64,000 nucleotides of DNA from Dictyostelium firmibasis (lineage: Eukaryota > Evosea > Eumycetozoa > Dictyosteliales > Dictyosteliaceae): NCBI GenBank assembly GCA_036169595.1, contig CM069765.1, positions 1,517,001 through 1,581,000 on the forward strand, in the 5' to 3' direction. This document shows, piece after piece, positions 1 to 64,000 of the stretch; positions within the stretch are counted from its first letter, which is position 1; every line of letters starts with the position of its first letter. The notes under the pieces are model-generated. The model had not been told where the DNA came from. It did no database searches and was given only the letters and a program-made list of their open reading frames with translations. The position numbers and the translations under genes are program-made.

Positions 1-1
1 T

Positions 2-3000
2 TATTGTTTTACTGTCAGCGAGCCAATTAATGACGCTAACCTCGGTTTAATTCCATTCTACGAAATTGGTACCTTTGTTTGGATCGATTCAAATAACAAT
101 GATAAATTCGAACCAACAAGTGATATTAAGAAATCAGATGTATCAATCACATTAACAAACAATGGTAACAGTCAAACATCAACAGTTCAAACTGATTCAA
201 ATGGTGAATATAACTTCGATAACTTATTGGCGGGTAATTATTGTATTTCAGTTTCGCAACCAGATAAATATCAATTTGTTGTCAAATCAGATGATTCAGT
301 CGTCGATACAACTGGTGAGTACTGTTTCACATTAACTGAATCCAATCCAAACATCAATATCGGATTAGTTACACTCAACAGTATCGGATCATTCGCATGG
401 TTAGATAAGAATAATGACGGTCTTGTAAATGATGGTGAATCGTTACCAGGTGTCGAGTTATCGTTACAAGATTCAAATGGTAAAGTCTTAGATACTACAA
501 CAACAGATTCAAACGGTAATTATATATTTGATAACTTATTACCAGGTGACTATTGCGTTGCCGCAACAACTCCAATCGGATCAATTCCAGTCACAAACAG
601 TCCAGATAATCTCTTTGTCAATGACAAATATTGTTTAACATTCACTGGACCACAACCGATCGATAGAACTGATGTCAATCCAGGTTTCGTATCAACACTC
701 GATATCGGTCAATATGTTTGGATCGATAAGAATAACAACGGTAAAGAAGAAGCTGATGAGCTATTATTACCAGGTGTAGAAGTCATTATTACATCACCAA
801 ACGGTACTAAAATCGCAGATCTTGTCACAGATGAAAATGGTAAATACGCATTAAAAGATCAAGTACCAGGATCATATTGTGTACAAATGGTCATTCCACC
901 ACATTACAAACAAGTTGTTCAATCAGCAGATTCACCATTCGATTCAAATGTCAAATATTGTTTCGATTTGGTTGATAAATCAATCACCGATGCCAATCTT
1001 GGTTTAGTACCATTATTCAATGTCGGTGATAGTGTTTGGTTAGATCCACTTAATACTGGTAAACGTACTGATGATTCACCACCACTATCAGATATCACAA
1101 TAAGATTAACTGATAAAGATGGAAATGAAATCGAAACCACTAAATCAGGACCAGATGGTAAATATGAATTCAAAGACCTCCCACCAGGTGATTATTGTGT
1201 CGAAGCTGATATTCCAAAAGATCAATACAAACCAGTCAATACATCATCGGACTCACCATTCTCAGTTGATTCAACAAATGGTGATTTTGTCACAGTCAAA
1301 TATTGTTTCACAATTACTGACCAAGATGTCAAACCACCAATCGGTGTTACACCATTCTACGAAATTGGTACCTTTGTTTGGATCGATTCAAATAACAATG
1401 ATAAATTCGAACAACCAACCGATGTTAAAAAATCAGATGTATCAATTACATTAACAAACAATGGTAACAGTCAAACATCAACAGTTCAAACTGATTCAAA
1501 TGGTGAATACAATTTCAATCATTTATTAGCAGGTGACTATTGTATTACTGCAACACAACCAGATAAATATCAATTTGTAGTATCATCAGATGATTCAGTG
1601 GTTAATTCAACTGGTCAATATTGTTTCACATTAACTGAATCCAATCCAAATATCAATATCGGATTAGTTACACTCAATAGTATCGGATCAATATCATGGT
1701 TAGATAAGAATAATGATGGTAAGAAAGAAGATAATGAATTCTTACCAGGTGTCGAGTTATCATTACAAGATTCAAATGGTAAAGTCTTAGATACCACAAC
1801 AACAGATTCAAACGGTAATTACATATTTGATAACCTATTACCAGGTGACTATTGTGTTGTCGCAACAACTCCAATCGGATCAATTCCAGTCACAAATAGT
1901 CCAGATAATCTCTTTGTCAATGACAAATATTGTTTAACATTCACTGGACCACAACCAATCGATAGAACTGATGTCAATCCAGGTTTCGTATCAACACTCG
2001 ATATCGGTCAATATGTTTGGATCGATAAGAATAATAACGGTAAAGAAGAAGCTGACGAACCATTATTACCAGGTGTAGAAGTCATTATTACATCTCCAAA
2101 CGGTACTAAAATCGCAGATCTTGTCACAGATGAAAATGGTAAATACGCATTAAAAGATCAAGTACCAGGATCATATTGTGTACAAATGGTTATTCCAGAT
2201 CACTATAAACAAGTCGTTCAATCAGCAGATTCACCATTCGATTCAAATGTCAAATATTGCTTCGATTTGGTTGATAAATCAATCACCGATGCCAACTTAG
2301 GTTTAGTTCCATTATACCCAATTGGTGATAGTGTTTGGTTAGATCCACTCAATACTGGTAAACGTACTGATGATTCACCAAGTGTTGAAGGTATTGAGTT
2401 ACAATTAGTCGATAAAGATGGTAAAGTTATTCAATCAACAACATCAGATTCAAATGGTAAATATCAATTTGAAGATGTTCAACCAGGTGATTACTGTATT
2501 GAAGCAACAATTCCAGATCAATACAAACCAGTAAATACATCATCATATTCACCATTCTCTACAACAACTTCACCAGAAGTATCTAAATCATGTTTCACAG
2601 TCTCAGGACCACTCGATAATCAAAATTTAGGTTTAACACCATTCTACGAAATTGGTACAATTGTTTGGATCGATTCAAATAACAATGATAAATTCGAACA
2701 ACCAACCGACATTGGAAAATCAGATATATCAATTACATTAACAAATATTGGTTCAGGAGAAGAATCAAGCACCTCAAGCGATGTCGATGGACAATACAAT
2801 TTCAATCATTTATTAGCAGGTGACTATTGTATTACTGCAACACAACCAGATAAATATCAATTTGTAGTAACATCAGATGATTCAGTGGTTAATTCAACTG
2901 GTCAATATTGTTTCACATTAACTGAATCCAATCCAAATATCAATATCGGATTAGTTACACTCAATAGTATCGGATCAGTATCATGGTTAGATAAGAATAA

Positions 3001-6000
3001 TGATGGTAAAAAAGAAAACAATGAATTCTTACCGGGTGTCGAGTTATCATTACAAGATTCAAATGGTAAAGTCTTAGAAACTACAACAACAGATTCAAAT
3101 GGTAATTACATATTTGATAACTTATTACCAGGTGACTATTGTGTTGTCGCAACAACTCCAATCGGATCAATTCCAGTCACAAACAGTCCAGATAATCTCT
3201 TTGTCAATGATAAATATTGTTTAACATTCACTGGACCACAACCAATCGATAGAACTGATGTCAATCCAGGTTTCGTATCAACACTCGATATCGGTCAATA
3301 TGTTTGGATCGATAAGAATAACAACGGTAAAGAAGAAGCTGACGAACCATTATTACCAGGTGTAGAAGTCATTATTACATCACCAAATGGAACTTCAATT
3401 GCCAATCTTGTCACAGATGAAAATGGTAAATACGCATTAAAAGATCAAGTACCAGGATCATATTGTGTACAAATGGTTATTCCACCACATTACAAACAAG
3501 TTGTTCAATCAGCAGATTCACCATTCGATTCAAATGTCAAATATTGTTTCGATTTAGTAGATAAATCAATCACCGATGCCAATCTTGGTTTAGTACCATT
3601 ATTCAATGTCGGTGATAGTGTTTGGTTAGATCCACTTAATACTGGTAAACGTACTGATGATTCGCCACCATTATCAGATATCACAATAAGATTAACTGAT
3701 AAAGATGGAAATGAAATCGAAACCACTAAATCAGGACCAGATGGTAAATATGAATTCAAAGACCTCCCACCAGGTGATTATTGTGTCGAAGCTGATATTC
3801 CAAAAGATCAATACAAACCAGTCAATACATCATCGGACTCACCATTCTCAGTTGATTCAACAAATGGTGATTTTGTCACAGTCAAATATTGTTTCACAAT
3901 TACTGACCAAGATGTCAAACCACCAATCGGTGTTACACCATTCTACGAAATTGGTACCTTTGTTTGGATCGATTCAAATAACAATGATAAATTCGAACAA
4001 CCAAGTGATGTTAAAAAATCAGATGTATCAATTACATTAACAAACAATGGTAACAGTCAAACATCAACAGTTCAAACTGATTCAAATGGTGAATACAATT
4101 TCAATCATTTATTAGCAGGTGATTATTGTATTACTGCAACACAACCAGATAAATATCAATTTGTTGTCAAATCAGATGATTCAGTCGTCGATACAACTGG
4201 TGAATACTGTTTCACATTAACTGAATCCAATCCAAACATCAATATCGGATTAGTTACACTCAACAGTATCGGATCAATATCATGGTTAGATAAGAATAAT
4301 GATGGTAAGAAAGAAGATAATGAATTCTTACCAGGTGTCGAGTTATCATTACAAGATTCAAATGGTAAAGTCTTAGATACTACAACAACAGATTCAAACG
4401 GTAATTACATATTTGATAACTTATTACCAGGTGACTATTGTGTTGTCGCAACAACTCCAATCGGATCAATTCCAGTCACAAATAGTCCAGATAATCTCTT
4501 TGTCAATGACAAATATTGTTTAACATTCACTGGACCACAACCAATCGATAGAACTGATGTCAATCCAGGTTTCGTATCAACACTCGATATCGGTCAATAT
4601 GTTTGGATCGATAAGAATAATAACGGTAAAGAAGAAGCTGACGAACCATTATTACCAGGTGTACAAATCCATATTTTCTCACCAAATGGAACTTCAATTG
4701 CCAATCTTGTCACAGATGAAAATGGTAAATACGCATTAAAAGATCAAGTACCAGGATCGTATTGTGTACAAATGGTCATTCCACCACATTACAAACAAGT
4801 TATTCAATCAACAGATTCACCATTCGATTCAAATGTCAAATATTGTTTCGATTTGGTTGATAAATCAATCACTGATGCCAATCTTGGTTTAGTACCATTA
4901 TTCAATGTCGGTGATAGTGTTTGGTTAGATCCACTTAATACTGGTAAACGTACTGATGATTCACCACCATTATCAGATATCACAATAAGATTAACTGATA
5001 AAGATGGAAATGAAATCGAAACCACTAAATCAGGACCAGATGGTAAATATGAATTCAAAGACCTCCCACCAGGTGATTATTGTGTCGAAGCTGATATTCC
5101 AAAAGATCAATACAAACCAGTCAATACATCATCGGACTCACCATTCTCAGTTGATTCAACAAATGGTGATTTTGTCACAGTCAAATATTGTTTCACAATT
5201 ACTGACCAAGATGTCAAACCACCAATCGGTGTTACACCATTCTACGAAATTGGTACCTTTGTTTGGATCGATTCAAATAACAATGATAAATTCGAACAAC
5301 CAACCGATGTTAAAAAATCAGATGTATCAATTACATTAACAAACAATGGTAACAGTCAAACATCAACAGTTCAAACTGATTCAAATGGTGAATACAATTT
5401 CAATCATTTATTAGCAGGTGACTATTGTATTACTGCAACACAACCAGATAAATATCAATTTGTAGTATCATCAGATGATTCAGTGGTTAATTCAACTGGT
5501 CAATATTGTTTCACATTAACTGAATCCAATCCAAATATCAATATCGGATTAGTTACACTCAATAGTATCGGATCAATATCATGGTTAGATAAGAATAATG
5601 ATGGTAAGAAAGAAGATAATGAATTCTTACCAGGTGTCGAGTTATCATTACAAGATTCAAATGGTAAAGTCTTAGATACCACAACAACAGATTCAAACGG
5701 TAATTACATATTTGATAACCTATTACCAGGTGACTATTGTGTTGTCGCAACAACTCCAATCGGATCAATTCCAGTCACAAATAGTCCAGATAATCTCTTT
5801 GTCAATGACAAATATTGTTTAACATTCACTGGACCACAACCAATCGATAGAACTGATGTCAATCCAGGTTTCGTATCAACACTCGATATCGGTCAATATG
5901 TTTGGATCGATAAGAATAATAACGGTAAAGAAGAAGCTGACGAACCATTATTACCAGGTGTAGAAGTCATTATTACATCTCCAAACGGTACTAAAATCGC

Positions 6001-9000
6001 AGATCTTGTCACAGATGAAAATGGTAAATACGCATTAAAAGATCAAGTACCAGGATCATATTGTGTACAAATGGTTATTCCAGATCACTATAAACAAGTC
6101 GTTCAATCAGCAGATTCACCATTCGATTCAAATGTCAAATATTGCTTCGATTTGGTTGATAAATCAATCACCGATGCCAACTTAGGTTTAGTTCCATTAT
6201 ACCCAATTGGTGATAGTGTTTGGTTAGATCCACTCAATACTGGTAAACGTACTGATGATTCACCAAGTGTTGAAGGTATTGAGTTACAATTAGTCGATAA
6301 AGATGGTAAAGTTATTCAATCAACAACATCAGATTCAAATGGTAAATATCAATTTGAAGATGTTCAACCAGGTGATTACTGTATTGAAGCAACAATTCCA
6401 GATCAATACAAACCAGTAAATACATCATCATATTCACCATTCTCTACAACAACTTCACCAGAAGTATCTAAATCATGTTTCACAGTCTCAGGACCACTCG
6501 ATAATCAAAATTTAGGTTTAACACCATTCTACGAAATTGGTACAATTGTTTGGATCGATTCAAATAACAATGATAAATTCGAACAACCAACCGACATTGG
6601 AAAATCAGATATATCAATTACATTAACAAATATTGGTTCAGGAGAAGAATCAAGCACCTCAAGCGATGTCGATGGACAATACAATTTCAATCATTTATTA
6701 GCAGGTGACTATTGTATTACTGCAACACAACCAGATAAATATCAATTTGTAGTAACATCAGATGATTCAGTGGTTAATTCAACTGGTCAATATTGTTTCA
6801 CATTAACTGAATCCAATCCAAATATCAATATCGGATTAGTTACACTCAATAGTATCGGATCAGTATCATGGTTAGATAAGAATAATGATGGTAAAAAAGA
6901 AAACAATGAATTCTTACCGGGTGTCGAGTTATCATTACAAGATTCAAATGGTAAAGTCTTAGAAACTACAACAACAGATTCAAATGGTAATTACATATTT
7001 GATAACTTATTACCAGGTGACTATTGTGTTGTCGCAACAACTCCAATCGGATCAATTCCAGTCACAAACAGTCCAGATAATCTCTTTGTCAATGATAAAT
7101 ATTGTTTAACATTCACTGGACCACAACCAATCGATAGAACTGATGTCAATCCAGGTTTCGTATCAACACTCGATATCGGTCAATATGTTTGGATCGATAA
7201 GAATAACAACGGTAAAGAAGAAGCTGACGAACCATTATTACCAGGTGTAGAAGTCATTATTACATCACCAAATGGAACTTCAATTGCCAATCTTGTCACA
7301 GATGAAAATGGTAAATACGCATTAAAAGATCAAGTACCAGGATCATATTGTGTACAAATGGTTATTCCACCACATTACAAACAAGTTGTTCAATCAGCAG
7401 ATTCACCATTCGATTCAAATGTCAAATATTGTTTCGATTTAGTAGATAAATCAATCACCGATGCCAATCTTGGTTTAGTACCATTATTCAATGTCGGTGA
7501 TAGTGTTTGGTTAGATCCACTTAATACTGGTAAACGTACTGATGATTCGCCACCATTATCAGATATCACAATAAGATTAACTGATAAAGATGGAAATGAA
7601 ATCGAAACCACTAAATCAGGACCAGATGGTAAATATGAATTCAAAGACCTCCCACCAGGTGATTATTGTGTCGAAGCTGATATTCCAAAAGATCAATACA
7701 AACCAGTCAATACATCATCGGACTCACCATTCTCAGTTGATTCAACAAATGGTGATTTTGTCACAGTCAAATATTGTTTCACAATTACTGACCAAGATGT
7801 CAAACCACCAATCGGTGTTACACCATTCTACGAAATTGGTACCTTTGTTTGGATCGATTCAAATAACAATGATAAATTCGAACAACCAAGTGATGTTAAA
7901 AAATCAGATGTATCAATTACATTAACAAACAATGGTAACAGTCAAACATCAACAGTTCAAACTGATTCAAATGGTGAATACAATTTCAATCATTTATTAG
8001 CAGGTGATTATTGTATTACTGCAACACAACCAGATAAATATCAATTTGTTGTCAAATCAGATGATTCAGTCGTCGATACAACTGGTGAATACTGTTTCAC
8101 ATTAACTGAATCCAATCCAAACATCAATATCGGATTAGTTACACTCAACAGTATCGGATCAATATCATGGTTAGATAAGAATAATGATGGTAAGAAAGAA
8201 GATAATGAATTCTTACCAGGTGTCGAGTTATCATTACAAGATTCAAATGGTAAAGTCTTAGATACTACAACAACAGATTCAAACGGTAATTACATATTTG
8301 ATAACTTATTACCAGGTGACTATTGTGTTGTCGCAACAACTCCAATCGGATCAATTCCAGTCACAAATAGTCCAGATAATCTCTTTGTCAATGACAAATA
8401 TTGTTTAACATTCACTGGACCACAACCAATCGATAGAACTGATGTCAATCCAGGTTTCGTATCAACACTCGATATCGGTCAATATGTTTGGATCGATAAG
8501 AATAATAACGGTAAAGAAGAAGCTGACGAACCATTATTACCAGGTGTACAAATCCATATTTTCTCACCAAATGGAACTTCAATTGCCAATCTTGTCACAG
8601 ATGAAAATGGTAAATACGCATTAAAAGATCAAGTACCAGGATCGTATTGTGTACAAATGGTCATTCCACCACATTACAAACAAGTTATTCAATCAACAGA
8701 TTCACCATTCGATTCAAATGTCAAATATTGTTTCGATTTGGTTGATAAATCAATCACTGATGCCAATCTTGGTTTAGTACCATTATTCAATGTCGGTGAT
8801 AGTGTTTGGTTAGATCCACTTAATACTGGTAAACGTACTGATGATTCACCACCATTATCAGATATCACAATAAGATTAACTGATAAAGATGGAAATGAAA
8901 TCGAAACCACTAAATCAGGACCAGATGGTAAATATGAATTCAAAGATATTCCACCAGGTGATTATTGTGTCGAAGCTGATATTCCAAAAGATCAATACAA

Positions 9001-12000
9001 ACCAGTCAATACATCATCGGACTCACCATTCTCAGTTGATTCAACAGATAACAATTTTGTCACAGTCAAATATTGTTTCACAATTACTGACCAAGATGTC
9101 AAACCACCAATCGGTGTTACACCATTCTACGAAATTGGTACCTTTGTTTGGATCGATTCAAATAACAATGATAAATTCGAACCAACAAGTGATATCAAGA
9201 AATCAGATGTATCAATTACATTAACAAACAATGGTAATAGTCAAACATCAACAGTTCAAACTGATTCAAATGGTGAATACAATTTCAATCATTTATTAGC
9301 AGGTGATTATTGTATTACTGCAACACAACCAGATAAATATCAATTTGTTGTCAAATCAGATGATTCAGTCGTCGATACAACTGGTGAATACTGTTTCATA
9401 TTAACTGAATCCAATCCAAATATCAATATCGGATTAGTTACACTCAACAGTATCGGATCATTCGCATGGTTAGATAAGAATAATGACGGTCTTGTAAATG
9501 ATGATGAATCGTTACCAGGTGTCGAGTTATCGTTACAAGATTCAAATGGTAAAGTCTTAGATACTACAACAACAGATTCAAACGGTAATTACATATTTGA
9601 TAACCTATTACCAGGTGACTATTGTGTTGTCGCAACAACTCCAATCGGATCAATTCCAGTCACAAATAGTCCAGATAATCTCTTTGTCAATGACAAATAT
9701 TGTTTAACATTCACTGGACCACAACCAATCGATAGAACTGATGTCAATCCAGGTTTCGTATCAACACTCGATATCGGTCAATATGTTTGGATCGATAAGA
9801 ATAACAACGGTAAAGAAGAAGCTGATGAACCATTATTACCAGGTGTAGAAGTCATTATTACATCACCAAACGGCACTAAAATCGCAGATCTTGTCACAGA
9901 TGAAAATGGTAAATACGCATTAAAAGATCAAGTACCAGGATCGTATTGTGTACAAATGGTCATTCCACCACATTACAAACAAGTCGTTCAATCAGCAGAT
10001 TCACCATTCGACTCAAATGTCAAATATTGTTTCGATTTGGTTGATAAATCAATCACCAATGCCAACTTAGGTTTAGTTCCATTATACCCAATTGGTGATA
10101 GTGTTTGGTTAGATCCACTTAATACTGGCAAACGTACTGATGATTCACCAAGTGTTGAAGGTATTGAGTTACAATTAGTCGATAAAGATGGTAAAGTTAT
10201 TCAATCAACAACATCAGATTCAAATGGTAAATATCAATTTGAAGATGTTCAACCAGGTGATTACTGTATTGAAGCAACAATTCCAGATACATACCAAGCA
10301 GTTAATACATCATTAGATTCACCCTTCTCTTCAACATCAGATAACTCAGTTGTTAAATCATGTTTCACAGTCTCAGGACCACTCGATAATCAAAATTTAG
10401 GTTTAACACCATTCTACGAAATTGGTACAATTGTTTGGATCGATTCAAATAACAATGATAAATTCGAACAACCAACCGACATTGGAAAATCAGATATATC
10501 AATTACATTAACAAATATTGGTTCAGGAGAAGAATCAAGCACCTCAAGCGATGTCGATGGACAATACAATTTCAATCATTTATTAGCAGGTGACTATTGT
10601 ATTACTGCAACACAACCAGATAAATATCAATTTGTAGTATCATCAGATGATTCAGTGGTTAATTCAACTGGTCAATATTGTTTCACATTAACTGAATCCA
10701 ATCCAAATATCAATATCGGATTAGTTACACTCAATAGTATCGGATCAATATCATGGTTAGATAAGAATAATGATGGTAAAAAAGAAAACAATGAATTCTT
10801 ACCAGGTGTCGAGTTATCGTTACAAGATTCAAATGGTAAAGTCTTAGAAACTACAACAACAGATTCAAATGGTAACTACATATTTGATAACTTATTACCA
10901 GGTGACTATTGCGTTGTCGCAACAACTCCAATCGGATCAGTCCCAGTCACAAACAGTCAAGACAATCTCTTTGTCAATGACAAATATTGTTTAACATTCA
11001 CTGGACCACAACCAATCGATAGAACTGATGTCAATCCAGGTTTCGTATCAACACTCGATATCGGTCAATATGTTTGGATCGATAAGAATAACAATGGCGA
11101 GGAAGAATCTGATGAACAATTTTTACCAGGTGTACAAATCCATATTTTCTCACCAAATGGAACTTCAATTGCCAATCTTGTCACAGATAAAAATGGTAAA
11201 TACGCATTAAAAGATCAAGTACCAGGATCATATTGTGTACAAATGGTTATTCCACCACATTATAAACAAGTTGCTCAATCAGTAGATTCACCATTCGATT
11301 CAAATGTCAAATATTGTTTCGATTTAATCGACAAATCAATCACCAATGCCAATTTAGGTTTAGTTCCATTATTCCCAATTGGTGATAAGGTTTGGTTAGA
11401 TCCATTTAATACTGGTATACAATTAGACAATTCACCAGGAATTCCAAATATCGTTCTCACTCTCACCAAAGATGGAAATGTAATTGAATCAATACCAACT
11501 GATGATAATGGAAAATATCAATTCTATGACATTGAACCAGGTTACTATTGTATCAATGCGTCCGTTCCCTCCAACTATTCCCCAGTCAATGAATCATCTG
11601 ATTCACCATTTTCATTGTCTTCCCCATCGACAGTGGAATCATGTTTCACAGTTTATGGCCCAACAGAAGACCAAGACCTTGGCCTTATCCCATTACTCCA
11701 AATTGGCACTACTGTCTGGATTGATTCAAACAATAATAACGCCTACGATAAAACAGTTGATGTCGGCGAGCCAGGGTTCGTAATTACATTAACAAATACT
11801 GGATCTGGTCAATCATCGATAGCTTTAACAGATTCAAATGGAAATTATCACTTTGACCATCTACTACCAGGTAACTATTGTATTGACACCACAGCTTCGG
11901 CTAAATATCAATTCGTACAACCATCAAAAGACTCTGTAGTTGATCCAATAACCGGTAAATACTGTTTCATATTAACTGAATCCAATCCAAATATCAATAT

Positions 12001-15000
12001 TGGTATTTCTCCACTTAACAGTATCGGATCAGTATCATGGTTAGATAAGAATAATGATGGTAAGAGACAAGATAATGAAATCTTACCAGGTGTCGAGTTA
12101 TCATTACAAGATTCAAATGGTAAAGTCTTAGATACTATAACAACAGATTCAAACGGTAATTACATATTTGATAACCTTCCACAAGGTGACTATTGTGTTG
12201 TCGCATCAACTCCAATTGGCACTATCCCAGTTACTGGTAGTCAAGATAATCTCTTTGTCAATGATAAATATTGTTTAACATTCTTAGGAGTTACTCCAAT
12301 CGATAGAACTGATGTCAATCCAGGTTTTGTATCAACACTCGATATCGGTCAATATGTTTGGGTCGATAAGAATAACAACGGTAAAGAAGAAGCTGACGAA
12401 CCATTATTACCAGGTGTACAAATCCATATTTTCTCACCAAATGGAACTTCAATTGCCAATCTTGTCACAGATGAAAATGGTAAATACGCATTAAAAGATC
12501 AAGTACCAGGATCATATTGTGTACAAATGGTCATTCCACCACATTACAAACAAGTTATTCAATCAGCAGATTCACCATTCGATTCAAATGTCAAATATTG
12601 TTTCGATTTAATCGACAAATCAATCACCAATGCCAATTTAGGTTTAATTCCACTTTATAACATTGGTTCTGATGCATGGTTAGATAATTTAAATAATGGA
12701 ATTCGTAGAAGTGACTCATCATTGGTACCTAATGTAACCATGTCACTTTATGATGGTAGTGGTGATTTAATTGGAACAATTGTAACCAACTCTTCTGGTA
12801 AATATCAATTTGTTGATGTTCAACCAGGTAATTATTGTGTAAGAGCAACTGTTCCATCAATATACGTAGCTGATGCATTCTCTGATGTATCTCCATTCAA
12901 AAACTTCACCAATACATCGCCAACCAACCCATTAGCAGTACTTCAATCGTGTCTTTCAGTCGTTGATTCTGATGTACTTAATGTAAACATTGGTTTGATT
13001 CCATATCTTGTAGTTGATGGCACAACATGGATCGATTTAGATTTATCTAAATTCCTTTCATCTAGTGACGTACTTCTTCCAAACGTAACTGTAACATTGT
13101 ATGAAAAGGACAGTGGTCTAATTATATCTACCACAAGATCTGATGATAAAGGTGGTTATAGTGTAGGCAATTTACTACCAGGCGACTATTGTGTTCAATT
13201 TGTAATTCCACAAGGATATATGGTTGTCGAAGACTCCGATGATAGTGTCACTAACTCTACTGGAGGCTATTGTTTCCCATTATTCGAGGATACCTCTGAT
13301 GTAAATATTGGTTTGAATACACTATTTGGTATTGGTCATATTGCATGGTTGGATATTAACAATGATGGAAAGAGACAAGACAATGAATTCCTTTCTGATG
13401 TTGAACTCACCCTCAAAGATCCCGTTGGAAACGTTCTTCAAACAACTAAAACAGATATCTATGGTAACTACATGTTCTATCCATTATTAATGGGTAAGTA
13501 TTGTATTGATGCCATCACTCCATTAGGAACTATTCCAGTAACAGGTAGTGTAGATTCTCCATTTATAAACGGCGAGTATTGTGTTAGACTTAATGGTAAT
13601 CTTCCTTATAACAACACTGATGTCAATCCAGGTTTCGTATCAACACTTGATATTGGTCAAAATGTTTGGATTGATCAAAATAATGATGGTATTAAAGAAG
13701 TTGGTGAACCATTATTACCAGGTGTCCAAGTATCACTATTCTCTCCAAATGGCACTCAAATTGCCAATACTGTCACAGATGGAAACGGTAAGTACGCATT
13801 TAAAGATCAAGTCCCAGGATCCTATTGTATCAAGATGATTATTCCAGCACATTATCAACAAGTTGTTCAATCTCAAGACTCACCATTTAACAAGAGTACG
13901 ATTTATTGTTTCGATCTCACAACATCATCCATTACAAATGCCAATCTTGGTCTCACCCCACTTTTGACCATTGGTAATACAGCTTGGTTAGATACATTAA
14001 ATACTGGTATACGTTTACCAACATCTAGTGGTGTTGCAAACATTTCTATGACACTTGTAGACTCAAAAGGAAACTCAATCAATTCAACTATTACAAACCA
14101 AAATGGATTTTACCAATTTGTTGATGTTGCTCCAGGTAACTATTGTATGAGTGCAGGACCAATCAACACTGCACTCTACTCTTTTGTAAATACATCATTA
14201 GACTCTCCATTCACACCATCAGGTAGTAAAGCTTTATATTGTTTCAATGTGAATACTACCAATCTAACCAATATCAATGTCGGTTTGACTCCATACTACA
14301 CATTGGGAAATAATGTTTGGATTGATAAACTTAACAATGGTATTAAAGATTTAGATGATCCACTTCAAGCAAATGTTTCCCTTACTCTTGTAAACACTGG
14401 TAATTCAGTTTCAGCAACCACAACAACAAACGCTCAAGGTACTTATAGTTTCGGAAACTTATTAGCTGGTAATTATTGCTTAACTGCAGTTGTACCACCA
14501 AATTTCAAAGCAGTTGAAACATCAAAAGATTCACCATTCTCTCCAAATGGTTCAGATAATACAACTCAAAGATATTGTTTCACATTATCTGGAACCAAAA
14601 ATGATGCCAATATTGGTTTAGTCCCACTTTATTGTGTTGGTAAATACATTTGGATTGATCTCAATGGCAATGGCCATCCAGAACCAACAGAAGATCCATT
14701 CAGAAACGTAACAATTACTCTAATTCCAAATAATACCGCTCTACCAACTCAAACCACTACGACCGATGTAAATGGAAATTATGTATTTAATAATTTGGTT
14801 GTCGGAAATTATTGCACAAGTTTATTAGCTACCAATAACTATATAATGACAATAATGACAAACGACTCTGTATTCAATTCTAATGGTATCAGTTGCTTCA
14901 CAATCAAATATGGCGACCCTGTTTGTAGAAATGATATTAATGGCGGTTTAATTCCACCAATATTCTCAATTGGTGACTTTGTATTTAATGATGTAAACGG

Positions 15001-18000
15001 AAATGGTCTATTTGATAGCACACAAGATTCACCATTAGCAAACATGACCGTCAGACTTATGAATTTATTCAACACCACTCTCATGATCACACAAACAGAT
15101 ATCAATGGTATCTATCATTTCGTAAATGTTGAACAAGGTGATTACATCGTACAATTTGATTATCCAAAACAATTGACACCAAGTCCAATAACATCCCAAT
15201 CAAAAGAAAATAGTAAAGGTCGTGTTTCAGTTTCTCTAAGAATCACCAGTCCCGATGTCACTCAATCAATTCCATCAGATATGGTACCAACTTATTACAT
15301 AAACAGAAATGTTGATGCAGGTTTCACTGCTCAATTATTAAGTATAGGTTTCATGGTTTTCAATGATGATAATAAAGATGGTCAAATGCAACCAAATGAA
15401 ATGGGAATGGGAAATATTACAGTTTTCTTAAGAAGTGGCTCAAACCCCTCTCAAGTAATTGCAAATAAAACCACTGATACCAATGGAACATACATCTTTA
15501 CCCATTTATTACCAGGAAATTACTGTGTCTCTGTCACAGCACCAAGAGAATTCTATCCAACCCTCTTAACTCCAACAACATTTAACAGAGGTAACTCCAA
15601 TGCCACTGCTTGTAATTATGTATCTGTATTTAGTCCAAATGTCCAACCATACTCAATTCCAAGTCATACTGAAGATACCTATCAAGATGCTACTTTTAAT
15701 TTCGGTCTAGCCCCATATAAATACGCAGTTGGTACATATATTTGGATTGATAAGAATGGTAATGGAGGAGCTGAATCATATGAACCAGTAGTCGAAGGTA
15801 TCAGTGTTAGAATTTATGACAGTAACTTTAATTTCATCACTTCAACCGTAACAAATCCAAGCGGTATTTACATTTTCGATAATCTCTTCCCAGGAGTTTA
15901 TAACTTGGCAATTACTCCACCATTAGGCTACACAATCTCCAACAACACCCTTCAAGATAACAAAGCAAACGCAACTGGTTACATTAGAGTTGAACTCAAT
16001 CAAAACGACAAATCTCTTATGCCAGTCGATTCAACTTGGAATCTTAAAGCAAACTATATTGATATCTATCAAGACTTTGGTATTGTTCCACCCAAGATTG
16101 CAGTTGGTAGATTTGTATTCTTGGATATCAACAACAATGGAAAGAAAGATTCAGGCGAACCAGGTATTGCAAATGTTACAGTTTCAATTGGTTCTAAATC
16201 TAAAACAACTGACGCTAATGGTTTCTACGTAATTGATAGTTTAGAAACTGGTATCAACTGTTTTACATTCACTCCACCAAATCCAACTTATCAACTTGGT
16301 ATCTCTGGCCCAGATAATTTCTTAAAAGGTAATAACACATACTGTGTTGATATTGAAATTGATAATACAACTTTACAAACCATCCCTTCAGATAATCTCA
16401 AAGCTTTCTACAAGAATTTCTCGTTCAATGTTGGTTTCGTCCCACAATCTTTCGTTATAGGTAAAGTATCAAAAAAAAAAAAAAAAAAAAAAAAAAGTTT
16501 TACATCTATTATTAATACTTTTTTTTTGAAATGATAAAAATATAGGTGATACTGTTTGGATAGATGCAAATAATAATTCACTTATAGATAATGGTGAACT
16601 TCCTGCAGATGGTATTAAAGTAGAATTATTGGTTTCTTCAGATCTTTCTCCTGCATTTGATATTTTAGGTGGACCAATTGCAAGTCAAGTAACGAATGCT
16701 AATGGTAAATACTTATTCCAAAATGTTTCAAATGGAGCTGCATATGTTGTCAGATTAACAATTCCAGCCAATAGCACCAAATATATTACTGGTACAACTT
16801 ATTCTCCAATTTTAACTGGTGGTCTATCAAGAGCAGCGCCAAATGGTCAAATTATTGTTTTGAATAACTATACATTAGATCCAACATACGGTTCAAACAC
16901 TTGGACAAATCTCAACAATGATGCAGGTATTGTAATCCCATGTTACAGTATTGGCCAACAATCATGGTCCGATGGTAATCTCAATGGTATTTATGATATC
17001 AATGAAATAGGTTTCCCAAATGTAAACCTTACATTATTCAATGCAGATGGCTCAGTTCCAAATGATATTTTCGGCAAACCAATACCAATGGCAATCACAG
17101 ATGTCAATGGTAAATATTCAATTCCAAACGTTCCACCAGGTTCATACTACATGACAGTTTCAATTCCACCACGATATGTAATTTCAAATTTCACCACATC
17201 TGGTTTAGTCAACAATAGATTCTTTGCATCAAATCGTTCAACACCAATATTCACGATGCCAAGTTCAGATGTAGTAACTGTATCAAATGTTAATCGTTGT
17301 AGACAAGCATACAATAAGGCCAATATTGGTATCAACACCCCATACGTTGCATTGGGTATTAGAACCTTTGTTGATACAAACAAGAATGGTATTTTCGATA
17401 TTGATGAAAAACCATTACCAAATGTAACCGTTCTCCTCTTAAATAACAATGGTCAACAAATTCTTGGTTCAGATGGTACTCCATTGAAAGCAATATCAAA
17501 TGCCCAAGGTTACTATTACATTGATAATGTTCGTTTAGGCTATTATATCATTCAATTTGTTATCCCAGCAGGTTATTCTATTACTCCAACTAAATTAGTC
17601 TCAACATCTACTCAAATAGAAAATAATGCATATACAAATGGTAGAACCGATGCCTTTAATCTTATGATTACTTCAGGTGACATTCGTTCAAGATTTGATA
17701 ATGAATCAAATGCATACACTGCACCATATATAGATCCAACTCATGATGCAGGTTTTGTATTCACAACAATGGGTGTCTATGGTTATGTATGGAATGATAT
17801 TTTACAAGATGGTCTCTTTGAAATGGGTTCAGTTCCACCAGGTAATTTCACTGTTCAATTGAAATCTGCCAATCAAGCAGTCAACGGTGCTGCAACTACT
17901 GTACCAATTGGTACAGTTATTGCAACCTCACCAGTAGCAGCTAACGGTAGTTTCTCAATTCCAAACATTCAACTTGGAAATTATACTCTCACATTAATCC

Positions 18001-20213
18001 CACCATCAGGAGCAGGTTGGTTAACAACTAAATTCAATGCAAGTGGTTCTATTTCAAACTCTTTCTTATTAACAAACTTTAATAGTTCAACATTTATTTT
18101 GGATGCAAATGATGACAACAATGTCATTTGTCCATTCTCTCAATACAAATGCAAGACATTGAATCTTGGTATTATTAGACCAAATCTTAAGAATGTAACT
18201 GGTAGAGTATTCAAAGATTTCAATTGTAACGGTAAATATGATATCAGTGGCCAATTTGGTACAGCAAAAGATATTCCACTCGCCAAGATCCCAGTTTACA
18301 TTTATTACACCGATAGCAAGACTCCTTTTAACTCTACCGTCACAGACGCAACTGGTTCATATTCATTCTTTAATCTCGTACAAGATGGTAATTATTTGAT
18401 TACTGTAGGTACACCAGCTCTTCCAACAGGCTCTGGCGATAAGGTTGAATCATGTAGACCAACATCTGTAATTCTTCCAAATACATATACTGTCCCAGCT
18501 GGTTATGCAGATTTCTCTTTCATTACTAATGAAGAAACATGTAATGATGTACCAAATCTCTCAGTAGGTTGTTACGTCATCGGTAACAGTGATGAAAATG
18601 GTCCAAACACTGGTGAACCAGTTATTGTTATGTTCCCATACAATTCAACTCAACACAACCAAATTACTCCACTCTCATTCTATTATGAATCAGGTACAAC
18701 TTATGGTCAAGCATTTGATCGTAGTAAGAAACAACTTTACGCTTCTGCTTTCACCAAATTTGGTACAGACTATGGCCCTGGACGTCTCAATGCCATCTAT
18801 AAGATCGATACAGTAACCGGTAGAAACTCACTCTACACTAGAATTGACTCTTTCCTTGGAAAAGATTTGGAAGGTACCGATGATATTTTAGGTATGGATA
18901 TTAGTTTGGACACAGATTTCAGAATTTCAGAAATTTACCGTACAGCCTTTGGTGGTCTTGACATCAATCCATACACACGTACATTGGCAGTAATTGGTTT
19001 ACAAACACGTGATATTATCATAATGCCATTGGATACTCAACCAAATGCCACCAACACTCAAAGATTTACCGTTCCATTTGGTTGTACAAGAACTCAAGAT
19101 AAATACTTCTGGCAACCATTTGCAGTAAACTTCCATCAAGGTAAATTCTATACAGGTTCAGTTTGTGGTGGTCCAACCATCCCAGATATGAATGCAATCG
19201 TTCACTCTTTCGATCCAGTAACTCAAGTTTTCACAAAGGTTCTCACTCTCCCATTGAACTACAGCAGAGGTTGTAAGAATTTCGATTCAAACACTGTCTG
19301 TCGTAACAGTACTTGGCAACCATGGATTGATATCGATGATAATCCACAACCAGTTATTGCATCCATCGCATTCGATGGCAATGATATGATAATTGGTATC
19401 AGAGATAGAGAAGGTGATCAAGGTAGCTTCGTATCAGCACCAGATATTCTTCGTGTTTGTTTGGTAAATGGTATCTACGTTCCAGAAAGAGATGGTAAAT
19501 GTGGAGGTGTTATTGGTGCTCATTTAGGTCCATCAGGTTATAAAGGTCAAATTGAAGGTCCTGGTGTAGGAGAATTCTATAATGATAACTTTAGAAAGGG
19601 TCAAATCGGTCATGATGATACTGGTGGTCTTTCAGTCTACCAAGTTCCAGGTTTCCCAGAAGTTGCATCTGCCTCATTCGATGCAACTACTGTATTCGAA
19701 GGTGTAGTCAAATATTACAACAACAATAATGGTTCCCTTCGTTCTTCATTCCAAGTTTATCTCACTGATAATTCAGATACAGTCAATCCAGTTACCTTTG
19801 GAAAAGCATCTGGTCTCGGTCAACTTGTAGCCCACTGTTCTCCAAAACCAATTACCCTTGGTAATATAGTCTTTATAGATACCAATGGTAATGGTATTCA
19901 AGATCCTTGGGAACAAGGAAAACAAGGTGTTTCCGTAAGTTTATTATTTGCCAATGGTACCTTAATTCAAAAACAACAAACAGATTCTCAAGGTCAATTC
20001 AAATTCATTAATCCACCATTCACAAATTCTCAATATATTATTACTGCCGACGCTGTAACACTTTCCATTGTTCCATCTCCTCTACCAGCCTCTTCGATTC
20101 CTTACAACGCTGCAACCATGGTCAATGGTAAAGCTTCCATTTCAAATATTTTCATTGCTGACCCAATGATAGCTTCAAATAGATATGATTTGAACTTTGG
20201 TGTAACAAACTAA
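2..20213 (+). CDS. colA: Giant SD-repeat protein, colossin-A-like (5' partial)
   Basis: The frame is open from base 2, so the start lies upstream. Exon 1 runs 2-16460. An 85-bp phase-1 intron (16461-16545, GTAAAG...ATAG, with a long A run) is followed by exon 2, 16546-20213, giving about 6,700 residues. Exon 1 is a chain of about fifty SD/Cna-B-like domains of about 108 residues. Each opens with a motif like IGxxVWIDxNNNG and contains TDxNGxYxFxxLxPGxYC. These Ig-like beta-sandwich modules are best known from bacterial surface adhesins. Exon 2 has more divergent SD repeats, then a non-repetitive region (about 18540-19850) that reads like a propeller or bacterial-type extracellular domain, then one last SD repeat and the stop. 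The C terminus shows no membrane segment or GPI signal, so secretion is likely. Only colossin-A is known to me at this size (over 11,000 residues), hence the symbol. Function is not established; a cell-surface or matrix role is inference. Confidence 0.85.
1086..5061 (+). repeat. Copy 1 of a 3,885-bp in-frame tandem duplication inside colA
   Basis: Bases 1086-5061 match bases 4971-8946 at an offset of 3,885 bp. I checked about a dozen lines spread over the run and the whole translation and found no difference, including at silent sites. The first mismatches outside the run are at 1085/4970 and 5062/8947. The unit is 1,295 residues, or twelve SD domains. Each unit itself contains related four-domain sub-blocks of 1,299 bp (433 residues). 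Confidence 0.9.
4971..8946 (+). repeat. Copy 2 of the 3,885-bp tandem duplication inside colA
   Basis: This partner of 1086-5061 overlaps it by about 90 bp, as expected when a tandem duplication arises by unequal exchange between homologous domains. Downstream of 8946 the next related block differs at many silent and coding positions, so it belongs to an older expansion. Confidence 0.9.
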
Positions 20214-20222
20214 AAAAAAAAA

Positions 20223-20274
<52 letters not shown>

Positions 20275-20619
20275 AATAAAACAATGAATATAATAAATAA
20301 ATAATTAAAAAAAAATACATAATAAAATAATAAATATAATAAATAATTAAAAATTAAAAATTAAAAAAAAATAAATAAATAAACAAATAAATAAAAAAAA
20401 AATTAAAAAAAAAAAAAAAGTTTTTTATTGTTTTAATTATTTAAGTTGTATGAAAATTTTTTCCAAGAACTCCTTTGGCTAAAAAAAAAAAAGTTTAAGA
20501 AAAATGAGAAATTGGTTTATTTATTTTTTTTTTTTCTTTCAATTTTTCTAACTTTTTTTTTTAAAATTTTTTTTATTTTTTTTTTTTTTATTTTTTTTTT
20601 TTTGCTCTGTGGTATCACA
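20214..20619. other. Intergenic AT-rich spacer
   Basis: This stretch separates colA from the next gene on the same strand. It is almost only A/T, with an A run near 20231-20269, AATAAA-like sequences that could serve colA polyadenylation, and T runs just upstream of the next start. I see no gene. Confidence 0.8.
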
Positions 20620-22941
<2,322 letters not shown>

Positions 22942-23001
22942 ATGACCGTGTTATTTTGTTATTTTAAAAAATAATTTATTAATTTTTTTTTTTTTTGTTT
23001 T

Positions 23002-24071
23002 TTATTTATCTACATTACTATTATTTATTAAATCTATAATGAATGATGATCTTTCTTTTGCTTTTTTCATACAATCTTTTAAGTTTGTTTCTGATATTAA
23101 ACTAGTTCCAGTTGAAAGTAATAAACAGATTTCATTCAGTTCATTATATGTAATATTGATTGTACCAGAAGATAATTTCTCCTCATCTAATGATGGATCT
23201 GCTAGTATATAATCATCGATCACTGAAAATGATAATGGAATTAAATAGTGTTGAATTTTTAATTTACGTTGTGGTGATTCTAAATCTTTATAATATTCAT
23301 CATTATTTTCAATAACTCCTTTTGGTAATTTTACTATTATAATATATATACAAGCAAGCATGGTTTATTAGTCAATTTTATTTATAAAAAGATATTAAAT
23401 AGTATAAAATAATAAATAATAAAAAAATTGAATAAATTACCATTTTTAAGTGCTGATATTATTGAGAGTACAGCTGCATCATATATATTTCCATCATAAT
23501 CTAAACAATAAACATCTACATATAAATACCATAATGCTTTACCTTCTTCATCGAAATAATAATCAGTTTCTGGTATCTCCAAACGATTTATAAGTGAATT
23601 TAATCTTGAACATAATGACATTGCTATATCTGAAGGTTTTGTAGATGAAAATGTATTTGAACAAATTGGTCCTAACTCTATGTTTATAACTTTTTTTAAA
23701 ATTTAAAATTATTGAAAATTAATATCGACTACCTTATTTTTGTGGTATGATTGCAGTTGTTATTTATTCCAAAGGAATGGATTTGAAATATATTATTATT
23801 AGTACTCACATATATTTTTATTTTCATGAACATTATATGATGATATTTTTGATTTATCAGTTGATGGTTTCTCACCAACCTCAGCTCTAACACCACAAAC
23901 TACTGATGTATTTCCCATTTTTACAAAAGATGATCCGTCTGCTGTTGTTATAGAACCTGTAGAAATCGTTGTTTTTCTTATATCATCTAAAGATCTGCCA
24001 TCTGGTCTAACTGATCTGACTAAAAATTTTCTATAAAACTCTAATGGGTGAATCTTTTGAAATGCTTCCAT
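23002..24071 (-). CDS. exosc8: Exosome complex subunit EXOSC8 (Rrp43)
   Basis: There are three exons: 23810-24071, 23441-23689 and 23002-23333. Introns are GTGAGT...AAAAAAAG and GTAATT...ATAG, giving 280 residues, close to the human 276. The second acceptor is set by frame: it yields NIFINIELGPICSN, matching the family NVDLPPLCSS segment, whereas the nearer ATAG acceptor would create a stop codon. The N terminus (PLEFYRKFLVRSVRPDGR, then SITTADGSSFVKMGNTSVVCGVRAE) is the RNase PH-fold signature. Later come CLDYDGNIYDAAVLSIISALKN and the conserved C-terminal DCMKKAKER. EXOSC8 is a catalytically inert member of the nine-subunit exosome ring, which threads RNA for 3'-5' decay in nucleus and cytoplasm. 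It shares its upstream region with the divergent TRAPPC2L gene. Confidence 0.93.
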
Positions 24072-24357
24072 TCTTCTTTTTTACGGTTTCTGAAAATAGT
24101 TATATATATATATTAATTTTCAAATAAAAATAAAAATAAAAATAAAAATAAAAATAAAAAAAATAAAAAAAATGAAAAACGAAAAAAAAAAAGCGATTTT
24201 TTAAAATTTGTTATTTTTTTGATTTTATTTAATTTTTATATTTTATTTTTTCACCAAAATAAAATGAATTATTAATTTTTAAATGGTCATTATATATAAA
24301 TTTTTTAGAAAAAAATGAATAAAGTTATTAATTGGTACAAAAATTGGATTCAATTTT

Positions 24358-24404
<47 letters not shown>

Positions 24405-24465
24405 AAAAAAATCTTTTTTTTTCATTAAAATTTTTTAATTAACACATTGACAGATTCACCACAAA
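24072..24465. promoter_or_regulatory. Divergent intergenic region between exosc8 and trappc2l
   Basis: These 394 bp separate two divergently transcribed genes and must hold both promoters. The sequence is almost only A/T, with an (AAAAAT)n-like stretch near 24124-24170 and an A run at about 24362-24401. I could not identify a specific factor site. Confidence 0.6.
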
Positions 24466-25230
24466 ATGAAGAAAATTGTTTGTGTTGCAATTGTTGGAAA
24501 AGGAGTACGTTTTTAAAAGGATTTATAAAAAAAAAAGAATGTTTATTATGTTGGGTATTCCCATTTTTGAGTTTACATTTATTAATTTTTTATTCTATAA
24601 TTATAGAATAACCCATTATTCATTCAAGATTTCTCATCAAGCATTACTGATGAAAATAAATTAAAATTACATTATATTGTTCATTGTTCATTAGATATTA
24701 TAGAGGATAAACGTAAGTGATTAATTTCATATTTTTCTCTTTCTTTTATTTTTTTCTTTTTTTTTTTTTATACTTAACCAACTTTCCCCACTTAGCTGGT
24801 TCAAATAAAAAGTTACCAAGTGATATGTATTTAGGTTTATTATACCCAACTGAAGATTATAAAGTGTATGTATAATCAATAATGATAGTCTATTATTATA
24901 GATATGAATAACTAACCACATTGCTTTCAAAACAAATCAATTATTGTTTTTAGATATGGATATTTAACAAACACAAAAATTAAATTTATCATTGTAGTTT
25001 TAGATACATCAGATATTAAAGATTCTGATTTAAAATTAGTATGTTTATCAATTTTATTTCTACAATTGTATTGAATTTCATTCTTTCTAACTTCATTTTA
25101 TTATTAGTTTTTTAAGAGATTACAGACATTATTTATAAATACAACAAGTAATCCATTTTATAAACCAAACAGTAAAGTGGAATCTAAAAAGTTTTTACAA
25201 GAAGTAACAAATCTTGTCCCATCATTGTAA
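24466..25230 (+). CDS. trappc2l: TRAPP complex subunit 2-like (TRAPPC2L)
   Basis: Five small exons (24466-24504, 24607-24712, 24796-24865, 24954-25038, 25108-25230) join with consistent phases to give 140 residues, the same length as human TRAPPC2L. Diagnostic segments are [39 protein letters not shown] and SNPFYKPNSKVESKKF. All align without gaps to the family. TRAPPC2L is a longin/sedlin-fold core subunit of the TRAPP tethering and Rab-exchange complexes at ER-Golgi and Golgi membranes. The four introns all begin GTA and end in AG, and the first exon codes for only 13 residues. Another TRAPP subunit (TRAPPC8) lies at 33.8-38.1 kb. Confidence 0.95.
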
Positions 25231-25324
25231 ATTTAAAATAAATATCAAAATAATACATAAATATAAGTTTTTTACTTTTTTTATACAATTAAGCTTTTTT
25301 ATTTTTATTATATTTTATTTTCAT

Positions 25325-26505
<1,181 letters not shown>

Positions 26506-26720
26506 TTCTTTAACTTATTAATTGTTTTTGCAAAATTATAAAAATACAATAAAAAAAAAAAAAAAAAATTTAAAAAATCAAAAAAAAAAAAAAAAGAAAA
26601 ATCCAAATCCTTTTTTTTTTTTTTTTTTTTTATTGTATTTGTTTGAAAATAAAATTTAAAAATTACTCAAAATAGATTTATTAATTTTTTTTAAACCTTT
26701 TTATTATTTTTATTTTATTT

Positions 26721-28923
<2,203 letters not shown>

Positions 28924-29579
28924 TTCAATTTCAAAAATGACCGAAATAAATTATTTTTCTCACTTTTTTTATTTTTTTTTATTTAATTTTTTTTAATTTT
29001 TTTTTTTTCAGTTTTTTTTATTTTATTTTTTTTAAATTTTTATTTTTTTTTTGAAAATCGTTTACTTTTTATATAACCAATAAATTTTTTATATTTTTGG
29101 CAATATCCACAGATTAAATTTAATTCAATATAAAGAATCAACATTAACTTCCATTTGATTATTTTATTTTAATCACTTAAATTCATTATTACTTTATAAT
29201 AGAAAAATTAAAGATAAACAGTATCTATCTACTGTAAATCTTTATTTTTTTTTTTTTCTTTTTTTCGATAATTTTTAATAATTCTTTTTTTAAAAAAAAA
29301 AAAAAAAAAACTTCAAGAATTTTAAGTTTTACAAAAGAAATAGAAAATCCAGAATAAAAAGAAAATGAGCATGCAGAAATCACAAAAATTAGAGGAGTAA
29401 ATAGAAGTAAAATTTTTTTTTTAAATTTTGAAGAAGTAATATTTATATATATGAATTACGCTAATGTGATAATTCGAACAAGATTATCTTTTAACATCGT
29501 AGAACCATTACAACAAAAGGGAATATTCGATATTTATTTATTTGAGGTTACTAAATCTAAACTCTAGCAGTTTAATTCT
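28924..29579. other. Intergenic AT-rich spacer upstream of dus3l
   Basis: Poly(T) and poly(A) tracts fill 28960-29320. A slightly more complex stretch at 29440-29580 (including GAATTACGCTAATGTGATAA) has no open frame or RNA fold that I recognise. I see no gene. Confidence 0.7.
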
Positions 29580-30006
29580 CTAATGTAATGAATCAACAAA
29601 TAAATAATTAAAACAAATATAAAAATAATAAATAAAAAATCAATCAAAAATCAAATTACAAATTACAAATTAGCCAAATTACAAATTAGCCAAATTACAA
29701 ATTAAATTAAATTATTATAATATCAACCCATTAAATCAACAACTTAGAAATTTAGGAATTATAATAATCAATTTAATAATTTATAATAATTAAATTATAA
29801 ATTATTAAATTTCAAAATATAAATATTATAATTCCTAAATTTCTAAGTTGTTGATTTAATGGGTTGATATTATAATAATTTAATTTAATTTGTAATTTGG
29901 CTAATTTGTAATTTGTAATTTGATTTTTGATTGATTTTTTATATATTATTTTTATTTTTATTTAAATTATTAAATTGTTGATTAATTTCAAATTTCATTA
30001 CATTAG
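29580..30006. repeat. Long near-perfect palindrome abutting tRNA-Met
   Basis: The two halves are reverse complements about a centre near 29793. The outer ends are CTAATGTAATGAA (29580-29592) and TTCATTACATTAG (29994-30006). Strong inner arms include ATCAACCCATTAAATCAACA and its complement, and the central AT stretch is itself palindromic. The main asymmetry I see is an extra AGCCAAATTACAAATT unit in the left arm. The right end runs into the first bases of the tRNA gene. It could be a foldback/MITE-like element or a local inverted duplication; I find no transposase. Confidence 0.85.
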
Positions 30007-30076
30007 CTTCTTAACTCAGGGGTAGAGTGCGAGGCCCATAACCTCGAGGTCCTAGGATCGAAACCTAGAGAAGCTA
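30005..30076 (+). tRNA. tRNA-Met (CAU)
   Basis: A full cloverleaf of 72 nt without CCA. The acceptor AGCTTCT pairs with AGAAGCT, and the D stem is ACTC/GAGT. The anticodon stem is CGAGG/CCTCG with loop CCCATAA, giving anticodon CAT. The T arm is CTAGG-ATCGAAA-CCTAG, followed by discriminator A. There is no intron. The T loop begins ATCGAAA rather than TTC; together with the A-U first pair this could suggest either elongator or initiator identity, which I leave open. Confidence 0.93.
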
Positions 30077-30106
30077 AATTTTATTGCCCAAGGTCTTATA
30101 GACACG

Positions 30107-30117
30107 GGTTCGACTCT
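30107..30117 (+). promoter_or_regulatory. External B box downstream of tRNA-Met
   Basis: GGTTCGACTCT matches the Pol III B-box consensus GGTTCGANTCC. It lies 30 nt beyond the tRNA 3' end and outside any tRNA fold. Dictyostelium tRNA genes are known to carry such external B boxes. The tRNA-Gly gene at 48099 has one at almost the same distance. Confidence 0.75.
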
Positions 30118-30137
30118 CTTTAGAAACAAAGGGGAGA

Positions 30138-30170
30138 AAGTAGTGGTTCCACGCTGAATCACAAGCCTCC
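30138..30170 (+). repeat. 5' piece of a tRNA-box repeat, split by the TRE3 insertion
   Basis: The sequence AGTAGTGGTTCCACGCTG...ACAAGCCTCC is the front of a repeat that resumes after the LINE at 32234. It aligns with the heads at 32322, 47852 and 48041. The A-box-like AGTAGTGG lies at 30139-30147. Confidence 0.75.
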
Positions 30171-32096
30171 AATCAAAAGAAAATAGGCGGAATAATAACA
30201 TTCTACGATTTCGAAAAGGCTTTTGATTCCATCTCACACGACTCAATACTCAGAACATTATTTCATATAAATATTCCGTACAAGATTGTCAACCTCATTA
30301 TGAGCCTCCTAACGGATTCAGAAGCAAGAGTAGAAGTGAACAATAATAAAACACGTCCTTTCACTATTAAAAGGGGGGTAAAACAAGGCGATCCCTTATC
30401 CCCTACCCTTTTCGTCCTAGTCATCGAATCCCTTGCAAGGGCAATATTGGAAGACAAAAACATTACCGGACTACCACTAAACGACGGCATCCAAAGAGAA
30501 AAATTCCAAGGTTTCGCGGACGACTCGACATCGTTGGTAAATGACAAAAACCAACTAAAAATAGTTCTTAAACACTTCAACACCTTCTGTAAAGCAACCT
30601 CTTCCAAACTAAATCTGGATAAGTCGGCCTCGATAGTTCTGGGAAATACTAACTACAATGGAATAGAGATTCCAGAATCTACCAATCCAGAAAGATACCT
30701 TGGATATTTTTTCACAAAGAATGGTATCCATAGGAAAATGCCAGAAATTCTCAGATCAATTCGCGCTTCCCTCCTACTCTGGAAAACGACCGGGACCACA
30801 GTAAAAACGAAAACAAGCATTCTCAAGGCCTTCGCATTATCCAAATTAACCTACTTTTCATACATAGAAAAATATAATGAAGATGAAATAAAACAAATAA
30901 ACAAAATAGTAGAGTGGTTTCTATCGGCCTCAAACTATAAAAACTCTACTGGCTTCAATGTTATAAACCTCATGAGCGCAAAAAGATCAAAATATCCAAT
31001 GGAACAAGGCGGATGGAACATATGGGACATCGAACAAAGACAAAAAGCCCAAAGACTATGGATAATCAATCAATTTATTCATGCACAAGAAAGCAATTCA
31101 ATATCCTCAGCAACTCATAAAAGTTGGAACTTTCAATTAACGACAAATAAAATTACATCACAATTTCTAAAAAACAACCTAGAAGATTGGAACAGGAGCA
31201 GATCTAAAAGAGGAATTTTCCGATTCGCTGTTTCAATCAAAAATCAAATAGGTCAACCTTTATCACTATCCGAATGGTACAAAGAGATCGACACCAAAGA
31301 AGAAAAGATTCCAAAAACCTTTCTTCAAGACAACCTTTATATGAGAGGATATAACTACAATCTTCTTTTCACAAACATACTAAACATCAAGGATCCCAAA
31401 ACTAAAAATACAATGTTTAGATTTCATTCGAGATGCCTCCCACTTAATTACCTTCACGAAAAACCATGCCCAATGTGCAATACCAATATGTCTATTGATC
31501 CATACGGACATTTATTCTTTGATTGCCCAAAAACAAAAAACTTCATTAATGTCAATAAACTAAAAAACTTCATCTTTGTAACAACAGGTAGACTCTTAAA
31601 TTGGACGGTAAACAGAGTTAATGAAAATGGAAAAACTCTTATCAGAATATTTCCAAAACTCCCAAACAATGTTCCGACCGATAGCGAAGTGAACCCTGAC
31701 TACGGAATAGACAGATTCCACAAACAATACTTCACCTGGTGCTACAAAGCCGTTAATTATGATTTATACAGACCCTTTGCATACAACAATGTAATAGCAT
31801 TAGTCATGCATCACATATGGATATGGATTTGTAATCAAATTTATGGTGACAAAGCGCTTCAAGATACCAATTTGGATTTTGAATTGTTATCAAACAAATG
31901 GCACAAACTAGCATCACTAGAATATATTAAACTATTAAAAGACTACAAGCTATCAGCAGCCAAAGATCCAGAAATCTTTTGCGATAAAAACTCATATTAC
32001 AGTAAAATGAAAAAAATCAAAAAAAGAATAGCAATCAAATACTGTATCCTTAGAAAATCACTTCCTAATAATGTGATGGTAGACTTTTTCATATAA
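30171..32096 (+). CDS. TRE3 ORF2 fragment: reverse transcriptase and Cys/His C terminus
   Basis: There are 641 codons open from the element's 5' end to the stop, with no internal break. Reverse transcriptase motifs in order are motif A FYDFEKAFDS, then GVKQGDPLSPTLF, then catalytic FADDST. An RT thumb/connection region follows, then a zinc-knuckle-like CPMCNTNMSIDPYGHLFFDC near the C terminus, typical of L1-type ORF2. The endonuclease and the RT fingers are missing by truncation, and the copy has no start of its own, so it should not mobilise itself. C+G content is higher than in neighbouring host genes. Confidence 0.88.
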   Translation, partial: NQKKIGGIITFYDFEKAFDSISHDSILRTLFHINIPYKIVNLIMSLLTDSEARVEVNNNKTRPFTIKRGVKQGDPLSPTLFVLVIESLARAILEDKNITGLPLNDGIQREKFQGFADDSTSLVNDKNQLKIVLKHFNTFCKATSSKLNLDKSASIVLGNTNYNGIEIPESTNPERYLGYFFTKNGIHRKMPEILRSIRASLLLWKTTGTTVKTKTSILKAFALSKLTYFSYIEKYNEDEIKQINKIVEWFLSASNYKNSTGFNVINLMSAKRSKYPMEQGGWNIWDIEQRQKAQRLWIINQFIHAQESNSISSATHKSWNFQLTTNKITSQFLKNNLEDWNRSRSKRGIFRFAVSIKNQIGQPLSLSEWYKEIDTKEEKIPKTFLQDNLYMRGYNYNLLFTNILNIKDPKTKNTMFRFHSRCLPLNYLHEKPCPMCNTNMSIDPYGHLFFDCPKTKNFINVNKLKNFIFVTTGRLLNWTVNRVNENGKTLIRIFPKLPNNVPTDSEVNPDYGIDRFHKQYFTWCYKAVNYDLYRPFAYNNVIALVMHHIWIWICNQIYGDKALQDTNLDFELLSNKWHKLASLEYIKLLKDYKLSAAKDPEIFCDKNSYYSKMKKIKKRIAIKYCILRKSLPNNVMVDFFI

Positions 32097-32233
32097 AATA
32101 AAATTTCATAGAGAAAATAACAATCACTTAAAAATCATATAAAAAAAATAAAAACCAAATAAATAAATAAACTTTATTATTGTTGAGACTAAGGTCTTAC
32201 AATAATCATTAATATAAAAAAAAAAAAAAAAAA
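30171..32233 (+). mobile_element. TRE3-type non-LTR retrotransposon (LINE), 5' truncated
   Basis: The element spans 2,063 bp, ends in poly(A) (about 32217-32233), and is flanked by a 10-bp target-site duplication, ACAAGCCTCC (30161-30170 and 32234-32243). It inserted about 94 bp downstream of tRNA-Met, in the window known for TRE3 (Tdd-3) elements, which target the region downstream of tRNA genes. Only the ORF2 3' part is kept, starting inside the reverse transcriptase. The precise duplication and uninterrupted frame suggest a recent insertion. Full-length members are about 5 kb, so this copy is a typical 5' truncation from incomplete reverse transcription. Confidence 0.9.
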
Positions 32234-32300
32234 CAAGCCTCCATGGCCAAGACCATGGGTTCGAGTCTTGGTCATACCACGAAGTAACCTGGTCATAATT
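32234..32300 (+). repeat. 3' piece of the tRNA-box repeat interrupted by TRE3
   Basis: It begins with the second copy of the target-site duplication and continues with GGTTCGAGTCT (B box, 32259-32269), CCAAGAC/GTCTTGG able to form a 7-bp stem around the B box, and ACCACGAAGTAACCTGGTCA. The match to the other heads is clear over about 85 bp once the LINE is set aside. Confidence 0.75.
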
Positions 32301-32321
32301 AAACCATCATTATAGGAGGAT

Positions 32322-32505
32322 CTACGTAGTGGTTCTGCCCTAAATCACAAGTCTCCGTGGACTTGGTTCGAGCCTTAGGTCATAACACGAAGTAACGTGG
32401 TCATTAAAAACACACCTCATAATCAACCGGAAAAAAAGCTCCACTTCCAAAAAACAACAACAAAAAAAAAAAAAAACATGGTGATTAGAAATTCGAATCC
32501 CAATA

Positions 32506-32541
<36 letters not shown>
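32322..32541 (+). repeat. tRNA-box repeat (SINE-like), second plus-strand copy with A-rich tail
   Basis: The head has a TACGTAGTGG A-box-like sequence (32323-32332) and GGTTCGAGCCT B box (32365-32375), followed by ACACGAAGTAACGTGGTCA. An A-rich body follows, with ATTCGAATCCC near 32489-32500, and then a long A run to about 32540. A further fragment, GTAACGTGGTCA, follows at about 32542-32553. Confidence 0.7.
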
Positions 32542-32545
<4 letters not shown>

Positions 32546-32710
32546 CGTGGTCACATAATCAACAGCCATTTAATGCTTCTAAACAAGGTGACCATTGTTT
32601 CCAATAATAGAATAAAAATAAATTAAATGCATTGAAGTAATAATTAGATAAAATCAATAACAGAATTTGCTATTTTTTCAATTTGAAAAAAGATTTTATT
32701 TTTTTATTTT

Positions 32711-33412
32711 TTATTTAAAAAATGATAAAACTTCTAATATAAATTCTAAAATTGCATTTTGATTTGTAAGTTGAGGACAATGACCACTTTTTAATGAAAT
32801 TTTTTTTATTGGTTTAATTCTTTCGGCTAAATATTCTAACAGTTGTGGATGAATCATTCGATCATTTTCCGAAATTTGGCACCAAGAAGGTTTTTTTTTC
32901 CACGCAGGAATACATTGCAGTTTTTCAATGAAAATTTTTGTTGATACTGGTTTTTGAGAAAAACAAATGGTCAAATGGTTTTCATAATCATTAAAATCCT
33001 GGTACATTGATTCATGAAATTTTTCATAACCAAACCAAACGTTTCCATTTTTATCATGAAAATAGTTTAAGGAGCTATCCAATTTTTCGAATTTACACAA
33101 AATAGATTGAACATTTTCACCCTGGTCAGGAATAAATGCACAAAGGTAAACCAATCCACAAACTTTTTCATGATTTCCTGCAGCTGATATTACAACTCCT
33201 CCATAGGAATGACCAACCAATAAAACTTTACCTTCTTGGAGATCGATTAACTCTAAAGTTTTTTTAATATCATCTTCTATTCCGGTTAATGGATTTTGAA
33301 CAACTTTAACCATAACTCCTTTTTTAATCAACAATGGCAAAATTTTATTGAACATTTGACCATCACTCCATGCTCCATGAACCAAAATAACTGTTATATC
33401 AGAGTTTGACAT
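32711..33412 (-). CDS. Alpha/beta hydrolase of bacterial type
   Basis: This is an intronless gene of 233 residues. It has an oxyanion-side HGAWSDG motif at residue 12, the nucleophile elbow GHSYGG (Ser69), acid Asp184 in SENDRMIHP, and His211 in SGHCPQL, a complete catalytic triad. Length and the middle segments (VVQNPLTGIEDDIKKTLELID, GLVYLCAFIPDQGE, IPAWKKKPSW) match a family of small alpha/beta hydrolases common in bacteria, often annotated as esterases. I see no signal peptide. Substrate is unknown. It lies just downstream of the TRE3/tRNA island. Lack of introns and the bacterial look raise the possibility of horizontal transfer; codon use is already host-like. Confidence 0.85.
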   Translation of the reverse strand: MSNSDITVILVHGAWSDGQMFNKILPLLIKKGVMVKVVQNPLTGIEDDIKKTLELIDLQEGKVLLVGHSYGGVVISAAGNHEKVCGLVYLCAFIPDQGENVQSILCKFEKLDSSLNYFHDKNGNVWFGYEKFHESMYQDFNDYENHLTICFSQKPVSTKIFIEKLQCIPAWKKKPSWCQISENDRMIHPQLLEYLAERIKPIKKISLKSGHCPQLTNQNAILEFILEVLSFFK

Positions 33413-33824
33413 TAAAAATTAAAACTAATAATTAGAAAATTATTTATAAAAAAGAAATTTATAACAAAAAAAAATTATGTTTAGTTTTTTTTACAACATT
33501 CAAATATTTAAAAAAAACAATTATTAAAAACAAAAAACAATTGTTTGAAAAGTTAAAAAAAAAAAATTAATATAACCCCCTCTTGGAAAATAAAAAAAAA
33601 TAATAATTTACAAATCTAATAATAATTGAGTTATTTTTTCATATTTAAATAATAAAGAAACAAGGTAAATTATTTTTAACAAAATACAAAAAAAAAATAT
33701 TTACTCCATCTTATTAATATAATTAAAACTCCCAAAAAATTCTATCACATTTATAAATAATAAGTTTCTTTTTTTTTTTTGAACTTATATATATTTTTTA
33801 TTTTTTTAATATTTTTTATTTTTT
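33413..33824. other. Intergenic AT-rich spacer
   Basis: It lies between the start of the hydrolase and the 3' end of trappc8, both on the minus strand. It is poly(A)/poly(T) rich with one less AT-rich spot (ATAACCCCCTCTTGG near 33572). I see no gene. Confidence 0.7.
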
Positions 33825-36800
33825 TTAATTATTTGATTCAATATTTATTAAATGTTGAATTGTTGAAAATATTTCTTTATGAATTTCATTTGCTAATTTT
33901 ACATTAATTTTAAATCGATTTATATTGAATACACCAGACTGAGCAAAGCAAACATGTAAATCTAAATCCATAATTTCTTGAGGCTTCAATTCGATATTAT
34001 ATTTAGTGATACCAGTCCAAAAGTATTGACAGGTTGAAAAGGTAGTTTGGTCAATATTTTCATGTGGTAGCAAAGTATCGACGGAAAGAGTAAGTGGATG
34101 AATGAATGAACAATTTGAAAGTTGTAATTTTAATGGCACAGTGCAAAGTCTTTCCTTTTCAAAGTCATGTTTAATTAAAAGTTCTGATTTAATTTGATAT
34201 CTCAATGGCAATTTAAGTGATGGGTATAGAATACTCTTTCCAGATGGTGAAGTTGTATTTTTCCATGAACCCCAAGGAATTGCCAATGATGGGTCATTAT
34301 AATGAGTTGGTAAGAATGAAATATTTGAAGAATTTAAAACACCCATTCTATTATTATTGTCACATTCCCAGTAAATTAATAAATCAATATGATTTGGATG
34401 GTTATCATTTAATGAATTATCACCACCGTCTCTAGTATTTGCCATTAAATTTAATTGACTATTACTTGTTGACTGTATCATACCACTACTACCACCACCA
34501 CCACTGCTACTATTTAACTGTTGTTGCTGTTGTTGTTGTAATTGATCAATTGTTAACTTTTCATATTCTAAAAAGTGATAGGTTGGAAATGATGAAGAAT
34601 CATACATTGGTTCATTTTTATAGAAACTAATATTGGTTATTGAAATTTCATCATCTTTACTTTGTACGATACCTTCACCATTTGATGGTACAATTCTAAA
34701 GAATAGATTTGTAAATTTACCAGGATTCAAAGAAACGATTGATGGAGTTGGTACGTCTGTTGAATAGCTAAGAGGTTGAATTTTCCAATGTTTACTAATT
34801 GATGAAATTTGTTTGATATGGAAACTATCACCAGCACCACCAATAATCGGATTATCAACCTCAACACCCAATAAATAGGCGTTCAAATTAGTGGAGCTTT
34901 GTTGTGACAATGAAGAGATTCTAATGGATGGACGTACATCGAATTGAGTTTGACATCTTGCTAAACGATATTTCAAATCGGTGTTACCAGCCTCCGATTC
35001 ATAATAGACCAAACAACGTAGAGTATGTCTACCAACTGTCATACCTCTTACCCAACATGGAACGTTTACAGTTGCATTTGGTGGTAGTGCAACATCTAAA
35101 AATACAGATGAATCCAACTTCTTAATACATGATGCATCCTCACTATTGCTACCGAAACAAATTGCAGTTGGATGACTAAGACGAACACGTACATTCTTTA
35201 GGCCCATTTTATTGGAGCAATTCTTTAGGACTAATTTTAATTGTCTCAATTCACCATGATATAGTGATTCTGGGAAATCTACAAACTGTGCCTCCAAACG
35301 TGGCATTGGGCATGTAACACGGAATGTCAAAGATAGATTTGGTTCATATACAATGGACTCTCTTTGTTGTCTAGTTTTGTTTAAACGTTTATTCTTCAAT
35401 TTAAATTCACGCTTACCCCAAATTGCACCGCACATACATAAACCTAAACCTTTGACTATTAAATTACCTGGTTTCATTGGTTGTATGGAGAAAACAATTT
35501 TTTTAGTTTCACTTGGTAACAATAGAATATCAATTGGTTCAACTTTAAATGGTAATGAACCGTTGTTCATTTTGGTCATAGCATTGTCATCTAATGGTGA
35601 CATATTCGATTCTTCTTGTGGTTCCAAAATGGGTAATGGTGGTTGAATCGATGGATCAACTGGAGGTTTTTGCTCTTTGAATGTTGCAACCAAATGAACA
35701 CGATTAAATTGTAATGGAATTTGGAGAGGATTTTTAATTTCAACCTCGACTGTAATTTGTTCCTCTACGACTGCAGTTCTCTCTTTTTCAGCCTCGAAAT
35801 ATAGGTCACGTTTCCAAAGATCAAAGCCTTGTAGTTGTGGTTTCGAAGTAACTTGTGCCTCTTTTTTAAATGCTTCTTCCATTTCTTGCCAAACCGATTG
35901 GCTACCATCGGGTGAATAATCATTCAAATGGACAGATATAGTCTCGTTATTAATTGATGGTATTGGTAATTCACCGATATAGTTATCTTTTGTATAGGTT
36001 TTACTGATGTAAAGGAATTCACGTATAATTGAATTTTGTTTTTGAAAGGATTGACAATTCTTCTCCAATAGTTTATTTACAAATAGAATTGCATCCGATG
36101 TATGACCTTGGAAAAAGGAGTAACGTACCAACGATAGATGAAGATGATCATCGATTAAATTCCAATCTCTACTCTCATAGACTGAATATGAAAAACTGTA
36201 ACATCTCAATGCATGTTTTCTCTTTGATGCCTCTGAATACTTATCACCTGCCATAACAATTCTCATTGTTGCTTTTCTAAACAATGGTGATGGTGTAGTC
36301 TGTAATAATGCAAAACCTGCTTGTTCCCATAAAATCGCTGAACAAAATGGATCAATATCTCTAAGTTCTGCTGTAGTCTTAAATAAATCTGATAATGCTT
36401 TATAATTTGATTTCTTTTTCATTACATAACCATGAATCAATGTTACTCTAGCTCCACAATGAATTAATCCACTCTTTATATAATTATTATATGCAATTTC
36501 GAAATATGATTCACATTCTTTATTAATCATATAGTTACATAAACCAATCATTTCCTAAAAAAACAAAAAAGAAAATAAAGAAATATTAGGATATTGAAAA
36601 AAAGAACATAATAATATAATATATTTGGATACAAACATTTGCAGCAGCATAAAAACCAGGTGATTTATCACTATTAAATTCTTTTGCATAGGTTTTATAA
36701 TTTGATAATGCATTTTCATAATCTTGTAAAAGGAAATAAAGATCTGCTACCTTTCTAATTGATTGTTCAACTGATACTGAATTCTTTGAATTTTCTGCTT

Positions 36801-38079
36801 CTATTGGTTCTTCTGTCTTTTTACCACCAAATCTAAATGCTTTAACTTTTGAAAAGAAACTTTTTTTATTTGTTGCAATCTAATTTATTATTTTTTTTTT
36901 TTAAAAAAAAAATTTATATATTAATAATAATTTAAAATTTTCTTTTTCTAAATATATTTTTATACATACACTATCATTTAATCCACCAATTTCTTTTTCG
37001 AAAAAAGTTGGAATATCTTTTGATAGAATACCATTTATAATATTTGTTAAAGGATTTAAATGAGCAGTTGAATGATCAAAAGCTAAACCACAAAGATCCT
37101 CTTTTGTATTTACTCTTAATAGATAAGAGGTACTTGAACTGAAAGTTGTTTTCATCTCATTCAATCTCTTTTCACTCTCTGTATGAGCATTATCTGGATG
37201 AATTAACATATAAACCTTTGGGATATTAGTTGCTTCAATACCCAATTGTTGAAAGATTGGTGGTGGCTTTTCAAACATTTTAACCAACATACCAATTGGA
37301 TTTGAATCCTCTGATGACACTGCTAATATAACTGCAATTGGATGTGTGAATGTTTCTAAATCTAAATTATGTAAAGATTTTATAAATTGATGTCTATATT
37401 TTTCAAACCATGGTGTTGGTTCTTGACAAACTAGTTTGTTTATTTAATCATATAATATATTTTATTTTAAAATTAATTTTCATTTCATATTTTTTTATTT
37501 TTATTATTGTTATTAATACTTACTCTTTTGAAAATAAGGAACATCTTGTTTGGTTCTTAATTTAAAATTTGGATGATATTCATCTGTCGCTAATGAATCT
37601 ATTGATGATGCTGTATCTTTTAATATTTGTGATTGAATTTGCTGTTCATAATCTTTTAATGTTACAAAATTAACCTTAAAATCATTTAATTCATATGATG
37701 AATCATTTACTTTAATACTAACTATTTTTTTTCAATAAAATAAAAATGAAAATAATGTTGAATACCTTTGTTAATATATATATAATTCCTTTCTTGTTTT
37801 GATTTTTTTTTTTTTTTTCATTTTTTGATTTTTTAAAAACAAACCTTTTTTCTTTTCTAAAACATATTGAGAGAAAATTTGCTCCAATGAAGTATTATTA
37901 CCAGATCTTTGGAATATTTTAGAGACTGATGGTGATGATATAACTAAAACACTTGGAGTTATCCAAGAATTTACAGAATATTTAATATCTTTATATAACA
38001 TCATTTGAAGTTGTTGTGCTTGTTGTGCTTGTTGAGAGACTACATTATGTTGTGATGATGGGATTTGAGCTTGTGTCAT
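33825..38079 (-). CDS. trappc8: TRAPP III subunit TRAPPC8 (Trs85)
   Basis: Five exons (37845-38079, 37524-37721, 36970-37430, 36637-36879, 33825-36554) join in frame to give 1,288 residues, within the range for human TRAPPC8. The N-terminal part has the family motifs EPTPWFEKYRHQFIKSL and KVYMLIHPDN. The helical-repeat middle has VEQSIRKVADLYFLLQDYENALSNYK, FYAAANEM and KHALRCYSFSYSVYESRDWNLIDDHLH. The region after residue ~650 carries TVEVEIKNPLQIPLQFNRVHL and GNLIVKGLGLCMCGAIWGKREF, the ASH/Ig-like domains at the C terminus. TRAPPC8 is specific to TRAPP III, which activates Rab1 in autophagy and early secretory traffic. A Gln and Ser/Gly-rich insert lies near 34480-34560. Confidence 0.93.
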
Positions 38080-38546
38080 TGTTTCTTTTTTAAAAAAAAA
38101 AAAAAGTTATTCAAAATCTTTTTATTAATTGATCCTCTGTTATAAATATGTATATGTTTCTTTTATATGCTTCTTTTCATTCAAATTAATATATTATAAT
38201 GTATATATATAATATATATATATGTATATGATTTTGATTATCGTTTTAAAGTGGCAGTGATTAAATTTGTAAAATTAAAAAAAAAATTTAAAAAAAAATA
38301 AAAAGAAAAAAAATTAAAAAAAGATATTTGAAAAAAAATAAAAAAAAAAAAAAAAAATTAAAAAATTAAAAAATTGAAATTAAAAAAAGACAAAAAAATA
38401 ATTTTTGACTGTTTTATCAATTAAGATTTCATCCATTTTCATATGTTTTTTTTAACCATTTTAATTTTTTTTCTTTTTAATTTTTTTTTTTTTGCTTTTT
38501 ATTTTTATTATTTATTATTATTTTATATTTTATTTTATTTTATTTT

Positions 38547-40550
38547 TTATTGTAATTCATTTAATTTTTTAATTAATAATTCATTCTTTCTACATTCTTC
38601 TTCGAAATCTTTAGTTAATTTATAATAATTTCTTTCTTGATCTAATAAAGTCATGTATTGATCTGATAAAGTATCATGACGAACTTTTTCAACATTCCAT
38701 TTATTATCAGATTTATCTAAAACCTGTTGAATACCATCAATGATTTGATCCATCGATTTGATGAACAATTCCTTATTGGTAGTAGAGGACATGGCAACAC
38801 TATATTTCGATTGAATTGAATTGAGTATTGAGAGTTCATTCTCCAAAAGTGTTTTTTTATCTTCATAGGTATTATAGGTTGTATAGTATTGTCTGGTTTC
38901 AGTTAATTTTGAACTACTTTGTTCGGATAACTCGACAAATTGTCTTTGATATTGTAACAATTCAGCACGAGATGGTAACTCATCCAAGTAACGTTGAATC
39001 AAAGAGATATCTCTATTCTTTTTGTTGAGTAATAGTTTCAATTTCTTTAGTTTACCTACATCATTATCGAAAGCTTGTTGAATTTGTTGTTGTCTATCAC
39101 TGTCAAGTTGATCCTCTTGGGTAGAGGCATCTTGTGAGAGAAGTTGTTCGATCTTTTGTTTATATTCTACCATTTGACGTTTACATGATTGTTTGAAAAG
39201 TTCTTCTTGAGCAATTAATGTCTCATTCAAGAGTACCAATGAACGTAATGCTTGTAATGCTTTAGTATTCTCTGGTGTTTCCAATGCATCCAATTTCTCT
39301 GTTTCTCTAATGATACGTTCGTTGAATGCTTGTTTCTTACCAACGAGTAATTGAAGTTGTTCCAACTCTTTTTGACGCTCAGAATGTGCCGAAATGATTT
39401 GTTCCAATTCTTGTTGTTTCTGTTGTATAAGTTTTTCCAAATTTGAGATCTTTTGACGATGTAACTTCTCACCCATCATCTTTCCACCTTCCACACCACC
39501 AACATCCGACATATCACCATAACGTTCCGATAGATTAGTTATTTCCTCTGATGGTAAGAATGATTTTAATACACCACCACTAACTTTTGATAATGCGTCG
39601 CCTTCAACACCTTTCATACCTTTCATCATTTGTTTAATCTTCTTTTCCTCTTCCTCACGTTCTGCCTCACTAGAATCTTTTCCACCATCTTTACCACCTA
39701 ATTGTGACTCTAATTTTTGAGCAGCTTCTTTATTTTCATTGACATTTGTTGGTAAACGTGAAATACGATGTAATTTACCATACTCTAATAATGTTTGAGT
39801 TGGTGTTGATTTAGTATTACCTCTCTTAAATTTACGAGTTGGTTTATATCTCTTCTCTACACTCTCTATAAAATCACATGATTCACTCAATGATTGTTTC
39901 ATCTCTTCATCAATTGGTGCTATATAATCTTTACCAAACATCGAAATAGAATACATTCTCAATAAATCACCAGTCTCTTCACGTGTTTCAATTACCTTTG
40001 TAATTAACCATCTTATAATTGGAAATAATGTTATATAATTCAATAATGTAATATGTTGTGCTTGTAATGGAAATGGACATTTCATACGATTTAATGCTTT
40101 AATTAATTCTTCTGATAATGATCTATATAAATATATATTTATCATCATACATCATAGTATTAATATACTAAACTGACAACAATAATAATAGTTAATAATT
40201 ACTTACACTTTTTGTTTAATATTTGAATTTTCTTGAAAGAATAAATCAGCATCAACATCAACATTTGAAGCAGTGATTGACCAAGCCATACCACCTACAA
40301 CTTTATCGAAAGGTGATAAACCTGAAATACGTGCTCTAAAATAACCACCTGTAACCAAGAGTTCAATAATTTCTTGATACTTTTGTTCCGATTCAACATC
40401 TATCATTTGTGATAACTCACCTTCACGTGCATTTGCAATCTTACCAGGTGTTATTGTACCACGTTTTGTGAAACTACTTAAATCTCCTGATGATGAATTA
40501 TCATCACCATCATTTGCAAAAAATATACTTTTTCTTTTTGATGGATCCAT
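38547..40550 (-). CDS. ccdc93: Coiled-coil protein CCDC93 (Commander/CCC complex)
   Basis: Two exons (40207-40550 and 38547-40122) joined at phase 2 give 639 residues, close to the human 631. The N-terminal NN-CH domain holds [30 protein letters not shown] and [12 protein letters not shown], nearly identical to the animal protein. Next come [28 protein letters not shown] and [10 protein letters not shown]. From about residue 280 to the end it is coiled coil, with the conserved [23 protein letters not shown] and LNSIQSKYS segments. CCDC93 pairs with CCDC22 and clamps the COMMD ring onto retriever for endosomal recycling. It is a neighbour, two genes away, of no other Commander gene, but COMMD8 lies in this window. 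Confidence 0.95.
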
Positions 40551-40861
40551 TTTTTTTTTTTTTTTTTTTGTGTTTCTGTGTGTTAATGTGTTTATATATA
40601 TATTTATATCTATCTGTATTTGAAATTGATAGTTTGGAATGAATAATATGGGCGACTGTGTTTTTGTTTGTGTGTATGAAAATTAAAAAAAACTTAAAGA
40701 TATATATATTACAAAATAAATAAATAATAAAATAATATTAATAATGATGCACTCAATCAAAACACACCACCAAACAATCACAACAATCCAAATATTTGAT
40801 TTACTATCAAAAATAAAAATTAAAAAAAAAAATATAAAAAAAAATATAAAAAAAATAAAAA

Positions 40862-40893
<32 letters not shown>

Positions 40894-41341
40894 ATTTTTC
40901 TGAAGATATTTCTTATTTTTGTATATTTTAATTTAAGCATGCTCATTTTCACACCACATACATGTATTATATTAAATGAAATGTTTTTTTTTAAATATTT
41001 AAATCCCCAATTTATGAAATTGTTTCTATGTTTTTAATTAGAAATTATTTTTTTTTTTTTTTTTTATTTAAATTACTGTTTCTTTTTTTTTTTTTTTAAT
41101 TTAATTCTTCTATAATTTTAAATATTTTTGACTAAACATAGTTTTATATAATAATTTCTCCTTTTTTTTTTATTTTATTTTATTTTATTTTTATTTTTTA
41201 TTTTTATTTTATTTTTTTTTACTTTTTTTTTTTTTTTTTTTTTTTCATTTTCTAAATTTTTTTTTTTTTGAATTTGTCGTTTTTGATCTGATTTTTAATT
41301 AATTTTGTGTGTATTAGCATAAACAACATTTTGGAATTAAA
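40551..41341. promoter_or_regulatory. Divergent intergenic region between ccdc93 and the ATP12 gene
   Basis: The 791 bp are dominated by poly(A) on the left and poly(T) on the right. A few more complex spots stand out: GGGCGACTGTGTTTTTG near 40650, and AATGATGCACTCAATC with CACACCACC near 40742. None gives a recognisable gene or factor site. Both flanking promoters must lie here. Confidence 0.6.
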
Positions 41342-42544
41342 ATGATTAGATCTTTAAAATTTATAAATAGATGTAACAAAAATGGTTTTGTTGTATTAAA
41401 TAGAGGAAATAAATTATTCACATCAACGTCGACCAATAACAGTAATAGTAGTAACAATCAAAATCCAATTATAAATAATAATAACAATAATGAAACAACA
41501 ACAGAATTATCAGCAGAATTAAAAGCAAGTATTAAATTAGAAGAACAAAAAAAGATTGTTAAAGAGGTTATGGATAAACCACAAAGTTCAAAATTTTTAA
41601 AAGGTGATGTTTTATTAGAGGGTGTTAAAAGTGATGGTTCCTCATTGAGATGGTACAAAACAGCTAGTATTGCTAGAACTGAACCAGAGAATCCAGACCA
41701 AGGTTATTATCCATTAATTGATGATAGAAAAATGAGAACTCCTTCAAATCATCTCATCATTACACCTTCAAAAGAAATTGCATACGCTGTTGCTGCTGAA
41801 TGGAGAGCTCAAGAAAAATATATTAAACCATCAAGATTACCAATTGTAAGTTTTTTATACAAATATATTTAAAGATATAGAGAAAACTTTTAAAATTAGT
41901 TTTGAATGATACTAATTCATTTATAATTTGAAAAAAAAAGACACAAACAATTATAACATGTTTGGATGTAAGACCAGAGGGTAGATTTAAGATCATTGGA
42001 GAATTTATTAATCATTTGGCAACAGATCCAATTTGTAATAGAGAGCAAAATGATTCAAAACTTAAACAATTACAAAATGAATTATATGAACCAGTACTTG
42101 AATTTGTAAATCAATATTATGGAATTCCATTTTCAATTTCAAAACATCTTTCAATTTCAAAACATCCACAGGAATTATTAGATGTAATGTATTATAATAA
42201 TTCAAAAATATGTACACCTTCTTTTATATTTATTCTAATTCAATTCTTTTTTTTTTAAATAGAAAATTGAGAGACATTTACATTCAATGAATAATTGGGA
42301 ATTAGTATGTTTACAATTAATATCACAATCATCTAAATCTTATTTAGTTGCATTAGCATTATATTATGGAAAGTTAAGATTAGATAATCTTTATCAAACC
42401 ATTGCATTAGAGGAGGAATATCAATCTGAAACATGGGGTAAAATTCCATTTGGTCATGATTTAGCTGAGTGTGAAACTCATAATGAAATTGCACCACCAT
42501 TATTTATGTTAAGAAATATGAATCCAATTCCTTTACCAAAATAA
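41342..42544 (+). CDS. atpaf2: Mitochondrial F1-ATPase assembly factor ATP12 (ATPAF2)
   Basis: Three exons (41342-41845, 41941-42183, 42263-42544), all joined at phase 0, give 342 residues. The second donor is GTAATG at 42184, chosen because it keeps frame and aligns QELLDKIERHLHSMNNWEL with the family. The Arg/Lys-rich, acid-free N terminus (MIRSLKFINRCNKNG) fits a mitochondrial targeting peptide, followed by an Asn/Ser/Thr-rich stretch. ATP12 motifs are YYPLIDDRKMRTPSNHLIITPSKEIAYAVAAEWRAQ, LEEEYQSETWGKIPFGHDL and the C-terminal LFMLRN. ATP12 binds the alpha subunit of F1 during assembly of ATP synthase in the matrix. Confidence 0.93.
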
Positions 42545-42666
42545 AAAAAAATATATAATTATTTAAAATTTAAAATTTAAATAATTATGTGTGGGTGTAT
42601 TTACATTAATTACTACAAATTATTTTTATTTTTATTTTTTTTTTTTTAAAAATATACAAATTTTAT

Positions 42667-46856
<4,190 letters not shown>

Positions 46857-47472
46857 TTTATTTTTTTATTTTATTTATTTTTATTTTTGTTTTTATTATT
46901 TAATTATTATTAACCTTATCTCTATTATGTAATATCATGATAAATATCACTTTGTTTTTAATTTTTTTTTTTATTTCAAAAAAAAAAAAAAAAAAAAAAA
47001 ATATAAAAAACTCATTTCCCCATTTTAATTTTCACAACTGTCATAAATTTTGGCGGTTCAAAAAAATTTGAATTTTAAAAAATTGGTGTTAAAAAATTAT
47101 AATAATATAAAATTAAAAATTAAAAACTAAACAAAATTAATTGGTTATTTTTTTTATTTTTTTTTTTTTTATATAGAGTTGATATTAATTATTTTTTTTA
47201 TTTTTTTTTTATTTTTTTTTTAAATTGGATATTACAGTTTTAGCTCTTTCCCTGAGGAGAAACACTTTATTTGATTAATAATTTTATAATGTGTGATATT
47301 TGATGTTCATTGAATTAGAAAGTGTGTGTGTGGTAAGAAGTATGAAAGTGGAAATTATTAAAAAGTTATTTTTAACCTTTTGTCAGTTATGAATCTTCAT
47401 GTAATATGTAATCTACAATCTGTGAAGAGATTTACTTCAGATATGTTGTTATCTGATGGTTTTTTTTTTTTT
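46857..47472. promoter_or_regulatory. Upstream region of bub1
   Basis: Poly(A)/(T) tracts dominate. Two islands differ: 47009-47060 with a TTTTGGCGGT box (47048-47057), an E2F-like core about 190 bp upstream of the bub1 ATG, and 47220-47460, a balanced-composition stretch (AGCTCTTTCCCTGAGGAGAA) with no open frame. E2F control of bub1 is inference only. Confidence 0.4.
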
Positions 47473-47530
47473 TAATAACCCCATCCAATTGGATATGTTC
47501 GAATCATGTTTTATTTGTTAATTATTTTAA
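47473..47530 (-). repeat. SINE-like repeat, truncated copy (tail only)
   Basis: A poly(T) run, then AATAACCCCATCCAATTGGAT and TTCGAATCATG, matches the 3' part of the copies at 47698 and 47881 (read on the minus strand it ends in poly(A)). The tRNA-box head is absent, so this copy is truncated at its 5' end, as LINE-mobilised elements often are. Confidence 0.75.
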
Positions 47531-47679
47531 TTTATTTTTCTTCTTTATATACTAAATATTTTATTATTACTTGTTGATTTATAGTTAACTCTATTTGAAT
47601 AACCTAAATGACTTTACTTTAACTAAATTTGGATATTTAAAAATTCTTATCTTTTTTTTTAATTTGAGAATTCTTATTT

Positions 47680-47856
47680 TTTTTTTTTTTTTTTTTTAAT
47701 AACCTCATCCAATTGGATGTGTTCGAATCATGTTTTTATTTATTATTTTAATTTAATTTTTTTTTTTCTGTTACCACGTTAATTCGTGGTATGACCAAGA
47801 CTTGAACCAAAGCCACGGAGGCTGTGTTATTCAGTGTGAAACCACTATGCTAAGCC
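47680..47856 (-). repeat. SINE-like repeat with Pol III A and B boxes, copy 1
   Basis: Read on the minus strand: the A box TAGCATAGTGG (47842-47852) is followed 44 nt later by the B box GGTTCAAGTCT (47798-47808). Then comes the hairpin ACCACG-AATTAA-CGTGGT, an AT-rich body, the perfect 14-bp palindrome CATCCAATTGGATG, and a poly(A) end. The A-to-B spacing equals that of tRNA genes. The T-arm pairing is not intact, so this is a promoter-bearing repeat and not a functional tRNA. Confidence 0.8.
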
Positions 47857-47865
47857 CCAAAGTCT

Positions 47866-48044
47866 TATTTTTTTTTTTTTTAATAACCTCATCCAATTGG
47901 ATGTGTTCGAATCTTGTTTTTATTTATTAATTATTTTAATTTAAAGTTTTTTTTTTCTGTGACCACGTTAATTCGTGGTATGACCAAGACTTGAACCAAG
48001 GCCATGGAGGCTGTGTTATTCAGTGTGAAACCACTATGCTAAGC
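47866..48044 (-). repeat. SINE-like repeat with Pol III A and B boxes, copy 2
   Basis: It is nearly identical to the previous copy, shifted by 183 bp. The A box is at 48031-48041 and the B box at 47987-47997, again 44 nt apart. The poly(A) end (plus-strand T run near 47869-47881) follows the same palindrome. It lies 54 bp upstream of tRNA-Gly, on the opposite strand. Confidence 0.8.
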
Positions 48045-48098
48045 ACCCCCACTCCCACCTTATCTATAGCCATTAATTTTAACAAAAAATAATAATAA

Positions 48099-48169
48099 GC
48101 GTATGTGGTCTAGTGGTATGATGCATCCCTGCCACGGATGCGAACTGGGTTCGATTCCCAGCATACGCA
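48099..48169 (+). tRNA. tRNA-Gly (GCC)
   Basis: A cloverleaf of 71 nt. The acceptor GCGTATG pairs with CATACGC. The D arm contains GTC...GAT around TAGTGGTAT. The anticodon stem is CATCC/GGATG with loop CTGCCAC, giving GCC. The T arm is CTGGG-TTCGATT-CCCAG, followed by discriminator A. There is no intron and CCA is not encoded. Confidence 0.96.
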
Positions 48170-48200
48170 GATTTTTTGAACGAAAATAACTATGATCGTG

Positions 48201-48211
48201 GGTTCGATTCC
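48201..48211 (+). promoter_or_regulatory. External B box downstream of tRNA-Gly
   Basis: GGTTCGATTCC is a perfect B-box consensus, 31 nt beyond the tRNA 3' end and not part of a tRNA fold. The spacing is almost the same as at tRNA-Met. Confidence 0.75.
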
Positions 48212-48530
48212 ATTGGAGACCTCAACTAAGTTATGGGCTGAATCCCAATATACTCCTAAAGAAGGAAAGTTTCCAAAAACACACCCGGAATCGGCCCCTC
48301 AGCAAACTCTCAACAAAGATGAAACACATTAAATCTACAATTGCAAATAAATTCCAAATCAACCCCAATATACTTCCTCTTGTTTTTAAACCATATCTAT
48401 AAAATAATATACAAATATATTAACTTTATTAAATAAAAACCTTTCTCATGGATACAACAAAAAAAAAAAAAAATATTTTAAGGTACATAACCCTTTAATG
48501 ATTTTTTTATTTAATTTTAATTAACCATTT
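48212..48530. other. Spacer downstream of tRNA-Gly, unidentified sequence
   Basis: Positions 48212-48370 are less AT-rich than other spacers and contain two related phrases, CCCAATATACTCC and CCCCAATATACTTCC. No open frame or known element is visible. The position is the usual landing zone for TRE3 elements, so a decayed insertion is possible. Confidence 0.4.
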
Positions 48531-48604
48531 TTGACTCATTATAAAATCTTTAATATTGTCATCATCATCTTTATTGCCATCTTCATCGTCATCATCATCT
48601 TCAT

Positions 48605-48836
48605 CTTCGTCTTTATCTTTATCTTCATCTTCATCTTCATCTTAATCTTCATCTTCATCTTCATCTTCATCTTCATCTTCATATTCATATTCATCTTCAT
48701 CTTCATCTTCATCTTCATATTCATCTTCATCTTCATCTTGATCTTCATCTTCATCTTCATCTTCATCTTCATCTTCATCTTCATCTTCATCTTCATCTTC
48801 ATCTTCATATTCATATTCATCTTCATATTCATTTTC
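48605..48836. repeat. (ATCTTC)n hexanucleotide minisatellite
   Basis: The array encodes the acidic Asp-Glu tail of the minus-strand gene and continues past its stop (48642) into the 3' untranslated region. Occasional ATATTC units add Tyr codons. Confidence 0.9.
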
Positions 48837-51800
48837 ACTATAGGTATCAAAGTCTACAGAATCATCATCATCATCATCACCATAGTAATCACTTTCTTGT
48901 TTAACAATATCATCAGATTCTCTAAAGAATTCTATTGAAGTTAAAGTTGATCTATAATATACTCTTTGTTTAAATGAGTAAGAGTTAATTGAACTCCAAT
49001 GCTTGAAAGTGGGTGAATAAAACCTTGTTATTATAATTTGTTTAGTTTGATTATACTTTGGATTGTTTGAAATGATTTTGAAGATCATTTCCACTGATTG
49101 ACGTAATTTAATAAAGTTTTCCGAATCTTCACTTTCATTTGAAACTATAATCTCCTTAAGTTTTTTATTTTTATTTGAAAAGAATTTGAAGAGATAATAA
49201 AAGAAACTATAATCATATTGATAATCGGTCAATTTCAATTCCAAACTTTCCAAATTTTCATTGAATGCATCATCTTGACACGTCATATATTTCTTACAAT
49301 ATTTGATAGAATCACTATTGTCATCACGGCAATCTAAAATGAGTTGTAAACATTTAATAGTTGGTATGTTTTTAAAGTTACCATGATGAAAATAATCAAA
49401 GAATGAAATACAACCTCCACCTAAACCTGAAAACTTTGAACCATTATCAATGTTATAGCGACTTTCGATATCGATTAAACCTATTTGCAATGAAAAATCC
49501 AAATTCTTATAAACACGAATTAATTTTCCAAAATTCTTTTTAATATCGTTAATTTTTAGGAATTCCCTTGGAGTTTTAATAGTGAGTTTCTTTAATTTGC
49601 ACCAAATCAAATATGCAAATAGAGAATCGGCCTCATATCCCGGTTCACAAGAAACACCATCTATAAATAATACCTCTATCGATTTACATTCACTTAGTAG
49701 AATTTTTATCAACTTTTGTTGTTTTACCAATGAAGTTTTCTCGAGATAATTAAATTTAACATTCTTTACACGATCTAATCTAAGTAGTGATTTAGTATCA
49801 TTGGGTGAAACCACTGTAGCCCAATGATTAAAGATTTCTCCATTAAATGAAAATGGAACCGCTAATGATGAGTTCATATAGCCAACAACTACATCATAAA
49901 ATCTTTTAGATACTAAGGAAAGTTGTAACTTTTGATAGGTTGACGTGGATAGATCATCAACGAATCTTAATATAATCTCTTGAATTACGACATTTGATAA
50001 TGACGGTATCATAACTCTATTGTCACCACCACCACCACCACCACCACCACTACCATCGGTACTACAATTTGTTGTTGTTAAAAAAGTACCCATTGGTGAA
50101 CTGATATCAACTTTTTGCGATTGTTTTAACTGGTAGACAACGGATTTTTTACATTGTTCTTTATACAATGGTAATAGATAACGTTCAATACAATTCAGTG
50201 GTAATATTTCAATTAAATAATATACTTTTCCTTTAAAGAATTTGAATTTAATTGGTGATTCTTCAATTTGATAGAATAGCACTGGTAATATTGATTCGAT
50301 ATCAAACATTGATGAAATGTAACGAGTAAAGAAATAATCGTAAAGTTTTAGTAATACAAATTCATCTTGTTTCAAATCGTTTATAAATTCATTCTCTATA
50401 ATCTTGTAAATTGATAAAATATATTTTCTATCATCATGGCTTGGAGTAATGAACCCAAACATTGATCTTTCAATATATTTTTCAATATCTTTCTTTTTAA
50501 TTAATTCACTTTTAAAAAGTTTTGAAAATATTGAAATCGATAAATTGAATGTTAAAACTCCATCCATTAATCTATCTAAATTTTTATTGTTATTATTATT
50601 TTTACTACTACCACTAGGATTTGCAAAATTTCTATTTAATAATTTTAAAAAAATACCAAATCGTGCTAAACTAAATGATTGGGTTGAAATTAAAAGATCA
50701 ACAATTTCTGGAATTTTTTTACCAATCTGTTTATTAGACTCCATTTCATTTTTAGTATTAAAATATGAATCTTTATCTTGAGTAACTGCTTCAATTAATT
50801 GATCTCTATATTTCTTTTGAAAAAAATGAGATTGAAGTCTATTTTGAATAAATAATAAATATAAATAAATTTCGCTACTGTGAGTTAGTTGTTGTTGGTC
50901 ACCATCTGGATTGTTTGTTAATAGATTCATCAAGTACTCAAATTCTTTTGGTTGAAATGAAAAAAATTTTGTAACTCCTTTAAAACTAATATCTGCTGAG
51001 ACATTACCATTTGGTGGAAATGATTCTCTTTCGCAGGAGATGGCTTTTTTTAAAAATTCTAAGAATGAAGAATGAACCCATTTCACAAATTTTTCTACTA
51101 TGACTTTATTTTCTTCATTTTCATTCAATTCCTTTTCATTTTCTTTAACTCTAAAAATTAATTTTATTATAGAAAATACAATGTTGACGCAATCGGTTTT
51201 TCCAAATGATTTCTCACAACCTCTTAAGATATAATTGAATAGTTTTTCAATTATTATATAAATTAGTTCCTAAATTATGATCATAATGGATAAATTATAA
51301 AACACTAGTTAGTTAAAATATTGTATATTCAATTACTATGAGTATCACTTACATTACTTTTAAAGTTGTTTATATTTGTAGAAAATAACTTAAAAATAAA
51401 CGAAGATGGAGATAAATTAGTTTCTATTATTTCTTTTGGTATGATAATTGAATATCTTTCCTGAGTAACTGATTCAATTAAATTATAATAGATTTCAAAT
51501 TGTTCCTTTTCATCATAACATGTTGTTAAATAATCACCATATTGTAAAATTATTGAATTCTGTAAAGCTTTTATTGTTCTTTCATTTTTAAATTTTTTTG
51601 ATAATAACCTATTTTTATTTTTTTATATTTTTTTAATAAAAAATTCAGAGGTGGTTTTGAATATATTCACTGTGTATATATGTAATTAACTATATATGAT
51701 TACCTATTTAATGTTAATAATTGTTCTTTTGTAGGTTGGATTTTTATTGTTGATGGACTTCCGAGGAAATGAATAAACTTTTCAAAGTTTTGGTATTTTT

Positions 51801-51891
51801 GCTTTTCGAGTTGATTAAACAAATGATCATATCCAAAATCAATAAGTTTAGAGTTGATATAATTATTTGTATTTTTGAACATAAATGCCAT
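48642..51891 (-). CDS. Unrecognised protein with F-box-like segment and acidic tail
   Basis: Three exons (51704-51891, 51353-51608, 48642-51269) join in phase (GTAATC...ATAG and GTAAGT...TTAG) to give 1,023 residues. I recognise no full-length family. Residues about 567-610 (IPSLSNVVIQEIILRFVDDL, then QLSLVSKRFYDVVVG) look like an F-box, which would place it in SCF ubiquitin ligases. The following ~350 residues have alternating short strands and helices (VKNVKFNYLEK, IEVLFIDGVSCE, LKKLTIKTP) suggestive of degenerate leucine-rich repeats. This arrangement is common in lineage-specific Dictyostelium families. The C terminus is a long Asp-Glu/Tyr run from a GAA-GAT minisatellite, and the stop codon lies inside that repeat. 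The 5' exons have no homology I can name. Confidence 0.65.
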
Positions 51892-52180
51892 TGTAATTAT
51901 TTGTACTTTTTTAACATAAACCGACCCACAAGCAAAAATAAAAAATTTAAAATTTTCAAAAAAAAAAAACGATTTATTTTCTTATTTTTTTTTTTTTTGT
52001 ATTTAAAATTATTTTTTTTTCAAATAACTACAGTTACTAAAATAGTCATAAAAAACTTGATTATAATAAAAATAGTTTTTTATTTTTTTTTTTTATTTTT
52101 ATTTTTTTTTTTGAAAATTTTTTTTTTTTTTTTTTTTTTTAAAGTGAACACATTTCATTCATTCCTGAAAACTAAAAATA

Positions 52181-54205
<2,025 letters not shown>

Positions 54206-54301
54206 TTAACAAAAAAATAAAATATTTTATTATGTTATATAACAAAAGATAATAATTTATGACACTTTTTTTTTTTTTAGGTGATTATACATATTTAAAT
54301 A

Positions 54302-54337
<36 letters not shown>

Positions 54338-54356
54338 TGTAATAATTATTTAAAAT

Positions 54357-55246
54357 TTAAATGGCAGTACCACAACTACCACAGAAACGAGCACCACTTG
54401 AGGCTTTGGTGCCACATTGTGAACAAAAACTTGTAGTATTTTTTGAGGTTGTATCAAAAATAGTAGCTGATGTTGGTGCACTAAAAAAATTATGGTTTGG
54501 TTAGTTCTTTCTTTTTCTTATTTTTGGGAATAAATACTTGTATGTTATATATATATAAATGAATATATGGATATGTGTGTGGTAATATAAGGGGCGGATA
54601 AATTTGAAATAATTATATATGGATATATTTTTTTTTTTTTTTTTGTTGATGTTGAATAAATATTTGATATAAAATTGATAGGGATAGTAATAAATAAATG
54701 ATGGGTTTTTTATGTTGATAATTTACGATGATTTTGCGGTTGTAGTTGGTTTTCCACCAGTAGTAATTCTTTTAAGTGCTTGGAGACCTTGAATAACTTG
54801 GTTTGGATTCTTTGCTTCAAATAAATCGACAGTCATAAAAAGATCGGTGGTTGCGACACCTTGAGCTTTACAGAGATTTAAAAAGCTATTAATGTTTTCC
54901 ATTTGAATGAATGGTGCTGATGATGGTGATGATTTACATGATCCTGGTTTAATTTTATTACCTAATCTATTATGTTTTTTTTTAAAAAAAAAAAAAAAAA
55001 ATAAAATAAGATGATAAAGAAAAATAAAAATTAATAAAGAATTTTTCCCCAATTTTATAATTTTATTTAAATTACTTACTTGCAAAGGAGAACGCCTGAT
55101 TTTAATGCAACCATGAAATCTCCATTAATTTTTTCACCAGTGAGTGATTCAATCCAATTTCTGCAATCATCTTCTAAACTACTATCGTATAAGGCAGCTC
55201 TTTTTTTTGCTAAATCAGCATCTAAACCAAAGTGATAGTCTGTCAT
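54357..55246 (-). CDS. Calponin-homology (transgelin-like) protein with C-terminal zinc ribbon
   Basis: Three exons (55080-55246, 54727-54966, 54357-54480) give 176 residues. Residues 1-120 are a single type-3 CH domain: LAKKRAALYDSSLEDDCRNWIESLTGE, DFMVALKSGVLLCKLGNKIKPGSC, FIQMENINSFLNLCKAQGV and DLFEAKNPNQVIQGLQALKR. This is the transgelin/calponin signature for actin binding. A frame-consistent third exon (donor GTAAAT at 54726, acceptor TTTAG) adds SFCSQCGTKASSGARFCGSCGTAI, a CxxC...CxxC zinc ribbon. If that intron were retained, the protein would end at TTTAKSS. The CH-plus-ribbon pairing is not one I know from animals. An actin-bundling role is inferred from the CH domain. Confidence 0.8.
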
Positions 55247-55571
55247 TTTTTTTTTTTTTTTTTTTTTTTATCTAAGGTTATAAATTTATAAATAAATATT
55301 TAATGAAAAAGGTTGAAAGTCTAAAAAAAATATTAAAAATAAAAAAAAATTTTGAATCATGAAAAAAAAAAAAAAATAAAAAAAAATATAAAAAAAAAAA
55401 AAATAAAAAAAAAATCCCAAATATTGATGGGTCACAAATTTATTTGAAAATTTTAATGATTAAAATAAAAAAAAAAAATAAAATAAAAAAATCATTTTTT
55501 TTTTTTTTTTTTTTTGGAAAATAATTATTACCATTTTTTTTATTTTATTTTTAGATTTATTGGAAATGAAA
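55247..55571. other. Intergenic AT-rich spacer
   Basis: Between two minus-strand genes. It is homopolymeric A and T with a single complex spot (CCCAAATATTGATGGGTCACA near 55414). I see no gene. Confidence 0.7.
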
Positions 55572-56672
55572 TTAATTCGAAGAGATATAAAGTTTATCAA
55601 ATTCTTCGTCAACTTCATTTAATAGTTTATTAAATTTCTTACTTTTGGTTTGTTCTTGGACACCATCACTATTATTACCATTACTATTATCATCATTATT
55701 TGAAGTGAAATCTAAAAGTTTATCACTTAAATCCAATAAAGTACCAAACCCTTTTTTCCTTCTTTCATTTTTGTACTTATAGGATGAAGACATTGAGAAA
55801 ATATTACATTTAAGTTCTGTTGGTATATGTAGATTTATTAATTTAAAGAAAATACCACCTGGAGTTCTTCTTCTTGATATTGGTTGTGGTTGAGATTGTG
55901 GTGTTATGATTTCTTCTGAGGTTAATAACTCATTAGAAGTAGTAGTAGTAGTATTTGTTGTTTTTATTATTGGTGGCGCTAAAGTAGTGCTATCAACAAC
56001 ATCATCATTTATTTTTGAAGGAAGTGGAGGTGATTTTGGGACATAGGTAGTAAAAATACCACCATCTCTTTCAATTTCCAAGGTGAAATGTAAGAATTCA
56101 ATTGATTTTAGTAAACCAATTGATAGAATGATAATCTCCATTAGTAACATATTGGTTTCTTTTTGAAGGAATCCACAAAATTTTCTAACAGTCAATTCAA
56201 TATTGTGTCTATCGTGTGGGTCAAATACAATTTGTTCAATGTCTTCTTTTGAATGTTGATGACATGTTTTACTTGGATCGTAATTCTCAGGTATTGGTTC
56301 TTCACTTTTATTCATCCTTTTCAATTCATCCAATTCCATTTTCAAATTTTGACATTTACTCTCATTTAGAATATGATAGAATTCACTATATAACTCATTC
56401 AATGTTGGACAAATACCATAATCTAAAAACTTTTGAAATGGACTAATTATTTTATAGTTATAATCATATGTATATTTTAATCTTGCCTTTTTATTTTTAT
56501 TGTTTTTATTTTTATTATTATTATTATTAATAGATTTTATTTTATTATCATTACTATTATTACTATTATTGGTTAGTTTTTTATTATTGTTTTCTATGAA
56601 TTTCCTTTTCTTTATATCATTGTTTTCTTTATTATTATTTATTTGTGTTTCTTTTATATTTGTGTCACTCAT
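55572..56672 (-). CDS. phax: PHAX, phosphorylated adaptor for RNA export
   Basis: A single exon of 366 residues. The ATG at 56672 (MSDTNIKETQ) is preferred over an in-frame ATG 13 codons upstream because that leader is Phe-rich and unlike the disordered N terminus. After an Asn/Lys-rich region with NLS-like clusters, the RNA-binding PHAX domain is split. One half is IELTVRKFCGFLQKETNML...LKSIEFLHFTLEIERDGGIF. After an insert of about 55 Ser/Thr/Pro-rich residues, the other half is SRRRTPGGIFFKLINLHIPTELKCNIF. Both halves align with human PHAX (ELLMETAEVEQNGGLF and RRRTPGGVFLNLLK). PHAX bridges the cap-binding complex and CRM1 to export U snRNAs from the nucleus and to guide snoRNAs to Cajal bodies. 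Confidence 0.85.
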   Translation of the reverse strand: MSDTNIKETQINNNKENNDIKKRKFIENNNKKLTNNSNNSNDNKIKSINNNNNKNKNNKNKKARLKYTYDYNYKIISPFQKFLDYGICPTLNELYSEFYHILNESKCQNLKMELDELKRMNKSEEPIPENYDPSKTCHQHSKEDIEQIVFDPHDRHNIELTVRKFCGFLQKETNMLLMEIIILSIGLLKSIEFLHFTLEIERDGGIFTTYVPKSPPLPSKINDDVVDSTTLAPPIIKTTNTTTTTSNELLTSEEIITPQSQPQPISRRRTPGGIFFKLINLHIPTELKCNIFSMSSSYKYKNERRKKGFGTLLDLSDKLLDFTSNNDDNSNGNNSDGVQEQTKSKKFNKLLNEVDEEFDKLYISSN

Positions 56673-56903
56673 ATCGATTAAAAGTGGGTGGAAAAAAAAA
56701 CAATAGAACAAAAAAAAAAAAAATAAAAAAAATAAAAATAAAATAAAATTAAAAATAAAAATAAAATATGAAAAAAAAAAGTGAAAAAAAAAATTTCATT
56801 TTTTTTAAAACAAATTTATATTAATACTATTATTTTTTTTTTTTAATTGAATAATTTTCATCACACTATTTCATAATTAATAATAATAAAAATAAAATTC
56901 AAA

Positions 56904-57359
56904 ATGAATTTAGAAGGATATAATAATAATAATGAAGAAGATTTATTATCAAAATATATTTTAAATGTAAATTATTCAGAAGCGATTTTTAAATATCATA
57001 TACAAATTTGGATTTTAATTTTCATTGTTATCATTGCAAAAATCTTGTTTGGTAGATATAAAGAAAATCAAAAATCAAAAAATAAAAATAAACAACCATT
57101 TAGTAATGATATCATTGAGAGAAATGATGAAAATATTAGAGTTTCAAGATTAAAAACCCAAGAACAATATAGAGAAGATTTAAAAACTTCTCCAATTCCA
57201 AATAACTCAATCAATGAATTTGATCACAATTATCAAAAGAGAATGGGAAAACCAGATTCAAATAAAAAAAATAATAATAATAGTAAAAAATTTACTGAGG
57301 GTTTAAATCCATCAGGTTCTGGTGCTCGTTTATCTTTTAATCCAGGAGACAGAAAATAA
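56904..57359 (+). CDS. Selenoprotein-S/VIMP-like membrane protein (no selenocysteine)
   Basis: 151 residues, no intron. A single transmembrane segment at about residues 32-50 (IQIWILIFIVIIAKILFG) is followed by a basic stretch. A charged helix RVSRLKTQEQYREDL resembles ARLKMQEEL of human selenoprotein S, the region that binds p97/VCP. The Gly-rich end GLNPSGSGARLSFNPGDRK resembles GYNPLSGEGGG...RPGRRG. There is no UGA and no Cys in the tail, so the redox residue of the animal protein is absent. The family anchors p97 at the ER for retrotranslocation of misfolded proteins. The match is weak outside these blocks, so another small ER protein is possible. Confidence 0.55.
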   Translation: MNLEGYNNNNEEDLLSKYILNVNYSEAIFKYHIQIWILIFIVIIAKILFGRYKENQKSKNKNKQPFSNDIIERNDENIRVSRLKTQEQYREDLKTSPIPNNSINEFDHNYQKRMGKPDSNKKNNNNSKKFTEGLNPSGSGARLSFNPGDRK

Positions 57360-58044
57360 AAAAAATAAAAAAAAATAAAAAAATAAAAAAAAGAACTAAA
57401 TATAAACCATTTCAAAAAAAATTATCCAAAAGGGTAAACAAATAGATAATATTTTCACATAAAGAAAAAAAAAAAAAAAAAATTAATAAAAAGGACATTA
57501 CTAGATCGCCGAGCCACCAACATTTTAATTACTTCTCTCTCTTATCACTTTTATCGCTATGGCGTTTGTACCTTGCTTTGGAATCTTTTGTGGGAGAGGA
57601 ATGATATTAAATTTCTGAATCATAGTTGATCCTTTTTTTTTAAACGGCGGTAACGTTTCCCAGTTGCTCAACACTCCTTACGCGGGCTATCAAAGAAATT
57701 CAAGATATGGATGATAAATGATAATTTTAAAATAAAAATACAACAACCTAAAAAAAATTTGATTTTGGTTAAAATATTTTTTTTTTTATATTTTTTTTTA
57801 TTTTTTTTCAGTTGTAACCCCAGCTTAGTGAAAATATCTCAATTTTTTAGAAACTTTCATTTTTTTTTTCAAAAAAAAATATAACCCAAATCCTGATCTG
57901 GTGATGAAATATTTTTAGGAAGGCCACGTAGACCGTTTTTTTTATTTTTTTATTTAAACAAAAATTTATAATTGATATATTTTTAATAATAATAAAAAAT
58001 AATTTATTTGTTATAAAATCAAAATAATAATATAAAAAAAAAAA
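57360..58044. other. Intergenic region with a GC-elevated island (57500-57720)
   Basis: In contrast to all other spacers, 57500-57720 contains many G/C bases, with phrases such as GATCGCCGAGCCACC, CGCTATGGCG and ACGGCGGTAACG. A T run at 57632-57639 could end a Pol III transcript. A second, weaker spot spans 57880-57935. No open frame longer than a few dozen codons and no known RNA signature was found. A non-coding RNA gene is a reasonable guess. Confidence 0.4.
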
Positions 58045-59070
58045 ATGGAAAATCAATTTATATTTGATTTTAAAAATTTTTTATATTCAGTTCAAGCAAA
58101 ACCAATAAGAATTTTCATTCAAATTGGTATTAGTTTTTCTTTAATTTTATTTGGAGAATATGGATTTTTTAATAATTTTAATAAAATGCAAGTTTCAGGT
58201 TGCTCAGAACCAAATGATTTAAATTCACCAATTAGTTTAGATAATTGTTATATTGAAAATTATAATGTTACAACATGTATAAACCAAATTTATAATAGTG
58301 GTTCAAATTATTCATTATCATTTACATTGGGTACTATTGGAATTAAAGATGATAAATATAGTTCATTTTTAATTGCAATCTCAATAATTTTCTTTTTATT
58401 AGCACAAGGATTCTTTCAAGTTGCTCATTATTTTCAATTTCAAAAAAGAAAAAGAATTCAAGATATTTTAGGAAATTCATTAATATTTTTAGATGGTAAA
58501 AAAATTCATGAAAAAAGATTAACTTTTTATTTTTTAATAGTTGGTATATGTTATATTATTACAAAAATTAATTGGATAATGTATAGAACAAATCATTATA
58601 ATGAAATTGATTGTTCAGGTTACTTATATAAAATTCAATTTCAAGGTACATTATCAACCGAAATTGGTACATTGGCAATGAGTTCATTTCCATATCTTAT
58701 ATTTCCTTTAATTTATATTGGTGGTTGGATAAATTATTTATCAGATTTAGACCTTAAAAGAATGACTGATCATCTTTCAATTGAAAGTTTTAAAGAAATT
58801 AAAAACATTACAGTATTTGATTTTAAAAAATATAATAAACTTATTAAAACTACAATTCATAGAAGATATCCAAATAATTCAAAATTAAATTTATTCTTTC
58901 GTACAAATACTTTTAGTTTTAAAACTACATCAACTAAAGAAATTGTTGAAATACTTTTAGATTATAAACAAATTTCACCAGAAGAATTTGAACCAATTTT
59001 AAAATTTGAAAATTTAAAAATTTCTTTTATTACTGGTAATGATCAAATGAAAGAAAAATTATTAGGATAA
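58045..59070 (+). CDS. Unrecognised multi-pass membrane protein
   Basis: 341 residues, single exon. Four hydrophobic segments stand out: about 22-40 (IRIFIQIGISFSLILFGEYG), 107-125 (FLIAISIIFFLLAQGFF), 160-178 (LTFYFLIVGICYIITKINW) and 208-228 (AMSSFPYLIFPLIYIGGWI). A loop of about 60 residues between the first two has four Cys and several N-glycosylation sites (NYNVTTC, NYS), so it is probably lumenal or extracellular. The last ~110 residues are soluble and Lys-rich. I know no family with this profile; a lineage-specific protein is likely. Confidence 0.75.
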   Translation: MENQFIFDFKNFLYSVQAKPIRIFIQIGISFSLILFGEYGFFNNFNKMQVSGCSEPNDLNSPISLDNCYIENYNVTTCINQIYNSGSNYSLSFTLGTIGIKDDKYSSFLIAISIIFFLLAQGFFQVAHYFQFQKRKRIQDILGNSLIFLDGKKIHEKRLTFYFLIVGICYIITKINWIMYRTNHYNEIDCSGYLYKIQFQGTLSTEIGTLAMSSFPYLIFPLIYIGGWINYLSDLDLKRMTDHLSIESFKEIKNITVFDFKKYNKLIKTTIHRRYPNNSKLNLFFRTNTFSFKTTSTKEIVEILLDYKQISPEEFEPILKFENLKISFITGNDQMKEKLLG

Positions 59071-59294
59071 ATAAAATATTAAAAAAAAAACTTCAAATTA
59101 TTTTATTTGATTTAAAAAAAAAAAAATATCTGGATTTTTTATTATTTTTTTTTTTATTTTAATTTCAAATAAAAAAACAAACACACCTTTTTAATTTTTT
59201 TATTTTTAATATTTTTTCAAATTTTTACTTTCTTTTTTTTTTTTTTTTTTTTTTTTACTTTCTTTTTTTTTTTTTTTTTAAATCAAATAAAATA

Positions 59295-61637
59295 ATGGAA
59301 GAAATTAATAATAACTACAACGATAAATTATTTTTTAAAGTTTGGAGAAATATTTTTTTAAAAGATAAAATTTTAGAACATTTAAAATTATATTCATATA
59401 ATTATTGGCCAAGGATTTTTAGTGATTGTCAATCAATTAAAAAAAGAGAAACAAAAGAATATTTAAATTCAATTCATTTAATATCATTTCCAAAGTATTA
59501 TGTGAATGATTTAGATTTTTTAAATAAGAGTAAATTTGATGATTATACTGATGCATCAATGAGTGATAGTGACGATGATTATGAGATAGAAAAAGAAAGA
59601 CACCAACCAAACCCATATGTAGCAATAAAAAAAAAAGAGAAATATCAAATTTCCTCTTTAAAAAATCAAAGAGAAAATCATATATCAAAAAAAAATCGTA
59701 AATTTAGTTTTAAAAGATCAGCTATTAATAATATTAATGATGATACCAGTAGTAGTAGTTTTAGCGATAGTGATAGTGGTAGTGATATTCAAGATAATAA
59801 TTTTTATAGTGATGATGAATTATATTCAAAATATGATGAGAATCCACCATTCAAAGATGAAAATGTTATAAAATCAATATTACCATTTACATTAGAATCT
59901 ATTTTTATAGATTTTAGAAGAAATTCTTATTTTGAAAGTCCAAATTGTACAATACAAAATTTACCAGAATCAGTAAAATATTTAAAAATTGGTGATTTAT
60001 ATAAAGATTGGTTTATTAATAGCTATTTTCAAAATGGTAATGGTGAAAATTTAACTTCATTAAATTTAGGTGAATCATTTAATCAAGAAATTACACCCAA
60101 TTTATTACCACCAAATTTATTAGAGTTAACAATTGGTTCAGATTTCACAAAACAGCTAAAACCTAATACATTACCAATCACTTTAAAATACCTATATATT
60201 GGTTATAGTTTTAATGTTGAGATATCACAAGTGGGTATATTACCAAACTCATTAACTGATTTAAGATTAGCAAGATATGATAGACAGTTTAAAGGAAATT
60301 TAATATCAAGTTTAAATAATTTAAAAAAATTAATTTTGCCATCCTATAATCACACTATTGCTATTGGTTCATTACCACAATCTTTAGAGTATTTAACATT
60401 AGGTAATTCATTTAAGAGTCAAATTAAAGAAGGTGCACTTCCAAATAATTTAAAATACTTGAAAATTGAAAGTAATTGGAAACAAGAGATTCAAACAAAA
60501 CTATTACCAAAATCCTTGAAAACTTTGAAATTTAAATCATATGCATTGGATATAATAAATTTACCTTCAAATTTAAAGTATCTTTATTGTGGTGAGCTTA
60601 ATAATAAAGCATTACACAAAAACAATAATCTAATTTCATTAGTAAAAAGTAAATTTGGAAATGATAGTGGTAGCGATGGACAACTCCCAAAAACATTACA
60701 ATCATTTAAAAGTGGATCATTTAATAAAATAATCTATTCAAATGATTTTCCAAATGGTTTAACAAATTTAGACTTAAGAAGTTTTAATCAACAATTAACA
60801 CCATCTACATTACCAAACACAATAAAATACTTAAAACTTAGAGATTTTAATAATGGTGGTAAACCATTGAAAAAAGATTGTTTACCACAACAATTAATGA
60901 GATTAGAGTTTAATTTGTTTAATCAACCAATTGAATCCTTACCAAATCAATGCTTAGAGGTAGTTTATCTTGGAAATAATTTCAATCAATCATTAGCTGA
61001 AGGAATTTTACCAAAAACTTTAAAGTTTTTAAACATTTCTTGTCATACATACGATAAAGATATTCATTTACCAAATGAAATAATGGTTCTAAAATTTTCT
61101 CCACCAATTTGTGATGCCTCAAAATTCAACCTTTCAGATAGTTTTTTTAATAAGATCAATGACTTTCGAACGTTTAATTTAACACTACCAATCCCACCAA
61201 ATTGCACAAAATTATCAATACCTCAAGTAGTCTCACAAAAAATTCCTGAAAACTCATTGCCTACATCAATTAGATCAATTAAACTTGAAGATTTTCCAAT
61301 GGGTCAAATTGATTCTATACTTGCAAATAATATTAAATATTTAACAAATTTAGTTGAATTGGAGGTTTTAGATTATAAAGAATTATTAGAATCAAATTTA
61401 CCAAATACAATTCAAATACTAAAATTAACTAAAAAATCAACACAATTAATTTCACCATTGGTTTTTCCTTCCCTAAAAGAAATACATATTAAAGATGATG
61501 GTTGTCCAATTATTTTAAATGATGACCCAACAGCTTTTCCATATTTGGATTCGATTTATGTCAAAATTTCAAATACTAAATTTTTAGATTCAATTAAACA
61601 AAAAAATTATTTTAAATATATTAAATTATTTAAATAA
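59295..61637 (+). CDS. FNIP-repeat protein
   Basis: 780 residues, single exon. An F-box-like N terminus (FFKVWRNIFLKDKILEHLKLY) is followed by a Ser/Asp-rich linker (about 85-195). From about residue 220 come a dozen or more ~22-residue FNIP leucine-rich repeats: FNQEITPNLLPPNLLELTIG, FTKQLKPNTLPITLKYLYIG, FNVEISQVGILPNSLTDLRL, FNQQLTPSTLPNTIKYLKL. The family is hugely expanded in Dictyostelium and many members carry an F-box or other N-terminal module. A substrate-recruiting role in ubiquitin ligases is plausible, but the target is unknown. Confidence 0.88.
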   Translation: MEEINNNYNDKLFFKVWRNIFLKDKILEHLKLYSYNYWPRIFSDCQSIKKRETKEYLNSIHLISFPKYYVNDLDFLNKSKFDDYTDASMSDSDDDYEIEKERHQPNPYVAIKKKEKYQISSLKNQRENHISKKNRKFSFKRSAINNINDDTSSSSFSDSDSGSDIQDNNFYSDDELYSKYDENPPFKDENVIKSILPFTLESIFIDFRRNSYFESPNCTIQNLPESVKYLKIGDLYKDWFINSYFQNGNGENLTSLNLGESFNQEITPNLLPPNLLELTIGSDFTKQLKPNTLPITLKYLYIGYSFNVEISQVGILPNSLTDLRLARYDRQFKGNLISSLNNLKKLILPSYNHTIAIGSLPQSLEYLTLGNSFKSQIKEGALPNNLKYLKIESNWKQEIQTKLLPKSLKTLKFKSYALDIINLPSNLKYLYCGELNNKALHKNNNLISLVKSKFGNDSGSDGQLPKTLQSFKSGSFNKIIYSNDFPNGLTNLDLRSFNQQLTPSTLPNTIKYLKLRDFNNGGKPLKKDCLPQQLMRLEFNLFNQPIESLPNQCLEVVYLGNNFNQSLAEGILPKTLKFLNISCHTYDKDIHLPNEIMVLKFSPPICDASKFNLSDSFFNKINDFRTFNLTLPIPPNCTKLSIPQVVSQKIPENSLPTSIRSIKLEDFPMGQIDSILANNIKYLTNLVELEVLDYKELLESNLPNTIQILKLTKKSTQLISPLVFPSLKEIHIKDDGCPIILNDDPTAFPYLDSIYVKISNTKFLDSIKQKNYFKYIKLFK

Positions 61638-61689
61638 TAAATATCTGTCAATATTTTAATAAAAATGTTTAAAACAAATAAAATTTTTT

Positions 61690-61733
<44 letters not shown>

Positions 61734-61825
61734 TTTTTTTTTTTTTTCATTTTCACCAAGTTTAATAATTTAATTTTGTTTTTTTTTGTTTTTTTTTTTT
61801 CATTTCACCAATTTTTTTTTTGAAG

Positions 61826-62159
61826 ATGAATGATTTAAATTTATCGAAACTATCATTGGAAGAATCAAATGATGGTAAAAACTCACCATCACACCCAAGA
61901 CAGCGTATTCAGTTCTATCAAGATGAAACAATAACATCACCACCATCACAACAACCAATTTTTGAACAATCTCCACCAATGTATGAACAACCATATGTAC
62001 AACAACCATATGAACAACAACAACCATATGAACAACAACAGCAACAGCAACAGCAACAACAACAGGAACAACAATATGAACAACAACAACAGCCAAATTC
62101 AGTACAACAAATATCTCCTCCACAAATGTATGAACAACCACCTTCAACGCAATACTACC

Positions 62160-62223
<64 letters not shown>

Positions 62224-64000
62224 GCCATATAATAATTATATTAATCAACCACAGCCAAATACACAACAAGAGGAAAGTACATCACTTGAATTTGGCATCG
62301 ATTTACCAAGTGATGGTAATGTTAGTGGATTAACAAATGATAGCATTCAATCAGGTAGTTGGTTTGATGAGATAGTAAATTATCAAAAACAATATTTTAA
62401 TAATAGTGTTAGTAATAATAATAAAACATCATCAACTACAGCACAACAAATCTCTGAAGATATAGAAAACTACTTAAAGAATCACATTCAAAATAAAATG
62501 AAAGAGAATCAAGAACAAAAACAATATAGCCATCCAATCAATATGGAGTATGGTATAGATCAAAGTGTACTATCATCGTCAACATTAATATTCAACAGAC
62601 ATGACCAATTTAATAAATCCAATTTACCAAATGGTTTCTTATTGTCACCATTTTATCATCCAATTTCAACGCCAACTTCCTATGATTATCAACCACCACA
62701 ATGTGATAGTTGTTATTCCTATGTCAATATATATTGTAAATTAAATAAACCATCAGAATTAACAACACATTCAAATTCAAAAGGAAAACCAAAGGGAAAA
62801 TCATCATCACTTTCGTGGACTTGCTCAATTTGTTTGAATGAAAACCTTATAGATGATGGTAAAAGTGGTGTGAGAAACATATTGGATGTGGTTAAAGGAT
62901 TAGGTTGGTGGAGTACTCATCATTATAAATCTGTATTCTCTTCTGAAACTTATGATATTAAAATTAAAAAAACAAAATCTTATAAACCAAAATCACTTTT
63001 GACTATTCTTGATGATGGTATTGGTATCGATGATGATGTTGATAATAATGAAAATAATAACAACAACAATAACGATAATAATAATAACAAAAATAATAAA
63101 AATGAACATTGTACATATATATTTATTATTGATGAAAATATATCAACTACAGATTTAAAAGTAAGTGAATTAAATAATTTACTTTAGCATGCTACCTATT
63201 GAAATTAATTAACTAATTATTAATATATTTTTTTAAAATAATTAATAAAGGAAATTAATGAATCAATAATATTATTAACAAAAGAATTACCAGATAAAAG
63301 TAATGTTGGTATAATTACATTTTCAAAGAATATTTCTATATTTGAAATGGATTCAATTTATTCTGATGAAAAGAATAAAGAAAATTTATTAGGTTTTAAC
63401 TCTGCAAAATTAATTAGTGGTGCAAATTCTTTATCTCAACAAAAACATTTACTTAAAAGAAGAAGAAAACTTTATTTAGAGAAAATTGATGACAGTAAAA
63501 TAAATAAAACATTAAACAATCAAAATAATGAAATAGTTACCATTAAAGAAAGAACACCAAAATTAAATTCAATTTTAACAAGTTTATTAGAAACATTTGA
63601 AAATAATGGTGATCAAATAGTTTATGAAAGTAAACCAATCTCTCTAGGTGTTGCAATTGAAAGTGCATTATCATTAGTTGGTGAAGATGATGTTGAAAAT
63701 AGTTCTAGATTCTTTGTATTTCTAAATGGTTCACCTGATTATGGTCCAGGTTCAATACCAAAGTTGCAAAGTGGTTTATTTGTAAATGCGAGTAGCATCA
63801 GTAGCTCTACCAACAGCAATAGTTCACCAATGAAAGATGATAGTAATAGCGGATTTAATCTTAGTACTGAAGAACATGCCCAATTGAATAATGCATATCA
63901 ATACTATGAACATTTAGGTGAAAAAGCCTATAACTATGGCGTTGCAATCGATATTGCATTAATTGGCTACAATAATTTCGAGAGTAAAGTTATTTCTAAG
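61826..64000 (+). CDS. Sec23/Sec24-type protein (3' partial)
   Basis: Exon 1 is 61826-63160 and exon 2 starts at 63251 and is open to the window end, giving 695 residues so far. The ATG at 61826 gives MNDLNLSKLSLEESN. The first ~170 residues are Gln/Pro/Tyr-rich with a run of about 20 Gln. A Sec23/24 zinc finger follows, with pairs CDSCYSYVNIYC and WTCSICL (about residues 290-345). Then comes the start of the trunk (vWA-like) domain: CTYIFIIDENISTTDLK and KSNVGIITFSKNISIFEM, continuing to YNYGVAIDIALIGY. Spacing in the trunk is looser than in canonical Sec24, with Ser/Asn inserts, so this may be a divergent relative rather than the main COPII subunit. A role in cargo selection for ER export is inferred. 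Confidence 0.65.
62158..62223 (+). repeat. (CAA)n polyglutamine tract
   Basis: About 22 Gln codons, almost all CAA, in the N-terminal region of the Sec23/24-type protein. Shorter Gln runs precede it. Confidence 0.9.

What the first reader, a model, noticed from the sequence alone, without database searches (positions are those of the whole stretch)
47473..48044. A tRNA-promoter SINE-like family in Dictyostelium
Three minus-strand copies share a poly(A) end and a palindromic 3' body. Two have a head with A box TAGCATAGTGG and B box GGTTCAAGTCT exactly 44 nt apart, the tRNA spacing. The third lacks the head, as expected for LINE-type 5' truncation. Heads related to these occur at 30138/32234 and 32322 beside another tRNA gene. 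Pol III promoter, poly(A) end and truncated copies together define a SINE. I do not recall one described in this genus.
Basis: partly seen in the sequence, partly recalled or inferred. Interest (0 to 1): 0.85.

Follow-up and report, generated by a model that had tools for sequence, protein, structure and literature searches.

The report
tRNA-gene-targeted SINEs in an amoeba
The repeats look like copies of a short, non-coding jumping element with a Pol III-type promoter that piles up about 50 bases upstream of tRNA genes in a social amoeba, while a sister family with a related promoter but another tail sits downstream of tRNA genes; this offers a natural test of what decides where such elements land.

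Summary
The host is Dictyostelium firmibasis, not D. discoideum. The unit (here SINE-U, 165 nt plus poly(A)) has 250 tail and 149 head matches genome-wide, controls 0. Of 114 full-length copies 82 keep both A and B boxes, 78 at 44 nt. Exact target-site duplications of 8 nt or more flank 38 of 71 copies, against 2.2% of mispaired flanks. Of the first 100 tails listed, 69 have a tRNA gene within 600 bp; 67 of these lie upstream in opposite orientation, 37 at 42-57 bp: TRE5 geometry. The last 38 nt equal the 3' end of a TRE5-like LINE ('LINE-B'); no other SINE part matched it. [quoted passage not shown]). Transcription is untested and no LINE partner of SINE-D was found. No dictyostelid SINE family turned up in the listings and passages seen; one paper gives RepeatMasker SINE counts (PMC4683709).

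The parts
47882..48046 (-). SINE-U copy 1, full length (head + body + LINE-like tail); poly(A) of 14 follows at 47868-47881
   Evidence: Query unit itself; 98-99% identical to best copies elsewhere; 53 bp from tRNA-Gly
48031..48041 (-). A box TAGCATAGTGG of copy 1 (fits TRGYNNARNNG)
47987..47997 (-). B box GGTTCAAGTCT of copy 1, 44 nt downstream of the A box
47882..47919 (-). 38-nt 3' tail identical to the 3' end of the TRE5-like LINE-B
47698..47855 (-). SINE-U copy 2, full length; A box 47842-47852, B box 47798-47808; tail 47698-47735 97% identical to the LINE-B end; poly(A) of 21
47474..47534 (-). SINE-U copy 3, 5'-truncated (unit positions 104-165); no clear target-site duplication by eye
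48099..48169 (+). tRNA-Gly(GCC), the target gene: the SINE-U copies lie upstream of it in opposite orientation
48200..48211 (+). Extragenic B-box-like GGGTTCGATTCC downstream of tRNA-Gly
   Evidence: read by eye; extragenic B boxes described in PMC5911963 (passage)
47222..47279 (-). Decayed 3' end of the other TRE5-like LINE (LINE-A), behind the SINE stack
   Evidence: 79.7% to the LINE-A tail, E 1.6e-7
30140..30170 (+). SINE-D copy, first part of head 1, downstream of tRNA-Met, same orientation
   Evidence: 31 nt 100% to a SINE-D copy
30161..30170 (+). Left copy of the 10-bp duplication ACAAGCCTCC made by the LINE insertion (right copy 32233-32242)
   Evidence: read
30171..32232 (+). 5'-truncated TRE3-like LINE (RT and C-terminal part of ORF2, poly(A)) inserted into the SINE-D copy; 'TRE3-like' by position only
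   Evidence: 650-aa open frame against 1244 aa in other copies; RVT_1
32233..32510 (+). Rest of the SINE-D copy: end of head 1, head 2 (from about 32320), A-rich linker, tail GATTAGAAATTCGAATCCCAATAATATT; poly(A) follows
   Evidence: 89.9% over 288 nt to a SINE-D copy; tail
30004..30077 (+). tRNA-Met(CAT), target gene of the SINE-D copy
30106..30116 (+). Extragenic B-box-like GGGTTCGACTC between tRNA-Met and SINE-D
   Evidence: read by eye

Best explanation
These are copies of a SINE family (SINE-U). Inferred cycle: RNA polymerase III starts at the internal A/B-box head and makes a ~165-nt RNA ending in A. The reverse transcriptase of a TRE5-like LINE takes this RNA in trans, most likely LINE-B, whose 38-nt 3' end the SINE carries. 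The LINE machinery inserts it where TRE5 elements go, about 50 bp upstream of a tRNA gene in opposite orientation, by target-primed reverse transcription, leaving a duplication of about 9-15 bp, a variable poly(A) and sometimes a 5' truncation. Repeated hits at the same distance build stacks (inferred: the newest copy lies nearest the tRNA gene). [quoted passage not shown] Since the heads are related and the tails are not, the tail, through the LINE partner, is the likely determinant of the side chosen. Shown: anatomy, copy number, duplications, geometry, shared tail. Inferred: Pol III transcription, trans-mobilisation, tail-determined targeting.
For: Copy number: 250 tails, 149 heads, 0 in controls; a few tails are LINE-B's own ends. 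Boxes: 82 of 114 full-length copies match both A (TRGYNNARNNG) and strict B (GGTTCRANNC) boxes, 78 of those 82 at 44 nt; 12 of 20,000 shuffles give a pair with the loose B box, 2 of 20,000 with the strict one. Exact duplications of 8 nt or more (up to 4 tail A's allowed in, in test and control): 38 of 71 full-length SINE-U against 2.2% of mispaired flanks; SINE-D 15 of 25 against 8 of 1196. Targeting: of the first 100 tails, 69 have a tRNA gene within 600 bp; 67 of these are upstream and opposite, 37 at 42-57 bp and 47 within 95 bp (one of the 67 is a LINE-B-like end); the paper counts 379 tRNA genes in 31.5 Mb. SINE-D: 20 of 20 with a tRNA within 400 bp are downstream and same. Truncation: of the 100 tails 70 are full, 23 cut within the head, 7 body-only, of which 2 belong to LINE-B copies. 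Tail: 38 of 38 nt identical to the LINE-B 3' end in L076 and L077; a third LINE-B-like copy, L135, carries it nearly unchanged. LINE-B lies 47 bp (counted by hand) upstream of tRNA-Ile, opposite, with ATTATCTTTTAAG duplicated around the whole element. Recent activity: 69 of 114 full copies have a neighbour at 99% or more.
Against: No RNA data: transcription and its polymerase are untested. The head gives no Rfam tRNA hit. 32 of 114 full-length copies lack one or both strict boxes, and 27 of 114 have a T run of 4 or more in the sense strand that could stop Pol III. 31 of 100 tails have no tRNA within 600 bp; of the 30 so counted, 18 have a TRE5-like LINE or another SINE-U on the 5' side and 12 have neither; Rfam showed no other Pol III gene in 20 such loci. 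33 of 71 full copies show no exact duplication of 8 nt or more, and those of the window copies are weak (0 and 9 nt by the script, 4 of the 9 being tail A's). Only one intact LINE-B ORF2 was found, so the abundant LINE-A may do the work. No LINE with the SINE-D tail was found, except one LINE-II copy followed by that tail after its own poly(A).
Confidence: 0.85

Rival explanations
1. A variant within the SINE reading: SINE-U is mobilised mainly by the abundant LINE-A through its poly(A) alone; the tail shared with LINE-B is a relic of origin.
For: 12 near-identical LINE-A copies over the query, ten of them with an open ORF2 of 1163 aa, against one intact LINE-B. One LINE-A copy lies about 40 bp (by hand) upstream of tRNA-Leu, opposite, with ACAACTTTAGGTAT duplicated, so LINE-A could supply the same targeting.
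Against: The LINE-A tail matches SINE-U only in A-rich runs, while the LINE-B tail is identical over 38 nt and its last part is kept, within 3 mismatches, at 250 places.
Confidence: 0.25
2. The copies are internally deleted TRE5-like LINEs (like D. discoideum TRE5-A.2) and not SINEs.
For: Same target position and orientation, poly(A) and 3' end as LINE-B. TRE5-A.2 is a known non-autonomous form moved in trans (PMC5633606 passage).
Against: Apart from the 38-nt tail nothing in SINE-U matches the pieces of LINE-A or LINE-B beyond A-rich runs. The LINE-B 5' end is an array of about 180-bp repeats with no head. The 5' end of LINE-III was masked and not seen.
Confidence: 0.04
3. The head comes from a host non-coding RNA other than a tRNA, and the family is a dispersed ncRNA retropseudogene whose A/B boxes do not drive transcription.
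For: No Rfam tRNA match. Best tRNA similarity (tRNA-His) is only modestly above plain shuffles: 3, 18 and 4 of 200 reach it for the three heads. A CCACG...CGTGG hairpin that is not a tRNA part follows the B box in both families (by eye).
Against: Consensus boxes at 44 nt in 78 of 114 copies; by eye also an A box and a loose B box in head 1 of SINE-D. No host gene with this head was noticed, but no dedicated search was made.
Confidence: 0.1
4. Copies spread by local tandem or segmental duplication next to tRNA genes.
For: Two to four copies lie upstream of 38 of 89 tRNA genes in hand.
Against: Own target-site duplications in 38 of 71 copies, 5' truncations, 49 pairs at 99.5% or more at distant loci.
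Confidence: 0.01

Closest known systems
SINEs with a tRNA-type Pol III promoter and a LINE-derived 3' tail (general class; recalled)
   Same: Short, non-coding, A/B boxes, 3' tail shared with a LINE, poly(A), target-site duplications, 5' truncation
   Different: Strong tRNA-gene targeting, and two sister families on opposite sides of the gene
TRE5 elements of Dictyostelium discoideum (PMC5911963, PMC5006619: passages)
   Same: About 50 bp upstream of tRNA genes, opposite orientation, poly(A); the LINE-A and LINE-B copies examined lie likewise
   Different: TRE5 are LINEs with two ORFs; SINE-U has none of that and starts with an A/B-box head
TRE3 elements (same sources)
   Same: Downstream of tRNA genes, same orientation, 40-150 bp; SINE-D lies 68-365 bp downstream, same
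   Different: SINE-D is a non-coding dimer of about 320 nt; its tail matched none of the LINE 3' ends read here except after one LINE-II copy
TRE5-A.2 (PMC5633606 passage)
   Same: Non-autonomous, mobilised in trans, same target
   Different: Lacks ORF2 but is a TRE5-A variant; no Pol III-type head mentioned in the passage seen
Dada DNA transposons that target tRNA and snRNA genes (PMC3706591, PMC8869645: search listing with start of abstract)
   Same: Target small RNA genes
   Different: DNA transposons, not retroposons

Membership tests
SINE (class I, non-autonomous) | Dispersed high copy number | tested here: met
   250 tails, 149 heads, controls 0
SINE (class I, non-autonomous) | Internal Pol III promoter motifs (A and B box) | tested here: met
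   82 of 114 copies have both strict boxes; loose pair in 12 of 20,000 shuffles
SINE (class I, non-autonomous) | Actual Pol III transcription | not testable with these tools
   no RNA data held
SINE (class I, non-autonomous) | Target-site duplications | tested here: met
   38 of 71 vs 2.2% control; SINE-D 15 of 25 vs 8 of 1196
SINE (class I, non-autonomous) | A-rich end and 3' tail shared with a partner LINE | tested here: met
   SINE-U: 38 nt identical to LINE-B. SINE-D: no partner LINE found, so for it not met so far
SINE (class I, non-autonomous) | 5' truncation of some copies | tested here: met
   30 of 100 tails lack all or part of the head, 2 of them being LINE-B ends
tRNA-derived SINE (subclass) | Head recognisably derived from a tRNA | tested here: inconclusive
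   No Rfam tRNA hit; tRNA-His best, 3, 18 and 4 of 200 shuffles as good for the three heads
TRE5-type targeting (behaviour) | About 40-54 bp upstream of tRNA genes, opposite orientation | tested here: met
   67 of 69 with a tRNA within 600 bp are upstream and opposite; 37 of the 67 at 42-57 bp; 31 of 100 have no tRNA that near
TRE5 element (membership) | ORF1/ORF2 LINE with APE and RT | tested here: not met
   165-nt unit without LINE sequence except the 38-nt tail
Tandem repeat or segmental duplication | Shared flanks, no target-site duplications | tested here: not met

The most novel reading that the evidence does not exclude
SINE-U and SINE-D are a natural tail-swap experiment: related Pol III-type heads joined to different tails land on opposite sides of the same class of tRNA genes. 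The short 3' tail, by choosing the LINE partner, therefore decides the integration site, and SINE insertion next to tRNA genes is programmed by the LINE machinery and not by the SINE's own promoter.
Probability: 0.6. Interest if true: 0.82.

Novelty: new variant of a known kind. Interest (0 to 1): 0.72.

Why it matters
SINEs are not known to me as an established part of dictyostelid genomes, and the transposon annotation of this assembly used tblastx against D. discoideum references (PMC11193728, passage), which would miss non-coding elements. If right, a compact genome harbours two SINE families that exploit tRNA-gene neighbourhoods as landing sites, on opposite sides of the gene. That makes a testable system for how target choice passes from a LINE to its parasite and for how such neighbourhoods fill up: 38 of the 89 tRNA genes in hand carry two or more SINE-U matches, a set chosen for having the element.

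Tried and rejected
Rejected: head as 5' end of a LINE. The 5' pieces of LINE families I, II, IV, A and B (L069, L071, L075, L080, L078) do not carry it; that of LINE-III was masked. Rejected: heads at 30138/32234/32322 as separate truncated SINEs; they are one SINE-D copy split by a LINE. Rejected: the SINE-U tail as end of the TRE3-like LINEs; it matches LINE-B.

Led nowhere: Rfam on the head gave only RAGATH-20 at 18.1 bits against a gathering score of 101.4. Rfam on 20 hand-picked loci without a detected tRNA gave only a sub-threshold microRNA match. A first SINE-D BLAST returned nothing, probably because of unsupported gap settings, and was replaced by pattern matching. A partner LINE for SINE-D was not found. 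D. discoideum DNA could not be searched: no eukaryote collection besides this genome is on hand.

Literature: listings; passages of five papers. PMC4683709 Table 1 (passage) lists RepeatMasker SINEs as 88 in D. discoideum and 57 in D. purpureum in default mode; no family is named in that passage. From memory, the default library is not a Dictyostelium one, so these may be spurious. The listings showed no SINE near tRNA genes; the papers in them were not read.

Limits of the counts: the genome search scored 40 of 310, 329 and 234 candidates and listed 100 of 250 tails, all zero-mismatch, in genome order from C1 into C3. The 100-tail statistics are for that subset, which includes two LINE-B ends (C2:1362593, C2:763799), and most of its loci were fetched only 600 bp to the 5' side. 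Distances run from the aligned start, not corrected for the unaligned 5' G's. The duplication test used 71 full copies from loci picked as best matches, so it leans to young copies. Of 26 SINE-D 5' ends one was counted with two tails (L143); six had no tRNA within 400 bp (one at 721 bp downstream, same orientation), and some of those pieces are short.

Full report
WHAT IS THERE. The window belongs to a 31.46-Mb, 12-contig genome that matches Dictyostelium firmibasis TNS-C-14 (PMC11193728, passages). Contig 1 is 9.41 Mb, and the published telomere-like repeat lies at both ends of C1 and C6, at one end of C3 and C4, and near one end of small C8. One figure does not fit: the paper's text gives 3.9 Mb as the smallest main contig and C6 is 2.98 Mb. 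The three minus-strand copies are at 48046-47882, 47855-47698 and 47534-47474. The first two carry an A box and a B box 44 nt apart; the third is cut at unit position 104. Window copy 1 resembles the best copies elsewhere (98-99%) more than its neighbour (94%).

A DISPERSED FAMILY. I call the unit SINE-U. Its 27-nt 3' end (to 3 mismatches) occurs 250 times and a 37-nt piece of its head 149 times, each with 0 hits for the reversed pattern. Of the 100 tails listed (all zero-mismatch, C1 to part of C3) 70 are full length, 23 are truncated inside the head and 7 have body only; at least two of the seven are ends of LINE-B copies. Among 114 full-length copies in hand, 82 fit both strict box patterns, 78 of them at 44 nt; dinucleotide shuffles give an A box with a loose B box at 25-70 nt in 12 of 20,000, with the strict B box in 2. 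The box patterns are recalled. The longest T run in the sense strand is at most 3 in 87 of 114, while tRNA genes here have a T4 or longer run within 30 nt in 78 of 86 cases; the other 27 copies might terminate early. Median pairwise identity is 96%, 69 of 114 copies have a neighbour at 99% or more, and 49 pairs at 99.5% or more lie at distant loci, which suggests recent movement.

TARGET-SITE DUPLICATIONS AND TARGETING. Exact duplications of at least 8 nt flank 38 of 71 full-length copies against 2.2% when 5' and 3' flanks are mispaired; 35 of the 38 are 9-15 nt, with up to 4 tail A's allowed in. For the window copies they are short (ATAAG-like) and not convincing alone. ARAGORN found tRNA genes next to many copies. 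Of the 100 tails, 69 have a tRNA gene within 600 bp, and 67 of these 69 lie upstream in opposite orientation; 47 of the 100 are within 95 bp, 37 of them at 42-57 bp. This is the reported TRE5 position (PMC5911963, PMC5006619, passages). Some copies truncated inside the head stand at the same distance (e.g. C1:176065, C1:5627193). Stacks occur: 38 of the 89 tRNA genes in hand carry two to four matches, in some cases separated by the same duplicated target (L024, L007), as expected if each new copy enters at the same distance. Of the 30 tails counted as without a near tRNA, 18 have a TRE5-like LINE or another SINE-U on the 5' side and 12 have neither; Rfam found no other Pol III gene in 20 loci of this kind.

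PARTNER LINE. Two TRE5-like LINE families exist. LINE-A has 12 near-identical copies over the query, ten with a 1163-aa ORF2, and ends ...ATATCCAATTT-An. LINE-B has one intact ORF2 of 1159 aa (RVT_1), a broken copy at C2:1.363 Mb and decayed pieces. LINE-B ends ...AAACAAGATTCGAACACATCCAATTGGATGAGGTTATT-An: 38 nt identical to SINE-U, and no other part of SINE-U matches it beyond A-rich runs. Two further LINE-B-like copies, L077 and L135, have the same end, L135 with one change in the 38 nt. The full LINE-B copy lies 47 bp, counted by hand, upstream of tRNA-Ile in opposite orientation, with ATTATCTTTTAAG duplicated around the whole element, so the tail belongs to the LINE. Its closest listed proteins are in D. 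discoideum isolates and relatives (up to 62%, best 120 of 991 listed).

A SECOND FAMILY. The heads at 30138-32400 are one copy of a dimeric element, SINE-D: two heads related to that of SINE-U (89-93% in aligned pieces; 81% for the window copy), an A-rich linker and the tail GATTAGAAATTCTAATCCCAATAATATT-An, about 320 nt. A 5'-truncated TRE3-like LINE entered the window copy, duplicating ACAAGCCTCC. The SINE-D tail occurs 136 times (0 in control). Of 40 distinct tails in hand 36 have the SINE-D body and 26 a recognisable 5' end. Of these 26, 20 have a tRNA gene within 400 bp, all 20 downstream and in the same orientation, at 68-365 bp; duplications of 8 nt or more are seen in 15 of 25 against 8 of 1196 mispaired. 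This is TRE3 geometry. No LINE with this tail was found, except that one LINE-II copy is followed by it after its own poly(A).

MECHANISM. The best reading is a pair of SINE families, transcribed from Pol III-type heads (inferred) and inserted by tRNA-gene-targeting LINEs (partner of SINE-U supported by the tail; partner of SINE-D inferred from position). Related heads with different tails on opposite sides of the gene suggest that the tail, by choosing the LINE, decides the side. Expression, the polymerase and the tail rule are not shown.

KNOWN OR NEW. In the papers seen (passages only) no dictyostelid SINE family is described: PMC5911963, PMC5006619, PMC5633606, PMC11193728. PMC4683709 (passage) gives RepeatMasker SINE counts for D. 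discoideum and D. purpureum without naming families in the passage seen. Most subscription journals and Repbase itself were not searched. I class it as a new variant of a known kind: a SINE in the structural features tested, new to my knowledge in host, in tRNA-gene targeting and in the two-sided pair.

Noticed in passing
L055, L067 (C4:3154.9k; C1:7785-7786k): Three SINE-U copies sit inside the palindrome CATCCAATTGGATG of other SINE-U copies, with that sequence as target-site duplication; a cluster with copies in both orientations results at C1:7785-7786k.
   Followed up: no
L076, L079, L020, L025, L030: A dispersed repeat with GTGCCACTTTCAAATGTTAACACCCGTATCAAATATC lies next to several LINE and SINE insertions, in L076 and L079 more than once; nature unknown.
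   Followed up: no
L078 (C5:220700-223000): The 5' end of LINE-B is an array of at least three ~180-bp repeats before ORF1, perhaps a promoter module that grows by repetition.
   Followed up: no
window 47930-47979 (minus) and SINE-D heads: A CCACG...CGTGG hairpin after the B box is kept in both families; weak sub-threshold RAGATH-20 match (18.1 bits, gathering 101.4).
   Followed up: partly
L072 (C6:1481.5k): A LINE-II copy is followed, after its own poly(A), by the bare SINE-D tail: a very short SINE-D truncation or a template jump.
   Followed up: partly
L139 / protein search: The closest listed relatives of LINE-B are in D. discoideum isolates other than AX4 (up to 62%); the two AX4 proteins noticed in the list are at 32-33%, so this lineage may be lost from or degenerate in AX4.
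   Followed up: no
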